Shown here piece after piece: positions 1 through 64,000 of a DNA stretch of 64,000 nucleotides. The DNA is from Thiomonas sp. FB-Cd (GTDB lineage Bacteria; Pseudomonadota; Gammaproteobacteria; Burkholderiales; Burkholderiaceae_C). A program made the position numbers and the translations under genes. Numbering within the stretch: position 1 is the first letter of the stretch; the number at the start of each line of letters is the position of its first letter. The notes beneath the pieces were generated by a model, which ran no database searches, was not told the origin of the DNA, and worked only from the letters and a program-made list of their open reading frames with translations. The stretch covers positions 2,480,001-2,544,000 of the forward strand of contig NZ_JPOE01000002.1 of NCBI RefSeq assembly GCF_000733775.1, given 5' to 3'.

Positions 1-552
1 GTCGGTAATCCAGCCGCCGAGAAGCGGTCCGGTAATGGGTGCCACCAGCGTGGTCATGGACCACATCGCGATGGCCATGCCCGCGCGCTGCGGCCGGTAG
101 CTCGACAGCAGGAGCGTTTGCGACAGGGGAATCATCGGGCCTGCGCTGGCGCCCTGCAGCACGCGGAAAAGGATCAGGACTTCCAGGCTCGGCGCCTGGC
201 CGCAGAGGAAGGAAAACAGGGTGAACAGCAGGATGCTGGAGAGAAAGACCTTGACCGCTCCGAAGCGCTGGGTGAGAAAGCCGGTGAGCGGCACGGCGAT
301 GGCATTGGCCACGCCGAAGGATGTGATGACCCAGGTGCCCTGCGACGAGCTCACGCCCAGATCGCCTGCGATCGAGGGGATCGACACGTTGGCGATCGAG
401 GTGTCGAGCACGTTCATGAAGGTCGCCAGGCTCAGCGCAATCGTGCCCAGCACCAGGGCACCGCCGGCAAGCGGCTTCAGGTGTGCAGGATGCGATGGCG
501 GCTCTGGCGTGGCGCCGGCTGCGGCTTCCTCGACCGTGGTGATATCGGCCAT
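1..552 (-). CDS. emrB: DHA2-family multidrug efflux permease EmrB, C-terminal part missing (runs off window)
   Basis: Inner membrane proton-driven drug exporter of the major facilitator superfamily, 14-helix DHA2 class, which works with the EmrA adaptor and an outer membrane channel. The reverse strand reads from an ATG at 552 and gives a hydrophobic protein with the signature LATFMNVLDTSIANVSIP in the first helix and LFRVLQGASAGPMIPLSQTL further on, both typical of EmrB. About 184 residues (helices 1-5) are present and the gene continues past base 1. It starts 8 bp after the emrA stop codon, so the two are co-transcribed. Substrates cannot be told from sequence. Confidence 0.93.
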   Translation of the reverse strand, partial: MADITTVEEAAAGATPEPPSHPAHLKPLAGGALVLGTIALSLATFMNVLDTSIANVSIPSIAGDLGVSSSQGTWVITSFGVANAIAVPLTGFLTQRFGAVKVFLSSILLFTLFSFLCGQAPSLEVLILFRVLQGASAGPMIPLSQTLLLSSYRPQRAGMAIAMWSMTTLVAPITGPLLGGWITD

Positions 553-560
553 CGTCGGCC

Positions 561-1880
561 TCAGCGCTTGGCGGGAGCAGGCGCGGCGGCACCGTGCCCG
601 GCTGGCGTCTTCGCGTCCGGCAGGCCGACTTGCCCGTCGGGCATGCCACCGGCATTCGCCGCGATGATGCTGTTGACCAGCGCGTCGGCCTTGTCCCAGT
701 TGGCCGCATAAACGTCGGTCTGCGCCGCCGGCTTGCTGGGTGGCTCGTCCACGACAAGCGGTCCGCCATGGTGGCTGATGTCCACGGTGACCTCGGTGGA
801 CAGGCCCACGCGCAACGGGTATCTGGCCACCTGCGCGGCATCGAGGGCAATGCGCACCGGCACGCGCTGCACCACCTTGATCCAGTTGCCGGTGGCGTTC
901 TGTGCCGGCAGCAGCGCAAACGCCGCACCGCTCCCGGCGGAGATCCCGACGACCTTGCCGTCATACGTCACGTTGCTGCCATAGAGATCGGCCGTGACCT
1001 TGGCGGGCTGGCCGATGCGCAGCTCACGCAACTGGGTTTCCTTGAAGTTGGCATCCACCCACACGTCCGATAGCGGCACCACGCTCATCAGCGGCAGGCC
1101 TGGGGCCACGCGCTGGCCGAGTTGCACCGTGCGGCGTGCCACCACACCCGTGACCGGTGCGAGGATCGTGGTGCGCTCGTAGGCCAGATAGGCCTCGCGC
1201 ACACGCGCTGCGGCCAGGCGCACAGTGGGGTTGCGGGCCAGCACGCTGCCGGCCGTCTGGGCCTCGTTTGCCGTCACCTGAGCCAATGCGGCTTTCACAC
1301 CGGCCTGCGCGGTCTGCAGGGCGCTCTTGGCCGCCTGCACGGCGATCTGCGCCTGGCGGATTTCCTCGCCACCCACGGCCCCGGTGCCCGCAAGCGCCTG
1401 GCGGCGGTGGAGCGCGTCCTCGGCCTTGGCGAGATTGGCCTGGGCGGTGGCCACGTCGGTCTGGCGCACGCCCACCAGCGACTGCAAGGCAGCGGTCTGG
1501 GCATAGGTCACCCGCAGGGCGCGCACCGCCTGTCCGAGCTGTGCCTCGGCCTGCTGCAAGGCCACGCGGGTATCCGCGCCGTCAAGCTTGAGCAGGGTCT
1601 GCCCAGCCTGCACGAGTTGGGTGTCATCGGCGTTGATGGCCGTGACCGTGCCGCCCACCTGAGGCGTGATCTGCACCAGGTTGCCGCTGACATAGGCGTC
1701 GTCCGTGTTGACCTCCGACAGCGACAACCAATAGTGGTAGCCGCTGTAGAGGACGCCGGCGATGATGAACACGGTGATGGCCCCAAGCATCAGCTTGCGG
1801 CGCTTGGCCGCCTTGCCGTTGCCCGAGTCCGGTGCGCTGTCTGGCGTGTTTGCGTTGGACGATTGCGGATTGGCGCTCAT
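561..1880 (-). CDS. emrA: EmrA/HlyD-family membrane fusion protein of a multidrug efflux pump
   Basis: Periplasmic adaptor that joins the EmrB permease to the outer membrane channel. The 439-residue protein has a short cytoplasmic N-terminus, one membrane anchor at about residues 30-50 (LMLGAITVFIIAGVLYSGYH), the family signature VNTDDAYVSGNLVQITPQV just after it, a lipoyl-like half motif around residues 70-100, an Ala/Gln-rich coiled-coil hairpin at about 105-235 and a beta-barrel domain from about 240. Length and order match EmrA. The C-terminus carries a Pro/Ala/Lys tail. It lies between the channel gene and emrB in a marR-led operon. Confidence 0.93.
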   Translation of the reverse strand: MSANPQSSNANTPDSAPDSGNGKAAKRRKLMLGAITVFIIAGVLYSGYHYWLSLSEVNTDDAYVSGNLVQITPQVGGTVTAINADDTQLVQAGQTLLKLDGADTRVALQQAEAQLGQAVRALRVTYAQTAALQSLVGVRQTDVATAQANLAKAEDALHRRQALAGTGAVGGEEIRQAQIAVQAAKSALQTAQAGVKAALAQVTANEAQTAGSVLARNPTVRLAAARVREAYLAYERTTILAPVTGVVARRTVQLGQRVAPGLPLMSVVPLSDVWVDANFKETQLRELRIGQPAKVTADLYGSNVTYDGKVVGISAGSGAAFALLPAQNATGNWIKVVQRVPVRIALDAAQVARYPLRVGLSTEVTVDISHHGGPLVVDEPPSKPAAQTDVYAANWDKADALVNSIIAANAGGMPDGQVGLPDAKTPAGHGAAAPAPAKR

Positions 1881-1946
1881 GGAAAGCTCCGAGTCGATGT
1901 CATGTGTTGTTGTGATGGATGCGAGGAAGGGAGAGAGCGCAGCCCC

Positions 1947-3494
1947 TCAGCGCCGAGCGGTTGCCGTGTTCACGCCACCCTGCAGCACTCCGGCACTGGG
2001 CGCAGGCGCCGCAGCGGATGCCGGCCCGGCGGCCTGCGGCAGCGCCTGCGCGGCGTAGCCTCCGCCCAGGGCACGGATCAGCGCCACGTCATCGACCAGG
2101 GCCTGGGCTTTGAGATCCGCGCCGGCCTGTTCGAGTTGCAGCACGGCGTTTTCGGTGGTCAGCACGTTGAGGTAGTTGCCCAGGCCGGCGCCGTACCGCT
2201 TTTGCGCCAGTGTGAAGGCGTCCTGTGCCAGGCTCAGGGCCTTTTGCTGCTGCACGATCTGCGCCTGCAGCGAGCGGCGGTCACTCACGGCGTCAGCCAC
2301 TTCGCGCACGGCGTTCACGAGCGTAGCGTTGTATTGGTCAATGGCCGCATCAGCTGCCGCTGCCTGGCCCCGCAGATTCGCGCGCAACTTGCCACCCTCG
2401 AAGATCGGCAGCGTCAGCGCTGGGCCCACACCGTACGCGCGGCTGCCCGTGGTGAGGAACTGGCTGAACCCCAAAGCGGTGAATCCGGCAAAGGCCGTGA
2501 GACTGATGTTCGGATAGAAGGCTGCACGCGCCGCTTTCACGCCGGCCAGCGCGCTTTGCACCTGCCAGCGCGCTGCCACGACGTCGGCACGGCGGCCAAT
2601 GAGTGCAGCCGGAAGCGTCTGCGGCAATGCAGGCATGGGCATGGTCCCCAGGCTTGGACTGAGGGACTGGGTTTCGCCGGGCCCCCGTCCAAGCAAGGCC
2701 GCAAGCGCGTGCCGGGCCTGCTCCATGGACTGCGCGTTTTGCTCGAGCTGCAAGCGGATCTGGGGAATCTCGGCTTGGGCCTGGCGCTGCTGCAAGGTGG
2801 TTTCCAGTCCTGTGCGCACGCGATCGCTCACCAGGCGCTCGATGTCCTGTCGCTGCTGCAGCGTCTTGTGCAGAACGGCCCGCTGCGCAGTCAGTCGCGC
2901 AAGATTGATGTAGGCGCCGGCGACGTTGGCGGCCAGCAACACGCGGCCGGCTTGCGCTTGTGCTTGCGCAGCGCGCGCCTGGCCGACCGCGGCCTGCAGT
3001 TGCGCGCGGTTGCGGCCGAAGAAATCCAACGTGTAGCTACCTTGCAGCAGGGCCTGGTTTTCCGTATAGACACCACCGCCAAGGGGCGGTGGATAGATGT
3101 CGTTTTCGCTGAAGCGTTGGCGCGTGGAATTCACCGCCGCACCGAGTTGCGGCTCCAGGCTGCTTTGCGCCACGCCCACGGCGGCTTGCGCCTGACGCAT
3201 GCGCGCCTGGGCTTCCTGCAAGCTCGGGTTGTCGGCCAGGGCCTGGGTCACCAGGCGGTCAAGCTCCGGGCTGTGAAAGCTCGTCCACCAGTTGTCCTTG
3301 GGGAAGTCTGCCGGGCTGCTGCTCAGGCCCAATTGGGCGGGCCCGACGGTCTGGGCCGTGGGCCGAACCCCTCCGGTGGAGGCGCAACCGGCGAGCATCA
3401 CGGCAGCGAGAAGCGGCGCAAGGCTCAGCAGGCGGCCTGCGTGTTGCGCCGCGCGAGCGGATGGGAACAGCGGTGTGAGCGGCATGGTGGTCAT
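1947..3494 (-). CDS. NodT/OprM-type outer membrane efflux lipoprotein
   Basis: Outer membrane channel of the tripartite pump, TolC-like fold (two OEP domains). A lipoprotein signal ends in the lipobox LAGC (VMLAGCASTGG), which predicts a lipid-modified cysteine as in NodT/OprM. The sequence NWWTSFHSPELDRLVTQAL followed by LQEAQARMRQAQA is the classic start of the mature family. It is about 515 residues with the ATG at 3494; a GTG at 3512 and an ATG at 3485 are alternatives and no clear ribosome site decides between them. It sits between marR and emrA on the same strand with gaps of 50-70 bp. The C-terminal tail is Ala/Pro-rich. Confidence 0.9.
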   Translation of the reverse strand: MTTMPLTPLFPSARAAQHAGRLLSLAPLLAAVMLAGCASTGGVRPTAQTVGPAQLGLSSSPADFPKDNWWTSFHSPELDRLVTQALADNPSLQEAQARMRQAQAAVGVAQSSLEPQLGAAVNSTRQRFSENDIYPPPLGGGVYTENQALLQGSYTLDFFGRNRAQLQAAVGQARAAQAQAQAGRVLLAANVAGAYINLARLTAQRAVLHKTLQQRQDIERLVSDRVRTGLETTLQQRQAQAEIPQIRLQLEQNAQSMEQARHALAALLGRGPGETQSLSPSLGTMPMPALPQTLPAALIGRRADVVAARWQVQSALAGVKAARAAFYPNISLTAFAGFTALGFSQFLTTGSRAYGVGPALTLPIFEGGKLRANLRGQAAAADAAIDQYNATLVNAVREVADAVSDRRSLQAQIVQQQKALSLAQDAFTLAQKRYGAGLGNYLNVLTTENAVLQLEQAGADLKAQALVDDVALIRALGGGYAAQALPQAAGPASAAAPAPSAGVLQGGVNTATARR

Positions 3495-3563
3495 GGAAAG
3501 GGTAAGTGGCACGCGTCGAGCTTGCCTGGAGGATGTTGCGCTGCGTTGATGCGCCTGAGCCGT

Positions 3564-4109
3564 TCAATCCTCGCGCACGGTGAGTCGAGGTCCCGGCCCC
3601 GCGTTACTGGCGGCTGCCAGCGCTTCGCCGTTGCCTGCAAAGCGTCGCAACAACTCCATCAGCGTGGCGAATTCCTCGCCGCTGAACCCGCGCAGATGTT
3701 CATTGAGGACGGCGGCGAGCACGGCGGGAACCTGCTGCGCGACCTCACGTCCTTTCGGCGTGAGCGCCAGATGGACCACGCGGCGGTCGACCGTGCTGCG
3801 GCTTCGCGCCAGAAGCCCCTTGGCTTCAAGACGGTCGAGCATGCGGGTCATGCCACCTGCGTCCGTCTGCATTTCACGCGCACAGGCAGCCACCGTGTCG
3901 CAACCTTCCAGCACGTGAATCAACGGGTGCCACTGCGTGCCCGTGAGATCCAGCACCTGCATGCGATGGTCGAGATTGCGCACCAGCACGCCCAGGCAGC
4001 GCTTCATCAAGAAACCGACCGAGGTGTCCTTGCTGTAAGTCTGCGCGTCGTAGAAGCACGGCGGATCGGCCGCAGGAGAACTGGGGGACTTCGTATTCAT
4101 GCCGTGCAT
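3564..4109 (-). CDS. MarR-family transcriptional regulator of the efflux operon
   Basis: Winged-helix repressor, 181 residues. The core shows VGFLMKRCLGVLVRNLDHRM, then LTGTQWHPLIHVLEGCDTVAACAREM, then MTRMLDRLEAKGLLARSRS followed by DRRVVHLALTPKGREVA, that is the recognition helix and beta wing of MarR/EmrR proteins. It is the first gene of the efflux operon, so it probably represses its own transcription and that of the pump until a ligand binds. An ATG at 4100 (MNTKSP) is an equally good start. A palindrome just upstream is a candidate operator. Confidence 0.9.
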   Translation of the reverse strand: MHGMNTKSPSSPAADPPCFYDAQTYSKDTSVGFLMKRCLGVLVRNLDHRMQVLDLTGTQWHPLIHVLEGCDTVAACAREMQTDAGGMTRMLDRLEAKGLLARSRSTVDRRVVHLALTPKGREVAQQVPAVLAAVLNEHLRGFSGEEFATLMELLRRFAGNGEALAAASNAGPGPRLTVRED

Positions 4110-4114
4110 GATAC

Positions 4115-4124
4115 TGCCTAGGCA
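4115..4124. promoter_or_regulatory. Candidate MarR operator (palindrome TGCCTAGGCA)
   Basis: A perfect 10-bp palindrome TGCCTAGGCA is centred only about 10 bp upstream of the first marR ATG, in an AT-richer stretch. MarR proteins usually bind such symmetric sites over their own promoters. The role is inferred from position only. Confidence 0.35.
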
Positions 4125-4198
4125 AATACCGCGATGTCATTATTTGATACACCTGCGCGGTTTGCGGGATTTCCGGCGCCTTCAGCGCTCAGGCCGCC

Positions 4199-5389
4199 TC
4201 ACCAGTCTTGCACGGAGAACAGTTTGCGATGCTCCTTGATCGCGTAGCGGTCGGTCATGCCGGCGATGTAATCGGCAATCGCGCGCAATTGCCCGCCTCC
4301 CGCCGGGCGCTGGTGGTCGGCAGGGAGCAGGCGCGGCTCAGCGGCGTAGGCCTCAAACAGCTCGCGCAGCACGCGCGCCGCCTTCGTCGTGGAGCGCAGC
4401 ACCTGCGGATGGCGATACAAGGCCTGGCGCAGGAACTGCTGCAGCTGGGTGAGCTGATCGCGCACCGGCGGGCTGAAGCCGACGAGCGCAGGACGCAGGC
4501 GCACATCGGCCGGACTGCGCACATCGGCCTGGGCGATGCGCGCAAGACTCTGGGTCACCAGATCGGCAATGAGCGCGGAGATCATGCGCCGCACGGTCTC
4601 GGCCACCAAGCGCTTGGGTGCCAGCCCTGGGTAAGCCGTGCGCACAACGTGGCAATGGCCGCCGAAAAAGTCGATGGCCTCGAGCTGTTCGATCTGCAGC
4701 AGGCCAGAGCGCAAGCCGTCATCGATATCGTGGTTGTTGTAGGCGATCTCATCAGCCAGATTTGCCACCTGCGCTTCCAGGCTTGGCTGGCCACCATGCA
4801 GAAAGCGCGCAGCAACATCCCCCAATCGCTCGGCGTTGCGCCGCGAACAATGCTTGAGAATGCCTTCGCGGGTCTCGAACGTGAGATTCAGCCCGTCAAA
4901 CGCGGCGTAGCGCTCCTCCAGCTTGTCGACCACCCGCAGCGACTGCAGATTGTGCTCAAAACCCCCGCCCTCGGCGTGGTGCTCGCGCATGCAAGCCGCA
5001 AGGGCGTCCTGTCCGGCGTGGCCGAAGGGCGTGTGTCCAAGGTCATGCGCCAGGGCAAGCGCCTCGGTCAGGTCTTCGTTGAGGCCAAGCGCTCGCGCAA
5101 TGGACCGTGCGATCTGCGCCACTTCCAGGCTGTGGGTGAGCCGGGTGCGAAACAAATCCCCCTCGTGGTTGAGAAAGACTTGGGTCTTGTACTCCAAGCG
5201 CCGAAATGCGCCGCAATGGATGATGCGGTCGCGGTCGCGTTGGTAGTCGCTGCGATCGCTTGGCGGGGGTTCGGCATGGCGGCGGCCGCGCGAGGTCGCG
5301 GCGCTGCAGGCATACGGTGCAAGCGCGTGCGGCGCCGCTTCGCGCGCCAGCGCGGTGTCCGCGGCACGGGGCGTGATGGCGTCGTGCAT
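4199..5389 (-). CDS. dgt: Deoxyguanosinetriphosphate triphosphohydrolase-like protein (dNTPase)
   Basis: HD-domain phosphohydrolase that splits dNTPs to deoxynucleoside and triphosphate. Visible marks: [20 protein letters not shown], the HD core [20 protein letters not shown] with [20 protein letters not shown], and the later metal ligand in [15 protein letters not shown]. The ATG at 5389 (MHDAITPRA) gives 396 residues, normal for the bacterial dGTPase-like group; an open frame runs further upstream but would overlap aroB. The start follows the aroB stop by 22 bp, so it closes the pil-aro operon as in other betaproteobacteria. Confidence 0.92.
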
Positions 5390-5411
5390 GGCTTGCACGG
5401 GAGGGTTGCGC

Positions 5412-6551
5412 TCAGGCGCGCGTGAGCGCGTCCATGGATGCGCTGGGCGCAGCAGCCGATGCGTCGTCAAGCGCTCCATGCGCGGTGAGCGCGGCACGCA
5501 CAACATCGTCGGGCACCGTGCGCAGCACGCAATGGCCCAGACCATCAAGCAAAACAAAGCGTACGGCACCGGCCTCGGCCTTCTTGTCCACCTGCATCAG
5601 CTCCAGGTAGCGCCCAAGCGCCAGCTCGGGAGCCTGCACCGGCAGACCCGCGCGGCGCACGAGCTCACGCAGTCGGGCGGCTGCCTCGGGTGCCAGCAGC
5701 CCCAGGCGCACGGACACATCGGCAGCAATGACCATCCCTGCACCCACGGCCTCGCCATGCAACCATTGGCCATAGCCCATCCCGGCTTCAATGGCGTGGC
5801 CAAAGGTATGGCCGAAGTTGAGAATGGCCCTCAGCCCCCCCTCGGTCTCATCCTGTGCCACGACGGCAGCCTTGATCTGGCAGGAGCGCTGCACGGCATG
5901 CGCCACGGCAGCGGGGTCGAGCGCACGCAGTGCGTCCATATTGCGTTCGAGCCACTCGAAGAACGTGGCATCGGCAATGGCACCGTGTTTGATGATCTCG
6001 GCAAGGCCCGCTGCAACTTCGCGCGCGGGAAGCGTGTGCAGCGTCTCGGTGTCGGCCACGACCAGGCGCGGCTGGTAGAACGCGCCAATCATGTTCTTGC
6101 CCAGGGGATGGTTGATCGCCGTCTTGCCGCCGACCGAAGAATCCACCTGGGCCAGCAGGGTGGTGGGGATCTGCACGAACGGCACGCCGCGCATGTAGCA
6201 GGCGGCGGCAAACCCGGTCATGTCGCCGATCACCCCTCCACCGAGCGCGCAGAGCACCGTCTTGCGGTCGCATTGATGTTCCAGCAGGGTGTCGAACACG
6301 CGGTTGAGCGTTGCCCAATCCTTGTATTGCTCGCCATCGGGAAGCACGCACACGAGCACCTGCGAAAAATGCGGGGCCAGCGCCTGCTGGACGCGCTGCG
6401 CATACAGCGGCGCAACCGTGGTGTTGGTCACGATGAGGGCTCGGGCCCGCTCATTTGCCACCCCTGCGAAGGTGTCTGGCCGCCCGAGCAGGCCGGACCC
6501 GATGTGGATGTCGTAGGCACGCTGGTCGAGTTCGACACGGACGGTGGTCAT
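5412..6551 (-). CDS. aroB: 3-dehydroquinate synthase
   Basis: Second enzyme of the shikimate pathway: converts DAHP to 3-dehydroquinate with NAD and a divalent metal in the cytoplasm. The 379-residue protein (ATG at 6551; an earlier in-frame ATG would add 22 atypical residues) shows the NAD/substrate segment [39 protein letters not shown], the [20 protein letters not shown] motif and the metal ligands in [12 protein letters not shown] and [10 protein letters not shown]. It lies 107 bp after aroK in the same direction, the usual aroKB order. Confidence 0.96.
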
Positions 6552-6658
6552 GGCTGGGAGCTTCTCTTCGAAATCAGGCCGCATTGTAGGAGGCCCTGTG
6601 CGGTGCCGCCCTCTCACTACTGCTCTGGCCGGAGCCCCCGCGGCGAGCCAAGCTTGCG

Positions 6659-7216
6659 CTAGCGCGGAGCTCGGGCAGGGGCTGCCGGATCGAGCACCCC
6701 GGCGAGCTCCAACTGGGTCAGCACCAGCTGCGTCAGCATGGCCGCTGAGGGACGGCCGGTGTCGATGACGAAATGCGCGGTCTCCCGGTACAGCGGATCG
6801 CGCTGACGGAACAATTCGCGCAGCTTGGCGCGCGGGTCACCCGTCTGAAGCAGCGGGCGGTTGCGGTCGTTGCGTGTGCGATGCGCCAACTCGTCAGCAC
6901 TGGCGCGCAGGTACACCACCACGCCGCGATCGTGCAGCGCGCGCCGATTGTCCTCACGCAGCACGGCGCCGCCGCCGGTGGCCAGCACCACGCCATCGCG
7001 CCGTGTGAGCTCATCGATGACCTTCGATTCGATCGCCCGAAACCCCGCTTCGCCGTCGCGCGCGAACAGGGCTGCGATGGTGCAACCCTCCTGCCGCTCA
7101 ATCTCGTGGTCGCAATCGACGAACGTCAATCCTGCCCGCTGCGCCAGCGCCCGACCGACCGTCGTCTTGCCGGCGCCCATCAGGCCGATGAGGAAGATGC
7201 GGGTGGGAGGCGACAA
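6659..7216 (-). CDS. aroK: Shikimate kinase
   Basis: Phosphorylates shikimate with ATP. The 185-residue protein has the P-loop [11 protein letters not shown] (about residues 11-21), the shikimate-binding DCDHEIERQ, the FR of [10 protein letters not shown], the ATGGGAV motif and the lid arginines in [10 protein letters not shown]. Length is normal for AroK. It lies between pilQ (27 bp gap) and aroB, the conserved betaproteobacterial arrangement. Confidence 0.96.
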
Positions 7217-7243
7217 GGGCAGCGCGTGATGTCGACTCGGACC

Positions 7244-9499
7244 CTAGCGGGTCAGATCCGAGCTCGTGACGATTTTCGGCGTCAGGAACACCATCAACTC
7301 ATCCTTCTGGATGCTCTTGCTGTTCGTCTTGAACAGGTACCCGAGCACAGGAATATCGCCCAAAAGTGGAACTTTGTCGGTCTGGTTCTGCTCCTGGGAC
7401 GTATAGATCCCGCCAAGCACAACTGTGCCGCCATTCTCGACCTGCACCTGCGTTGTCACGGTATTGGTGTTGATCGCCGGTCCTGCCGAGGTGTTTTGCC
7501 CCACGCTGTCCTTGTGGATCTCCACATTCATGATGACGTTGCCATCGGGCGTGATCTGGGGCGTGACCTGCAGACTGAGGACGGCCTTCTTGAAGGCGAC
7601 CGAAGTTGCGCCCGCGGACGTTGCTTGCTGATAGGGGATTTCGACACCTTGCTCGATCGTGGCCTGCCGCTGATCCGCCGTTATGACACGCGGGGAGGAG
7701 ATGACTTTGCCCTTGCCATCAGCCTCGAGGGCCGAGAGTTCCAAGTTGATGAATCGATTCGCCGCCGCATTGAACAAGCTGATGGCAACGGCTCCAGGAG
7801 CCACGCCCGTGAGGATTGTGTTGGCGATGGTCGTTGCTGGCAGGTTGACGAATTGCGTGTCTGAAAGCACGGCTCCCGTCGCGAGGTTCTGCCCTGTTTG
7901 TTGCGCCACGCCCAAATAGTCGCCGGACACACTGGCGCCCGGGTTGTTGCCTGGGCCCGGCACATTGTTCGAGGAGAATCCGAGCTTCGCCCCAAGGCTG
8001 CGTCCGAATTGGTCAGTGGCCTCCACCACCCGAGCCTCGATGAGCACTTGGCGAACCGGCTTGTCGATCTTGCTGATGAAAGCGCCAATTTCCTCCAGCT
8101 TGGATGGAATATCCGTGACAAAAATCTGATTGGTCCGTGGGTCGGCGATCACCGTACCCCGCGGGGAAAGAATTCGGGAGGTCTGCGTACCGGTCAGGGC
8201 ACCCGCAAGGCCGGGTAGGGCCGACGTTCCCATGGCGGGCAAATTGGCCGCCGCAGACGACCCCGACTGGGCACCACCGGTGGCGCCCGTTAACAACTGC
8301 ACCACGGTGCTTGCGGTCTGGTAGTTGAGCTGAAAAGCCTCCGACTTGAGCGGCTCAAGCGACTTGAGGGAATTGGCAGCCTGAAGTTCGGATTTTTCGC
8401 GCGCGAGAATCTCCTCGCGCGGGGCAATCCACAGCACATTGCCGTCCTTGCGCTCACCCAGGCCCTTGGCCTGAAGGATGATGTGCAGTGCTTGATCCCA
8501 AGGCACATCCTTCAAGCGCAGGGTGAGATTACCGGTGACTGAGTCACTCACCACGACATTGAGCCCCGTGAAATCGGCAAACACCTGCAGCAGCGATCGA
8601 ACATCAATGTTCTGAAAGTTGAGCGAAAGCTTCTGACCGTGGTAGCCCGGCCCGTTGCCCGCTACGAGTTGACTGGGGTTGGACACTTCCGGGCGAACTT
8701 CCAGCACAAACTTGTCATCAGCTTGGTAGGCGCTTTGCTCGTAGGCGCCGCTGGGCTGCACGACCATGCGCACGTTGTCACCCACTTGAAATGTCGTGAC
8801 CGACTTCACCGGCGTGGCGAAGTCGCCCACGTCCAAGCGGCGACGCAGGTCGGGCGGCAGCGCGGTCTTGAGGAAATCGACCACGATGTTCTGCCCTTGT
8901 TGACGAATGTCGACGCCAACTTGGTTATTTGGAAGATTCACGACAACTTGGCCCGAACCATCCGCACCCCGGTGGAAGTCAACCCCACGCAGGGGAAGCT
9001 GCTCGGCGTTGAGGCTGTCGGCAAAGTGTACGGGCTGCGTAAGCGCCGAGCCTGACGTGGCTGACGCCGTCATCGGTGCCGATGCCACGGGGTTGATCAA
9101 CACCAGCAGGCGCTTGCCCTGCAGTTGGGTCGTGTAGGTGGTCGACCTACGCAGGTTGAGCACCACGCGCGAACGTCCCTGCGCCTGCACAACATTGGCC
9201 GAACGCAGGTTTCCCTGCTCAAAGCTCACCGCACTGCGACTGACCCCGGACTTCACACCTGGAAAATCAAGAACGATGCGTGCCGGTTGGTCGATCGTGA
9301 AACCGGCAGGGGGAGTCGCCAATGGCTGAGAAAATTCGAGCTGCACGACGATTTGACCGCCTTGGCTGCTGGCACCGACGCTCTGCAGCACGTTGGTGCC
9401 CTGCGCCCCGGCCACACTGGCCAAGCCCAGCATCAGCGCCAAGCTGGTCAAAACCCGGACCAACCACGGCGTTGCACGGTCAAGCGGAAGGGACGTCAT
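7244..9499 (-). CDS. pilQ: Type IV pilus secretin PilQ
   Basis: Forms the outer membrane pore through which the type IV pilus passes. The 751-residue protein starts with a signal peptide (LTSLALMLGLASVAGA), then two AMIN-type peptidoglycan-binding segments (LEFSQPLATPPAGFTIDQPA and ADGSGQVVVNLPNN regions, up to about residue 270), an STN/N0 domain (SLNFQNIDVRSLLQVFADFT), an N1 domain with VIADPRTNQIFVTDIPSKLE and the secretin domain with VPLLGDIPVLGYLFKTNSK near the end. It overlaps pilP by 4 bp (ATGA). Confidence 0.96.
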   Translation of the reverse strand: MTSLPLDRATPWLVRVLTSLALMLGLASVAGAQGTNVLQSVGASSQGGQIVVQLEFSQPLATPPAGFTIDQPARIVLDFPGVKSGVSRSAVSFEQGNLRSANVVQAQGRSRVVLNLRRSTTYTTQLQGKRLLVLINPVASAPMTASATSGSALTQPVHFADSLNAEQLPLRGVDFHRGADGSGQVVVNLPNNQVGVDIRQQGQNIVVDFLKTALPPDLRRRLDVGDFATPVKSVTTFQVGDNVRMVVQPSGAYEQSAYQADDKFVLEVRPEVSNPSQLVAGNGPGYHGQKLSLNFQNIDVRSLLQVFADFTGLNVVVSDSVTGNLTLRLKDVPWDQALHIILQAKGLGERKDGNVLWIAPREEILAREKSELQAANSLKSLEPLKSEAFQLNYQTASTVVQLLTGATGGAQSGSSAAANLPAMGTSALPGLAGALTGTQTSRILSPRGTVIADPRTNQIFVTDIPSKLEEIGAFISKIDKPVRQVLIEARVVEATDQFGRSLGAKLGFSSNNVPGPGNNPGASVSGDYLGVAQQTGQNLATGAVLSDTQFVNLPATTIANTILTGVAPGAVAISLFNAAANRFINLELSALEADGKGKVISSPRVITADQRQATIEQGVEIPYQQATSAGATSVAFKKAVLSLQVTPQITPDGNVIMNVEIHKDSVGQNTSAGPAINTNTVTTQVQVENGGTVVLGGIYTSQEQNQTDKVPLLGDIPVLGYLFKTNSKSIQKDELMVFLTPKIVTSSDLTR

Positions 9500-10050
9500 T
9501 TGCTGCTCTCCTGCAATTGAAGGGTTGCGGTGCGTTGCACCCAGTCTCCGGTGGCATCCTGCACCAGTTCCTGCAAGACAACCTGGTTTTCGTCGATTTT
9601 CGTGATCCGCCCATAATGCTGGCCCGCATATTCGCCCACATGGGCGCGGTACAGCAAGTTCCCTGCCTTCAGCAGCGCATAGTCGTCACCCTTGATTTTG
9701 ACGCTACCCACCATCTGGATCTGATCCAGCGAGAACTGCTCGAGCGGTTCCTTGGGGCGATTCATCTGCGCCATCACTTCCGGGCTGAGCTGATTCATCT
9801 CTTGCCGCACCCCGGTTTGCAGCTTTGTTGCCGAAAAGGGATCTGTCCGGTCTGCCAAGCTGTAACTTGCAGGGGTGAAGGGTTTCGGCGGTTCAATCGG
9901 CTTCACATGCGGATGGAGCTTGGCACGCTGGGCACTCATCCACGTGCGCAGGTCCTGATGCGGTTGCCCCCCGCATCCCGCAAACACAGTTGCGAGCGCC
10001 ACGAGCCCGATCCAGCCCGCAATACGCAACCTCGGAGACAGACGGGTCAT
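9496..10050 (-). CDS. pilP: Type IV pilus pilotin-like inner membrane lipoprotein PilP
   Basis: Links the PilNO inner membrane complex to the PilQ secretin. It is 184 residues with a lipobox FAGC (ATVFAGCGGQPHQDLR), followed by the PilP pattern PPKPFTPASYSLADRTDPFS, LEQFSLDQIQMVGSVKIKGD and YALLKAGNLLYRAHVGEYAG. It overlaps pilO and pilQ by 4 bp at either end, indicating translational coupling within the operon. Confidence 0.95.
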   Translation of the reverse strand: MTRLSPRLRIAGWIGLVALATVFAGCGGQPHQDLRTWMSAQRAKLHPHVKPIEPPKPFTPASYSLADRTDPFSATKLQTGVRQEMNQLSPEVMAQMNRPKEPLEQFSLDQIQMVGSVKIKGDDYALLKAGNLLYRAHVGEYAGQHYGRITKIDENQVVLQELVQDATGDWVQRTATLQLQESSK

Positions 10051-10739
10051 TTCTTGCCCCCCGGCTTCTGGCTCTTTTGCTGCGCGGCCACCTCGTCGGC
10101 ATCAAGGTAGCGGAACGTTTTGGCCGTGGCATCCATGGTCAGTTTGTCGCCGCTTGGCGCATTCGCCACTTTCGCCGCGCCGGTGATGGCGATGTTGTTG
10201 ATGGTGACGATGCGCGAGAGCTTGGCCACATCCGCGGTAAATGCAGCCAGATCGTTGTAGGTGCCCTGCACCTTGATCGCGATCGGCAGCTCGGCGTAAT
10301 AGTTCTTCACGTCCACCTGCCCTGGGCGAAACAGGTCGAACTGCAGCCCGCGGCCGATGCCCGCCTGGTTGATGTCTGAAAGGAGCGCATCCATCTCGGC
10401 CTTGCTGGGCAGTTGCTTCTCAAGGAGCAAAACATATTGCTCCACCTGTGCCTTCTGTGCCTTCAGCAGATCCAAGTTGACGGCTTGGGCCAGCTTGCCT
10501 TTGTATTCTTGGCGCAACTGCACTTCCTGCTGCTGCGCTTGGTTGAGCTGGTTTTTCACACCCGACAGCCATGCGTACCACCCTGCAACGAGCACCACGA
10601 TGAGGGCAAAACCATAGGCTGTGGCACGAGGCAAAGGTGGCCACGTCCCAGGATCGTTCTGGTTCAGGCCGCGAAACTGTCCCGCAATACGCTCTTTCAG
10701 CGCCGCGAAATCAATCTGCATATTGATGGATTTGGCCAT
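10047..10739 (-). CDS. pilO: Type IV pilus alignment protein PilO
   Basis: Bitopic inner membrane protein that pairs with PilN. With the ATG at 10739 (MAKSINMQIDF) it is 230 residues: cytoplasmic N-terminus (FRGLNQNDPGTWP), one membrane helix (GFALIVVLVAGWYAWLSG), a coiled coil (NQLNQAQQQEVQLRQEYKGK) and a periplasmic ferredoxin-like domain starting near QLPSKAEMDALLSDINQAG. An upstream in-frame ATG would overlap pilN, so it was not used. The gap to pilN is 7 bp. Confidence 0.94.
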   Translation of the reverse strand: MAKSINMQIDFAALKERIAGQFRGLNQNDPGTWPPLPRATAYGFALIVVLVAGWYAWLSGVKNQLNQAQQQEVQLRQEYKGKLAQAVNLDLLKAQKAQVEQYVLLLEKQLPSKAEMDALLSDINQAGIGRGLQFDLFRPGQVDVKNYYAELPIAIKVQGTYNDLAAFTADVAKLSRIVTINNIAITGAAKVANAPSGDKLTMDATAKTFRYLDADEVAAQQKSQKPGGKK

Positions 10740-10746
10740 GCTTTCC

Positions 10747-11373
10747 TTAGCCAGCAGGGTTGGAATTTCCGGTCCGGGCCGCGTCCGACGCACCGTCGGC
10801 TGGTGCGGCCGCACGCTTGAGCGTGGCGCGAAGCTGGAAGGCCGACTCGGTCTGGGTGTTGCCCTTTCCGATCTGCTGCGTGACCGAATGGATTTCAATC
10901 AATTCCGGCTTTTCCAGCCACCCCTTGCTGTCGGCCAGGTTGCGCAGCAAGTCCGCGACACGCTCCTGGCTCAGTGCTGTGCCCTGAATCAGCACCGACT
11001 GCCCCTCCTGCTTGATCGACGTCAACTGCACCCCGGCGGGCGTGTCTTGCGTCAGATCGTCGAAGAGATACACGGAAAGGTTGCGGTCCGATTGCAGGTT
11101 CTCCACCGCCTGCTGACGCGCGCGAAGGCTTTCAATCTGCTGGCGCAAGGTGGCAATGTCCTTGATCTGCACGTCAAGCTGAGCGATCTGTGCATTCAAA
11201 AAGTTGTTGCGTGACTGCTGAACGCTGATCATCTCGCTCAATACCGTGTAGCCAAGCCCCAGCAAGATCAGGCCAGCGAGCAGGGAAAACACGACCCCAG
11301 CGTAGAACGCTTCGCGCCGCTTCTTGCGCTTGGCCTCGCGGTGAGGCAACAGGTTGATGAGGACAATATTCAT
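10747..11373 (-). CDS. pilN: Type IV pilus alignment protein PilN
   Basis: Bitopic inner membrane protein, 208 residues. Its N-terminal INLLPHREAKRKKR is the conserved cytoplasmic motif that docks in the groove of PilM. A membrane helix (GVVFSLLAGLILLGLGYTVL) and a periplasmic coiled coil with ferredoxin-like fold follow. It overlaps pilM by 4 bp. The C-terminal tail is Ala/Asn-rich. Confidence 0.95.
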   Translation of the reverse strand: MNIVLINLLPHREAKRKKRREAFYAGVVFSLLAGLILLGLGYTVLSEMISVQQSRNNFLNAQIAQLDVQIKDIATLRQQIESLRARQQAVENLQSDRNLSVYLFDDLTQDTPAGVQLTSIKQEGQSVLIQGTALSQERVADLLRNLADSKGWLEKPELIEIHSVTQQIGKGNTQTESAFQLRATLKRAAAPADGASDAARTGNSNPAG

Positions 11374-12449
11374 TGCAGAAACCTGCGCATGGCCAGACCA
11401 CAGCTCGTGAGATAACTCGGCGCCTGCAGCCGCAACTTCTTCTCGCGTACTTGATCCCCGATGGCCATGCCTTCGAAAGGATTAAGTACCAGGCAGGCCG
11501 TGGACGTAAGCTGGGTGATCTTGTCCACCAACCCAGGTAGCGACGCGGTACCGCCTGCAAGCAGGATGTAGTCCACCTTGCTGTTGGGGGTGGCACGAAA
11601 GAAGAACTGCAGCGCACGCGCCAATTCCTGCCCCATGCCTTCGATAAAGGGCTCGAGGACTTGGCTGGTGTAGTCGTCGGGAAGATCGGCATTGCGCTTC
11701 TTGGCTTCGGCCTCCTCCTGGGAAAAGCCGTAATGCCGGGCGATGGCTTGCGTGAGCTGCTGGCCGCCAAAGGCCTGGTCGCGGTCATACAGGGTTTCGC
11801 CGTTGACAAGCACCTGCATCGCTGCGCTGGTGGCTCCGATCTCGAACAGCGCCACCAGGAGATCGTGCCCGCCACGTGGCAGTCGCTCGATCAGCCGACT
11901 GGCTGCCAGGCGCGACGCGAAGGCATCAATGTCAATGATCTGGGGTTTGAGCCCTGCCGCCTCGGCAATGGCCTGGCGGTCCAAGACCTTGTCCCGGCGC
12001 GACGCGGCGATCAGCACCTCCTGATCGCCGGGCGAGCCCAGGCTCGGCCCCAGCACGCTGAAGTCAAGCGCCACATCTTCGATCGCGAAGGGAATGTACT
12101 GATTGGCCTCCGTCTCCACCTGCACCTCGATTTCCTCTTCGCGCAGGTCGCCCGGCAGCACGATCTTCTTGCTGATCACCGCCGAAGACGGCAAGGCCAA
12201 CGCAACGTTCCTGGTCTTCGTGCCACTCTTCTTCACCAAGCGTCGTACGGCCTCGACCACTTCATCATGTTTCTCGATGTTGCCATCGACGATCGATCCC
12301 TTTTCCAGCGGCTCAATCGAAGCGCGCTCCAGGGTGTAGCGGTTTTGATCATCAAGTGACAGCTCGACCAGCTTGACGCTGGAGCTGCTGATGTCCAAGC
12401 CGATCAGCGGCGCATAACGCTGGCGAAACATGCTGCTGAACATGGACAA
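11370..12449 (-). CDS. pilM: Type IV pilus assembly protein PilM (actin-like ATPase)
   Basis: Cytoplasmic FtsA/actin-fold protein that organises the PilMNOP platform. It is 359 residues with LIGLDISSSSVKLVEL (phosphate 1 motif), VALALPSSAVISKKI, ALFEIGATSAAMQVL (phosphate 2) and DYILLAGGTASLPGLVDKI (adenosine motif). It is the first gene of the pilMNOPQ-aroKB-dgt operon, so the operon promoter should lie in the 490-bp region just upstream. Confidence 0.95.
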   Translation of the reverse strand: MSMFSSMFRQRYAPLIGLDISSSSVKLVELSLDDQNRYTLERASIEPLEKGSIVDGNIEKHDEVVEAVRRLVKKSGTKTRNVALALPSSAVISKKIVLPGDLREEEIEVQVETEANQYIPFAIEDVALDFSVLGPSLGSPGDQEVLIAASRRDKVLDRQAIAEAAGLKPQIIDIDAFASRLAASRLIERLPRGGHDLLVALFEIGATSAAMQVLVNGETLYDRDQAFGGQQLTQAIARHYGFSQEEAEAKKRNADLPDDYTSQVLEPFIEGMGQELARALQFFFRATPNSKVDYILLAGGTASLPGLVDKITQLTSTACLVLNPFEGMAIGDQVREKKLRLQAPSYLTSCGLAMRRFLQ

Positions 12450-12939
12450 CGCAACCCCCTAGATGAATGGGAACTTGAAAAAGCCCGCCTGGAACTGACC
12501 GACGTTCGGTGCGCGACGGCTCAAGTTCACTGTTTTTTTCAATCCTAACAACAAGTCTTTGATTGCCTGCCAGGTTTTCCCGGAACCGGGCCGGAAGCGT
12601 TGCAAATCTCCCACTTGTGCGCTCCCGATCGGGCAAAGCACGCGGAAAATCAGGCCCTGTCGCCATCTGTTTTTACAATCGCATCTGCGCGAGTCCCGAT
12701 GGCCTGCATTGCGCGGCGACGACCGTGGAGGCCAGTGGCCGTGACCGTGCCGATACCGGCCGCTGGTCACGCCACGCACCAAACGCCGATGCCTGGCGGG
12801 ATTGGGGCATGGCCGGATCGATCTTGCCAAAGCGGCCACACAAGCCTGCATGCCTTGCCCAGGCTGCCCCAGCGCCGGACTGGGCATGCGGCGCTTCCCC
12901 ATAGCCCCATTTGTCGTCACCCCCTGGATTCCAATCACC
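12450..12939. other. Divergent intergenic region between pilM and ponA
   Basis: 490 bp between two genes pointing away from each other, so it must hold promoters for both. A TACAAT hexamer at 12674-12679 on the plus strand resembles a -10 box for ponA but has no good -35 partner; the reverse strand next to pilM is AT-richer (12520-12560). Open frames crossing the region have no family resemblance. No RNA gene or repeat was seen. Confidence 0.5.
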
Positions 12940-15314
12940 ATGGCGCGCTCCCCAACCCCACCTGCGGCGCCGCCGGCACGGCGCGGCGCCGCAGGCCACA
13001 CCGGGCGCTCCCCCGCCAGCCGCGTGCTGCTGGGCCTGATGGCACTCGTCATCGCCCTGCCCCTTGCCGCCGCGCTGCTGGGGGCGTGGCCGTGGCCTTT
13101 GCATGGCCGCGCCTGCCCGATGTGCAGCAGCTTGTGGATTACCGGCCCAAACTGCCCTTGCGCGTGTACTCGGCCGACCATGTGCTGCTGGGTGAGTTCG
13201 GTGAGGAGCGCCGCGACTTCGTTCCCATCGCACGCATGCCGCAGGTGATGAAGCTGGCCGTGCTGGCGACGGAAGATGACCGTTTCTACCAACACAGCGG
13301 CATCGATTGGCGGGGATTGGCCCGTGCGGCCGTGGCCAATCTGAACAGGGCCAAGAGTCAGGGCGCCTCCACGATCACCATGCAGGTGGCGCGCAACTTC
13401 TACCTTTCAAGTGAGAAGACCTTCACACGCAAATTGTTCGAGGTGCTGCTGGCGCTGAAAATCGAGCGCGAACTGAGCAAGGCGCAGATCCTGGAGCTGT
13501 ACATGAACCAGATCTACCTCGGCCAGCATGCCTACGGCTTTTCCGCTGCGGCACAAACCTATTTCGGCAAGCCGCTGTCGCAGATCAGCCTGGCGCAAGC
13601 AGCCATGCTTGCCGGACTGCCCAAGGCGCCGTCTGCCTCGAACCCCTTTGTCAACCTACCCCGGGCGAAAATCCGCCAGCAATACGTCCTGGGGCGCATG
13701 CGCGCGCTCGGCTGGATCAGTGATACCGAGTACGCGCAGGCCAAAGCCGCGCCGCTCGGCTTGCGCGTGGAAAGCCCGGACCGCATCACGCATGCGCATT
13801 ACATTGCCGAGATGGTGCGACAAGCGATGTTTGCGCGCTTTGGCGAGCAGGCCTACACGCGTGGCCTGAGTGTCACCACCACCATCATCAGCCGCGACCA
13901 GCAGGCGGCTTGGCAGGCACTGCACACCGGGGTCATGCACTACGAGTTGCGCCAGGTCTGGCGCGGCCCTGAGGCTTACGTTGATCCCCCAGCGGACGGC
14001 GCGGGCTGGCCCCAGACTGTTGACGATGCCTGCGATGATCATCCAGATACTGACGGCTTGCAGTGTGCCGTGGTGACGGCCGTCAGCCCCAGGCAAGTGC
14101 AGGTCATGCGCCCGGGCGGTGCGGTCCTTGACCTGTCGGGCGACAGCCTGCGGCAGGCCGCGGCACTGGGCCTGGGGGCAGGGGCCCAACCCAACGTGGC
14201 CCTTCGCCCTGGCGCCGTGGTGCACCTGTGGAAGCCCCAACAAGGCCATTGGGTCATCACGCAGATCCCACGGGTGCAGTCAGCCTTCGTCGCGATGAAT
14301 CCGGAAAACGGTGCCATCCAGGCCCTTGTCGGCGGCTTTGATTTTCAGCAAAATGCCTTCAACCACGTCACGCAGGCGCAACGCCAGCCTGGCTCGAGCT
14401 TCAAGCCCTTCATCTACTCGGCTGCGCTGCACAAGGGCTTCATGCCTCCCACGCTCGTGAACGACGCGCCCCTGTTCTTCGATGCCGCGGCAACCGGCGG
14501 ACAGGCCTGGGAGCCGAAGAATTATGACGGCACCTACGACGGCCCCATCACGCTCAAGCGCGGCATGGCGCAGTCGAAAAACATGGTGGCCATTCGGGTC
14601 CTCAACGCCATCGGCCCGAAGTATGCCCAGCAATGGAGTGCGCGCTTCGGCTTCGATCCCGCCACGCAGCCGCCCTACCTCACCCTGGCCTTGGGCGCAG
14701 GGACGGCCACGCCGCTCCAGATGGTGCGCGCCTACTCCGTGTTCGCCAATGGTGGCTACCTGGTTCAGCCCTACCTCATCGCCTCCATTGCCGATGGCTC
14801 GGGCAAGGCTCTGGCGTCCCCGGAGCCGCAGCGTGCCGGCGACGAACGCCTGCGCACGATCACGCCGCGCAACGCGTTCGTGATGAATACGCTGCTGCAG
14901 GAGGTCACGCGCACCGGAACGGCAGCGCGCGCGCAGGCCGAACTCAAGCGCCCGGACCTCTACGGCAAGACCGGCACGACCAACGATGCAGTCGACGCCT
15001 GGTTCTGCGGCTACAACCCGCGCCTGGCAGCCGTGGCCTGGGTGGGTTACGACACACCGCTCAAGCTCGGGGCCCGGGAAACCGGTGGGCGCGTGGCACT
15101 GCCGATCTGGATCGACTTCATGCGCACCGCGCTGCGCGGCGTGCCCGTCACCGCGTATAGGCCGCCACCCGGCGTGGTGCAGATGGGCGACGCGTATGTG
15201 TATGAAGAGTTTGCTGCGGGTGCAGGCATCCATGCGCTGGACGTGCCAACCCCGCCGCCGGCCGCTCCAGCCAGCGGCGGCGCAGCGTCCAAATTGTTCC
15301 CGAACTGGAATTGA
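12940..15314 (+). CDS. mrcA: Penicillin-binding protein 1A (bifunctional), interrupted by an apparent 1-base frameshift
   Basis: Class A PBP: polymerises lipid II (GT51 domain) and cross-links peptidoglycan (transpeptidase). The frame from 12940 (MARSPTPPAA) encodes the membrane anchor VLLGLMALVIALPLAAALLG and then goes astray at the G run 13080-13084. The remainder continues in another frame from VAVAFAWPRLPDVQQLVDYR to 15314. One added G joins both into about 791 residues, the normal length. GT51 marks: EDDRFYQHSGIDWRGL and KSQGASTITMQVARNFYL. Transpeptidase marks: SSFK in QPGSSFKPFIYSAAL and KTGT in YGKTGTTNDAVDAWF. Because PBP1A is usually important and everything downstream is clean, a sequencing error in the homopolymer is the simplest reading. 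Confidence 0.9.
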
Positions 15315-15354
15315 TCCGCCGCCTCGGCCCATGCGCGCCGGGGCAGCCCGCTTC

Positions 15355-15672
15355 TCAGTCCAGCACGAGTTGTGGACCGCCCTGCTTCGTCACGGCCTCC
15401 TGCACCAGGTTGGAGAAACTGCGCCCGCCGCGTGTGTCCAGCCACTGCCCCCCTTTGGCGCGGAAGTGGTACGCGCCAGACTTGCTTGCCAACCACAACT
15501 CCTGAATGGCCGGCTGCAGATTGATGATGACAGACTCGCCGTTATCCAGTTCGAGAGTCAACACCGAGCCCTCGCGCTTGGAATCGAGATCGGCGGCATC
15601 AGCCGCCGCTTCCAGCGCGCCGAGCGTGGTTTCGGCAAGACGCAAATACTCACTTTGAGGCAGGTCGTTCAT
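15355..15672 (-). CDS. cyaY: Iron donor protein CyaY (frataxin homologue)
   Basis: Small acidic protein that binds iron and regulates iron-sulfur cluster assembly on IscS. The 105-residue frame starts at the ATG at 15672 (MNDLPQSEYLRLAETTLGAL) and shows the frataxin beta sheet with VLTLELDNGESVIINLQPAI and QELWLASKSGAYHF, plus the acidic helix ALEAAADAADLDSKREG. The open frame extends upstream but over the divergent lptM gene and was not used. It converges with ponA across a 40-bp gap. Confidence 0.93.
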   Translation of the reverse strand: MNDLPQSEYLRLAETTLGALEAAADAADLDSKREGSVLTLELDNGESVIINLQPAIQELWLASKSGAYHFRAKGGQWLDTRGGRSFSNLVQEAVTKQGGPQLVLD

Positions 15673-15695
15673 GACGTGGCTGATACACTCATTCG

Positions 15696-15854
15696 ATGCA
15701 GACCAGAGGCATTCTAGGAACAAGATTTGCCCGCGCCAGGACCGCAGGTTTACTGGCCGCACTGCTTGCGGCCAGTGCCCTGATGGCTGGCTGCGGGCAA
15801 AAGGGCCCCCTGTACCTGCCGAAGCCGCCGCAGACCGCACCCGCGCAAGGCTGA
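15696..15854 (+). CDS. lptM: LptM (YifL) lipoprotein, 52 residues
   Basis: Very short lipoprotein with positively charged N-terminus, hydrophobic signal LLAALLAASALMAGC, lipidated cysteine and the diagnostic GCGQKGPLYLPKPP motif. In Escherichia coli LptM assists disulfide maturation of the LPS transporter LptD. It lies just upstream of lysA, the normal place for this gene in betaproteobacteria (upstream of dapF in enterics). Its ATG is only 23 bp from the divergent cyaY ATG, so its promoter must overlap cyaY or the mRNA has almost no leader. Confidence 0.9.
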   Translation: MQTRGILGTRFARARTAGLLAALLAASALMAGCGQKGPLYLPKPPQTAPAQG

Positions 15855-15917
15855 TGGCAGGCAAGCCGATTCGATGGCCTGCGCACACTCCTTCCCTGAC
15901 CACGCCACCTTCGCTCC

Positions 15918-17219
15918 ATGCCGCAGCATTCCACCCCATATTCTGATGAGCTTGCAGGCCATCCGCAGATCGCTTACCGCAACGGCCAGCTGATGGTCGA
16001 GGCCGTGCCGGTTGCCGAGCTTGCGCAGCGCTTTGGCACCCCGCTCTACGTGTACTCACGCGCCGCGATCGAACAGGCTGCGCGCGCCTATCAGAATGCG
16101 GCACAAGGCAAGCGCGTTGCGCTGCGCTATGCGGTGAAGGCCAACTCGAACGTGGCCATCCTGCAGCTGCTTGCGCATTGCGACTGGGGCTTCGACATCG
16201 TCTCGGGTGGCGAGCTCGCGCGCGTGCTTGCCGCGGGAGGCGACCCCGGAAAGATCGTCTTCTCCGGAGTGGGCAAGACCTCCGCGGAGATGCGCTCGGC
16301 CCTGCAGGCCGGTGTGCAGTGTTTCAACGTCGAGTCGCAAAGCGAACTGCGCCGGCTGAGCCAAGTCGCGGGTGAAGTGGGAGTGACCGCACCTGTGAGC
16401 CTGCGCATCAACCCCGACGTCGACGCCAGAACCCATCCCTACATCTCCACCGGACTCAAGAGCAACAAATTCGGCATTGCCCAAGGCCTGGCGCTGCGGG
16501 CCTACCTCGACGCCGCGCTGCTGCCCAACCTGCACATCGTGGGCATCGACTGCCACATCGGCTCCCAGATCACACAGCTCGAACCCTACCTCGACGCACT
16601 TGATCGGGTGCTCGAGCTGGTGCACGAACTCGAGCACCACGGGATCATGCTCGAACACATTGACCTCGGCGGCGGCCTCGGCATCCGTTACGCCGAGGAG
16701 ACACCCCCCACTCCGGTTGCCTTGATGTCTGCCCTGCTCGATCGACTGGAGCGAGCAGGGCAGGGACATCGACAGGTGATGATGGAGCCGGGCCGCTCCG
16801 TGGTGGGCAACGCCGGGCTGCTGCTCAGCGAAGTCATCACCCTCAAATCGAGCCTGGAGCGTCATTTCGCGGTGGTGGACGCCGCGATGAATGACTTGAT
16901 GCGCCCGGCGCTATACGAGGCGTGGCAGGCGATCGTGCCGGTACGCCCGCGTGACGGCACACAGGCGTTGCGCTACGACGTGGTCGGCCCGGTGTGCGAG
17001 TCGGGCGACTGGCTGGGGCGCGCGCGCGAACTCGATCTGCGCGAGGGCGATCTGCTGGCGGTGCTGTCCGCCGGTGCCTACGCCATGGCGATGGCGTCGA
17101 ACTACAACACGCGGCCGCGCGCTGCGGAGATTCTTGTCGATGGGGCGGAGGCTCACCTCATCCGCGAGCGTGAAACCGTCGAACACCTGATGGCGGGCGA
17201 ACAGTTACTCGTCTTCTGA
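15918..17219 (+). CDS. lysA: Diaminopimelate decarboxylase
   Basis: PLP enzyme that makes L-lysine from meso-diaminopimelate. The 433-residue protein has the PLP lysine in RYAVKANSN (about K74), the substrate HIGSQI motif (DCHIGSQITQLEPY), GGGLGIRY, the phosphate-binding EPGRSVVGNAG and the C-terminal active-site cysteine in GPVCESGDWLGR. Length is normal. It follows lptM by 63 bp and converges on msrQ with 19 bp between stop codons. Confidence 0.96.
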   Translation: MPQHSTPYSDELAGHPQIAYRNGQLMVEAVPVAELAQRFGTPLYVYSRAAIEQAARAYQNAAQGKRVALRYAVKANSNVAILQLLAHCDWGFDIVSGGELARVLAAGGDPGKIVFSGVGKTSAEMRSALQAGVQCFNVESQSELRRLSQVAGEVGVTAPVSLRINPDVDARTHPYISTGLKSNKFGIAQGLALRAYLDAALLPNLHIVGIDCHIGSQITQLEPYLDALDRVLELVHELEHHGIMLEHIDLGGGLGIRYAEETPPTPVALMSALLDRLERAGQGHRQVMMEPGRSVVGNAGLLLSEVITLKSSLERHFAVVDAAMNDLMRPALYEAWQAIVPVRPRDGTQALRYDVVGPVCESGDWLGRARELDLREGDLLAVLSAGAYAMAMASNYNTRPRAAEILVDGAEAHLIRERETVEHLMAGEQLLVF

Positions 17220-17238
17220 GACCGCCCCTGCTGGGCCT

Positions 17239-17922
17239 TCAGGCCCGTGCATTCGCGGGCTGCCTTCGCCCTTGCCTGCGCCGCCCCTGCCATGCCCTGA
17301 CCAGTCGCCAGGCCAGAAGCGTGGCCAGAATCGCCGCGTAGATTTTCGGGTCGGCCGTGTTGTTCTTGGCCAGCTTGCCCCACCAGTAATGGAACACCGC
17401 GACCACGCCCACAACGTATATGAGCTTGTGAAGCGCCTTCCAGCGCGCCGCGCCCAAGCGCTTGATCATGCTGTTGGTGGACGTGGCGGCAAGCGGCAGC
17501 ATGAGCGTAAGAGCCGTCATGCCGGCCAGGACAAACGGGTGTTTGACCACGTCCTTGGCCACCGCGTCCAGGCTGAACCCGTTCACCAGACCGAGGTAGC
17601 AGGTGAAGTGCAGCAGCGCGTAGGCAAAGGCGAACAGCCCGAGCATGCGCCGCAGCCGCGCCAGCTCAGTCCAGCCGGTTACCCCGCGCAGCGGCGTGAT
17701 CGCCAGCGTGATCAGCAAAAAGCGCAAGGCCCACAGACCCGTGGTCCAGATCAGCGTCTGCTCCGGGTTGGCGCCGAGTTGCACGGTCAGCGCGCGCCAT
17801 ACCAGCGTGCCCAGGGGCACGAGGCAGGCCGCAAACACAACAGGCTTGAACCCTCGGGCCTGCAGGGTCACGCGGCGCAGCCACGCTGCCGCCCGCGCCG
17901 TGATCCGGAAAAAATCCTTCAT
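17239..17922 (-). CDS. msrQ: Heme-binding membrane subunit MsrQ of the periplasmic methionine sulfoxide reductase
   Basis: Six-helix b-type cytochrome of the ferric-reductase-like family that feeds quinol electrons to MsrP. Visible: WALRFLLITLAITPLRGVTG, LRRMLGLFAFAYALLHFTCY (heme-ligand histidine), PFVLAGMTALTLMLPLAATS with the second ligand region, WKALHKLIYVVGVVAVFHYW. It is 227 residues and starts 18 bp after the msrP stop, so msrPQ is one operon. The end of the gene contains a small GGGCC-TTCA-GGCCC hairpin (17233-17246). Confidence 0.94.
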   Translation of the reverse strand: MKDFFRITARAAAWLRRVTLQARGFKPVVFAACLVPLGTLVWRALTVQLGANPEQTLIWTTGLWALRFLLITLAITPLRGVTGWTELARLRRMLGLFAFAYALLHFTCYLGLVNGFSLDAVAKDVVKHPFVLAGMTALTLMLPLAATSTNSMIKRLGAARWKALHKLIYVVGVVAVFHYWWGKLAKNNTADPKIYAAILATLLAWRLVRAWQGRRRQGRRQPANARA

Positions 17923-17940
17923 GCCGGGCTCGCGTGTTTC

Positions 17941-18942
17941 TCAGAAATCCTTGGTCAGATTCATGCCCTTGTACAGACTGGCCACCTGCGCGCCATAGCC
18001 ATTGAACATTTGCGTTGGAATGCGCGGCGCGAACAACCCTCCAAATGCGCCTTGGCCGATGCGGCGCTCGTTGGCCTGGCTCCAGTTCTGCGGACTGACG
18101 TCGGGGTTGACGTTGGAATAAAAGCCGTACCACTGTGGCACGGCCCGCATCCACGAGGTGACCGGCTGCTTTTCCACAAGGCGGATCCTGACGATTGATT
18201 TGCCCCCCTTGAATCCATATTTCCAGGGAATGACCATGCGCATGGGAGCCCCGTCCTGGTTGGGCAGCACCTCACCGTACAGGCCGAAGGTCAGGAGCGT
18301 GAGCGGGTGCATGGCTTCATCCATGCGCAGGCCCTCGAGGTAGGGCCATTGCAGCACGGGATCATTCTGGCCGGGCATCTCGGCCCGGTTCAGCAAGGTG
18401 ATGTATTCGACATATTTGGCGTTGCCCGTCGGCTCGACCGCCTTGAGCAGGGTCGCCAGCGGATAGCCGATCCACGGAATCACCATGGACCATCCCTCAA
18501 CGCACCGGTGGCGATAAATGCGCTCCTGCATTGGGGCGAGTTTGAGCAAGTCCTCGATGCCAAAGGTGCGCGGCTTGTGCACCGCGCCCTCCACCACCAC
18601 GGTCCATGGCCTCGTCTGCAGGCTGCCGGCGTACTTGGCTGGGTCACTCTTGCTGGTGCCAAACTCGTAGAAATTGTTGTAGGTCGTCACATCCTTGTAG
18701 GGCGTCAGCGGCTCCGATGTGGAAAAGGCGGCATTGCGGGTCGCCGGCAGCGTGGGCAGCGCGCCGGGGCGAGCCGCCTCGGCAGGCAAGGCATGCGCGC
18801 GCTGTGCTGCCACCGCGGCCACGGCAGCTGCTGCGCCCACGCCGGCCATGGCAAGGAGGCGTCGTCGATCGTGATACACCTCGCGCGGCGTGATCTCGGA
18901 TGGGACCCCATGCTCGAAACCATCATCTTGTCGCTTGTTCAT
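17941..18942 (-). CDS. msrP: Molybdopterin-dependent protein-methionine sulfoxide reductase MsrP
   Basis: Periplasmic molybdoenzyme that repairs oxidised methionine in envelope proteins. The 333-residue precursor has a Tat-type signal ([20 protein letters not shown], cut after about residue 52). The molybdenum cysteine is in [20 protein letters not shown] (about C147), and the C-terminal part has [19 protein letters not shown]. It is first in the msrPQ operon. The upstream 190 bp up to the terminator at 19135 should hold the promoter; no clear box is visible. Confidence 0.95.
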
Positions 18943-19134
18943 GACAAACTCCGGGAAATGTGCAATCGATTCGTGCTTGGATGGATGTTGCGTCGTCCAT
19001 CGCGCACGCCCTGGCCTTCACATTTGCGTTAACAACGATGCTTAGTCGGCCCACGAACCGAAACCTTACATGCGGATTCGCAACCCTGTTGAACGGGCGG
19101 CTAATCACCCCCGTGTGCGGGGTCATCAACATGC

Positions 19135-19160
19135 AAAACGGGCCCCGAAGGGCCCGTTTT
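19135..19160. terminator. Bidirectional rho-independent terminator downstream of ccsB
   Basis: Perfect inverted repeat: AAAACGGGCCC, loop CGAA, GGGCCCGTTTT. The A tract on one side and T tract on the other allow termination in both directions; on the reverse strand it ends the cytc4-resB-ccsB unit 21 bp after ccsB. Confidence 0.85.
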
Positions 19161-19181
19161 CATGCAAGGATCATGGCCGGC

Positions 19182-20615
19182 TTAAAGCTTGCCATAGGAA
19201 TGCAAACCGGAAAGGAACATGTTGACGCCGAGGAAGGCGAAGGTCGTCACCAGCAGCCCGGTGAGCGCCCACCACGCCGCCACTTGCCCGCGCAAACCCT
19301 TCATCAGGCGCATGTGCAGCCAGGCTGCGTAGTTCAACCACACGATCAGCGCCCAGGTTTCCTTCGGATCCCAGCTCCAGTATCCACCCCAGGCCTCGGC
19401 AGCCCACATCGCGCCGAGGATCGTGGCGATGGTGAAGAAGGTGAAACCGATGGCGATGGATTTGTAGATGACGTCGTCCATCACCTCAAGCGAGGGCAGA
19501 TGCGAGGCGATGCGCTGGCGGGCGTACAGGATGCCGCCGACGGCCAGCGCCGAGACGCCGGCGAACACCCCCCAATACTCGGAGATGCCGCCCTGGCGAA
19601 ACACCAGGGGCTCGAAGAACATCACGAAGCCCAGCACCCACAGCGGACCGAGCTTCCACAACGAGGTTTCCTGCGCATGGGCCTTGATGAGATAGGCAAA
19701 GCCCACCATCGCAGCGATGGCAAACGTGCCGTACCCGATGAAATTCGCGGGTACGTGCAGCTTCATCCACCAGCTTTGCAGCGACGGCACCAGCGGCTGG
19801 ATTTCATAGGCGCCCTGCACCATGCTGTACCACAGCAGAAAAACCACGGCGGCACTGACCACCAGCATGGCGAAAGCGCCCATGCTGCGCGTCTTGTAGC
19901 GGTGCTCCAGGTACAGGTACAGCGTCGTGGTGAGCCACGAGAACAGCACGAACACTTCATACAGGTTGGACAGCGGAATATGACCGACGTCCGGGCCGAC
20001 CAAATAGCTCTCAAACCAGCGCATCATGGTGCCCACGAGCGCCATGGTCACGCCGATCCAGGCCAGACGCGATGCGAAGAGCTGCGGGAAATTCGACTGC
20101 CAGCCACGGTCATTGCGAATCATCGCGCCGCCACCCGCAATGGCACCACCCGCTGTGACCTGCGCCGGACCGGTGAACATCCCGACCCAGTAGCTGGCCG
20201 TGCTGAGGAAGAACAGGAAGGCCATCCACATGATGGCGGTCTGACTGGAGAGGAAGAATTTGAGGACGAAGTCCTGCTCGCCGCGAGCCAATACCGGCAC
20301 GCCGTTCGGTCCGTAGTACTGCCAGATGCCGAACAGGGACAAGGCGGCCACGGCGATCGCCAGGTTCTTGATCGCGGTCCAGCCCCAGCCAAGAAACAGC
20401 AATGCGGTCGTTGCGCCAAGGAAAATGAGCTTGACGTAATAGCCCATGTTCTGCCCGTACTGGCTCAGCACGGTCACGTCACCGGCCAAAATGAGCGCAA
20501 GGAAAATCCAGTCGTAAACCGACCGGCGCCGCAGGTAGGCCATCGGGCCGGTGTGCTTCACATCGTGAGGCGCCGGCTTGAGCCCTAACGTGTGGGATTT
20601 GCTCGTAAGTTCCAT
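19182..20615 (-). CDS. ccsB: System II cytochrome c biogenesis protein CcsB (CcsA/ResC type, tryptophan-rich)
   Basis: Inner membrane heme exporter and half of the heme lyase that attaches heme to apocytochromes c. The 477-residue polytopic protein carries the WWD/CcsA domain motif WAAEAWGGYWSWDPKETWAL followed by VWLNYAAWLHMRL, and conserved histidine regions (WWMKLHVPANFIGYGTFAIA). It starts 12 bp after the resB stop. Naming of the two subunits varies (CcsA/ResC versus CcsB). Confidence 0.93.
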   Translation of the reverse strand: MELTSKSHTLGLKPAPHDVKHTGPMAYLRRRSVYDWIFLALILAGDVTVLSQYGQNMGYYVKLIFLGATTALLFLGWGWTAIKNLAIAVAALSLFGIWQYYGPNGVPVLARGEQDFVLKFFLSSQTAIMWMAFLFFLSTASYWVGMFTGPAQVTAGGAIAGGGAMIRNDRGWQSNFPQLFASRLAWIGVTMALVGTMMRWFESYLVGPDVGHIPLSNLYEVFVLFSWLTTTLYLYLEHRYKTRSMGAFAMLVVSAAVVFLLWYSMVQGAYEIQPLVPSLQSWWMKLHVPANFIGYGTFAIAAMVGFAYLIKAHAQETSLWKLGPLWVLGFVMFFEPLVFRQGGISEYWGVFAGVSALAVGGILYARQRIASHLPSLEVMDDVIYKSIAIGFTFFTIATILGAMWAAEAWGGYWSWDPKETWALIVWLNYAAWLHMRLMKGLRGQVAAWWALTGLLVTTFAFLGVNMFLSGLHSYGKL

Positions 20616-20627
20616 GGCGAAAGCCTT

Positions 20628-22817
20628 TCAGGTTTGATCCGGACCCGGCGATGCTGATGCCGGCGCTTGTGATCCTACGCCCAGGGTGGCGGTGCGCAGG
20701 GTTTCAAATTCTTTCTCGAAATCGAGCGTGCGGCGGTTGGTGCTCATGGCCATGAGGGTCCTGCTGCCCGAGGCGCCGCTGTCGCGCACGACAAACCATG
20801 CGCGGCGCTCGCGGATGTAGAGCATGGCGAACACGCCGAGGATGAGCAGGATGGCGCCCAGATACACGATGGTCTTGCCCGGTGCGCGCGCCACCTGGAA
20901 AATGCTCGCCTGAACCTGCTTGAAGTCCGTGGGTTGCAGGTACAGGGGCGCGGGGTAAAAGGTCGAATCCGACAGGGCCAGCACCGCGGCGTTGAAAAAG
21001 CGCGTGTTGGCAGGGCTGTCGACGGCCGCCGGCAGGCCCGCCTGAACCCGAGAGACCTGCCAGAGCTGCCACAGCGTGCCGTTGAGCACACGGATAAAGA
21101 CATCCGATGCCTTGGCCAACTGATCCTTGGGCACGTTGCGCTCGAGGAACTCGGCCAATGCGGGCAGACCACCAGGCGCCTTCACGAGGGGCGCACCACT
21201 CTTGGGGTCGCGCGGGATGTCGCCGGCGAAGATGTCCAGCGTGCGCCCCGCCGTGTCCTTGAGCTGGTTGACCAGCGTGGGGGATGCGTCAGCCGGCAAG
21301 GAATCCTTCACATACGCATCCACGGCCTGCTGGCGGGCGGCCGGGTTGTCCAATGCCGCGCGAAACCGCATCCACCCGTCGATCGAGTCCTTGGAGTCGG
21401 CTGGCATGCGCAGGTAGTGATACGCACCACCGAGTTCGCTGCGCTCGCCGGCGAGAAACATCTTCATGCCATCGAGTTCGACAGGAAGCATGTAGTTAAA
21501 GAACTCGTGGGCCTGGCCCGCTGCATCGCGCAGCTTGTAGATCACGGCAGGGCCAACGTTCGTGAGCTTGGTGGTCTGGTTGCGCTTGACTGCAGCCCCC
21601 AGGTGCTGGTCGAACTTCTGCATGAGGTCCGTCTTGGGGGGCGTCCTGCCATCTTGTTGGGCAGCACTCATGTTCTCCACGTTCATCAGGCGAAAGCCCG
21701 TGATCTCCAGCCGCAGGGCCTGCTGGCCGTTGGTCAGCTGGCGCGAGCTGCCGACATCACCGTCAAGCGTGAACGCCTTGTCACCTGGCCCCTGCATCGG
21801 CCAGGCCTTGAACTGCAAATGCGAGCCGCCATCATCGAATCCGGACTGGAACACGGTCACGCCGTCGTAGGTCAGCGGTTCGTTGACCTTGATCGTGGCC
21901 GGAAAGGTCTTGCCGGTCTTGCGATCGGTGATCTCCACGTTGCTGGCGAACAAGCGAGGCATGCCGGTGGAGTAAAAATCCACCACAAACTTCTTCAACG
22001 TGATGCTGAAGGGCAACGGCTGCAGCACGGATCCATCCCCGATCGTGAGAATCGCCATGTTGGAGCTGCCACCCTCGGGAATGGACAGGTTGCCGCGGTA
22101 GGTCGGGTTGCGCACGGAAAGAATGTTCTGCTTGGGAACCTGGGAGATTTCCATGTTCGTCTTCAGCACATGCTTGCCCAGCAGCAGCATCTGCAGCTTG
22201 ATCATCATGTCGCCGTCGAGCAGGCCCCCGACGCAGATGAGCACGAACGCGCTATGCGCAAGGATGTAGCCGATGCGGTTGAGCCCGCCCGTCTTGGCCG
22301 CCACCATGGTGGCGCCCTGCGGGTCGCTCTCCACGGGCTGCACTTTCACGGCGTAGCCATGGCCCTTGAGCTCGCTCACGATGTGCGCCACGGTGGTCTC
22401 GCGCGACGTCAACTGCTCCACCTCGGCCTTGTCATGGAACGAGCGCAGCCCCTGCTCACGGATATTGGCCTTGAAGCTCTTGAGGTCGACGATGATCTTG
22501 GGCGTGTTGCGCGTCAGACACAGCGTGGTGGACACCACAAGGAAAGCCATGATCAGCAGGAACCACCACGAGCTGTACACGTTGAACAGATCGATGCGAT
22601 GGAACACGGCCGTCCAGAACGGACCGAACTGGTCCACATAGTTGCTCAGCGCCTCGCCTTGCTGCAGCACGGTGCCGATGATGCTGGCGATGGCCACGAT
22701 CACCAGAAGGGAAATCGCAAAACGCATGGACGACAGCAATTCGACCAGGCTGCGCCAAGCGCGGGAGCCGCGGCGCAACTGCAAACCGGAGGTGCTGAGG
22801 TTGGAAATGGAAGACAT
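20628..22817 (-). CDS. resB: Cytochrome c biogenesis protein ResB (Ccs1)
   Basis: Partner of CcsB in system II heme attachment. It is 729 residues with three N-terminal membrane helices (FAISLLVIVAIASIIGTVLQ, WWFLLIMAFLVVSTTLCLTR, IGYILAHSAFVLICVGGLLD), a long periplasmic domain and a last helix (IVYLGAILLILGVFAMLYIR). The motif GEALSNYVDQFGPFW after helix 1 is typical. Betaproteobacterial ResB proteins of this length are usual. Confidence 0.93.
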   Translation of the reverse strand: MSSISNLSTSGLQLRRGSRAWRSLVELLSSMRFAISLLVIVAIASIIGTVLQQGEALSNYVDQFGPFWTAVFHRIDLFNVYSSWWFLLIMAFLVVSTTLCLTRNTPKIIVDLKSFKANIREQGLRSFHDKAEVEQLTSRETTVAHIVSELKGHGYAVKVQPVESDPQGATMVAAKTGGLNRIGYILAHSAFVLICVGGLLDGDMMIKLQMLLLGKHVLKTNMEISQVPKQNILSVRNPTYRGNLSIPEGGSSNMAILTIGDGSVLQPLPFSITLKKFVVDFYSTGMPRLFASNVEITDRKTGKTFPATIKVNEPLTYDGVTVFQSGFDDGGSHLQFKAWPMQGPGDKAFTLDGDVGSSRQLTNGQQALRLEITGFRLMNVENMSAAQQDGRTPPKTDLMQKFDQHLGAAVKRNQTTKLTNVGPAVIYKLRDAAGQAHEFFNYMLPVELDGMKMFLAGERSELGGAYHYLRMPADSKDSIDGWMRFRAALDNPAARQQAVDAYVKDSLPADASPTLVNQLKDTAGRTLDIFAGDIPRDPKSGAPLVKAPGGLPALAEFLERNVPKDQLAKASDVFIRVLNGTLWQLWQVSRVQAGLPAAVDSPANTRFFNAAVLALSDSTFYPAPLYLQPTDFKQVQASIFQVARAPGKTIVYLGAILLILGVFAMLYIRERRAWFVVRDSGASGSRTLMAMSTNRRTLDFEKEFETLRTATLGVGSQAPASASPGPDQT

Positions 22818-23100
22818 GTGATGCCGATCAGATGCCGGGGCTGAGCCGGTCGGGTGTGGCTGTACGGGTGCTGGTCGCGCGCGCGCAGTTTGCGCGGGCG
22901 ACCGCAGCCGCTTTTAAGCCCTTTTCATGCCTGTTGCCGGGCCATACACCAGGGTGTAGGGAAACGCCACCCTTGCTGCCTCGGCGCACAAGGCGATTGG
23001 AGCGTCGCAATATAGCAAAATCCCAGATTCCAGGCCTAGCCAAGTCCGCAGTCGATTTGTGGAAATCCATCATGCATGGAGCGATCTCCGCGCAAATCGT

Positions 23101-23811
23101 TCACCGCAAACCTGCAACAAAATCTGACACATCACGAATCTGACGGTCGCTCATGCGCGAAGCGATGTCGTGCATGGGCGTGAAATCGCCGCGTGCTCCG
23201 GTACGAAACGCATGCAGCTGCGCCTCGATGTAGGCCGACCACTGCCCAGCCAGACGCGGGTACTGAGGCGGCATGCCCAGCCCACCGGGTCCATGGCAGG
23301 CAGCGCAGGCAGGCACCTGACGGTCGGCGATGCCCCCGCGCCAGATCTGCATGCCAATCTTGGCCCACTTCGCGTTGGAGGCGATGGCAGGCTTGATGGG
23401 TTGACGGCTGTAGTATGCGGCAAGATCATGCATGTCCTGCGGCGACAGCGCCATGGCAATGCCATTCATGATGGCGTTCACACGCTCGGGCTTTTTGCCC
23501 GGCGCAGCCTTGAATCGCATCAGTTCCTGAGCAATGTACTCCTGGCCCTGCTGCGCCAGCTTCGGGAACTGCGCGCTTGTCGCATTGCCGTCCAGCCCAT
23601 GGCATGCGGCGCACGTCTGAGCCAGTTGCCTGCCGTGAGCGATTTGCGCAGCAGTCGGCGCCGCAGCCGAGACCTCGAAGCTCGGTGCTGCCGGGGTGGC
23701 CCCCTGCGCCGCGCTCGCCGGCCCCCCTGTGGTCGATGCAAGCGCCAGGGCTCCAAGCGCGGCCCGAAGGGGCCTGCGCCAGCGTTGGGCAAAAGTCGGA
23801 AGGATGCGCAT
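23101..23811 (-). CDS. Diheme cytochrome c4
   Basis: Periplasmic two-heme electron carrier. With the ATG at 23811 (MRILPTFAQ) the precursor is 236 residues: signal peptide to about residue 36, then two CXXCH heme sites, CAACH at about 67-71 and 169-173, each followed by a Met-ligand half (MALSPQDMHDLAAYYSRQ; FTPMHDIASRMSDRQIRDVS). An ATG at 23832 is an alternative start. The gene lies upstream of resB-ccsB, the machinery that would mature it, with a 283-bp gap in which no feature is obvious. Confidence 0.93.
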   Translation of the reverse strand: MRILPTFAQRWRRPLRAALGALALASTTGGPASAAQGATPAAPSFEVSAAAPTAAQIAHGRQLAQTCAACHGLDGNATSAQFPKLAQQGQEYIAQELMRFKAAPGKKPERVNAIMNGIAMALSPQDMHDLAAYYSRQPIKPAIASNAKWAKIGMQIWRGGIADRQVPACAACHGPGGLGMPPQYPRLAGQWSAYIEAQLHAFRTGARGDFTPMHDIASRMSDRQIRDVSDFVAGLR

Positions 23812-23882
23812 ACCTTTGTCGTCTGGCAGCATGGAGATTCAAGCAGGGGAATAAGATGCCGCATGCTAACGATGTATAAGTC

Positions 23883-24626
23883 ATGACGAATATAGGGAAT
23901 TCCAGCACACCCGCTGCCAAACGCGCGGCCGATACCAGCCCGCTGCTGCAGTCAGCGCGGTTTTTCACCACGGCTGCCCAGTTCGATCAGCTCCCGGCGA
24001 GCGACTGGCCGGAGGTGGCTTTCGTCGGACGATCCAACGCTGGCAAGTCCACGGCCATCAACGTCCTGTGCGGCCAGCGCCGGTTGGCCTTTTCCTCCAA
24101 GACACCTGGGCGCACCCAACACATCAACCTGTTCAGCGTGGGTCTGGGCGGCGCCACGACCGGACTGCTCGCTGACCTGCCAGGCTATGGCTACGCCTCG
24201 GTGCCGCTGGCCACCAAGCAGCGCTGGGAGCGCTTTATCGCCCAATACCTGACTCAGCGCACGCAGCTCGTGGGCCTGATCCTCATCGCCGACAGCCGGC
24301 ACGGACTCACGCCGCTGGACTGGACGCTCCTGAGTTACTCGGCGCCAGCCGCGTTGCCTGTGCACGTGCTGCTGACCAAGGCCGACAAACTCACGCGCAG
24401 CCAGCAGCATGCTCAGGCGCAGGCCGTGCGTGACGACCTGCAGCGCAATGGCGCGCGCGCAGGCCTGATGGCACCCACCTCGGTCCAGATGTTCTCGGCC
24501 ACCAAACGACAAGGCCTGCTCGAAGCCAGCCAGTTGCTCGAGGAGTGGCTGCAAACGCGAGGACTCGGCGCAGACGAACCCGTTGCCTCCACCTCCCCGA
24601 GCGCGCCGCAGCCCAAGCACGAATGA
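23883..24626 (+). CDS. engB: Ribosome biogenesis GTP-binding protein EngB (YsxC/YihA)
   Basis: TRAFAC GTPase needed for large ribosomal subunit assembly. G motifs: G1 GRSNAGKST, G2 region SSKTPGRTQHINLF, G3 DLPGYGYA, G4 TKADKL. At 247 residues it has short Ala/Ser-rich extensions at both ends compared with the roughly 210-residue core. It is divergent from cytochrome c4 with a 71-bp gap and converges on the patatin gene. Confidence 0.95.
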   Translation: MTNIGNSSTPAAKRAADTSPLLQSARFFTTAAQFDQLPASDWPEVAFVGRSNAGKSTAINVLCGQRRLAFSSKTPGRTQHINLFSVGLGGATTGLLADLPGYGYASVPLATKQRWERFIAQYLTQRTQLVGLILIADSRHGLTPLDWTLLSYSAPAALPVHVLLTKADKLTRSQQHAQAQAVRDDLQRNGARAGLMAPTSVQMFSATKRQGLLEASQLLEEWLQTRGLGADEPVASTSPSAPQPKHE

Positions 24627-24645
24627 GGCCCCGCGCGGCAGGCGT

Positions 24646-26937
24646 TCAGGGCCGGCCCAGCATCAAGTAGTAGTTCACCACCTGTCCAGGCGCCTTGCCG
24701 ATCCCGAAGTACACCGGCCCCAGCGGCGTGTCGGCCCCCAGGTACAAGGCGATGCTGGAGCGCAAGTCCCCCAGGGATATCTGGTCCCGGCTGGCCCAGG
24801 CGTTGCCACGTTCCAGATTCAACCCGGCATAGGTGGCGCCACCGAACAGGCCCGCCGTTGTCAACTCGGTGCGCAGGCCCAGCCGGAAATAGGCCAGGTA
24901 GTTACCGATGATCTGGCCTTCGCGAAAACCCGACAGCAGGTCGAACCCGCCCAGCGCAAAATAGTTGTAGCCGGTGCCGGAGATATCGCGAAAGCTTGCC
25001 AGCCGCGCAGCCGCCTCGACCGTCTGCCGACCGAAGCTGTGGTTCGCTTGGCCTGACAGGTCGATGCGCACATAGTTGGCCGCGCTGCCGAGCTTGCGGT
25101 CGGCACTGAACGTCTCAAGTCGGGCGCGCCAGCCCTCGCGCGGGAAATAGGCGTGGTCAAGCCTGTCGAACGTCGCCACGGCGCGTACCCCGGCCTCGCG
25201 CACGCTGCCACCAAGGTCAGAGGCCCCCAGAATCGTGTTCGCCGCGATCTGCGCCACGCTGTAGCCCAAGCGCAGCTCGCCATAATCAGCCACGGGCATG
25301 CCCAGATCCAGCCCCACGCGTGACGTGGTCAGCCGGTAGCGGTCGATGGGCTGGCTGCCCCGGTACATGTCGATCGGCCGCGAATCCACATCCAGATAGG
25401 GGGCCAGGAACAGCGTGTCCGTCGCATTGACCGGCTGGTACAGCTCTGACAGCCACCGGTTCTCCCAGCCCAGCTGGAGGAAGTTGCGCCACTCCCCGCC
25501 CAGGCTGTTGAGCCAGGGGCGGCGCTGGTCGAGCGTCAACTCGAAGCGGGTCTGATTGCGCAGATCGGTGTAGAGCCCCAGGCCGAATCGCAGGAAATTG
25601 GGACCCCATGGCTTGTCGGCCACGTGATAGACCAGCGCGTCGCCATCACCTTCGCGGACCAAGCGATAGTCGACGCGGGAAAAGTCGCCCATACCGGCAA
25701 GGAAATCGAGGTCTCGGTGCACGTCGGCGTAATGCAGGGGTTCACCCGCCTTCTGCTCCAGGTTGTCCTCGAGCGTGGCCGCAGGCGCCCACGCCGAACC
25801 CTCCACGCGCACGGCCTTCAGCGGGCGATCGGACAACCCGGCCACCAGCTGCTGCGCCCGCGTGTCCACACGAATGCGCCATGCAAGGTAGGCCTGCGGC
25901 GACAGCGCGTAGCGGGCCAGCCGCGGCGCGGCCGCCATGGTGGCCGCATAGCCCTGGCGCAGTGCCTGCTCGCCCTTGTCGAAGTCCAGCGAGGAAATCC
26001 CATCCAGATTGGGGTCGATCAGCACGTCCGCCGGCGTCAAGGTGGCGAGCTGCGCGTTCACGTTCTGCTCCATCAGGATGCTGATCATCTGCCCTGTCAC
26101 GCCCACGATGCTGCCAAGCTCCTTGCGCGAGGCCAGCGGGGTCGAGATATTGACCGCGATCACGACCTGCGCACCCATGGCGCGGGCCACGTCGATGGGC
26201 ATGTTGTCCACCAGCCCGCCGTCGCCGAGCAACGCCCCGTGCACCTCAATGGGTGGAAACAAGCCCGGCACCGACATGCTGGCACGCAGCGCTGCAGCAA
26301 GATCGCCCTGCTGCAGAACCACTTTCTTGCCGTCGACCATATTCGTGGCCACCGCGCGAAACGCAATGGGAAGCGCCGCAAAATCAGCTACCGCGCGGGT
26401 CTGCAACGTGAGGTTGGTCAGAACCGTCTCGAGCGCGGTGCTGTTGACCGCAGCGTCGGGCAGGCTGAGTTGTCCGTGTTCGTTGATACCGAGTTCGATC
26501 CCTCCCGGGACGCGCATGTCATCCACTTTGCGCTGAAAATCCAGGCCCGCGCGCGGCGGGCGGCCGCGGAACACGGCATTCCAGTCCAACCCGGCCACCT
26601 GCTGGCGCAGCACGGCCAGCGGGACCCCTGCCGCGTACAAGCCGCCAATGATGGCGCCCATGCTGGTGCCGGCGATGCAATCCACGGGCACGCGCATGTC
26701 CCGCAGCGCCATCAGCACACCAATGTGCGCCAATCCCCGAGCGCCACCGCCGGAAAGCGCAAGGCAGATGCGAGGCTCGGCCTGCGCACCAGCGATCCCG
26801 GGCATGACGCGCTCAGCTGACGCGCGCGTAGCAGGCGCTGCCAGCCCGCCTTGTGCATGGGCGGGATGCCTTGCCACGCCGGCGAGGACGATGGCCCCAA
26901 GCAGGAAACACCGGGTGATGAGTCGAGACATGCGCAT
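24646..26937 (-). CDS. Patatin-like phospholipase with C-terminal Omp85 beta-barrel (type Vd autotransporter, PlpD/FplA-like)
   Basis: Secreted or surface-held lipid hydrolase fused to its own outer membrane translocator. The 763-residue protein begins with a signal peptide (ITRCFLLGAIVLAGVARHPAHA). Patatin motifs: oxyanion SGGGARGLAHIGVL (about residues 62-75), nucleophile GTSMG (Ser92) and DGG (about Asp239). A POTRA-like segment (VRVEGSAWAPAATLEDNLE) follows near 375 and a surface-antigen beta barrel from about 450 to the C-terminus (INYYL-type last strand VVNYYLMLGRP). Architecture matches Pseudomonas PlpD. It is convergent with engB. Confidence 0.92.
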   Translation of the reverse strand: MRMSRLITRCFLLGAIVLAGVARHPAHAQGGLAAPATRASAERVMPGIAGAQAEPRICLALSGGGARGLAHIGVLMALRDMRVPVDCIAGTSMGAIIGGLYAAGVPLAVLRQQVAGLDWNAVFRGRPPRAGLDFQRKVDDMRVPGGIELGINEHGQLSLPDAAVNSTALETVLTNLTLQTRAVADFAALPIAFRAVATNMVDGKKVVLQQGDLAAALRASMSVPGLFPPIEVHGALLGDGGLVDNMPIDVARAMGAQVVIAVNISTPLASRKELGSIVGVTGQMISILMEQNVNAQLATLTPADVLIDPNLDGISSLDFDKGEQALRQGYAATMAAAPRLARYALSPQAYLAWRIRVDTRAQQLVAGLSDRPLKAVRVEGSAWAPAATLEDNLEQKAGEPLHYADVHRDLDFLAGMGDFSRVDYRLVREGDGDALVYHVADKPWGPNFLRFGLGLYTDLRNQTRFELTLDQRRPWLNSLGGEWRNFLQLGWENRWLSELYQPVNATDTLFLAPYLDVDSRPIDMYRGSQPIDRYRLTTSRVGLDLGMPVADYGELRLGYSVAQIAANTILGASDLGGSVREAGVRAVATFDRLDHAYFPREGWRARLETFSADRKLGSAANYVRIDLSGQANHSFGRQTVEAAARLASFRDISGTGYNYFALGGFDLLSGFREGQIIGNYLAYFRLGLRTELTTAGLFGGATYAGLNLERGNAWASRDQISLGDLRSSIALYLGADTPLGPVYFGIGKAPGQVVNYYLMLGRP

Positions 26938-27343
26938 GAGCTCAAGCGTACCGAAGGCCCGCGTGGTGCAGTGGATTTCCTTCGCGGCGATCTTGCCTCA
27001 TTCACCCCTTGCGCGCGGTCACACCCGCGGGTCAGACCCTCGGCAAGCGCGCCGATCGCAACATCGCTGTCAGCCCTCGAAGGGCAACGTTGATCGCAGA
27101 CGGGCGCTTCGTCGGCCGCCTCCGAGCCCGGGCTCGGACCGCGGGAAGCGATCGTGTGCCGGCGCCTTCGAACCGCCCCACGCGCTTTGCATGTCAGTCG
27201 CGGAAACTCATCAGACCTTTGAGCCACTGAACACATGCTCGCGCATTCCCCTTCCTCGCCCGGCCCGACGCACAGCGTCGCATAGGCGAAGCCGTCCGGG
27301 CAGGAGGGGGTCAAGCGGGCGGTTTTCGCTTGTTGTTCCTCGC
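26938..27343. other. Intergenic stretch before the TnpB element
   Basis: About 400 bp between the divergent patatin and tnpB genes. No coding frame with family resemblance was seen. It should contain the patatin promoter and the outer part of the left end of the TnpB element, whose exact tip cannot be placed. Confidence 0.4.
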
Positions 27344-27367
27344 CATGCTGGATAAAATACCAGCATG
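27344..27367 (+). repeat. Perfect hairpin at the left end, covering the tnpB start codon
   Basis: CATGCTGG, 8-nt spacer ATAAAATA, CCAGCATG. The ATG inside the right arm (27365-27367) is the tnpB start, and the spacer contains a TAAAAT sequence resembling a -10 box. Left-end hairpins recognised by TnpA are known for this family; the overlap with the start codon could also limit translation. Confidence 0.75.
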
Positions 27368-28438
27368 CAACGGCGCAAAGTCACGCTCAAGCTGTATCCC
27401 AATGCCGCGCAGATGGCGCGGCTGGAGGCGTGGACGCGGCTGCACTGCGAGTTGTACAACGCGGCGCTCGAAGAACGCATCGATGCCTGGCGCAAGGCCG
27501 GCAAGCATGTCTCCTACTACGACCAACAAAACGTCCTACCGCAGATCAAGGCAGATCGGCCTGAGTTCAACGAACTCGGCAGTCATGCCTTGCAGCAGAC
27601 GCTGCGCCGCCTCGACCTGGCCTTCCAGGCGTTCTTTCGCCGGGTCAAAGCCGGGCAGACGCCCGGCTTTCCGCGTTTCAAGGCAGCGAAGCGGTTCTCG
27701 GGCTTCGCGTATCCAGACCCGTCGGGATGGAAGCTCATGCAGCACGGCGGCCGTGGCGCGACGCTGCGTATCGGCAGCGGCGAGGCCGCCATGTCCATCC
27801 GGGCGCGCGGGCGTCACCGCTTCGGGCCGGATGCCAAGCCCAACGACATCACGCTGACGCGCCGCGGCGGCCAGTGGTTCGTGTCGGTGACGCTGCGCGT
27901 GCCGGACGCCGCCTGTGCACGCCAGCGCACCGAGGAGCAGCGCCGGGGTGTGGACTTCGGCGTCACCGACTGGGCCACGTTCGACGATGGACAGACCATC
28001 GCCAACCCGCGCTGGGTGCGCGAGGAACTGCCGCACCTTGCGGCATTGCAGCGCGAACGCGCCAGAAAGCGCAACGGGTCGTTGCGTTTCAAGAGGCTCG
28101 GGCGTCGGATCGCCAAGCTGCACGATCGCATCGGCAATTTGCGCCGGGACTTCGTGCACAAGGAAACGACCAGGATGGTGCAGCAATGCGCAGTGCTGGC
28201 GACGGAGCAACTGGCTCCGAAGACCATGAGTCGCAGCGCCCGAGGTACGGTGGATGCGCCGGGCCGGCGCGTGAGGCAGAAGTCCGGACTCAACCGAGAA
28301 ATGCTCTCGGCAGCGTTCGGCATGGCGCATCAGATGCTCGCGTACAAAGCGGAAGAAGCTGGCACGCGACTGCACCTGAGTAACACGCGCCAACTCAAAC
28401 CGTCGCAGCGCTGCTCAGCCTGTTGGGAGATCGTGCCC
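27365..28438 (+). pseudogene. tnpB: tnpB, N-terminal part (codons 1-358) of an RNA-guided nuclease TnpB/OrfB
   Basis: TnpB is the RuvC-type, RNA-guided nuclease ancestral to Cas12. This fragment has the N-terminal wedge region (VTLKLYPNAAQMARLEAWTR), the RuvC-I aspartate in RRGVDFGVTDWATFDDG (about D197), the RuvC-II glutamate in CAVLATEQLAPKTM (about E281) and the first zinc pair CSAC (C350, C353). It breaks off after EIVP where the GTGCCC duplication begins; the frame then runs into foreign sequence and stops at 28462. The rest lies at 36704-36910, and the join restores a 424-residue protein in frame. Confidence 0.88.
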
Positions 28439-28483
28439 CCCGACTTCGTAAAGATTCGGTGATGACGTCGGCAGCCGTTACCG

Positions 28484-30122
28484 AGTCGGCCCTGAAGAAC
28501 CCCCGCAACCCGCATGAATACGGGGTTTCTGGGGTGATTGCCGATGGTGTGAACTCCCAGTCTGATTTCCAATAGGGGCTGTTTTCTGGGAGTTTTGCCG
28601 TGATGTTTGCCTGCCCTGCCACCGACGATTTTTTCCGCGCACGCATCGACCACATGATCGATCTGCGCCATCCGCTGGCCGTGCTGGCCTCGCGCATGCC
28701 CTGGCAGGAGATCGAAGCAAGGGTGGCGCAGACTTTTTCGCGCAAAGGTCGTGCAGGCGTGGCCATGCCCGACCTCGATCTCTTCGGCGAACAGGTGCAG
28801 CGCGCGGCTGTGCCCAGCAACGCCGGGCGGCCTCGCGTGGCGCTGCGCATCATGATTGCGCTGCTGTACCTCAAGCACGCTTTCAACGAGTCCGACGAGG
28901 GCGTCGTCGAGCGCTGGGGCGAAACGCCGACCTGGCAGTTCTTCTCGGGTCAGGCGTACTTTGAACACCACCAGCCTTGCGACGCCACCACCCTGATCAA
29001 GTTTCGCAAGCTGCTGGGTGAGGACGGCGTGGAAGAGCTGCTGGCGCAGACCCTCAACGTGGCTGTGGACCTCAAGCTGATCAAGCCGCAGGAATTCGCG
29101 CGGGTGATTGTGGACAGCACGGTGCAGCACAAGGCGATCGCCCACCCCACCGACAGCCGCCTGCTGGAGACGGCGCGCACCAAACTGGTCGAGGCGGCCA
29201 GGGATGCGGGGATTGCGCTCAAGCAGACCTTTGCCAAGGAAGGCAAGGAGCTCAGCCGCAAGGCCGGGCGCTATGCGCATGCCCGCCAGTTCAAACGCAT
29301 GCGTCGGACCATCAAGCGCCAGCGCACCATCGTGGGCCGCTTGCAGCGCGAGATCGAGCGCAAGGGCAGCGCCATTGGCCAGGCGGTGCGAGAGGCACTG
29401 GGTGAGACCTTGCACAAGGCCCAGCGCATCAACGCCCAGAGCGGCCAGCGCAAGGCGGCGGATGGGCAACCCAAGCTTTACGCCTGGCATGCGCCGGAAG
29501 TGGCCTGCATCAGCAAAGGCAAGGCCCGAACGCCCTATGAGTTCGGGGTCAAGGTGGGCATCGCCAGCACGCTCAGGGGCAATCTGATCGTGGGCGCCCG
29601 GGCCTTCCACGGCAACCCGTACGACGGCCACACCCTGAGCGAGCAACTGGAGCAGGCCACGATCCTGATGCAGGACAGCAGGTCAAAGCCGGCAACCGCG
29701 TTCGTTGACCTGGGCTATCGGGGCGTGGATGCTGACAACCCGGATGTGCATATCGTGCACCGGGGCAAATCCAAACGCATCAGCAGCAAGGACAGAAAAC
29801 AACTCAAGCGGCGCCAGGCCATCGAGCCCATCATCGGCCACCTCAAGAGCGATCACCGCATGGACCGTTGCCCCCTCAAGGGTGAGCAGGGCGACCGGTT
29901 GCACGCCGTGCTGTGCGCGGCAGGCTACAACATCAAATGGCTGCTGCGCATGATCGCCAGGAAGGGGGTGCCCTTTGTGCGTCGGCTTTATTTGCGCCTG
30001 TGTCAGGCTGCGTACTTACGCCCGAACTGGCATCAGATGCTGCGCGAACTCGCCTGCTATGCGCTCAACGGCCCAGCGCTGCGACTGGCCGCCGCTTGAA
30101 AATGAATAAATCAGGGCCGACT
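28484..30122 (+). mobile_element. IS5-family insertion sequence (1639 bp)
   Basis: Terminal inverted repeats AGTCGGCCCTGA (28484-28495) and its reverse complement (30111-30122) are flanked by the 4-bp duplication ACCG (28480-28483 and 30123-30126). It holds one transposase gene. The target is inside the IS66-type element, exactly at the stop codon of the DruA-like gene. A 4-bp duplication fits the IS5 subgroup of the IS5 family. Confidence 0.92.
28600..30099 (+). CDS. IS5-family transposase
   Basis: DDE transposase of 499 residues (GTG at 28600 or ATG at 28603; a GGGAG ribosome site lies 7-10 bp upstream). N-terminal DUF772-type domain (GRPRVALRIMIALLYLKHAF; WQFFSGQAYFEHHQPCD), first aspartate region FARVIVDSTVQHKAIAHPTD, a Lys/Arg-rich middle insertion, then ISKGKARTPYEFGVKVGIAS, the second aspartate in TAFVDLGYRGVD and the glutamate in RRQAIEPIIGHLKSDHRM. 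Intact. Confidence 0.93.
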   Translation: MMFACPATDDFFRARIDHMIDLRHPLAVLASRMPWQEIEARVAQTFSRKGRAGVAMPDLDLFGEQVQRAAVPSNAGRPRVALRIMIALLYLKHAFNESDEGVVERWGETPTWQFFSGQAYFEHHQPCDATTLIKFRKLLGEDGVEELLAQTLNVAVDLKLIKPQEFARVIVDSTVQHKAIAHPTDSRLLETARTKLVEAARDAGIALKQTFAKEGKELSRKAGRYAHARQFKRMRRTIKRQRTIVGRLQREIERKGSAIGQAVREALGETLHKAQRINAQSGQRKAADGQPKLYAWHAPEVACISKGKARTPYEFGVKVGIASTLRGNLIVGARAFHGNPYDGHTLSEQLEQATILMQDSRSKPATAFVDLGYRGVDADNPDVHIVHRGKSKRISSKDRKQLKRRQAIEPIIGHLKSDHRMDRCPLKGEQGDRLHAVLCAAGYNIKWLLRMIARKGVPFVRRLYLRLCQAAYLRPNWHQMLRELACYALNGPALRLAAA

Positions 30123-30987
30123 ACCGACGCAGGATGGCTGCGTAGTCGGGACGCAGCGGGTACAGCCAGATGTCCTTGATGGGCAGCGCCTGTTGGTGCG
30201 AGAGGCTCTTTTTGCCGCGGCCGGTTGTTTTGCCCACGAGGACCCAGTTGGCGGCCTTGTAGCAGGTGCCTTTGTGCCTGGGGCTTTCGACGAAGGTCTC
30301 CAGCATCACGGGCGAGTAGCCGTAGCGCTGCTGCCAGTCTTTGGGCAGGCGACGCGCGGCGAGGGCCAGGATCTTCGAGGCAAGCCCTTTGGACTGCACC
30401 CACGGCAGGATCAGGAAGCGCGTGTTGTTGACGACGCGCTGCAGGTTGTTCTGCCGCTGCTCGTGATTCCAGCCGATGAATCGTTCGCGATCGGCCAGCT
30501 TCCAGGCGCTGGCGCCGAAGCTCAGCAAGGCAACGAGCCGGTCGCCAGCGTAGACGTTGTAACGGATCTGGCTGCCCGACATGGGCGTGTAGCCCAGGTA
30601 GTGGTAGCGGGCCACGTATTCGTTCCACAGCTTGGAGGCCGCGCCGACACCGGCGACGACCTCCAGGCGCAAGGCATCCAGAGCATGCACGGGCATGTCG
30701 ATCGCACCTTGCGCATCGGTGGCTGGGGTGGGGTCGAACTGCGCCCGGCGCCGCGGGTGAGGCATCTGTGAGGGTGGCAGCGTGATCAAGCCGTCAGTCT
30801 GCATGCGCAGCATCGCCACGCGGCAACTCATGTCGCTGAGGCGTCCATCAGGGCGGCGCCAGTCCAGCATCTCGCACACCCTGCGCGACAGCGGCGCGCG
30901 CTTGAGCTGGGGGTTTTGCGCCATCAGCCAGGCGATGGCGTCAAGCTCCTCCTGCGTGAACACGCGCCCGCAGTACCGTTTGTTCAT
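30121..30987 (-). CDS. DruA-like DUF4338 protein, passenger of the IS66-type element
   Basis: The 288-residue protein matches the DUF4338 family, which includes DruA of the Druantia anti-phage system: N-terminal LSRRVCEMLDWRRPDGRLSD, then NEYVARYHYLGYTPMSGSQI, VALLSFGASAWKLADRERFI, VVNNTRFLILPWVQSKGLAS, RRLPKDWQQRYGYSPVMLET and GTCYKAANWVLVGKTTGRGK. Its biochemical activity is not established. The start codon overlaps the stop of tnpC (ATGA at 30984-30987), so it is translationally coupled to the transposase and lies inside the same inverted repeats. An IS5-family element sits in its stop codon: the native TAA became TAG, leaving the protein unchanged. None of the Druantia partners druB-E is nearby. 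Confidence 0.85.
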   Translation of the reverse strand: MNKRYCGRVFTQEELDAIAWLMAQNPQLKRAPLSRRVCEMLDWRRPDGRLSDMSCRVAMLRMQTDGLITLPPSQMPHPRRRAQFDPTPATDAQGAIDMPVHALDALRLEVVAGVGAASKLWNEYVARYHYLGYTPMSGSQIRYNVYAGDRLVALLSFGASAWKLADRERFIGWNHEQRQNNLQRVVNNTRFLILPWVQSKGLASKILALAARRLPKDWQQRYGYSPVMLETFVESPRHKGTCYKAANWVLVGKTTGRGKKSLSHQQALPIKDIWLYPLRPDYAAILRR

Positions 30988-32677
30988 GAGCTGTCGATTG
31001 TTGCGCAGGCCACGCCGCGCATCGCGCTCAGCCGGGTTTCATCCATCCGCCAGGGCAGGAAGCGGTCGAGGTCCGCCGGCATGCAGCCGCCCGCGTGTGC
31101 GCAGGCATGCAGATACGCGCTCAGCCAGGTGCGCGGATTGAGCCCCCACAACTCCAGCGTGCCGAGCACACTGCGCATCGTGGCGGCCAGCTGCCCGACC
31201 ACTGGCTGCCCGAACCATAGAAGTTCTTGCGCCCGACCACCGCGGGCCGCAGCGCGCGTTCGGCGGCGTTATTGTCCAGGTCGATGGCGGGATGATCCAG
31301 GAACAGGATCAGTCCCGCCCAGTACGTGCGCAGGGTACGCAGCACCTTGTGCGCCGCGCCTGCCAGTGCCGTGTCGGCCAACTCATCCAGGCAGCGCTGC
31401 TCCATCGAGGCCACCAGCGCGCGCGTCTCGGCATCGCTGTCCTTGAAGGCAGCGTCGCCATCCGCCCATTGTTGCCGCCGCCGGGCGTGCAAGGCGTACA
31501 GCTCGCCGATGAGCCCGACCCAACCCATGGCCCAGTCCCACAGCGCCGGATGCTCGTTGGCCGCGCGCAGGAAGTCGCGCCGCTGGTGCGCCCAGCAGAT
31601 CGACAGCTTCACCCCCGGGTTCAACCGGGCGAACTTGCGGTACGAGGCGTAGCGGTCGACACTGAGAATCCCCTCGTCCACATGGTTGAGTGCGGCCGCC
31701 GGCACCGAGGCCGAGCGTGAAGGATCGAGCACAAAGCACACCGCAGTGGCCGACTGAAACACCCACAGGTACCAGCGATGCCCGACCTTGCCGGGCTCCT
31801 CCTCGAACACCTCCCAGCGTGTCTCGTCGGCATGCCAGTGCGAGCCACGTCGCAGCTCATCCAGGCCAGCCTCGGCCACCGGCCCCAGCAACGGCCACAG
31901 CATGCGCAGGCCCTCGGTGAGCGTGCCCTGCGCGATGTGCAGCCCATGATCGTCCCAGTCCTGCAGCAGCCTGTGGCTGGGCTGCCCATAGAGAAACTTC
32001 GACAGCAGTGCCTCCACCCAGACCGACACGCCCAGCTTGCCCCGTGGGATGAGTTGCGCCGGCGGCGGCGCCGTCACGATGCCGGGAAGTGCGCCGCAGC
32101 AGCACAGCGGCCGGTAGCGGTGCCGACGGACGATGCGGCGGTACGCCTTGACCTCGATCTCCAGAATCTCGGCATCCTGCGTGCCGGGAAACGCGCTCAG
32201 CCCCAGGCCGCAGCGTGGGCACGTCGTCTGCAGCGTCACCTCCTCAACCCTGGCCGGCAATCCGCCCAGGCGCGTGCGGCCGTGACCACGCCGCCCACGT
32301 TGCTGGCCCCGCGGCCGTGGAGGGCCAGCGCTGACCTGGCACACCGCATTGATCGAGCGCGACTGTTCCGTCTTGGCGCCAAACACACGCAGGCGAAGGT
32401 CACGGATCTGCGCCTGCGCGGCCTCCAGCGCCGCCTTCAACTCGGCTTCACGCTGCGCAAATCGCGCCTTCTCGGCCTGATGCCGACGTTCCACGAACTC
32501 GATGCGTGCCACGGCTCGCGCATGCAGGGATCGGTATGCGTTTGCCCGCTGCACCAACTCGATGTGCTCGCGCCTGGTCAGCGTGACCAACTCCTGGTCA
32601 TAGGGTTTCGGCGTCGGCCGTCTTGCGTCGGGCACCGTCCCGATCGCCGAGTCCAGGTCTGCGGCTGTGTCGTTCAC
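30984..32677 (-). pseudogene. tnpC: IS66-family transposase TnpC with a one-base frameshift near its C-terminus
   Basis: N-terminal coiled coil and leucine-rich helix (LKAALEAAQAQIRDLRLRVF GAKTEQS), zinc-binding region CPRCGLGLSAFPG, central DDE domain with HADETRWEVFEEE, ILSVDRYASYRKFA, CWAHQRRDF and NNAAERALRPAVVGRKNFYG. At about 31190-31196 the frame shifts: after QWSG the intact family sequence QLAATMRSVLGTLELWGLNP continues in another frame to a stop at 30984. One missing C (GGCAG where GGCCAG is expected) explains it. The C-terminal domain ends normally with DLDRFLPWRMDE. Either inactive, a sequencing error or a rare natural frameshift. Confidence 0.88.
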
Positions 32678-32827
32678 AGCAAACAGGGTACGGCGAAAAA
32701 ACTTCTGTGTCCAGCACGTTCTGCTCGCGACTCGGTCAGCCTACGTCATCACCGAATCTTTACCCGACTTCGTCACTTCCGGCACGCAAGTTATTGATTG
32801 CATTGAAAGCAAGCTTCCAAACGCAGA

Positions 32828-34531
32828 CTACAGAACGGGGGCAGGAAGGTCGGCCGGTATGGGAGTTGGCAGTGACAGGTCGGCGAACAGGGCCTTTTGT
32901 GCAGGCGTGATCTCGGTGAGTCCGGTGGCGGTTTCGCCGTCAGCGGATTGGACTGTCTGCTGGTGGATGGCGCGCAATTGCTCGAGCCAGCGGGTCGGCG
33001 AGCCCTCGCGCCCGGCGGCGCGCAGCCGCATGCGCATGACGCGGTGCAGGATCAGCGCGATGAAGCAGATCAGCGCATGGGCGCGGATGCGCCTGGGCAG
33101 GCGGTGGTAGACCGGGCCGATGGCGATGTCGGATTTCAGAACCCGGAAGCCGCGCTCGATGTCGGCCAGGCTCTTGTAGCGCTGCACCACCTCGTCGGCT
33201 GGCGCATCGGTGTTGGTCACCAGCAAGAGCTTGCCGTCGAGCAATTGCAGGTACTGCTTGCGCGCTTCGTCGATTTGAAAGCTGAACAGCTTGCCCTGAA
33301 GGTCGACTTTGACCACGTGGGCCATGTTGGCTTCTTTGACCGCGTGATAGAAACGCGCGGTCGCCCCCGAGTCTGATAGCGGCCGCCCGCGCCGGCGCTC
33401 TCCAGCGTCCTGCGCGTCGAGGGTTCCGCTCCACTGCTGGCCCAGCGCGATGAGTTCGGCAAGCTGCTCCTCGCGCTGCTGGCGGCGGCGCGCGGCACCC
33501 TCCGGGTCGTGCGCGACGACCAGGCGCTGCTGTTTCCACGGCAACTGCGCCGCCCAGGGTTTCGTGCTGTCCTGGGTCGCGGCCAACGTGCGCAGATCGT
33601 CGGCGAACTCGCCGTAGCGCGCAGCCGGCACGGCCAGGATGTACTGCACCTCGACGTCGCGCCCCTCGGTGCGCAATGCGTCCTGCAGCGCGCCGAGCTC
33701 CTTGAGGTTGTCCAGGCTGAGCAGTCCGCGATCGGCAATCAGCACCACGCGCTTGAGCGGGTAGCGCGCCAACAGTGCGCGAATCATGGGCAGCAATGTC
33801 CTGGCCTCGGCCGTGTTGCCGGGGTGGACCTCGTGGGCGATGGGCAGCCCGTCGGCGGTCTGCACCAGCGAGAGCATGAATTGACGCTCCACCTTGCCCG
33901 ACTTGCCCATGCCGTGCACGCGCACGTCGCCGGGCAGTTCGCTCTCGCCGGCAACGCTCACCGTCGTGAGGTCGTAGAACACCACCGACAGATCCTGATC
34001 GACCAGCGGGCGCAGCAGCATCGACAGCCTCTCGCCAAGGGCGTCGGCGTGCTCGTCGATCACGTCCATCGCCCGCAGCAGGTGCTGGTGCTGCGGCGCC
34101 TGCGAGAAGGCGAACTCCACCGGCAGGGCCACCGTGTCCAGCCAGCGCAGCACGCCGAGCTTGCTCTGCGCGTCGCTGAGGCGGTTCCACACCATGGCGC
34201 GCAGGCACCCCAGCACGTCGACCTCGGTCTTGGACCTGCGCCAGGCGCCGGCCAGCTCATCGAGTTCGAGCTGTTTCCACAGCTGCGCCAGCGCCCACAC
34301 GTCGCCGGCCTGGCGGCTGGCCAGAAAGCGCAGCCCTTGCAGCGACGAAGCTGCAGGAGCGCGGCCCTGGGCGCGCTGCAGTCCGGCGATGAGCTTGTCC
34401 ACGTCGCCCCCGACGTCCAGACGACCCAGCGTGCACACCGTGCGCTGACGCGGCTGACCGGCGTCGTTGCGAAACGATTCCACGAGCTGGGCGTAGCGCC
34501 GACCGCCGGACTGGGTGATCTTGATGAACAT
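32828..34531 (-). CDS. IS1634-family transposase
   Basis: DDE transposase of the IS4 superfamily, 567 residues, intact. Marks: N-terminal VESFRNDAGQPRQRTVCTLG typical of IS1634/IS1549 proteins, the first aspartate in LSVVFYDLTTVSVAGESELP, the second in LIADRGLLSLDNLKELG, the YREK-like region YKSLADIERGFRVLKSDIAI with the catalytic glutamate and RIRAHALICFIALILHRVM. It fills the part of the 8.27-kb block between the IS66-type element and the group II intron. Confidence 0.93.
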   Translation of the reverse strand: MFIKITQSGGRRYAQLVESFRNDAGQPRQRTVCTLGRLDVGGDVDKLIAGLQRAQGRAPAASSLQGLRFLASRQAGDVWALAQLWKQLELDELAGAWRRSKTEVDVLGCLRAMVWNRLSDAQSKLGVLRWLDTVALPVEFAFSQAPQHQHLLRAMDVIDEHADALGERLSMLLRPLVDQDLSVVFYDLTTVSVAGESELPGDVRVHGMGKSGKVERQFMLSLVQTADGLPIAHEVHPGNTAEARTLLPMIRALLARYPLKRVVLIADRGLLSLDNLKELGALQDALRTEGRDVEVQYILAVPAARYGEFADDLRTLAATQDSTKPWAAQLPWKQQRLVVAHDPEGAARRRQQREEQLAELIALGQQWSGTLDAQDAGERRRGRPLSDSGATARFYHAVKEANMAHVVKVDLQGKLFSFQIDEARKQYLQLLDGKLLLVTNTDAPADEVVQRYKSLADIERGFRVLKSDIAIGPVYHRLPRRIRAHALICFIALILHRVMRMRLRAAGREGSPTRWLEQLRAIHQQTVQSADGETATGLTEITPAQKALFADLSLPTPIPADLPAPVL

Positions 34532-34815
34532 GGCCGAAGTGTAGCTGGCGCGCTCCGCGAAATCAACTACACAACATTTACAAACGTGCCACTACACGCA
34601 ATCAACGAGAAACGGCCTCACGGTGCACTCAAGTCATTGATTCAACACGCCCCGGTCGGCGTGCAAGCGCCGCGCACAGACCAAAATCGGCCCGGAAAGT
34701 GTAGAGTCGAGATGTGGCGCGCCGACCGTAGGTCCAGGTTGTCTGTTTGCCGCCCCTTTCGTCTGGCGGTGCCCGAGTACCCTCGCCATAGCCACGTTTC
34801 CACACCCCGCTCATC

Positions 34816-34848
34816 GAACCCGGCGTGCCGATTTCCGGCACCGGGCTC
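34816..34848 (-). ncRNA. Group II intron domain V
   Basis: A 33-nt hairpin on the reverse strand beginning GAGCCCGG and ending CCGGGTTC, with an AGC catalytic triad in the 5' arm, a GAAA-type terminal loop and a two-base bulge in the 3' arm. Position just after the maturase gene is as expected. Confidence 0.8.
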
Positions 34849-34861
34849 TCGGACAAGGCGC

Positions 34862-36220
34862 TCATGCCTTCGCACACGGCCAGTTGCTGCGCCGCGCCGA
34901 CAGTCGTTCCAGACCCAAGGTCTCGAACAGGTACTCGTAGGGATACAAGACCCTGCCACTGCGTCGCTGCTTGTGTTTGCGCAACAACCACCGCCACAGC
35001 CGCTGCGTGCAATACGCTTCCACGGCGCGATAGGCATTGCCCACCGTGCCGAGGCTGAAGTAATTGGCCCAACCCCGAAGCACGCGGTTGAGCTGCTGCA
35101 CAACGTCAGCAGTTTCCTTCCAGGTCCACTTCCGATCCGTGATGGCGTGGAGCTCCTCCACCACACCACGCATGCTTTTCCTCGACGGCCTCAACCCATA
35201 GTAGGGATTGCCCGTGCGAGGCGAGTACATGCGCGCGAACGTGTACCCCAGAAAGTCAAAGCTCTCGCTTTGCGCCGTGCAGATGCGCGTCTTCGCCTCG
35301 TTGACCGCCAGTCCCAGCTTGCCCGTAATCGTGCGCAATCCTTCCAGCGCCACATGGGCCTCGCCCGGTCTGCACAGAATCACGAGGTCGTCGGCGTACG
35401 TCACCACGCGAGCCGCCAGTCCCAGTCGCTTCTGCCATTGTTTGAGGCCCAGAAGGACCCTTCGCATGGACAGATTTGCCAACAAAGGACTCAGCGGGGA
35501 GCCTTGCGGGATGCCCCGGCCGGTGTCGCGGTTCGTCGTCGTCCATCGCGGTTTGCCGCGATCGCCCGCTTCCTCCACCACGCATTCCAGCCAGCTCTTG
35601 ATGAGCGCCAGCATCCGCCGATCCACCACGCGTCGGGCCACGCTGCGCATGAGCGCGGCGTGCTCGATGCTGTCGAAGTACGCCTCCAGGTCGGCGTCTA
35701 CCACCTGCGTGTAGCCGTCGCGCAAACCCTGCGTCACGGCGCTGAGCGCGCCGTGTGCATTGTGGCCCTTGCGATAGGCGTATTGCTCAGGCTGCAGATC
35801 CGACTCGAAGATCGGCTCCAGAATCAGCGTCGCTGCCATCATGCACACGCGGTCGGCCAGGCACGAGATGCCCAGCGGCCGCATCTTGCCGTTCGCCTTG
35901 GGGATGTACACCCGGCGAATCGGCTTCGGTCGATAACTGCCATCTTTCAGCGTCTGTGCCAGTTCCCCGAGCCACCGCTCCGGACCGTACCTGGCCACAT
36001 CCTCGAACGTCAGCCCGTCCACACCCGGCGCGCCCTTGTTGGCGCGGCACCTCGCGTAGGCGTGCTCAAGCACGTCCGCACGATACAGCTTGTCGTACAG
36101 CGCGTAGAAGCGAAACTCAGGTTCGGCCTTCGCTTTCGCATGCAATGCCTCCCGCAGATTGCCGACACCCTCCGGAGTTCGTAGGTCGCCCAATCTCCTG
36201 CCCTCAGCTGCCTTTGACAT
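34862..36220 (-). CDS. ltrA: Group II intron-encoded reverse transcriptase/maturase
   Basis: Multifunctional protein that helps splicing and retrohoming. With the ATG at 36220 (AAGGA ribosome site 3 bp upstream; an earlier ATG at 36256 is weaker) it has 452 residues: RT0-RT2 (CRANKGAPGVDGLTFEDVAR, RRVYIPKANGKMRPLGISCL), RT3-4 (VVDADLEAYFDSIEHAALMR), GIPQGSPLSPLLANLSM, the catalytic YADD in VVTYADDLVILC, and the maturase X domain (RVLRGWANYFSLGTVGNAYR). It ends at the thumb/X region and lacks an HNH endonuclease, as in endonuclease-free introns. Confidence 0.93.
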   Translation of the reverse strand: MSKAAEGRRLGDLRTPEGVGNLREALHAKAKAEPEFRFYALYDKLYRADVLEHAYARCRANKGAPGVDGLTFEDVARYGPERWLGELAQTLKDGSYRPKPIRRVYIPKANGKMRPLGISCLADRVCMMAATLILEPIFESDLQPEQYAYRKGHNAHGALSAVTQGLRDGYTQVVDADLEAYFDSIEHAALMRSVARRVVDRRMLALIKSWLECVVEEAGDRGKPRWTTTNRDTGRGIPQGSPLSPLLANLSMRRVLLGLKQWQKRLGLAARVVTYADDLVILCRPGEAHVALEGLRTITGKLGLAVNEAKTRICTAQSESFDFLGYTFARMYSPRTGNPYYGLRPSRKSMRGVVEELHAITDRKWTWKETADVVQQLNRVLRGWANYFSLGTVGNAYRAVEAYCTQRLWRWLLRKHKQRRSGRVLYPYEYLFETLGLERLSARRSNWPCAKA

Positions 36221-36703
36221 CGTCCTTGAACCAGGGCCCCTTCCCTCCACCGGCATTACCCGGCTTCGGCAGTACTACAGGCCCCTCCGCCATCCTGCAC
36301 CGCCCGCTTCCGCCGTCACCGGCCAGCGGTTGTACGTCCCTTCGTACACGGCACAGGACTTCCCATGTTGCGGTCGCTTTCCCCTTGCATCCATGCCGCC
36401 GCCAATACCCCGGCGCGTCCACTCGGAGCCCTACCATGCTCGTCTCTCCAAGCAGTGCCAGCCTTCCCCGCATCAACTGACGGGTCGGCACGCGCATCAC
36501 CCTTTTCGAGGATTGCTCAGCGTTCACTCGCGTTGCGGCCTGCATGCTCGCCAAGTCACCTAGCGTGACCCTCTACACCGAAGGCTTCAGTCATTTCGTT
36601 ACCTCCATCACTGCTCCGGTTGCTTCCGGCTGGAGCACTCTGGCCGGGTGGGATTCGCACCCACTGGAAAGCGCCACCTTTCATGGCGCACGTTGAACTT
36701 GGG

Positions 36704-36910
36704 GTGCCCAAGACGTTGGCGCAGCGCGAGCATGCGTGTCCGCACTGCGGTCACGTCATGCAACGCGACCAGAACAGCGCGTTGGTGGTGCTCATCGACG
36801 CAAACACGCCTGGAACGGGCGTGGCGGCGAGACCCAAACCTCTGCCACGGCAACGTGGCAAGTCCAGGTCCTTGACCCGCGAAACCCCCGCTACAACGCC
36901 ATGCGTTTAG
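36704..36910 (+). pseudogene. tnpB: tnpB, C-terminal part (codons 357-424)
   Basis: Starts with the second copy of GTGCCC and reads VPKTLAQREHACPHCGHVMQ RDQNSA, giving the second zinc pair (CPHC) and the last RuvC aspartate (RDQNSA, about D378 of the rejoined protein), the two parts missing from the fragment at 27365-28438. The C-terminal tail is basic and Pro/Thr-rich. It has no start of its own. The stop (TAG 36908-36910) lies in the right-end hairpin. Confidence 0.85.
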
Positions 36911-36913
36911 CGG
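36888..36913 (+). repeat. Imperfect right-end hairpin of the TnpB element
   Basis: CCGCTA-C-AACGC, loop CAT, GCGTT-TAGCGG: an 11-bp stem with one bulged C. Its place over the tnpB stop codon fits the right-end hairpin of IS605-type elements, and the guide RNA of TnpB normally comes from this region. It also forms the last codons of the zinc-ribbon gene on the other strand. Confidence 0.6.
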
Positions 36914-38000
36914 CGGGAGAGTTCATGAAGTTGCCCTTGGCCTGGCACGCAGTGATGGCCTCGCGCAGTGCTTCCACCCGCCCCTGGGCACCCTGCACGG
37001 GCTGCGAAGACTGTTGCGCGACCTGCTGGGACTTGGCCACCTGCACCGAGCCTTCAGCCTGCCGTTGATGCGTTCGCAGCCCAGCTGCCGCATGACTTTT
37101 CGCCTCAGGCTTGGGCTGCGTGTCCGCGCGCCGCCGCTGTGCGACTGACTTTTCCCGCTGCATGGCCTCAGGCGCCGCGCCGCGATGCGCACGCGGCTTG
37201 CCTTGGTCAGCCGCAGTCGTTAAGCCTGTTTGTTGCGCAGTGTGGGGCGCCAACGCAGCCACGCGCGGCGCAGACCCTGGCGCTGCGGCCCGCGTGGCGG
37301 GCACGTCGCTGGAGTGTTCCTGCCGAGCTGGTGGTACGGGCGGCGTCCTCACCACGGCCGGCGAATCAGCCGTCCCGGGCGTAATCGCTGTCTGGCGCAC
37401 GTGGATTGCCCAGTAAGCTCCGCCAGCAATCACCAGTGCGGCCAAGCCAGCCACTGGCAGCGTCATGTGCGTGCGTTGCATGGGCGTGCGCGCGCGCACC
37501 ACTCGCGCCGGCGGGGACTTCGCGCCCTCCTTCCCCATACCGTTGGCCGCATGCGCCTGGGAAACACTCTCCTCCTCAGGCATTGGCGCCGACAGCAAGC
37601 TCGCCCTTCGTGGGCGCTTGACGTCAGCCGCCACGGGAATGCGCGCGGCAGCCAACGCGGCAGCCCGCGCTTTGTCCTGGGCTTTGATCCGTGCTGCGAT
37701 CTCGGCCAGGCGGGCCTGCTCGCACTCGGCCTCGGGATGGGTGGCGTCGGTTCGTGCACCATGCCCCCGGTCGACGTGCACGTGGCTCGCCGCAGCCGGC
37801 GCAGCATCCTCACCCTGCACCGCAGCTTGTGGCATCGATCCGCCATCGCGCCCTGAGGCAATGCCCGAATGGGCTTGTTCGGCTTCAGTCGAGGCCGAAG
37901 CGGTTCCGGCGGACGGCGCGGACAGCGTCGCCCCACAGCCTTTACAAAATCGGGCCTCGTCGTCATTCGACATGCCGCATCGGGTACAAAAGCGTGGCAT
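36891..38000 (-). CDS. Zinc-ribbon membrane protein of unknown function, 3' end overlapping the TnpB element
   Basis: With the ATG at 38000 the 369-residue protein starts with a double-CXXC zinc ribbon (FCTRCG and FCKGCG; cysteines 5, 8, 19, 22), then an Ala/Gln-rich low-complexity stretch, one membrane helix (LPVAGLAALVIAGGAYWAIH, about 181-200) and a long Ala/Pro/Gln/Lys-rich domain. The last residues (CQAKGNFMNSPAAKRMAL) run into the right-end hairpin of the TnpB element, so the native C-terminus, which in similar proteins continues with more cysteines, may be cut. Function unknown. No partner gene is visible; a 98-bp gap separates it from the upstream IS. Confidence 0.65.
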   Translation of the reverse strand: MPRFCTRCGMSNDDEARFCKGCGATLSAPSAGTASASTEAEQAHSGIASGRDGGSMPQAAVQGEDAAPAAASHVHVDRGHGARTDATHPEAECEQARLAEIAARIKAQDKARAAALAAARIPVAADVKRPRRASLLSAPMPEEESVSQAHAANGMGKEGAKSPPARVVRARTPMQRTHMTLPVAGLAALVIAGGAYWAIHVRQTAITPGTADSPAVVRTPPVPPARQEHSSDVPATRAAAPGSAPRVAALAPHTAQQTGLTTAADQGKPRAHRGAAPEAMQREKSVAQRRRADTQPKPEAKSHAAAGLRTHQRQAEGSVQVAKSQQVAQQSSQPVQGAQGRVEALREAITACQAKGNFMNSPAAKRMAL

Positions 38001-38098
38001 TCCAACCCCGTGAGCCGAGTCGCCACATGGTAATGGACACACACGGGCCGGGTGCAAGCTGCAGCGCCCGATTGGCTTGTCGGGACCAGTTCCTCATT

Positions 38099-39598
38099 AG
38101 TCGGCGCTGAACAATGGCGTTTTCAGCGCACCGAGCCCAAGGGGATAGAGGCTGGCGGCACGTTCGCCACCAACCATGCGTGCACGGCGTCGGCAATGCG
38201 GGCGCAAAGAAACCTCAGCTTTTTCAGCAGCAGACGGATGTTGTGGCCGGCGCCGCACATCACGGCATGCAAGGCATCTCCGAGTGCGCCTTTGAGCGGA
38301 TTGCGGGCAAGTCGGCCGTCGGATTTCATGTGACCGATGGCGGGTTCGATCGCGCTGCGCCGCTTGACCATTGCGTGCAGCGTTCGTGTGAGACCGCGTT
38401 TCTGGCCTGAGCGCAAGATGCGCACGCCATCGACCTTCACCCCCTGGTAGCCTTTGTCGACAATGGCGATCTTCGGCTTGGCGTCGGCCAGGATCTCCAC
38501 TTGTTCCAGAGTTTCGGCCAGCGTGTGGCCATCCCAGGGGTTGCCCGGCATCGAGCGCATGCCTACGACCAGGCCCTCCTTGAGCGTGGTGGCGATCGTG
38601 ACCTTCACGCCGAACTCATAGGGCGTCCTGGCCTTGCCTTTCGAGATGCACTCGACCTCGGGGGCATGCAGCGCGTACAGCTTGTTCTTGTCCTTGGTCT
38701 TCTGCGTCAGAATGCGCCCGGCACGCTGCAGCAGATCCTGGGCTTTGTCCCGCTGGGCTTCGGGCAGCGCGTGCAGCTTGCGCCCGACCTCGCGGTGCAC
38801 CCGCCCGACGCGGCTGCGCAGAGTGCGCAATGCCTTCTTCATCCGCTTGAACTGCTTGGCGTGCGCGTAGCGGCCGATCTGCGCCGCCAGGCGTGGTGCC
38901 TCGCGGTTGTAGTTCTGGCGCAGCTCGATGCCGCCTGCGTCGGCCAGCTTGACCAGATGCTGGCGGCTTCTCTCCAGCAGCCGGCTGTCGGTCGGATGGG
39001 CAATGGCCTTGGGCATCACGGTCGTGTCGACGATGACGCGGTCCACGCTCGTCTTGCTGATCATCCCGGCCTTGCGCGCCGCCTCGATCGTCAGCGCCAG
39101 CAGCGTCTCGACGCCGGCTTCGCCAACGCGCTTTCTCCAGCGCGTCAGGCTCGATGGATCCACTGGCGCCTCGGTCTGCAGGTAGGTCTCGCCCGTGAAG
39201 AACTGCCAGTACGGATTTTCCACCCAGGTGCCCACCACCGCTTCATCCGAGGCGTCGAACGCGTGCTGAAGGTACAGCAGCCCTGCCACCAGCCGGGGAG
39301 ACAGCGCCGGGCGGCCACGGCCCGAACTGAAGTGCCCGGCAAACGTGCGATGGATTTCGTCCCAGTCGATCAAACCCGCCAGGCGCACCAGCGGATGCTT
39401 CATGTTGATTTGTTCATCCAACCGCGCCCGGAACAGATCCGGCGGCGGCGACTGCGGGGAATGCGGACCCATGCGCCAAACCTCGTCGAAATTTGCAGGA
39501 AACCTCAGCGTTTAACGCACAAGCCTGCGATTTGGACGACTAAGAACGCTTGAATTGACGAACAATATCAACGTGTTGAGAATTGTTCAGCGCCGACT
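38099..39598 (-). mobile_element. IS5-family insertion sequence (1500 bp), second type
   Basis: Inverted repeats AGTCGGCGCTGAACAAT (38099-38115) and its reverse complement (39582-39598) are flanked by the 4-bp duplication CATT (38095-38098 and 39599-39602). The outer repeat bases resemble those of the IS at 28484 (AGTCGGCCCTGA), but the two elements differ in length and protein sequence. It sits between the zinc-ribbon gene and groEL. Confidence 0.93.
38123..39472 (-). CDS. IS5-family transposase
   Basis: Intact DDE transposase of 449 residues: N-terminal DUF772-type region (GRPALSPRLVAGLLYLQHAF; WQFFTGETYLQTEAP), first aspartate in VDRVIVDTTVMPKAIAHPTD, second in PKIAIVDKGYQGVKVDG, glutamate in RRSAIEPAIGHMKSDGRLAR. 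It is a paralogue of the transposase at 28600 (shared AIAHPTDSRLLE, ISKGKARTPYEFGVKV). Confidence 0.94.
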   Translation of the reverse strand: MGPHSPQSPPPDLFRARLDEQINMKHPLVRLAGLIDWDEIHRTFAGHFSSGRGRPALSPRLVAGLLYLQHAFDASDEAVVGTWVENPYWQFFTGETYLQTEAPVDPSSLTRWRKRVGEAGVETLLALTIEAARKAGMISKTSVDRVIVDTTVMPKAIAHPTDSRLLERSRQHLVKLADAGGIELRQNYNREAPRLAAQIGRYAHAKQFKRMKKALRTLRSRVGRVHREVGRKLHALPEAQRDKAQDLLQRAGRILTQKTKDKNKLYALHAPEVECISKGKARTPYEFGVKVTIATTLKEGLVVGMRSMPGNPWDGHTLAETLEQVEILADAKPKIAIVDKGYQGVKVDGVRILRSGQKRGLTRTLHAMVKRRSAIEPAIGHMKSDGRLARNPLKGALGDALHAVMCGAGHNIRLLLKKLRFLCARIADAVHAWLVANVPPASIPLGSVR

Positions 39599-39658
39599 CA
39601 TTACCGGTGCATCCCCCGATTTCGCGCTGGCAGGTCGGCTCAGCCGGCGCCCAAAGAA

Positions 39659-39692
39659 ATGGGCCTGCAAACCCGAAAGTCTGCAGGCCCAT
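39659..39692 (-). terminator. Rho-independent terminator of groESL
   Basis: Stem ATGGGCCTGCA paired with TGCAGGCCCAT around a 12-nt loop. On the reverse strand it is followed by TTTCTTT, 54-87 bp after the groEL stop. Confidence 0.8.
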
Positions 39693-39745
39693 GACCGAGT
39701 GAGCTGCGGCGTACCGCCGCGGCCCAACCCAGACACCGGACAGCT

Positions 39746-41434
<1,689 letters not shown>

Positions 41435-41725
41435 TTACTTCTCGATGACCGCCATCAGGTCATCTTCGCGCATCACCATCAATTCGTCGCCGTCAACCTT
41501 GACGGTCTGCCCGGCGTACTTGCCAAACAGCACGCGATCACCAACCTTGACCGACATGGGGCTTAGTTCGCCCTTGTCATCACGCTTGCCTGGGCCCACG
41601 GCCAGAACTTCACCCTGATCGGGCTTTTCGGCGGCGTTGTCGGGAATAAAAATGCCCGAAGCCGTCTTGGTTTCTTGTTCCACGCGCTTAACGATCACGC
41701 GGTCATGCAAGGGACGCAATTTCAT
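41435..41725 (-). CDS. groES: Co-chaperonin GroES
   Basis: Heptameric lid of GroEL. The ATG at 41725 gives 96 residues: [18 protein letters not shown], mobile loop [20 protein letters not shown], then [20 protein letters not shown]. The open frame extends upstream over the 5' leader but that part is not protein-like. Confidence 0.97.
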
Positions 41726-41828
41726 TCGTGTTGCTCCTGTTGATGGAATTCGAGGGATTGAACGCATGCCAGTGCAGGGCACCAGCCTGAGCGCTTGGGG
41801 AGACTGCCGGATTTCCAAACATCTGCCG

Positions 41829-41855
41829 CTAGCACTCACTACATGCGAGTGCTAA
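41829..41855. promoter_or_regulatory. CIRCE operator (HrcA binding site) of groESL
   Basis: CTAGCACTC, 9-nt spacer, GAGTGCTAA: the CIRCE inverted repeat with one mismatch from the consensus TTAGCACTC-N9-GAGTGCTAA. HrcA bound here blocks groESL transcription until heat stress. The repeat starts 104 bp upstream of the groES ATG and overlaps the predicted transcription start. Confidence 0.93.
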
Positions 41856-41882
41856 TTGTAGGGCCAAAGCGCGGGAATTCAA
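41855..41882 (-). promoter_or_regulatory. groESL promoter
   Basis: Reverse strand: TTGAAT (41882-41877), 16-bp spacer, TACAAT (41860-41855), a good housekeeping promoter ending at the edge of CIRCE. The same bases can be read as CTTGAAT-N13-CCCTACA, close to the heat-shock sigma-32 consensus, so dual control is possible. Confidence 0.65.
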
Positions 41883-42394
41883 GCCCCTCACTCACCACAT
41901 ACCCGACCCGCTGTCGAGTTTCATTCAATTCTGAATTCCGTTCACTCAATTCTGAACTCCACGCACGGCCAGCACGGCTGCTCACAAGACCGCAACCCAA
42001 TCCGTCCCGCGCTGTCGATCGGCTCCAACGAGCAATCGGACGCGTCAAGTTGTCGGGCAGAGGAAGCCGCGGTGCGTCTTCACACAGCCTCCGCCCGAAG
42101 TGGTCGGCCATGAACGTGCAGCCGATGGACAGGTCACGGCCCGGGCCTGCCGTTCATCGTGGCAAGCTTCCCATGGCCGGTTCTGTTGCCATTCGGGCAC
42201 GTCCGTCGCAGCGTCAGCGGGGCCTGCGAGATCGTCCAGCAGCCCTTCCTGTCCGTGCGAGCCTACGGAGATGGTGACGCGCTCAGCTGCCATGATGCTT
42301 GCCATCAATTTCACCGCTGCGGCACTGCAACGCAAAACACTCCCTGAAGTCGGACCGTGCGCAAGTCGCCCTTGAAGACCTGGCGACACATCGC
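41883..42394. other. Intergenic region upstream of groES, with a 21-bp tandem repeat
   Basis: About 510 bp between the groES promoter and the end of the glycan operon. It holds two adjacent 21-mers (41920-41940 and 41941-41961; TTCATTCAATTCTGAATTCC and TTCACTCAATTCTGAACTCC cores, three differences in 21). No coding frame in the rest resembles a known family and no terminator hairpin for the glycan operon was evident. Confidence 0.5.
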
Positions 42395-43657
42395 TCAGTA
42401 TCTCTTTAACCGACGCAACAAGCCGCTGAGTCCTTCGCTTTGCAGCACCTGCATCCCCCTTGAGGCAAGCCGGCGCGCCGTTGTGGGGTTGCGCAGTGCC
42501 TGCAAGAGTAGGTCAGTCAAAGGCACCATCCCGGCAACCTCATCTCCGGCGCGATAACCCGGGCTCAAGCGCGAACGAAGGCGCTCAAGCGCCGCCGGCG
42601 CGAGCCTTTCATCGAATAGCTCCGGAAATTCACGCACGCCCTGCTTCTTCCACCATTGCAAAAAGCCACCCGCTGCGAGAGGGTCTGGGAACGCACGTTG
42701 CAGATCCACGCGCTCACGATACACCACACGCTGTTCCGCGCTGATTGGCTCGCCATTGTCGAAAGTCGCAAAAAACCAAGGAATGCGGCACAACGGGTCT
42801 TTTCCCAACTCAGCGATTCTGTTGGCATACCACCGAAGCAGCATTTCCACGCTTTTATTTCCGCTGGCGTTCTTAGCCGCCATAATATGGTGATCGCCCT
42901 TATCAAATCCGGTAAAATGATAAAAGCCGAGTGGCTTGCCATCCACCGTAAAACCCCGGTCGAAATCACCGTCCAATTGGCGCGTTGTCAAGTTCCAAGT
43001 GGCAACATCATGGCGTGTCGTTCTGACAATCCCAACTTCATCAAAAAATGCTGGAACGAGATCGACCCACCGCTGATCCGTAAACAGTCCATTGCAAATA
43101 TCGGCACGGCAGAAATAATAAAGTCGTTGCGCCCACCAATGCGCAAAACGCATACCCTCGTCGGTTGGTGAAACACCAAGAAAGCCGAGGTTATAAATCC
43201 CATGTTTGAGGCTGCCAATTTCATTATCGATCACAGCACTTAGGGTCGTCTCCGGGTCAGTCTGATGCGGCACGAGAAGAATACTCGACTGCCGCAATGC
43301 CGCGATGATATCGTCCAAGGGAGAAAACAGCACGACATCGGGATCGAGGTAGATGACACATTCACAGTCCTCACGCCTGAGCAAACTCTGCAAGGCAAAC
43401 GGCTTGATCGCCGTGGCCAGTTCGACGATGCGATGCGTGAAAGCCCAGGCACGATGCTCTGGGATCCCGAGCGAATCGATGGTCATTAAGTCGTCGAAGG
43501 GCTCTTTCGACAAATCAATCTCGCCGCGCAACTCATCGGCCAAAGCCAAATGCAACACCCAATCAGGATGATATTTTCGGACCGACTCAAACAAGACGCG
43601 CGCCTTGGGGATGTAATTCAGCGCCGCACTGGTGAAAACATGTATTTTTTTTTGCAT
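42395..43657 (-). CDS. Glycosyltransferase with GT8-like nucleotide-sugar fold (DXD type)
   Basis: The 420-residue protein (ATG at 43657, MQKKIHVFTS) has a GT-A start HVFTSAALNYIPKARVLFES, VLHLALADELRGEI, and the metal/nucleotide motif ECVIYLDPDVVLFSPLDDI followed by LVPHQTDPE and GIYNLGFLGVSPTDEGM. The conserved WWAQRLYYFCR and DQRWVDLVPAFFD match a glycosyltransferase group found in rhamnan/O-antigen loci. Donor and acceptor are unknown. Last gene of the glycan operon, 16 bp after the GT4 gene; its DNA is less GC-rich than the core genes. Confidence 0.8.
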   Translation of the reverse strand: MQKKIHVFTSAALNYIPKARVLFESVRKYHPDWVLHLALADELRGEIDLSKEPFDDLMTIDSLGIPEHRAWAFTHRIVELATAIKPFALQSLLRREDCECVIYLDPDVVLFSPLDDIIAALRQSSILLVPHQTDPETTLSAVIDNEIGSLKHGIYNLGFLGVSPTDEGMRFAHWWAQRLYYFCRADICNGLFTDQRWVDLVPAFFDEVGIVRTTRHDVATWNLTTRQLDGDFDRGFTVDGKPLGFYHFTGFDKGDHHIMAAKNASGNKSVEMLLRWYANRIAELGKDPLCRIPWFFATFDNGEPISAEQRVVYRERVDLQRAFPDPLAAGGFLQWWKKQGVREFPELFDERLAPAALERLRSRLSPGYRAGDEVAGMVPLTDLLLQALRNPTTARRLASRGMQVLQSEGLSGLLRRLKRY

Positions 43658-43673
43658 TATTAAGCTCGCTTGG

Positions 43674-45317
43674 TCACTTATTTTGCCCTTCACCCCGAGA
43701 CTGCAAAGACTCATAGGCGGTGTTCAACGCATCGAGAAGGGCATTGCCCTCGAGGATCGGGATCACCCGTCCCGAAGAATAGCCGCGCACTGCCTCGGCC
43801 TGTGCGCCCAAATCAAAGCAGACCAGCGGAAAATCCATCCGAATTATCTCGTGAGTGACATAGGAAAACGTTTCTGGAACCATTGATGGAACAAATATAA
43901 AATTGACTGCAGATTTCTCGATCAAATCTGGCAAATCCGCATGCTGATAATTCCCCATGATCTCGACAACCTCTTTTGGCACCGCCTCATCGATTAGCCC
44001 AAAGATCGTGATTTTTACATCGGATCGACGCTCGGCAATGGCGCGAGCCAAACCGGAAACAATCCGAGAGCCCTTGTGTTTTCCAATATTGCCTACCACA
44101 CCAACGCGTAGAGGAGAAGATGCCGGGACCAACACTTTCCGCGCGGGGAAGTACTCCAAGGAATGGGGCTTGACGTGCAACTTGTCGACGGGTACGTCCG
44201 GATACGCCTGGCGCAGGAGTTGCAGGGTTGATTGGGAGAAAAAAAGCAATTCATCCGCTTCATTGATCAAACGCCGCCATTCACGTCGCCAAAGGTGGAT
44301 GTCCCGCGCCGGAAAAAAGCTCACGAATCCTTCTTGATTCTTCGGCAGGCATTTTGCACAGACACTGGTGTCCGGAACGTTGCAAAATTTGCCTGAGGCA
44401 TTGATCAAGAAATGCGATGGGCAAAGCATGTAAAAGTCGTGGACTGCGAGCGTCAGCCGTCCGCCAGCGATCGATCGCAGGGCGATGAGAAAATCGGGAA
44501 TGCGTTCCGCCTGCGGAAACGACACCGCGTTATTGAAAAAAATATCCCCGATGTATCCCTGGCGCGCCAACTCCAACACGGCATCGAGATTCGGCATGGC
44601 AAGGCGGCGCGTTCCGGGCGCTCCATAGACCTGCGCGGCGTAGGTCAGCGTGGGCACATGGAAAGTCAGCAGCAGGGCAACGCCGCCCTCGGCAACATGG
44701 GCGGCTATGCGTTGCTGACGGTACTGCGGTGCGCCACCGCCAAGGTCATGGTCGATGACGAACAGCGCTGGCTTGCCCGATCGTGCAGGCTGAATCACAC
44801 TTTTCAGGTCTGCGAGCGGGTCAGCCACTGACACCGGTTTGGCGGCCAAATAACGTCTGGCCTTGTCCCAAAGCACGTTGAAATGCCCGTGACGGATCAA
44901 CCGGAGCGCTCGCATCGCCAAGGTCAGGCCAACGTGAAACGCCGTTCGCAGTCTCGACAGTCCGTCGGACGTGCCGTGTGTCGTTTCGAACAGCGAGATG
45001 CTCCTGGACGCTCCCGTGGCCGTGATCGCGATCAGGTGCACACTGACTAATTCAGCTCCATTCCAAGCGACGCTGGCAAGGAACCCCGACGCATCGGCAT
45101 GAGGAATGTGCGCGAACCGATCGCTTACATCCTCGCGCAACGATCCATATTGGACAGCTTGCTCAACTATCCGCCCGTCTTGCAAAATGCACTGCAAGCG
45201 GACATCGACCAGTGGCCCGGCCTCATCGCACATCCAGCCCCAGCAGTGCAGGAGCCCTGGCTTGATCACGAGGTGATCGACGTTGTGGTGCATCCCCGTT
45301 GTGTGAGCGGCGCTCAT
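43674..45317 (-). CDS. GT4-type glycosyltransferase with an extra N-terminal domain
   Basis: 547 residues. The N-terminal 130 residues (WGWMCDEAGPLVDVRLQCIL) form a separate beta-rich domain; from about 180 there is a GT-B core with ALFVIDHDLGGGAPQYRQQR, LAVHDFYMLCPSHFLI, a cluster of four cysteines (CNVPDTSVCAKCLP), the C-terminal Rossmann start LRVGVVGNIGKHKGSRI and the donor-side E in FVPSMVPETFSYVTHEII. Probably builds a surface polysaccharide. It overlaps the upstream sulfotransferase gene by 4 bp (ATGA). Confidence 0.82.
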   Translation of the reverse strand: MSAAHTTGMHHNVDHLVIKPGLLHCWGWMCDEAGPLVDVRLQCILQDGRIVEQAVQYGSLREDVSDRFAHIPHADASGFLASVAWNGAELVSVHLIAITATGASRSISLFETTHGTSDGLSRLRTAFHVGLTLAMRALRLIRHGHFNVLWDKARRYLAAKPVSVADPLADLKSVIQPARSGKPALFVIDHDLGGGAPQYRQQRIAAHVAEGGVALLLTFHVPTLTYAAQVYGAPGTRRLAMPNLDAVLELARQGYIGDIFFNNAVSFPQAERIPDFLIALRSIAGGRLTLAVHDFYMLCPSHFLINASGKFCNVPDTSVCAKCLPKNQEGFVSFFPARDIHLWRREWRRLINEADELLFFSQSTLQLLRQAYPDVPVDKLHVKPHSLEYFPARKVLVPASSPLRVGVVGNIGKHKGSRIVSGLARAIAERRSDVKITIFGLIDEAVPKEVVEIMGNYQHADLPDLIEKSAVNFIFVPSMVPETFSYVTHEIIRMDFPLVCFDLGAQAEAVRGYSSGRVIPILEGNALLDALNTAYESLQSRGEGQNK

Positions 45318-47284
45318 GACTTGATCCGCCGCAGCACCTGTGCCACGCGCCCAGGGAGTGAATGGTGGAATTCGTCGATATAGGCCAAGCGCTCCAGCGC
45401 CAGATGCTGGGCTTGCGCCAGCGCTGCCTCCAGAGCCTCGGCGTGCGCGATGCGCTCTCGCGCCAACGATTGCACATCGGCCAGCGCGGCCTCCAGAGTC
45501 TCGGCATGCGCCATGCGCTCTAGCGCCAGCTTTTGCGCATCGGCCAGCGCGGCCTCGGTGACGACCAAGCGCTCACGCACCTGGCGAAGCTCATCAAGCA
45601 ATTGGTCGCTCGCGGTTCGCGCAAACGCCACCGGCCCTTCCGCGTCCTGCCGTCTGAGGGGAGGCGCGGTCATCAAAGCGACGCCGTAGCCGCCGCCGCG
45701 CACGGCCAGTGGCAACACCCGCTCGATCGCATGCGCGAGCGTTCCCTCACGCTGCCCTTGCTCGGGCTCGAAATCCGAGGCACCCAAGCCCAAGGTCAAA
45801 AGCGGGACCAAGGCCTGGGGTCGGAACCAAAACATCGTCCCAGCGAAGAAATGCCAGTTGTCGAGGCTACCATCAGGCAACAAACGGCGTGCCAACTCGA
45901 CCACGCGATCATGGCAGCTGTCACGGTAATCCTGTTCCGCCACCCAATAATCTTGCAGACCCAAAAGACCCAGCGCCTGATCGATTCCAAAACGCGCGCG
46001 AATCCGCTCGGTCTCTTCGGCACGGCCGAGCAAGCCACCCCACAAATCCAGGCGCCAGCCCTGGCCGTCGATCTGCGCGTAGTCCGAGCGTTTGGTATGC
46101 AGTTTGCAAACACACGCATAGCCCTCTTGAATCAGGGCCGGCAAGACGTGCAGGAAAGCCGCCAAGTCGCGCCCCTGATTCGGTAATTTAAACACCCGGG
46201 CCTTGGGCTCATACGCCTCAACCAAGACCTTGGCGTGCTCGGCGTGGGGCCCCGCCACGCTCACGAATAGGTCGATATCGGGCCAGAGCTGCTCAAGCAG
46301 CGCCACGACTTGCGGCCATTGCTCCGGGTAATACAGGTGCAACATCACGGCGGTTTTGACTGGCGCAATCCCTCCGCGCGGCGAGGTATCAAGGTCAGTA
46401 TGCGAGTGTCCGGCGCGCAAGCGGTGCACCTCCTGGCGGACGAGGCTCCATCCGTGTTCGGCGTGCTGCGTCTGAAGGTCGGCCCCGGACGACCGAGGCA
46501 GCAACGCGTCATAGACACGCCGATCAACCTGCCCCAGGGTCGCATCTGTCGGCGAGTCAGCTGCGCCCGCAACTGTGTTCAAGTCCTGAATTTGGTGCCG
46601 CAAAGCCGGCTCCACCACGGCCACGACGCGCGCATCCACTGCCGATGGCTTCAGCCCAAGAAAGGCGGCCAATCGGTGAAGTTGTCCTGTCGGGTCACGC
46701 AGAAGTTGCGCATATGAAACGAACAGCCGATCCCGGCCCGCCGTCTGGTTGCAGGCTGACACCAGATGATCGGCCCACAACCAGCGCGCCCGCTCCAGGG
46801 GCAACCGGTCGCGCCGGAGGATCGACAACGCGCATTCCAGCGGATCACGCAGGGTCAGAACGTATCGGACGCTCAGCCCCGCCTGCTCGAACTGTGGGAT
46901 CCAAAAATCCAGCAGCCGGCACATCCGCGGGTCCTTGATCACCAGAGCACGCTCCGCGCCGAACGCCGCGCACAAGAGCTCCTGCGCGCGTTGCGCGAAT
47001 TCCCCGAAGCGTCTCGCGCCAATCCGAGCAACCGGGGGGATGCGCGACGCGTCCCAGGCGCAGCCCAGCGCGGCCAGCAGGGCGTCGTTGAACTCCACTA
47101 GGGCGCGCAACTCCCAGTAGCCGCGCGCGTTTTCGGGGGTGGCGCCAAGAAGATCTTCCTCTTCGCCCGCCCACATACCCATGGCATTCAGACATGCGGC
47201 GAGCGCGCTCGTGCCGCTGCGGTGCATGCCCAGCACCACGACCAGTGTTCTTCCCTCCAGGGGCTGTTCAATATCGGTTTGCAT
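45314..47284 (-). CDS. Sulfotransferase-RgpF fusion protein with C-terminal coiled-coil repeats
   Basis: The ATG at 47284 gives 656 residues. N-terminal sulfotransferase: PAPS 5'-phosphosulfate loop VVLGMHRSGTSALAACLNAM and 3'-phosphate region YVLTLRDPLECALSILRRDR. From about residue 300 an RgpF (rhamnan synthesis F) domain: LHLYYPEQWPQVVALLEQL, FKLPNQGRDLAAFLHVLPAL, CKLHTKRSDYAQIDGQGW, NWHFFAGTMFWFRP. The C-terminus has three 21-residue repeats (AALADAQKLALERMAHAETL and two variants; 45380-45560) predicted to form a coiled coil. Suggests sulfation plus sugar transfer on a surface glycan. Third gene from the end of the operon, overlapping the next by ATGA. Confidence 0.85.
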   Translation of the reverse strand: MQTDIEQPLEGRTLVVVLGMHRSGTSALAACLNAMGMWAGEEEDLLGATPENARGYWELRALVEFNDALLAALGCAWDASRIPPVARIGARRFGEFAQRAQELLCAAFGAERALVIKDPRMCRLLDFWIPQFEQAGLSVRYVLTLRDPLECALSILRRDRLPLERARWLWADHLVSACNQTAGRDRLFVSYAQLLRDPTGQLHRLAAFLGLKPSAVDARVVAVVEPALRHQIQDLNTVAGAADSPTDATLGQVDRRVYDALLPRSSGADLQTQHAEHGWSLVRQEVHRLRAGHSHTDLDTSPRGGIAPVKTAVMLHLYYPEQWPQVVALLEQLWPDIDLFVSVAGPHAEHAKVLVEAYEPKARVFKLPNQGRDLAAFLHVLPALIQEGYACVCKLHTKRSDYAQIDGQGWRLDLWGGLLGRAEETERIRARFGIDQALGLLGLQDYWVAEQDYRDSCHDRVVELARRLLPDGSLDNWHFFAGTMFWFRPQALVPLLTLGLGASDFEPEQGQREGTLAHAIERVLPLAVRGGGYGVALMTAPPLRRQDAEGPVAFARTASDQLLDELRQVRERLVVTEAALADAQKLALERMAHAETLEAALADVQSLARERIAHAEALEAALAQAQHLALERLAYIDEFHHSLPGRVAQVLRRIKS

Positions 47285-47422
47285 TTTCAACACTACGGTA
47301 GCAGTGGACGGAGTAAGCGGTTTGCACCCGCACCGCCTCACCAATCCACAAATCGCCTGAAGGCGGCCGGGCGAAGGGGTGTGTCGAGTCCTTCACTGGT
47401 TGCCCCGAGCACCGTTCATCCA

Positions 47423-48553
47423 TCAGCCGCTGCATGCGCTCAACGCTGCACGCAGCGCCTCGAAGAGCGCCTCGCGCTCGCCGCCCTCCCAGCGCGAATA
47501 CATCGGTAGGCACACCATCCGGGCTGCCAGATCGGCGCTGACCGGCAGCGGCTGCCCGCTGCTGTCGCCACCGGCTCCAGCCACGGTATGCAATGCCGGG
47601 CGGTAGTAGCGCCGGGTTTGCACGCCGAAACGGGCCGCCGCAGCCTCGAAACGGTCGGCAAGATCGGCAGTCGGCGCCAGCACCGGGTAGGCCTGCCACG
47701 GCGGGACGCCCGGAGCGCTTGCCAAGCCCCAAGCGGGCGCTTCGGCGCGGTACAACTCAGCATAGGCGGTCGCGGCTGAGCGCCGCGCGGCCAAGTGCGC
47801 GTCAAACGCCGCGTCCTGCGCCAGGCCGATGGCGGCCGTGAATTCGCTGACCTTGCCGTTGAAGCCCCAACCTTGCAGGGCACCGTCGTGCAGGCCGAAG
47901 TTCATCACCCGGCGCAATAGGGACACGTCCTGCGCGTCGCAGGCAATAGCGCCGCCTTCGCCCACCGCAAACACCTTGGTGGCGTGCAGGGAAAACGTCT
48001 CCATCCTACCCTGTCGGCCCACCGGCACGCCGCCGGGCAGCGCACCGCCCAGTGCGGCGGCACTGTCAAGCACCAGAGGCAGGCCGTGGGCGTCGCACCA
48101 AGTCTGTACCGGCGCCCAGTCACGGCACATGCCAAAGGTCCGCACACCGAGCACCGCGGCGAGAGGCCCGCCGTACGCTTCAGCCGCGGCTTGGATCGTG
48201 GCCACGTCCAGCTCCCAAGTCTGGGGGTTCACGTCCGCCAAGACGGGCGTGAGCCCAGCCTGCAACACTGCGCCCAGCGTGGCCGGAAACGTGAAACTCG
48301 GCAGGATCACCCCTCCGGTGCGCTCAAGGGCCAGCAAGGCAGCGGTGATGGCCGCCGTGCCGTTGGCCGCCAACACCACACGGCGGCCGACCCGCGCGGA
48401 CAAATGCGCCTCCAGTTGCAGCGCCAACGGCCCGTGGTTGCTGAACCGATGCGTCTCATAAGCGCCGCGCAGCAGCGGCTGCCAAGCCTCGGGTGGGGGC
48501 AATTCGGGGCGCTGAAACCAAAATCTGAGAAGCGGTTGTTGCGAGGTGGGCAT
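47423..48553 (-). CDS. DegT/DnrJ/EryC1/StrS-family sugar aminotransferase
   Basis: PLP enzyme that aminates a nucleotide-linked keto sugar. With the ATG at 48553 it has 376 residues: AANGTAAITAALLALERTGG, VILPSFTFPATLGAVLQAGL, LVLDSAAALGGALPGG, the PLP lysine in FSLHATKVFAVGEGGAIAC and NGKVSEFTAAIGLAQ. The usual D-A-A-x-x-x-G is varied to DSAAALGG. Together with the acyltransferase at 49667 it suggests an N-acylated amino sugar. Confidence 0.9.
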   Translation of the reverse strand: MPTSQQPLLRFWFQRPELPPPEAWQPLLRGAYETHRFSNHGPLALQLEAHLSARVGRRVVLAANGTAAITAALLALERTGGVILPSFTFPATLGAVLQAGLTPVLADVNPQTWELDVATIQAAAEAYGGPLAAVLGVRTFGMCRDWAPVQTWCDAHGLPLVLDSAAALGGALPGGVPVGRQGRMETFSLHATKVFAVGEGGAIACDAQDVSLLRRVMNFGLHDGALQGWGFNGKVSEFTAAIGLAQDAAFDAHLAARRSAATAYAELYRAEAPAWGLASAPGVPPWQAYPVLAPTADLADRFEAAAARFGVQTRRYYRPALHTVAGAGGDSSGQPLPVSADLAARMVCLPMYSRWEGGEREALFEALRAALSACSG

Positions 48554-48653
48554 GGCAGAACGCAAGGCGGCGGCAAGGCGCACTGACCACCAAATCGATG
48601 ATGATAGTGTGGAGGCCACTCCAACAGCCGACGGCTGGCACCGGGCCGGTGTT

Positions 48654-49670
48654 TCAGCCCCCAGTCGTATCAGGCCGAAGCTGCGGCACGGGCTGCAGCC
48701 AACGATGCCGCAAGCGCTGCAGCCAGCCGTCCAGCGGGCAGGCACCGAGTGCGCGCAACCTGTCCTGCAGCAGCCGGTTCGTCCCTGACAGACCGGGTCT
48801 GGCCAGGAGAGCGGCATAAGCCTGCTTGTCCTGAAAATCCGCATCCTTGCTCACACCTCGATCCTTGCGCAGATAGTGCAGCAGGCGGATGCTGCGCATC
48901 TCGCCGGCGTGAGCCTGCTCGAAGGTGGCGTCGTTGGGAAAGTTGTCCCTCACATCCAGCGCCTCCCAGGGCAAAACATGCCGGGCGCGCGATAGTGCAA
49001 CGGCCACCTGGCAACGGAAAAAGCTGCGGTGGGGATCGCTTGCCGGCGGCAGGTGACGGTTGAAATGTTCCATTTCCGCGATCACCCCCTGGCCGAGCCG
49101 TTCCATCACCGCCCGCGCGGCGCCGATCACTCCCAGATTGAAATAGGCCGGCATGCGCTCTTCGCGCGCGTGCGGATAGAACCCGGCGCCGCTGGGGCGG
49201 CAGTCCAGCGTTGGTGCCGGCAGCGCCGCGTCGGCGAACAATGCCTGCCACTCAGTTTGCGAAAACGGCGAAAAATGCGCCGGAAAGCCCCACACCGCCT
49301 CGCTTGCTGTGATGGTCTGCACCAGCTCGTCGAGCGGGCTGCACACCAGCACGTCGGCATCGAGCATCAGCACCACATCGGCGCTGAACGGCCCAGCCCA
49401 GCGCGCCAGGGCCGTGCCGTAGTACCAGTGCTTGGTGAACAGCGCTTCATCCACCCAACGAAACGTGACGCCAAGCGGGCGAGCCCAGGCATGCAGACGG
49501 TTGAGATCCGGCAGGCCCGGCAACTCGGGGCTGACCCAAGCGGTCAGCGTTGCCATACGGCCGACCGCCCCGCCGAAGCGGCGCAAACTCGCAGCCAGCG
49601 CCCAGGTTTGCCGCAAGAACATCGGCGTGGGGCTGATGGGGACATGCACCTCCAGAGTGGGCAGGTTCAT
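48654..49670 (-). CDS. Glycosyltransferase-like protein with DXD motif
   Basis: 338 residues, GT-A type: EVHVPISPTPMFLRQTWALA, WYYGTALARWAGPF, the nucleotide-metal motif DVVLMLDADVLVCSPLDELV, and PAYFNLGVIGAARAVMERLG, FRCQVAVALSRARHVLPWEA. Its stop leaves about 100 bp before the aminotransferase gene; its start overlaps the acyltransferase stop by 4 bp. Specific linkage unknown. Confidence 0.78.
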   Translation of the reverse strand: MNLPTLEVHVPISPTPMFLRQTWALAASLRRFGGAVGRMATLTAWVSPELPGLPDLNRLHAWARPLGVTFRWVDEALFTKHWYYGTALARWAGPFSADVVLMLDADVLVCSPLDELVQTITASEAVWGFPAHFSPFSQTEWQALFADAALPAPTLDCRPSGAGFYPHAREERMPAYFNLGVIGAARAVMERLGQGVIAEMEHFNRHLPPASDPHRSFFRCQVAVALSRARHVLPWEALDVRDNFPNDATFEQAHAGEMRSIRLLHYLRKDRGVSKDADFQDKQAYAALLARPGLSGTNRLLQDRLRALGACPLDGWLQRLRHRWLQPVPQLRPDTTGG

Positions 49671-50326
49671 GGCTGCGCTTGCCCGGGCGGAGGAGGCTGA
49701 AAAAACTCCGCCGGCAGATCCAACTCGGCGTAAGGCGCCGCACGGAAGCTCTGTGGATAAGGGCCTTCACGCGCCAGAAGGCGTGCCTCGCCCGCTTCAA
49801 TGTGCGTGCTCGGGCGCGTCTTCACCCGCCGCGCGGGATTGCCTGCATAGACCCCCCAGGGCGGGAGCGACTTGCTCACCACACTGCCTGCGCCGACCGT
49901 GCTGCCTTCGCCGATGGCCACGTCCGGAAACACCACGCTGTTGGCGCCCAGGCCGCCGTGCGGGCCCAACCACACGCGGCCGCGGTGCACCGAACGCAGA
50001 TCGGCGGGGACCGTCGGATTGGTGAGGCCTCCGCCCAGAAAATCGTCACTGCCGGTTAGCACGCGCACACCACTGGACAAGCCAAAAAAATCGCTCACAT
50101 AACACCAGCCGCCGCCGATGAGAGCGGTATGCACGCCGATGTGCACATGGTTGCCGATCACCAGTTCCTCGTGGCCGCCGAGAAAGACGAAGTCGTCGAT
50201 CATGACATGACTGCCGATGTGGATGCGTTCCGGGCGCACGATGCGCACCGTGGGGCGGATGATGACGTTTTCGCCACACGAGGCCAAGCCGAGAGCGCGC
50301 GGGTCGAGCAAGGCAGGTGTGGACAT
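49667..50326 (-). CDS. Left-handed beta-helix acyltransferase (hexapeptide repeat)
   Basis: 219 residues with imperfect hexapeptide repeats (IRPTVRIVRPERIHIGSHVM; LVIGNHVHIGVHTALIGGG; VWLGPHGGLGANSVVFPDVA; STVGAGSVVSKSLPPWGVYA). GNPARRVK is the family ending for O- or N-acetyltransferases such as WbbJ. The histidine in HIGVHT may be the catalytic base. First gene of the six-gene glycan operon; with the aminotransferase downstream an N-acyl amino sugar is likely. Confidence 0.88.
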   Translation of the reverse strand: MSTPALLDPRALGLASCGENVIIRPTVRIVRPERIHIGSHVMIDDFVFLGGHEELVIGNHVHIGVHTALIGGGWCYVSDFFGLSSGVRVLTGSDDFLGGGLTNPTVPADLRSVHRGRVWLGPHGGLGANSVVFPDVAIGEGSTVGAGSVVSKSLPPWGVYAGNPARRVKTRPSTHIEAGEARLLAREGPYPQSFRAAPYAELDLPAEFFQPPPPGQAQP

Positions 50327-50400
50327 GGTAGATAACGCTGGGAAAAATGTGCAGCCCGTCGTGGGCCTGCCATGGGCCTGCCGAAAGGCACCGGACGCAT

Positions 50401-50438
50401 GCTCAGGAATGGCTGCCTTGCGCCAGCCATTCCTGAGC
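50401..50438. repeat. Perfect 15-bp inverted repeat
   Basis: GCTCAGGAATGGCTG, 8-nt loop, CAGCCATTCCTGAGC. It lies between the tpsA terminator and the glycan operon start and has no T tract, so it is not a standard terminator. It might be an attenuator, a protein site or a remnant of an element. Confidence 0.7.
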
Positions 50439-50452
50439 CGGCAAATAACCGG

Positions 50453-50478
50453 AAAAAAAACCGGGGCCGAAGCCCCGG
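50453..50478 (-). terminator. Rho-independent terminator of tpsA
   Basis: Stem CCGGGGC/GCCCCGG with CGAA loop; on the reverse strand it is followed by eight T residues. It begins 46 bp after the tpsA stop codon. Confidence 0.9.
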
Positions 50479-50523
50479 ACGATGAACCTCTTGTTGTGCT
50501 GAACGTCAGTGATGCAGCCCTGC

Positions 50524-52915
50524 TTAGTAGGCCGGCGGGGTGTAGGACACCACGTTGGCTGCAGGCAGGGTGGCGTTGTAGGTCAACACAAGCCCGGTGG
50601 GGGCGCTCGCCGTGTAAAGATTCAAACCTGCCAATTGCAGCGGGCTGATCACGTTGACATTGCTGTTGGTATTGACCGTAATGTCACCCACGTTGAGCTT
50701 GCCCGACATCAGATACATGCCCGCACCGCCGGCTGCCTGATACGGCAGAGCGTTGGACAGCAGCTCGTTGGTGGTCAGAACATTAATCTGCTTGGTGGTG
50801 TCCACCGTAGCCATCTTGCCCGACTGCACCGTGGAGGCATAAATCAGGCCCGGCCAGTAGAAACCTTGACCAGCGTTCGGTTTCAGCAACAGGTTGCCGC
50901 CTTGGGCGCGGATGAACAGGTTGCTGGGCACGAAGCCGGTGTTGATCACGGTTGAACCGGTGCTACCGAAGATCGGCGACCCAGCATTCACCGTAGCCAG
51001 GGTGGTATTGCCAATACCCATCAGGTTGACGTTGTCCACGGCCGAGCCGAGGCTGTTCGGAATTACAGACAGAGCCACACCCGCGGTCGCATTGCTGCCG
51101 CCCACAACAACCCCATTGAAGAAGCCGTTGCTCGGTTGTGGGTTCGTCGGGTCGTTCACGATGCCGCCGGTGATGACACCGCCCGAGGTGGCGAAGCCAT
51201 AGTTAAATACGGCCGTCGAGGTATTGATGGACGCGCCCGCACCTTGGTAGCTGTTACCGGTGAACTGGAAGCCGGTGGCTGCAGAAATGTTGCCATATTG
51301 CAGAGCGTTCCCAGCATTGCCTTGGTTCTGGGCGACGTCAACAGCGTAGGTGCCGGTCGTCACGTTGCCATTGGGCATCAGCACCACGCCGAGGCTGTAC
51401 GGGCCGCTCCACACCTTGTTCGTGCTTAAGGCCACGGTGCCCGTGCTGGTGGCGTTCACGTTGGCGGACACCAGGATCTGGTTAGCGGCCGTAGCCTCGA
51501 CCACGCCACCGGCGGCGGCAGTGATCGCCCCGTTGATCAGCACGGAGCCACCAGTTGCGCTCAGTAGCACATTTCCTGAAGCCACGGCACCGTTCATGGT
51601 GACGTTACCGTTGCCCGCGTTGACTTGGAGAGTCCCCACGGTGCCCATGTTCACAGCACCCAGAGCAGCCGCGCCGGTCACCGCGTTGACGTAGACAGAC
51701 GGAGCCGTCACAGGGCCCGTATAGTTGATGTTGCCAGCCTCGGCCTTGAGATTGGCAGCGGTTGCGGTGAGCGCCGCGGAGCCGGTCAGATCGCCGGTGA
51801 GCGCGTCAACGGACACGCTACCCATCGTCGTGTTGGTGCTGCTGTTGGCCAACGTGCCGCCCAAGTTGACCGTGCCAGCCAGGATTTGGACACCATGACC
51901 GCCGTCGTACAGGGCGCCAGTGTTGGTGAAAGAAGCCAGCGTGCTGGCAGCGATGCCGACGACGGTGCCCGTCAGCGTGCCGGCATTGCTGACGGAAGCG
52001 CTGCTGCTGCTGGCCAGCAGGGCACCAGCCACGCTTGCCTTGCCCGCGTTGACGAAGGATCCGCCAAAGGCCAGGGCGCCCTGCGCAACCAGGTTGGCGC
52101 TGTTGGTGATGCTGCCAAAGCTGGTGCGAGCCGCAACGGTGGCGTTGGCGCTGTTGGCAAAATTGCTGATGGAATTGGCGCCACCCAACGTCACGTTGGC
52201 ATTGTTGGTCAGCGTGCCGCCAATCGTGGCATAGTTCGCGTTAACGTTGCCCAGCACGTTGACCGCGCCTGCAGCGCCCAAGCCAGACACCGACAGCGAG
52301 CCACTGTTGGCGCCCAGGTTGACCGCGGCGCTGGACGACACAAGGGTGGTACCCAAGGTCACGCCGGTAGCGCCCGCGGTCAGGCTGGAACCACCGGCCA
52401 CGTACACGGGTGTGGCGGTGGCGGTGGCGCCCACGTTCACTTGGCCAGCGCCGGCAACAAGCAGGTAGCCTGCGTTGATGGAAGCACCGTCGGTCACCGT
52501 CACAGCGCCACCAGCGGTGGGTGTGCTGGTGCCAGGGGTGCCCTGACTACCGAGGGTTGGCGCGGTGCCACCCACGAGGCCAACGGTCACCTGCCCTACG
52601 GCCGTGAAATTGGCGGCATCTGCTTGGTAGCCGAGCAGACCGATTTGATTAGTGCCTGCTCCGATCGTCGCACCGCCGCCCACCACCACGCCGTTCGGGT
52701 TGGCAACAAACAGCGCGCCACCAAGGCTGGTGTTCAGAGTGCCGTAGATGTTGGAGGCCTGACCCGTGAGGTCAGACACCAGCACGTTGGCTCCGCCATT
52801 GGTTGCATTGATATTCAGGGTTGCCGATGCACCGATGTTGAATCCCGCAACGGTGGTCACACCTGCCAAGGTCGCCGGGGTGAGAGTGGGTCCCACGGAA
52901 CCAGTAATTGTGGCG
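50524..52915 (-). pseudogene. tpsA adhesin, main part (secretion domain and repeats) cut off from its signal peptide by an IS
   Basis: Secreted partner of a two-partner (type Vb) system with a filamentous-haemagglutinin N-terminal domain. This piece holds most of the TPS domain, with the NPNG-type motif GGALFVANPNGVVVGGGATI, then about 700 residues of Gly/Ala/Asn/Val-rich beta-helix repeats and the end LVLTYNATLPAANVVSYTPP. A GTG at 52896 opens the frame but has no signal peptide. Joining 54740-54520 to this segment, with one CTAG copy, gives an uninterrupted protein of about 869 residues. As it stands the adhesin cannot be exported. Confidence 0.9.
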
Positions 52916-52919
52916 CTAG

Positions 52920-54519
52920 GAGTCTGTCGGACTTGAGTTCGAGCGAACCCGGATAATCAGTGCGGCGCGTTTTTTTGGACGGCGGCGCGCTGATCGAGTG
53001 TTCTGGAGGGTTCAGGCGGCGCAGTGAGGGGGCATGAGGCCGCCTGAGGACTCGGTTTTAGCGTGATTGGGGCGCATTTTCCCTCACGCCGCGCGCAGCA
53101 CGTACATGCGCTTGATGTTCCAGGCCATGGTCACCAAGCTCCACTCGCCTTGCGCTTTGGCCAGCCCACGCAGGCTCATCTGGCGCCAGCCCATCACCCG
53201 CTTGATGATGCCGAACACCGGCTCCACCGTCTGCTTGCGCAAGCTGTAGAGGGCTCGCCCAGCCTGTGTGCGCAGCCGGTGCGCCATCCGCTCCACCGCA
53301 TCCGTCGTCTGAGGGTCGGGCGCATCGGATGCGAAGCGCTCCATCACGGGCGTGTGATGCGACTGCCTCTTGAGCGCCAGCAGCGGCTCGACCCCGGCAT
53401 CGCCGCAGGCGATCACGTTGGCCTGGCTGCAGTAGCCGTTGTCCGCAATCAGGGACTGCACCTCGCCCAGCACCGCAGGCAACGCCACAATCTGCTCCAG
53501 CGTGGGCACGACTTCGCGCTTGTCGTTGGGCGCCTGGCTCACATGCCGGGTGATCACCATCATCGTCTGGGTGTCCACGCCGGCTTGGGCGTTGTAACTC
53601 TGCTCGAAGCTCCCGCCCGACACGGGCATGATGCGTGACTCCTCATCCGTGAGGTTGACTTGGTCGCTGTCCATGGGACCCGCCTGGGGCGGCTCGGGGT
53701 CCTTGCCGCGGGGTTTCTTGCCCGCGTCGCGCTGGGCCTGGCGCTTGGCCTGCTTGGCCTCGAACTCCTGCTGCTCCGTCTTGAAGCGTTCGGCTGCGCG
53801 CTGCGCGATCTTGGCCTTGGCCTGCGCAATGGCTCTGAGGCGATCCTCCCGCCGGGCGATCTCGGCGGGCACATCCATGCCGTCGGGCGCGCTGGCGCGA
53901 TCGCTCGTCTCCGCCAGCGCCAGCAGGCCCTGGACTTCCTCGCGCAACTGCGCCTCAATCTTGTTGGCATGCGCCCACGACAGCGCCTTGTGCTTGCTGG
54001 CGTTGGCGTCGATCTTGGTGCCGTCCAGCGCAATGTGTCCGAGTTTGAGCAGCTTCATCTCGCGTGCGAGCACCAGCACCTGCACAAACAGGGACTCGAC
54101 TTCCTTGAGGAAGCGGTGGCGGAACGTCGCCAGCGTGTCGTGATCGGGGTGGGTATTGGCGGCAACAAAGCGAAACGCCACCGAGTCGTAGGTCGCGCGC
54201 TCAATCTTGCGGCTCGAATGCACGCCGTTGGCGTAGCCGTAGATCAGCAGCCCCAGCAGCACGGCAGGGTGATGCGCCGCCGATCCGCGCCCCGCATACT
54301 GCTTGACCAGATCGTCCAGATCAAGGCGATCGATGACTTCCACAACGAACCGTGCCAAGTGATCCTGCGGCAACCACTCGTCCACCGATGGCGGCAGGAG
54401 GTAGGCAGTGTCTCGGTCAACGCTAACGAAGCGGCTCATCGCAAAAAACCCAGGAATGCACTGCCTCCATTGTCATGCATCGCCTTCAAATCCGAAAGCC
54501 TCGAAAGTCCGACAGGCTC
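52920..54519 (-). mobile_element. IS1182-family insertion sequence (1600 bp)
   Basis: Ends GAGTCTGTCGGACTT (left) and GAGCCTGTCGGACTT (right, reverse strand) form 15-bp inverted repeats with one mismatch, flanked by the palindromic target CTAG on both sides (52916-52919 and 54520-54523). One transposase gene on the reverse strand, the same orientation as tpsA. Confidence 0.92.
53084..54439 (-). CDS. IS1182-family transposase
   Basis: Intact DDE transposase of 451 residues: SRFVSVDRDTAYLLPPSVDE, DUF772-type region AAHHPAVLLGLLIYGYANGV, HPDHDTLATFRHRFLKEVES, first aspartate LGHIALDGTKIDANASKHKA, a long basic/acidic coiled insert, second aspartate in QSLIADNGYCSQANV and the glutamate in RKQTVEPVFGIIKRVMGWRQ. 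Confidence 0.94.
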   Translation of the reverse strand: MSRFVSVDRDTAYLLPPSVDEWLPQDHLARFVVEVIDRLDLDDLVKQYAGRGSAAHHPAVLLGLLIYGYANGVHSSRKIERATYDSVAFRFVAANTHPDHDTLATFRHRFLKEVESLFVQVLVLAREMKLLKLGHIALDGTKIDANASKHKALSWAHANKIEAQLREEVQGLLALAETSDRASAPDGMDVPAEIARREDRLRAIAQAKAKIAQRAAERFKTEQQEFEAKQAKRQAQRDAGKKPRGKDPEPPQAGPMDSDQVNLTDEESRIMPVSGGSFEQSYNAQAGVDTQTMMVITRHVSQAPNDKREVVPTLEQIVALPAVLGEVQSLIADNGYCSQANVIACGDAGVEPLLALKRQSHHTPVMERFASDAPDPQTTDAVERMAHRLRTQAGRALYSLRKQTVEPVFGIIKRVMGWRQMSLRGLAKAQGEWSLVTMAWNIKRMYVLRAA

Positions 54520-54740
54520 CTAGTCGTGCCGCCAAACTGGATCACAGTGTTGCCTGGCGAAACCGCGATCACGCCCGCGGTGGGCGACGAAATGCTGTAT
54601 GACGTTCCCGCCGCATTGTTGGTCAGAAATGCGCCCGGCAGCGCATTGGCCGCCGGTGCTGCGGCATAGGCCACGCCGCTCATGGCCACCATCAGCGAGG
54701 CAGCAAGCGGTGTGAGTTTCAGGACTGTTTTGTGGTTCAT
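54520..54740 (-). pseudogene. tpsA adhesin, 5' end with signal peptide
   Basis: ATG at 54740 with a strong ribosome site AGGAG 6 bp upstream. Encodes a signal peptide (HKTVLKLTPLAASLMVAMSG VAYA, no extended ESPR) and the first TPS strands (SPTAGVIAVSPGNTVIQFGG). The frame passes into the IS after GGTT and stops there. It rejoins at 52915 when the IS and one CTAG copy are removed. Confidence 0.9.
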
Positions 54741-54852
54741 CGAAAGCTCCTATTGTGGGAGAAATGTTGGATACGCCCGGTTCAGATGCCGGCAGCGCCG
54801 GTGTCCCCTCGCCCGGCATAGTGCCGGCTGTTTGGGCATTCGAACGTAGGAC

Positions 54853-54881
54853 GGGATAAATGTAGCGGAACTTATTGTCAA
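54853..54881 (-). promoter_or_regulatory. Probable tpsA promoter
   Basis: Reverse strand: a perfect TTGACA (54881-54876), 17-bp spacer and a weak -10 TATCCC (54858-54853), about 115 bp upstream of the tpsA ATG in an AT-rich stretch. The weak -10 suggests an activator or low basal use. Confidence 0.45.
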
Positions 54882-54992
54882 TTGGCTAGTGGTCCTCCTC
54901 CTCGGCGATCGAAGTTGCACACACACAACGAAATTCACGCAAGCTTCATGCCAAACATCAGCTTTTGGCTGACGTGAGGGCGCGTCGCCCTG

Positions 54993-57140
54993 TCAGGCGA
55001 GGTGCATGTCTGCGGGCTGTCGGCCCTCCACATGGCGTGCCCAGGCTTGGACGTAGGCCTGCTCGAGGCGCAGCACCTGGGCCGCGGTGTCGAAGAGTTC
55101 GGCCACGGGCGTGGCGGCCTGCAAACGCGCCTTCAGCGCGGCCAGCCGCTCCGGGTTGTGCGCGAGTTCAACCGCCATCGATTCGTAAGCGGCCCGGTCA
55201 GGGGCAACGAGCTCGGGCAGCCCGAGGTGACTGAGCAAGGATTCGCCCACACGCGTGATGTAGGTGTGCCCGCGCGTGGTGAGCAGGGGCACACCAGCCC
55301 ACAGCGCATCGGAGGCGGTGGCCCCGGCGTTGTAGGCCGGGGTGTCAAGAAAGAGGTCCATGAGCCGCTGGCGCGCGAGGTTGGATGGCTGATCCATGTA
55401 TCCGGCGAACATGAGGCGATCGGGCTCGACGCCGTGTTGGCGCGCTTGCGCACGCAGGCGCTCGACCACGGGGGCGTCGGTGGCGAGCAGGGCGAGCCGC
55501 CCCTGGGGAACGGCTTTGAGAATGCGCATCCAGGTCGCGAACGTTTCGGGCTCGATTTTGTAGTTGTTGTTGAAGCAGTAAAACAAGAACCAATCCTTCC
55601 CGACGTTGAAACTCTCGCGCGTGTACTGCGGCCCGGCGGGCAGGCTGCGGTGCGAGTTGACCTGATAGACGGGCAGGTATACGACCGATTCGCTGCGCTG
55701 CTGGGGCTGGTCTGGCGGGAGCAGCACGGGGTCGGCAATGATGTAGTCGACAAACGGCGCGCCGGTGGATCCCGGGAAGCCAAGGTAGTGCATCTGTATC
55801 GGCGCGGGCCGGCGCGCCAGTACGCCCATGCGGCTGTCTGCCGTGTGCCCCATTAGGTCGATGAGCACCTGAATGCCATCTGCGGCGATGCGCTGCGCCA
55901 GCTCGGCGCTGGTGAGGCCGCGCGCCTCGACAAAATGCTCCGTGGCGCTCTGGATGGCCTTGCGCTGAACCGAGCCATCATCCACCCCGGTCGAATAAAA
56001 GAACACCTCGAAGTCGTCGCGGTTGTGCAGCTGGAACATGCCCTGCAGCAGGTGCCCCACAGGATGGTTACGGGCATCGGCGCTGAGATAGCCAATGCGC
56101 AAACGACCCTCGCGCAGAGCGGCAATGCCATGCAGCGGCGCCCCCGCATCTTGCGCAAGCTTGGCGCTTTCGCTCTTGGCAATGGCCACTTGCTCCTCGG
56201 GGGTGAAGGGCAGGTACAGGGCGGTGAACGCCCGAAAGTCGGCGTTCTGCCCTGCGGCCAGCCGCTCGCGCACCCCGGCCAGCGCGTTGGCGGTGGTGGT
56301 GGCGAGAAAGTCGTCCCACAGGCAGAGCTGGCGCGCGATTTCGATGTAGCCGTCTTGCGCGGCGGACATGGCCGGGTCGAGCGTGAGGGCCTTTTTGTAG
56401 TATTCGATGGCCTTGGGACGATCGGCATGGCCGTTGAGCACACCCATATTGCACTGCACCACCGCACTGTTGGGCGCGGCGGCCAGCAAGGTTTCGAAGG
56501 ATTTGAGCGCGTCGTCGCGGTGGCCCAGCGCCATATAGGCCACGGCAAGTTGGTTGAGCACGTTGAGGTCTGCCGGAGCGAGCAGATGCGCGAGCTGGAA
56601 CCAGGGCAGCGCGCCGGGACCATCGCCCTGCGCCCATATGGCCCGCCCCAGACCGTACGCTGCCATGGCATGGGTGGGCTTGAATTGCAGCGCACGACGA
56701 AAGCGTGCTTCGGCCTCGCGGGCCTTGCCCTGGGCGAGCATGGCGTCTGCCACGTTGTAGTGGGCCTCGGGGTTTTGCGGGGCGAGTTCGAGCGCCTTTT
56801 CCAGAGCAGCCAAGCCCTCTTCGGCGCGGCCTTGCAGCAGCAGCACGCGCCCCAGAGTGTTGTGGTAAGCGGTGTGATTGGGGAGCACTTGCAGGGCACG
56901 GCGCACCAGGCGCTCGGCTTGGGCCTGCTCGCCCTTCTGACTGGACACGACGGCGAGCATGTGCAGGGCGTCTGGCTGATCTCTCACCAAATCGAGCGCC
57001 TGGCGGTAATACGGCTCGGCTTCGAGCACTCTGCCCTGCTGGTGCAGGGCAATGCCTTGGTTGACCAGCGCACTGGCGTGGGCGTGGAAGGACGGATCTG
57101 CGGCCTGGGGAACAATCGAATCTGGCTGAGTTTGGCTCAT
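54993..57140 (-). CDS. TPR-domain O-GlcNAc-transferase-like glycosyltransferase (GT41)
   Basis: Cytoplasmic protein glycosyltransferase, 715 residues. Residues 20-290 are about seven tetratricopeptide repeats (NQGIALHQQGRVLEAEPYYR; GRVLLLQGRAEEGLAALEKA; GLGRAIWAQGDGPGALPWFQ). From about 345 the GT41 catalytic domain: LRIGYLSADARNHPVGHLLQ, VLIDLMGHTADSRMGVLARR, PAPIQMHYLGFPGSTGAPFV, FLFYCFNNNYKIEPETFATW, DRLMFAGYMDQPSNLARQRL, LDTPAYNAGATASDALWAGV. GT41 enzymes of the HMW1C kind glycosylate two-partner adhesins in Haemophilus. It lies between tpsA and tpsB, so tpsA is a likely substrate. Confidence 0.9.
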   Translation of the reverse strand: MSQTQPDSIVPQAADPSFHAHASALVNQGIALHQQGRVLEAEPYYRQALDLVRDQPDALHMLAVVSSQKGEQAQAERLVRRALQVLPNHTAYHNTLGRVLLLQGRAEEGLAALEKALELAPQNPEAHYNVADAMLAQGKAREAEARFRRALQFKPTHAMAAYGLGRAIWAQGDGPGALPWFQLAHLLAPADLNVLNQLAVAYMALGHRDDALKSFETLLAAAPNSAVVQCNMGVLNGHADRPKAIEYYKKALTLDPAMSAAQDGYIEIARQLCLWDDFLATTTANALAGVRERLAAGQNADFRAFTALYLPFTPEEQVAIAKSESAKLAQDAGAPLHGIAALREGRLRIGYLSADARNHPVGHLLQGMFQLHNRDDFEVFFYSTGVDDGSVQRKAIQSATEHFVEARGLTSAELAQRIAADGIQVLIDLMGHTADSRMGVLARRPAPIQMHYLGFPGSTGAPFVDYIIADPVLLPPDQPQQRSESVVYLPVYQVNSHRSLPAGPQYTRESFNVGKDWFLFYCFNNNYKIEPETFATWMRILKAVPQGRLALLATDAPVVERLRAQARQHGVEPDRLMFAGYMDQPSNLARQRLMDLFLDTPAYNAGATASDALWAGVPLLTTRGHTYITRVGESLLSHLGLPELVAPDRAAYESMAVELAHNPERLAALKARLQAATPVAELFDTAAQVLRLEQAYVQAWARHVEGRQPADMHLA

Positions 57141-57247
57141 GCGGCGGAGGAATTTTTGACGGTGGTCGCGCTGGGAGGCGCAAACTTTGGATATTAAGCC
57201 AGCCCGCTGCCCCCCCTCGCCCGATCAAGGTCGCTAGGTATCATGTG

Positions 57248-57343
57248 ATGTTTTCGCGAGCGGAGCTGTTGGCAATGATCGGCAGCCCGCAGCACAAGCT
57301 GCGCGAGGCTCGCGCCGTACCCTGTTTGGTCCTGCCTGCATGA
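57248..57343 (+). CDS. Possible 31-codon leader ORF overlapping the tpsB start
   Basis: ATG at 57248, ends with TGA overlapping the tpsB ATG (ATGA at 57340-57343). The product (MFSRAELLAMIGSPQHKLRE and 11 more) shows no signal peptide or known family. It may couple tpsB translation or be chance. Confidence 0.25.
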   Translation: MFSRAELLAMIGSPQHKLREARAVPCLVLPA

Positions 57344-58890
57344 CTTTAGCCCTCGAAACGTTTTCTCTTCCGCCCAAGGCGCCGCCCGTGGTGGAGCTGC
57401 GCCTACCCGCGGGCGCTGCCGCACCCTTGATCCTACACAGCCACGGTTTTGTTTACCGAGTGACCGGCAACACGCTACTGCCCGAGCAAGCTGTGCGCCG
57501 CGCGCTTGCCGAGTCGCAAAATCCACAAGCGGCGGTGGATGCCCTGAATGGCGCCTACCGTAGCGCAGGACATTTGTTGGTCGCTATACGAGCACAGGTG
57601 CAGGGCACGCAGGTCGCGCTGACGGTCGTGCAAGGGCAAATCACACAGATCACCGCCGAGCCTGGCGTGAAGCGGTTTTACGATGGTGTGGAGTTTGATC
57701 CCACCATCACGCAAAACGATCTCATCCGTCGCAACATCCTGGCGGAGATGTACGCTGGCCGCAGCGGCTTGGGCTTTCGCCCCAGCGTGGCGCCGGCGCC
57801 ACAGCCTGGAGGCAGCGCGCTGGCCATCGACACGCAGGCGCAGCCGGGCTTCAAGCGCCTGAGCGGTAGCCTGGTGTTTGGCAACTACGGCAGCCGCTAT
57901 GTTGGCGGTGACGTGGCCTCCATGAATCTGCAAGCACAACCGGGCGACGGTTGGCTGTTTGCCGCCAATTACAGCCACGGCCTGCCCAATCTGCAAAAGG
58001 ACAGCACCGGCAGCCGCTACGACGCCGGTGCGTTTAGTGCCAGCAAGGTGACGCCTTGGGGCATTTACGGACTGAGCGTGAACCGCAGCACCTACCGCCT
58101 AGGGGTGGCGGGCGCGCCCTACTACCCGCAAGGACAGACGCAGACAGCCGCCCTGACGGGCACCCAGCTGGTGTGGGCCAGCCCCACGGCACGGCTGAGC
58201 GCCAACCAGGCCATTTCGCACGTGGCGTACAAGAGCACGGTGCTGGGCGGTCGCTACACCCTGGCTGACCAGAACTACAACTATGCAACGCTGGGGCTGC
58301 AGGGCGCGCGCAATGTGCAGATTGGCGGGCTGGCCGGCGCAGTGAGCGCTGCGGCCAGCTACAACCTAGGCCTGAGCGCACCGCGCGGGACCATGGTCTA
58401 TGACCTGCCCTCGGCGCCGCAAACGCGCTTTCACTACTGGACGGCCAGCTTGGCCTGGCAACAGGCGCTGCCCAAGGGTTTCAGTGCCAACCTCTCGGCC
58501 AGCGGGCAGTGGGGGCTGGACACTCTGCCGGGCAACCAGCAATGGGTTGTGGGCGGCTATGGCAGCGTGTCGGCATTCTCCTCCAGTCTGTCCGGTGACG
58601 GCGGCTACCTGCTGCGCGCTGTGCTGCAGGCGCCGGCGTGGAATTGGCGCGGCTGGCAGGTAGCCGCGCAGGGCTATGCCGAGCAGGGCGCAGCCACCAC
58701 GCACTACAACCCGGCCAATACCCCCGGCTGGCGCATGCTGGCCGACGTAGGTATCGGCCTGACCTTCACGGCACCGTGGAAAACGAGCCTCTCCGTCATG
58801 GCCGCCCGCCCCGTGGCGCAGAAAAACGTCAGTTCCCCCGTGTACAACAGCCAGCGCGCGGTGTATTTTGTTTTGCAGCAACCGTTCTAA
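57340..58890 (+). CDS. TpsB outer membrane transporter (FhaC/ShlB/HecB family)
   Basis: Omp85-type pore of the two-partner system, 516 residues: Pro-rich plug linker (LPPKAPPVVELRLP), a POTRA domain (VYRVTGNTLLPEQAVRRALA; AYRSAGHLLVAIRAQVQGTQ), then a 16-strand barrel from about 160 with GSLVFGNYGSRYVGGDVASM, WQVAAQGYAEQGAATTH and a C-terminal strand ending in phenylalanine (RAVYFVLQQPF). No signal peptide is seen before the linker and the upstream frame is closed by a stop at 57235, so the start or the sequence upstream may be defective. It is divergent from the GT41 gene (199-bp gap) and heads a packed operon. Confidence 0.87.
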   Translation: MTLALETFSLPPKAPPVVELRLPAGAAAPLILHSHGFVYRVTGNTLLPEQAVRRALAESQNPQAAVDALNGAYRSAGHLLVAIRAQVQGTQVALTVVQGQITQITAEPGVKRFYDGVEFDPTITQNDLIRRNILAEMYAGRSGLGFRPSVAPAPQPGGSALAIDTQAQPGFKRLSGSLVFGNYGSRYVGGDVASMNLQAQPGDGWLFAANYSHGLPNLQKDSTGSRYDAGAFSASKVTPWGIYGLSVNRSTYRLGVAGAPYYPQGQTQTAALTGTQLVWASPTARLSANQAISHVAYKSTVLGGRYTLADQNYNYATLGLQGARNVQIGGLAGAVSAAASYNLGLSAPRGTMVYDLPSAPQTRFHYWTASLAWQQALPKGFSANLSASGQWGLDTLPGNQQWVVGGYGSVSAFSSSLSGDGGYLLRAVLQAPAWNWRGWQVAAQGYAEQGAATTHYNPANTPGWRMLADVGIGLTFTAPWKTSLSVMAARPVAQKNVSSPVYNSQRAVYFVLQQPF

Positions 58891-58892
58891 TC

Positions 58893-59759
58893 ATGACCGT
58901 ACCCACCCGAAGACAACACCCCCTGCACGCCGCGCTGGGCGCTGTGGCAATTTGCTTGGCGGGCTTTGCGCTTGCCTCCCCCGCCCAAGCGCAAGACCTG
59001 CTGCGCGTGAACGGCCACGTCATCACACTGGAACAAGCCGCAGCGGCAAACCCCGCTGCGGCCAGCAACCCCGCAGTGCGCCAGCAGGTGACCGAGCAGC
59101 TCGCACAGCAACAACTGCTGGCCGACAGCACCACAGACGTAGCTGCGCAAGTCGCAGCGCGCATCAAGGCTGCGCAGGTCAATGTGAAGCGCCAAGCCCT
59201 AGCGCAGCTGGCTGCCGACCAATACCTGCAAGCCCACCCAGTGAGCGAGGCCGAAGTTGAGGCTGAATATCACAAGCTCCTGTCCGAGCAGCCCGCGCAG
59301 CAGTACTGGGTGCGGTGGATGGTGTTGAAATCCCCCGAGCAGGCGCAAGCCACGCTCGACGCACTCCGAACTGGCAAACAGGGCTTCACCGCCCAGGCGG
59401 TGGAGCAGAGCATCGGCCAAAATGCCGAGCTCGGCGGCGCCCTGGGCTGGCAGAGCGAGCAGAGCTTGCCGGCGGCCGTGCTCGGGGTGGTGCGCAAGCT
59501 CAAAGCCGGACAAGTGGCCGGACCGATTGCGCTGGATGATGGCTATGCCATCGTGCAACTGGTTGCGCAGCGCTCGACACCCAAACCAACACTTGCGCAG
59601 CTCAAGCCGCAGATCGAACAACAATTGCGCAGCGCCGCGCTGCAGCAGCATGTGCAGGAGTTGGCCAAGGCCGCAAAGATCGAGAACTTGACGCAGCCGG
59701 CCGCCGCGGCCGCAGGCCCCGCCGCCGTCGACAAAGAGGCGAACCATGGCAGGAAATGA
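58893..59759 (+). CDS. Periplasmic parvulin-type peptidyl-prolyl isomerase
   Basis: SurA/PpiD-like chaperone, 288 residues with a signal peptide (GAVAICLAGFALASPAQA). N-terminal SurA-like helices (VNGHVITLEQAAAANPAA; QQVTEQLAQQQLLADSTTDV) and a rotamase domain at about 150-245 (RWMVLKSPEQAQATLDALRT; NAELGGALGWQSEQSLPAAV; AGPIALDDGYAIVQLVAQRS). It starts 2 bp after tpsB stops and overlaps the lipoprotein gene, so it likely escorts the adhesin or TpsB through the periplasm. Confidence 0.9.
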   Translation: MTVPTRRQHPLHAALGAVAICLAGFALASPAQAQDLLRVNGHVITLEQAAAANPAAASNPAVRQQVTEQLAQQQLLADSTTDVAAQVAARIKAAQVNVKRQALAQLAADQYLQAHPVSEAEVEAEYHKLLSEQPAQQYWVRWMVLKSPEQAQATLDALRTGKQGFTAQAVEQSIGQNAELGGALGWQSEQSLPAAVLGVVRKLKAGQVAGPIALDDGYAIVQLVAQRSTPKPTLAQLKPQIEQQLRSAALQQHVQELAKAAKIENLTQPAAAAAGPAAVDKEANHGRK

Positions 59760-60188
59760 CCCAATGATGCCAAGTGCCCCACGCGGCCTGCGGCTCGCTG
59801 CGCTGTGCGCCTGCTGCGCCCTGGCACTGGTGCTGAGTGCGTGCGCCGCGCAACAGGAGGTGACTGTGCAGCGCGAAACCGCGCAAACTTTCGCCCCAAC
59901 CGCGCTGGTCGCGGTTCTGCGGCAGCTACCCACGCAACCCTATGTGCGCATCGCCGTGCTCGACGTCCAGGCCTCAGCCGGCACGCCGGTGGTGCAACTG
60001 CTCGCCCAACTGCAGGCCAAGGCCGGTGCGCTGGGGCCAACGCACTGGTGGTACAAGACCTCAGCACCAAGGAGGGTGGCACCGTGCAATACAACCCCTC
60101 CGGCGGCGAGTTCACCACGACGCCGAGCCTGGTGGTGCCGCATTTGCGGGCCCTGGCGGTGCGCATCAGCACCGCCGCGACGCAGTGA
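59746..60188 (+). CDS. Small lipoprotein of the TPS operon, interrupted by an apparent 1-base frameshift
   Basis: N-terminal lipoprotein signal with lipobox LSAC (LALVLSACAAQQEV), then VALLRQ-like helix and PYVRIAVLDVQASAGTPVVQ. At the G run 60033-60036 the frame shifts; with one extra G the chain continues LGANALVVQDLSTKEGGTVQ and ends at the TGA 60186-60188, giving about 147 residues. The LGANALVV pattern resembles small YbjQ/DUF4156-type domains, but no family is certain. Without correction the frame fuses to the next gene. It overlaps the isomerase by 14 bp and ends 1 bp before the next ATG. Confidence 0.7.
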
Positions 60189-60189
60189 G

Positions 60190-60879
60190 ATGGGTGCGAT
60201 GAAGACCCGATTCGTCATTGCCACGCGCGAGTCGTACCAAGGCTTTTTCTCGAAAACAGCAACCGGCCGTTCCCTTGCGCGCATGATGCACAGTCCAGTA
60301 GAGGCGCGTGTTTTTCCAGATAATCAGAAGGGGTTGCCCGAGGTTTACAACATCGCAATTGCGGAGGCCGCGGGCGATCCGGCGAATCTGGTTTTTATTC
60401 ATGATGACGTGCATATCTTGGATTATTTTTTGCCTCAACGTGTTGATGAGGGATTGAACGTTTTCGACCTCATCGGTGTGGCGGGAAACAAACGCAGAGT
60501 GAACAAGCAACCCGCGTGGGCATTCGTGGACGCCAATCTCACCTGGGATGCCCGCGAACATCTCAGCGGTATCGTTGCGCACGGAAAAACATTTCCGCCG
60601 CGCCAGCTCAGCAATTACGGCGAACCGAGATGCTCCGTGAAACTGCTCGACGGCGTATTGTTGGCGGCTCGCAGCGACCGGCTTCTATCCTGCGACCTGC
60701 GGTTTGACGAAGAATTCGATTTTCATTTTTATGATGTTGATTTTTGCCGCCAAGCTGAGGTCAAGGCCATGACGTGCGGAACTTGGGATCTGGCGATCAT
60801 GCACGAGAGTGGCGGCGGTTTCGGCGGTGAAGGCTGGCGCCAAAACTATCAGCGGTACATTGGAAAGTGGGGAAACTGA
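60190..60879 (+). CDS. Glycosyltransferase-like protein (GT2-related)
   Basis: 229 residues (ATG at 60190 or 60199). It has RFVIATRESYQGFFSKTATG, LPEVYNIAIAEAAGDPANLV, the DXD-like FIHDDVHILDYFL, GVAGNKRRVNKQPAWAFVDA, and FDFHFYDVDFCRQAEVKAM, matching a GT-A family often found beside methyltransferases in glycan loci. It is coupled to the lipoprotein (TGAGATG) and to the methyltransferase (TGATG). Lower GC than neighbours suggests separate acquisition. Confidence 0.78.
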   Translation: MGAMKTRFVIATRESYQGFFSKTATGRSLARMMHSPVEARVFPDNQKGLPEVYNIAIAEAAGDPANLVFIHDDVHILDYFLPQRVDEGLNVFDLIGVAGNKRRVNKQPAWAFVDANLTWDAREHLSGIVAHGKTFPPRQLSNYGEPRCSVKLLDGVLLAARSDRLLSCDLRFDEEFDFHFYDVDFCRQAEVKAMTCGTWDLAIMHESGGGFGGEGWRQNYQRYIGKWGN

Positions 60880-61556
60880 TGACCGCTCTCTCACAGACGC
60901 CGGCACACCATCAACACAACCCGGATCTTTTAAATCTCATCCCTGGCCGCGCAGAAAAACTGATCGAGATCGGCTGCAGCTATGGCGCATTGGCCCGGGA
61001 GTTTAAGAAGGTCAATCCTGGCTGTCATTATGTGGGGGTCGATATCGAGGACTTTTACACGAATGTTGCTAAACAGCATTGTGATGAGTGCATCACAATG
61101 GATCTCGAAGTAGCACCTAATTCATTCTGGACAAATTACTCAGATCGGGACTGCTGGATATTTGGCGACACATTGGAACACTTCAGGGACCCTTGGCGCA
61201 TTCTCAGCCAGATTGCAGCAACTATGCCGCGTAATGGCTCCATCGTCGCCTGCATTCCGAACGCGCAGCATTGGAGCATTCAAGCGCGCTTGAGCGTCGG
61301 CGATTTCCGCTACGCGGACAGCGGGTTGCTCGACAAAACACACTTGCGCTGGTTTACGCGCCAAACGATGTTGGAGCTATTTGCCTCCGCGGGTTTCAAA
61401 GTTGTTGAAGGTCGGCCAAGGATTTTTCCTGAACCTCGGCGCGATGATTTCCTTCCTGTCATCGAGGAAATGGCCAGAATTGCTGGGGTTGACCCACAGA
61501 TCGCTGTCAGTGACGCAATGCCTTTGCAGTATGTCATGCGGGCCGTATTGGCCTGA
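60879..61556 (+). CDS. SAM-dependent class I methyltransferase
   Basis: 225 residues (ATG 60879 overlapping the previous stop; a GTG at 60867 is possible). Rossmann motif [18 protein letters not shown], acidic motif [12 protein letters not shown], then [40 protein letters not shown] and [20 protein letters not shown], the pattern of UbiG/Methyltransf_23-type enzymes of polysaccharide loci. Probably methylates a sugar on the glycan or glycoprotein. Confidence 0.85.
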
Positions 61557-61617
61557 GGCAGAGAGGGCCCATTCTCCATTCTTCTCTGCTCGCAGCACGC
61601 CAAGTGTAGCTCGCTCC

Positions 61618-62517
61618 ATGTCGGTAAAGTCGCTCGAATCCGAATCCATCGCCATCCTTCGCGAAGCCGTCGCCGAAGCGCGCAAGCCAGTCATGCTGTA
61701 TTCCATCGGTAAGGATTCGTCGGTGATGCTGCACCTGGCGCGCAAGGCGTTTGCGCCCGGGGTGCTGCCTTTTCCGCTGCTGCACGTGGACACCACCTGG
61801 AAGTTCCGCGACATGATTGCCCACCGCGACCGCGTGGTGCGCGAGGTGGGTGCGACGCTGATTGTGCACACCAATGAGCAGGGTTTGCGCGAGGGCATCA
61901 ACCCCTTTGACCACGGCAGCGCTTACACCGACATTATGAAGACGCAGGCGCTCAAAGAGGCGCTGGATGCGCACGGGTTCGATGTGATTTTTGGCGGGGC
62001 GCGGCGGGATGAAGAAAAGAGCCGTGCGAAAGAGCGCATCTTTTCGGTGCGAGAGGCCGGGCACCGCTGGGAGCCGAAGGCGCAGCGCCCGGAGTTTTGG
62101 GCGAATTTCAACACGCGGCTGAACACAGGGCAAACGCTGCGCGTCTTTCCGCTCTCCAACTGGACGGAGGCCGACATCTGGCAGTACATCCAGGCGGAGA
62201 ACATTCCCATTGTGCCGTTGTATTTCGCCGCTGAGCGCCTGGTGGTGCTGCGCGGCGATGATGCCAACCCCCAGTGGATCATGGTGGACGACGCGCGCTT
62301 TCGCCTGGCGCCAGGCGAGACGCCCCAACTGCGGCGAGTGCGGTTTCGCACCCTGGGCTGCTATCCGCTGTCTGCCGCAGTGGAGAGCGAGGCTGACACG
62401 CTGGACAAGGTGATTGCCGAGACCCTGGCCACCCACACGTCGGAGCGCGCCGGGCGGCTGATCGACCATGACTCAGCGGGCAGCATGGAGCGCAAGAAGC
62501 AGGAGGGGTATTTTTAA
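61618..62517 (+). CDS. cysD: Sulfate adenylyltransferase subunit 2
   Basis: PP-loop ATP sulfurylase subunit that makes APS from sulfate and ATP. The ATG at 61618 gives 299 residues: [20 protein letters not shown] (PP-loop), [60 protein letters not shown] and the end [13 protein letters not shown]. Followed directly by the cysN-cysC fusion. A NodP/NodQ-like role for sulfating surface glycans is possible. Confidence 0.95.
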
Positions 62518-64000
62518 GTGGCGTCAGGTCTAGAGATAAAGCGTGAACCGGGGCAGGATCTTGTGGGGTGCAACGATGCCAGCCCTGACCCCAGGCTCCG
62601 TTTTTTGACCTGCGGCAGCGTGGACGATGGCAAGAGCACGCTGATCGGCCGCTTGCTGTTCGACACCAAGCAGATTTTTGAAGACCAGTGGCAGGCCCTG
62701 CGCAATGACTCGCGTCGCTTTGGCACGCAAGGCGATGCACCCGATCTTGCGCTGTTGGTGGACGGACTGCAGGCCGAGCGCGAGCAGGGCATCACCATTG
62801 ACGTGGCCTACCGCTTTTTCAGCACGCCGCGACGGGCCTTCATCGTCGCCGATGCACCGGGACACGAGCAGTACACGCGCAACATGGCGGTGGCGGCAAG
62901 CACTGCGGATTGTGCAGTCGTACTGGTGGATGCGCGCAAGGGGGTCGTGACGCAAACACGGCGGCACAGCCGCATCGTGGCGCTGATGGGCGTGAACCGG
63001 GTATTGTTGGCCGTGAACAAGATGGATCTGGTGGACTGGAGCCACGCGCGCTTCACAGCGATTTGCGCCGACTATGCCGCCTTGGCCCATGCCTTGGGCT
63101 TGTCGGTGCAGGCGGTGCCATTGTCGGCACTCACCGGGGACAATCTGAGTGCGACCTGCACGCGCACGCCGTGGTATGACGGCCCAACCCTGCTTGAGTG
63201 GCTGGAGCAGGTGCCCGCAGCCCGGCACGATGAGTCCGCACCACTGCACCTGCCGGTGCAACTGGTGCTGCGACCCAATGCGGACTTTCGCGGCTATTGC
63301 GGCACCATCGCGCAGGGGCAGGTGCGCACGGGCGACTGTTTGCGTGTGCTGCCTTCCGGGGTGGACGCCACGGTCGAGACGGTGCGCGTCGGTTTCGATC
63401 CTGTGGCGCACGCCCGCGCTGGCAGCGCCGTGTGCCTGACCTTGCGTGAGGAGAGGGACATCAGCCGCGGCGACGTGCTGGTGACGGCCGATGCCCGCAT
63501 CGACCAAGCCGAGCAGTTCCATGCGCATGTCGTCTGGGTGGGGGAACAGGCGCTCTTGCCTGGGCGTCCATACTGGCTCAAGCTGCACCACCGCACGGTG
63601 AGCGCGGTGGTGACGACCATCCGCCATCTGGTCGATGCAGACACGGGAACGCATCTGTCGGCGCGCGAGGCGCCCATGAACAGCATCGCGGCGGTGCATT
63701 TGAGCGCCGACCGCCCCCTGCCCTTCACGCCATACACCGACGATCGCGAACTGGGGGGTTTCATCCTGATCGACCGCATGACGCAGGCCACTGTGGGCGC
63801 GGGCATGATCGACTTTGCCTTGCGCCGCGACAGCAATCTGCATTGGCAAGCGCTGGCGGTGGACAAAGCGGCACGGGCGCAGATTAAGCACCAACACGCG
63901 CGCTGCGTGTGGTTGACTGGATTATCAGGGTCGGGGAAATCGACTATTGCGAACCTTCTGGAACAGCGACTGCATACGCAAGGCCGGCACACCTATGTGC
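62518..64000 (+). CDS. cysNC: Bifunctional sulfate adenylyltransferase subunit 1/APS kinase (CysNC, NodQ-like), runs off window
   Basis: GTP-driven partner of CysD, fused to APS kinase, so the product is PAPS. It opens with GTG at 62518 directly after the cysD stop. GTPase motifs: FLTCGSVDDGKSTLIGRLLF (G1), DAPGHEQYTRNM (G3), NKMD (G4), followed by the EF-Tu-like barrels (FRGYCGTIAQGQVRTGDCLR). At 63905-63990 a second P-loop WLTGLSGSGKSTIANLLEQR begins the CysC domain and the window ends. About 494 residues are present. Confidence 0.94.
   Translation, partial: MASGLEIKREPGQDLVGCNDASPDPRLRFLTCGSVDDGKSTLIGRLLFDTKQIFEDQWQALRNDSRRFGTQGDAPDLALLVDGLQAEREQGITIDVAYRFFSTPRRAFIVADAPGHEQYTRNMAVAASTADCAVVLVDARKGVVTQTRRHSRIVALMGVNRVLLAVNKMDLVDWSHARFTAICADYAALAHALGLSVQAVPLSALTGDNLSATCTRTPWYDGPTLLEWLEQVPAARHDESAPLHLPVQLVLRPNADFRGYCGTIAQGQVRTGDCLRVLPSGVDATVETVRVGFDPVAHARAGSAVCLTLREERDISRGDVLVTADARIDQAEQFHAHVVWVGEQALLPGRPYWLKLHHRTVSAVVTTIRHLVDADTGTHLSAREAPMNSIAAVHLSADRPLPFTPYTDDRELGGFILIDRMTQATVGAGMIDFALRRDSNLHWQALAVDKAARAQIKHQHARCVWLTGLSGSGKSTIANLLEQRLHTQGRHTYV

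Follow-up and report, generated by a model that had tools for sequence, protein, structure and literature searches.

A DruA-like protein coupled to an IS66-type transposase looks more like the DNA modification enzyme Mom than like a phage-defence protein

By computational analysis we found that proteins of the DUF4338 (PF14236) family are joined or fused to several unrelated kinds of transposase in many bacteria. The starting point was a druA-like gene in a 64,000-nt stretch of DNA from Thiomonas sp. FB-Cd, hereafter called the window, and by predicted structure and conserved residues its product looks more like Mom of phage Mu than like a phage-defence protein. The reading that we prefer, with a probability of about 0.5, is that this GNAT-fold, Mom-like protein is a partner dedicated to DDE transposases and would modify bases in the DNA handled by the transposase, and so control or protect transposition.

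The gene lies in an IS66-type element that spans positions 28448–32763, with ends set by comparison with other copies in the genome (Table 1). The first-pass annotation had placed a DUF4338 gene and an IS66 tnpC in a single element, and this is borne out: the druA-like product matches PF14236 with 140.3 bits, over profile region 46–225 of 297 only, the tnpC product matches PF03050 (DDE_Tnp_IS66) with 192.3 bits against a cut-off of 23.1, and both genes share one pair of inverted repeats and one target duplication. The bounds of 30121..32763 given there were right at the right end only; a start at 30121 was discarded, the true left end being 28448, with a nested IS between the left repeat and druA. 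The six other full copies share this left end, and the fragment L015 nearly does.

Table 1. Features of the IS66-type element and its nested IS; coordinates are positions within the 64,000-nt window of Thiomonas sp. FB-Cd.
Feature	Position	Strand	Basis
Target duplication CCGACTTC, 8 bp, left copy	28440..28447	.	comparison of genomic copies
Left terminal inverted repeat, 25 bp, matching the right one at 24/25 positions	28448..28472	+	
TACCGA, 6-bp duplication caused by the nested IS, left copy	28479..28484	.	
Nested IS with DUF772 + DDE_Tnp_1 transposase ORF (28600-30099)	28485..30121	+	
druA-like gene, 288 aa, PF14236	30121..30987	-	
Duplication of the nested IS, 6 bp, right copy	30122..30127	.	
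ATGA, start of druA; overlaps the tnpC stop in six other full copies	30984..30987	-	
IS66 tnpC, GTG start, 518 aa in the window copy, frameshifted near 31193	31121..32677	-	
Right terminal inverted repeat, 25 bp	32739..32763	-	
Target duplication CCGACTTC, 8 bp, right copy	32764..32771	.	

The host genome contains eight PF14236 matches, namely seven full copies of the element and one 3' fragment. All seven full copies start with GTAAAGATTCGGTGATGACGTCGGC and finish with its near-perfect inverse (24/25), and each is flanked by a perfect 8-bp duplication, so that the repeats and duplication that define the IS66 family are present in 7/7. Four full copies are 2674 bp long, while the window copy and two others measure 4316–4317 bp. 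The nested IS (1637 bp, 6-bp duplication TACCGA) is missing from 4/7 full copies, and its insertion point is exactly the druA stop codon, where it leaves the 288-aa frame intact. In copy L009 the composite with the nested IS sits at a different site with a different duplication, and it therefore appears to have moved as one unit. The intact 2674-bp copies hold only tnpC (564 aa, 86 nt before it) and druA (30 nt after it), in agreement with the reported absence of tnpA and tnpB. The reported ATGA overlap is found in the six other full copies, which have the 564-aa tnpC frame, but not in the window copy. The latter equals L010 except for one base missing near 31193, a deletion that shortens tnpC to 518 aa and places its stop 133 nt before druA. 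Between the two copy lineages, the druA codons that differ are synonymous in 9 cases and non-synonymous in 3, with p values of 0.0003 and 0.001 in two neutral simulations, and the gene is under purifying selection between the copies of this genome; tnpC compared with that of L011 has 12 synonymous and 10 non-synonymous differences (p = 0.004 or 0.02, two neutral models). The seven full copies, their perfect duplications and the druA codon differences, tested against neutral simulations, put the observation beyond chance.

An IS66 subgroup with its own accessory gene had been proposed in the first-pass annotation, and tnpC–DUF4338 pairs between IS66 repeats are indeed present in many other genomes; such a subgroup is therefore real, and the refuting outcome named there, the lack of any other copy with the pair, does not hold. 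A scan with three related proteins as queries, made on a collection of 84,980 species by its own description, returned at least 569 relatives, the best 80 of which were kept for classification by ORFs and HMMER. Among these best 80 of at least 569, 72 adjoin or are fused to a transposase (IS66, 58; IS4/Tn5, 11; IS1634, 2; other DDE, 1) and eight do not, and the IS66-partnered set covers eight phyla. Two of the eight (L084, L129) are cut by a contig edge, and L102, partnerless by rule, lies about 450 nt from a disrupted IS66 gene. At 40 chosen IS66-type loci, 260 bp on either side were searched for ends beginning GTnA, with 40 shuffles each. Inverted repeats scored above all 40 shuffles at 26 loci, ten loci had a perfect 8-bp duplication as well (three of them, L106–L108, come from a single genome), at 12 no repeat exceeded the shuffles and two offered no room for the search. 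TnpC relatives at E ≤ 1e-60 were confined to the host genome among 396 genomes, in a scan that scored up to three candidates in each.

A less biased sample was taken with the Pfam model from 398 genomes of the window's phylum and from three further phyla with 299, 237 and 236 genomes (Bacillota, Thermodesulfobacteriota and Planctomycetota, as read from the titles of the centre loci); in the same order of phyla, 17, 37, 32 and 22 genomes had a match. The best fetched locus per genome, once the three centre loci and the genome of the window had been set aside, gave 95 loci; nine genomes lacked a fetched locus. They comprise 16 Druantia-type DruA, assigned by PADLOC score alone and not by operon context, 56 loci coupled or fused to a transposase, and 23 fragments, contig edges or loci with no recognised partner, the respective counts being 4/6/6 in the window's phylum, 7/17/5 in Bacillota, 4/17/8 in Thermodesulfobacteriota and 1/16/4 in Planctomycetota. 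For eleven of these 56 the partner is IS1380-like or IS1182-like and does not reach the NCBI cut-offs. ORFs were taken from the first start codon, which overstates overlaps, and labels of gene order derive in part from overlapping frames (e.g. L057, L097, L128, L130); for L116 and L027 the partner was identified from an ORF of 84 and 85 aa, respectively, L317 is a case of nested frames, and the loci L042, L170, L176 and L302 are disrupted or incomplete. The 8/80 relatives with no adjoining transposase and the 23/95 unclear loci were both counted against a dedicated partnership.

The partners include transposases of IS66, IS4/Tn5, IS701, ISAs1, ISKra4 and IS1634; either gene order occurs, and so do fusions. 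Those above the NCBI cut-offs are IS66 (L106, L089, L182), IS4 (L033, L034, L192, L318), ISKra4 (L032), IS1634 (L123), ISAs1 (L028, L340) and IS701 (L298, L308) transposases. In-frame fusions are found in four families: IS66 (L109, 808 aa), IS4/Tn5 (L034, L122, L125, L183, L184 and others), ISAs1 (L028, L036, L188 and others) and IS701 (L298, L308). One Arenicellales genome holds 52 family matches in several architectures. With ends read by eye, 9-bp duplications flank 3/3 compared copies of its ISAs1-type fusion, perfect 8-bp duplications 3/4 copies of its Tn5-type fusion (7/8 in the fourth) and a 10-bp duplication 1/3 copies of its IS4-type fusion. The term passenger, used initially for the gene, is too weak where the domain is fused to a transposase, and the initially suggested role in transposition is likely, since the domain is repeatedly coupled to or fused with transposases of several families.

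How the family is distributed over its partners was read from an unrooted tree of 108 core sequences (97 transposon-type proteins and 11 Druantia-type DruA), computed by a quick method without bootstrap. From its input, 27 of 183 rows were removed first (core <180 residues or <100 bits), L029, L030, L163, L164, L165 and L168 among the removed rows were restored as whole Druantia-type proteins, the six other host-genome copies were left out, and then 53 of 161 sequences were removed as near-copies (85%). The partner labels of L028, L057, L097 and L102 were set by hand. Partner labels change 21 times on this tree, up to nine of these changes involving rows without a known partner, against a minimum of 9 and a shuffled mean of 54; the module thus switched partner repeatedly, yet had long stays with each. 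A portable Mom-like DNA-hypermodification module, recruited repeatedly by at least six unrelated DDE transposase families and marking ends, intermediates or targets, is a reading that we put forward tentatively. Adenine marks in IS ends have a precedent in the control of IS10 and IS50 by Dam methylation. As a portable module, the DUF4338 protein might be the self-encoded counterpart of this host Dam control, and Druantia DruA might be a distant branch without the Mom-like active site.

The druA-like protein consists of an N-terminal HTH-like part (residues ~1–70) and a Mom-like GNAT core (~103–288). Its predicted structure is a GNAT fold, in agreement with both the GNAT superfamily and Mom. 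Mom is the best structural match by two structure methods, with a Z just 1.3 above that of other GNATs, and the profile comparison with Mom, the sole GNAT profile compared, is strong. The Pfam Mom model (PF25680) gives the window protein 23.0 bits, below the curated cut-off of 27.1; this score and the small difference in Z both count against a Mom-like protein. The same model matches 30/57 relatives at E ≤ 0.01 and has three matches at E ≤ 1e-8 among the 398 genomes of the window's phylum. Sequence searches of the PDB for a DruA relative returned no credible match, and the window protein was not found in phage records.

H48, Y49, D139 and Y149 of Mom are invariant in 11 Mom sequences and position 114 is S or T; S114 (AAF01131.2 numbering) is the residue that reads A in PDB 8bv8, an entry with the title 'inactive mutant S124A'. 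The two comparisons agree in aligning H129, Y130, S204, E234, G240 and Y243 of the window protein with Mom H48, Y49, S114, D139, G146 and Y149, with E234 in place of D139. R190 may correspond to Mom R101, a pairing made by hand, with R101 placed elsewhere by the aligners. Among the 97 transposon-type proteins H129 and R190 are each present in 97, position 204 is S in 96 and T in one, position 234 is E/D in 93 and Y243 is present in 94; H129, R190, S/T204, D/E234 and Y/F243 are kept jointly in 91/97. The most variable site is Y130 (Y in 84/97, replaced in 6/6 IS1380-like proteins and 3/7 Tn5 fusions of the tree), which counts against the likeness to Mom.

The acyl-CoA loop of GNATs has the motif Q/R-x-x-G-x-G/A. 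The window protein reads QSKGLA here, and the 97 transposon-type proteins have Q/R at 198 in 56, G at 201 in 14 and A/G at 203 in 97; since this degenerate loop persists, ordinary acyl-CoA use is possible. The remnant would also suit a protein acyltransferase, i.e. a GNAT whose acetylation of the transposase, or of a factor of the host, would determine how often the element transposes or reduce damage to the host. We regard this as unlikely: the structural and profile matches point to Mom, the Mom-type residues are kept whereas the loop G is kept in only 14/97, and several unrelated transposases would have to be targets. We are more doubtful still about a non-catalytic DNA-binding helper, in which the HTH-like part and the GNAT core would form a targeting or end-binding subunit. 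In its favour are the HTH-like prediction of the N-terminal part (pLDDT 90.9), for which a fold search gave weak matches only, and the loss of this part from the ISAs1 and IS701 fusions and the Tn5 fusions L034 and L304, in which the match starts at profile position 65–121 of 282; the other Tn5 fusions and the IS66 fusion retain it.

Also improbable, and more so than the preceding alternatives, is defence cargo, that is, a Druantia-like gene that acts against phages or plasmids, to the advantage of the host, or shields the element from restriction. The Pfam family to which the window protein belongs (140 bits) bears the name DruA, and Mu Mom, annotated as a DNA modification enzyme, has an anti-restriction role. 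A GNAT domain labelled DUF4338 is moreover found at the N-terminus of some DndF proteins, according to the available part of PMC10853773. Against this, the PADLOC DruA models give the window protein only 22.7 bits, compared with 268–701 bits for four Druantia-type DruA scanned alongside, and the host genome has no match to PF09369, the family given for DruE in the accessible text of PMC7251935 and the sole one used for druE. Fusion with several transposase families would be unexpected for cargo. The tree of DUF4338 proteins with defence-associated DruA, a step suggested in the first-pass annotation, splits cleanly, with the 11 Druantia-type DruA parted from the 97 transposon-type proteins by a very long branch with 100% support. 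In the alignment, which spans this very long branch, the Druantia-type proteins read W at column 129, S (one Q) at 130, V/T (one R) at 190, G (one A) at 204, mixed residues at 234 and Y at 243, and the transposon residue set is kept in 0/11. On PADLOC score, tree, residues and the missing PF09369 match, the window protein was ruled out as a Druantia DruA. The further idea that Druantia DruA stems from a mobile element was dropped in view of the dividing branch, the PADLOC scores and the missing Mom-like residues; neither group is nested in the other, and which side arose first is not readable because the tree is unrooted and the dividing branch very long. Least likely of all, and very improbable, is a neutral hitchhiker trapped between IS ends and copied along, for although passenger genes are common in IS-derived elements, druA is under purifying selection (9 synonymous versus 3 non-synonymous codons), coupling recurs in 72 of the best 80 of at least 569 relatives with eight phyla in the IS66 set alone, and the domain is fused in frame in IS66, IS4, ISAs1 and IS701.

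Returning to a Mom-like partner of the transposase, the DUF4338 protein would be made together with its transposase, by translational coupling to IS66 tnpC here and by coupling or fusion to others elsewhere, and given the ATGA coupling and the fusions both would act at the same place and time. Modification of DNA bases is proposed because Mom, named 'Methylcarbamoylase mom' in PDB 8bv8, transfers an acyl group to N6 of adenine, as stated in the available part of PMC7824862; the transposon protein would thus modify bases, probably adenine, by Mom-like acyl or methylcarbamoyl chemistry. The substrate handled by the transposase complex may be the ends of the transposon, its excised intermediate or the target DNA, and the modification would control or protect transposition.

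If this is true, the 'phage-defence' label of DruA/DUF4338 misleads for many members outside Druantia, which would be partners of transposons and whose active site would be Mom-like and probably DNA-modifying. Coupling or fusion to at least six transposase families would then place a DNA-modifying enzyme of its own in the transposition machinery, a hypothesis testable in several systems. The transposon members also offer a route to the molecular role of DUF4338, which the first-pass annotation called unclear in Druantia, and multi-copy genomes, among them the Arenicellales genome and Acididesulfobacillus acetoxydans, are marked out as places where an unusual base could be sought directly. The element families, Mom, Druantia and the GNAT fold are known; their combination, with the conserved Mom-like site, is one that we have not seen described. 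The literature searched, which consisted mostly of papers available without subscription, contained no link of DruA to IS66 or to transposases, and ISfinder entries may show the extra gene. The accessible parts of PMC10853773 and PMC6174562 do not link DUF4338 and transposase, the word 'transposase' in the former concerning another context.

Among known elements, IS66 elements with tnpC alone form the ISBst12 group, in which, according to the available text of PMC12898284, a single ORF is the rule, tnpA and tnpB are likewise missing and the duplication is also 8 bp. The ends of ISDge4 of this group begin with GTAA/GTGA, as in the elements described here, but ISDge4 is described there as a single-ORF element whereas the present elements add a coupled druA inside their ends (PMC12898284). 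DruA of Druantia type I (PADLOC DruA1) has PF14236 in common with the window protein, but at the positions of H129, R190 and S204 in the transposon proteins Druantia-type DruA carry W, V/T and G. The DndF domain is the same Pfam domain and is identified as a GNAT in the part of PMC10853773 available to us, where it is joined to an anti-invader ATPase, whereas the transposon family is joined to transposases. Compared with phage Mu Mom (PF25680, PDB 8bv8), the transposon protein has an extra N-terminal part and an extra segment before strand 4, keeps the CoA loop in part and is coupled to the transposases of bacterial IS elements.

The IS nested in the window copy of the IS66-type/druA element leaves the druA-encoded protein unaltered, and the composite of the two recurs at a different site as a 4317-bp unit (copy L009). 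Three of the seven full copies in the Thiomonas genome (window, L010, L013) lie at one identical end position of an IS4/IS1634-like element, with L013 in reverse orientation relative to the other two; this shared site may reflect a preferred target or compound movement. The target duplications of the window copy and of L009, L013, L014, L055, and L063 resemble one another (AACTCGGG, GAACTCGT, GAAGTCGG, and, taken from the opposite strand, CCGGGTTC). Several relatives carry GAACCCG in their terminal repeats, which together with the similar duplications suggests a possible target preference.

Of the flanking genes, the TnpB gene is truncated because of the insertion at 28447, with profile positions 1–35 of 60 of its TNB domain matched, and the YADD-containing ORF probably encodes a group II intron reverse transcriptase.

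Features in the window and at DruA-family loci
Feature	Location	Remark
TnpB (OrfB_IS605) gene	window 27365–28462	truncated inside Cas12f1-like TNB domain
Nested DUF772/DDE IS	window 28485–30121	inserted exactly at druA stop codon
Copies at one end position of an IS4/IS1634-like element	window 32764–34883; L010; L013	
464-aa ORF	window 34862–36256	YADD motif; known from the ORF list alone
DruA-type gene	L126 1122–2009	
DruA-type gene	L131 3043–3933	
Fusions lacking HTH-like N-terminal part	L028, L036, L188, L200–L202, L298, L308, L034, L304	

The DruA cores in the listed ISAs1 and IS701 transposase fusions have no HTH-like N-terminal part, which is also missing from two Tn5 fusions. No transposase was found adjoining the DruA-type genes at L126, L131, L105, L111, and L075, which may be relics or domesticated copies. 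One Arenicellales genome (G400; loci L110, L112, L120, L192–L203) has 52 DruA-family matches, many of them fragments, in at least four IS architectures. In IMG/VR viral contigs (L238, L239, L240), druA precedes and overlaps an IS66 tnpC, and one contig has this arrangement close to both of its ends.
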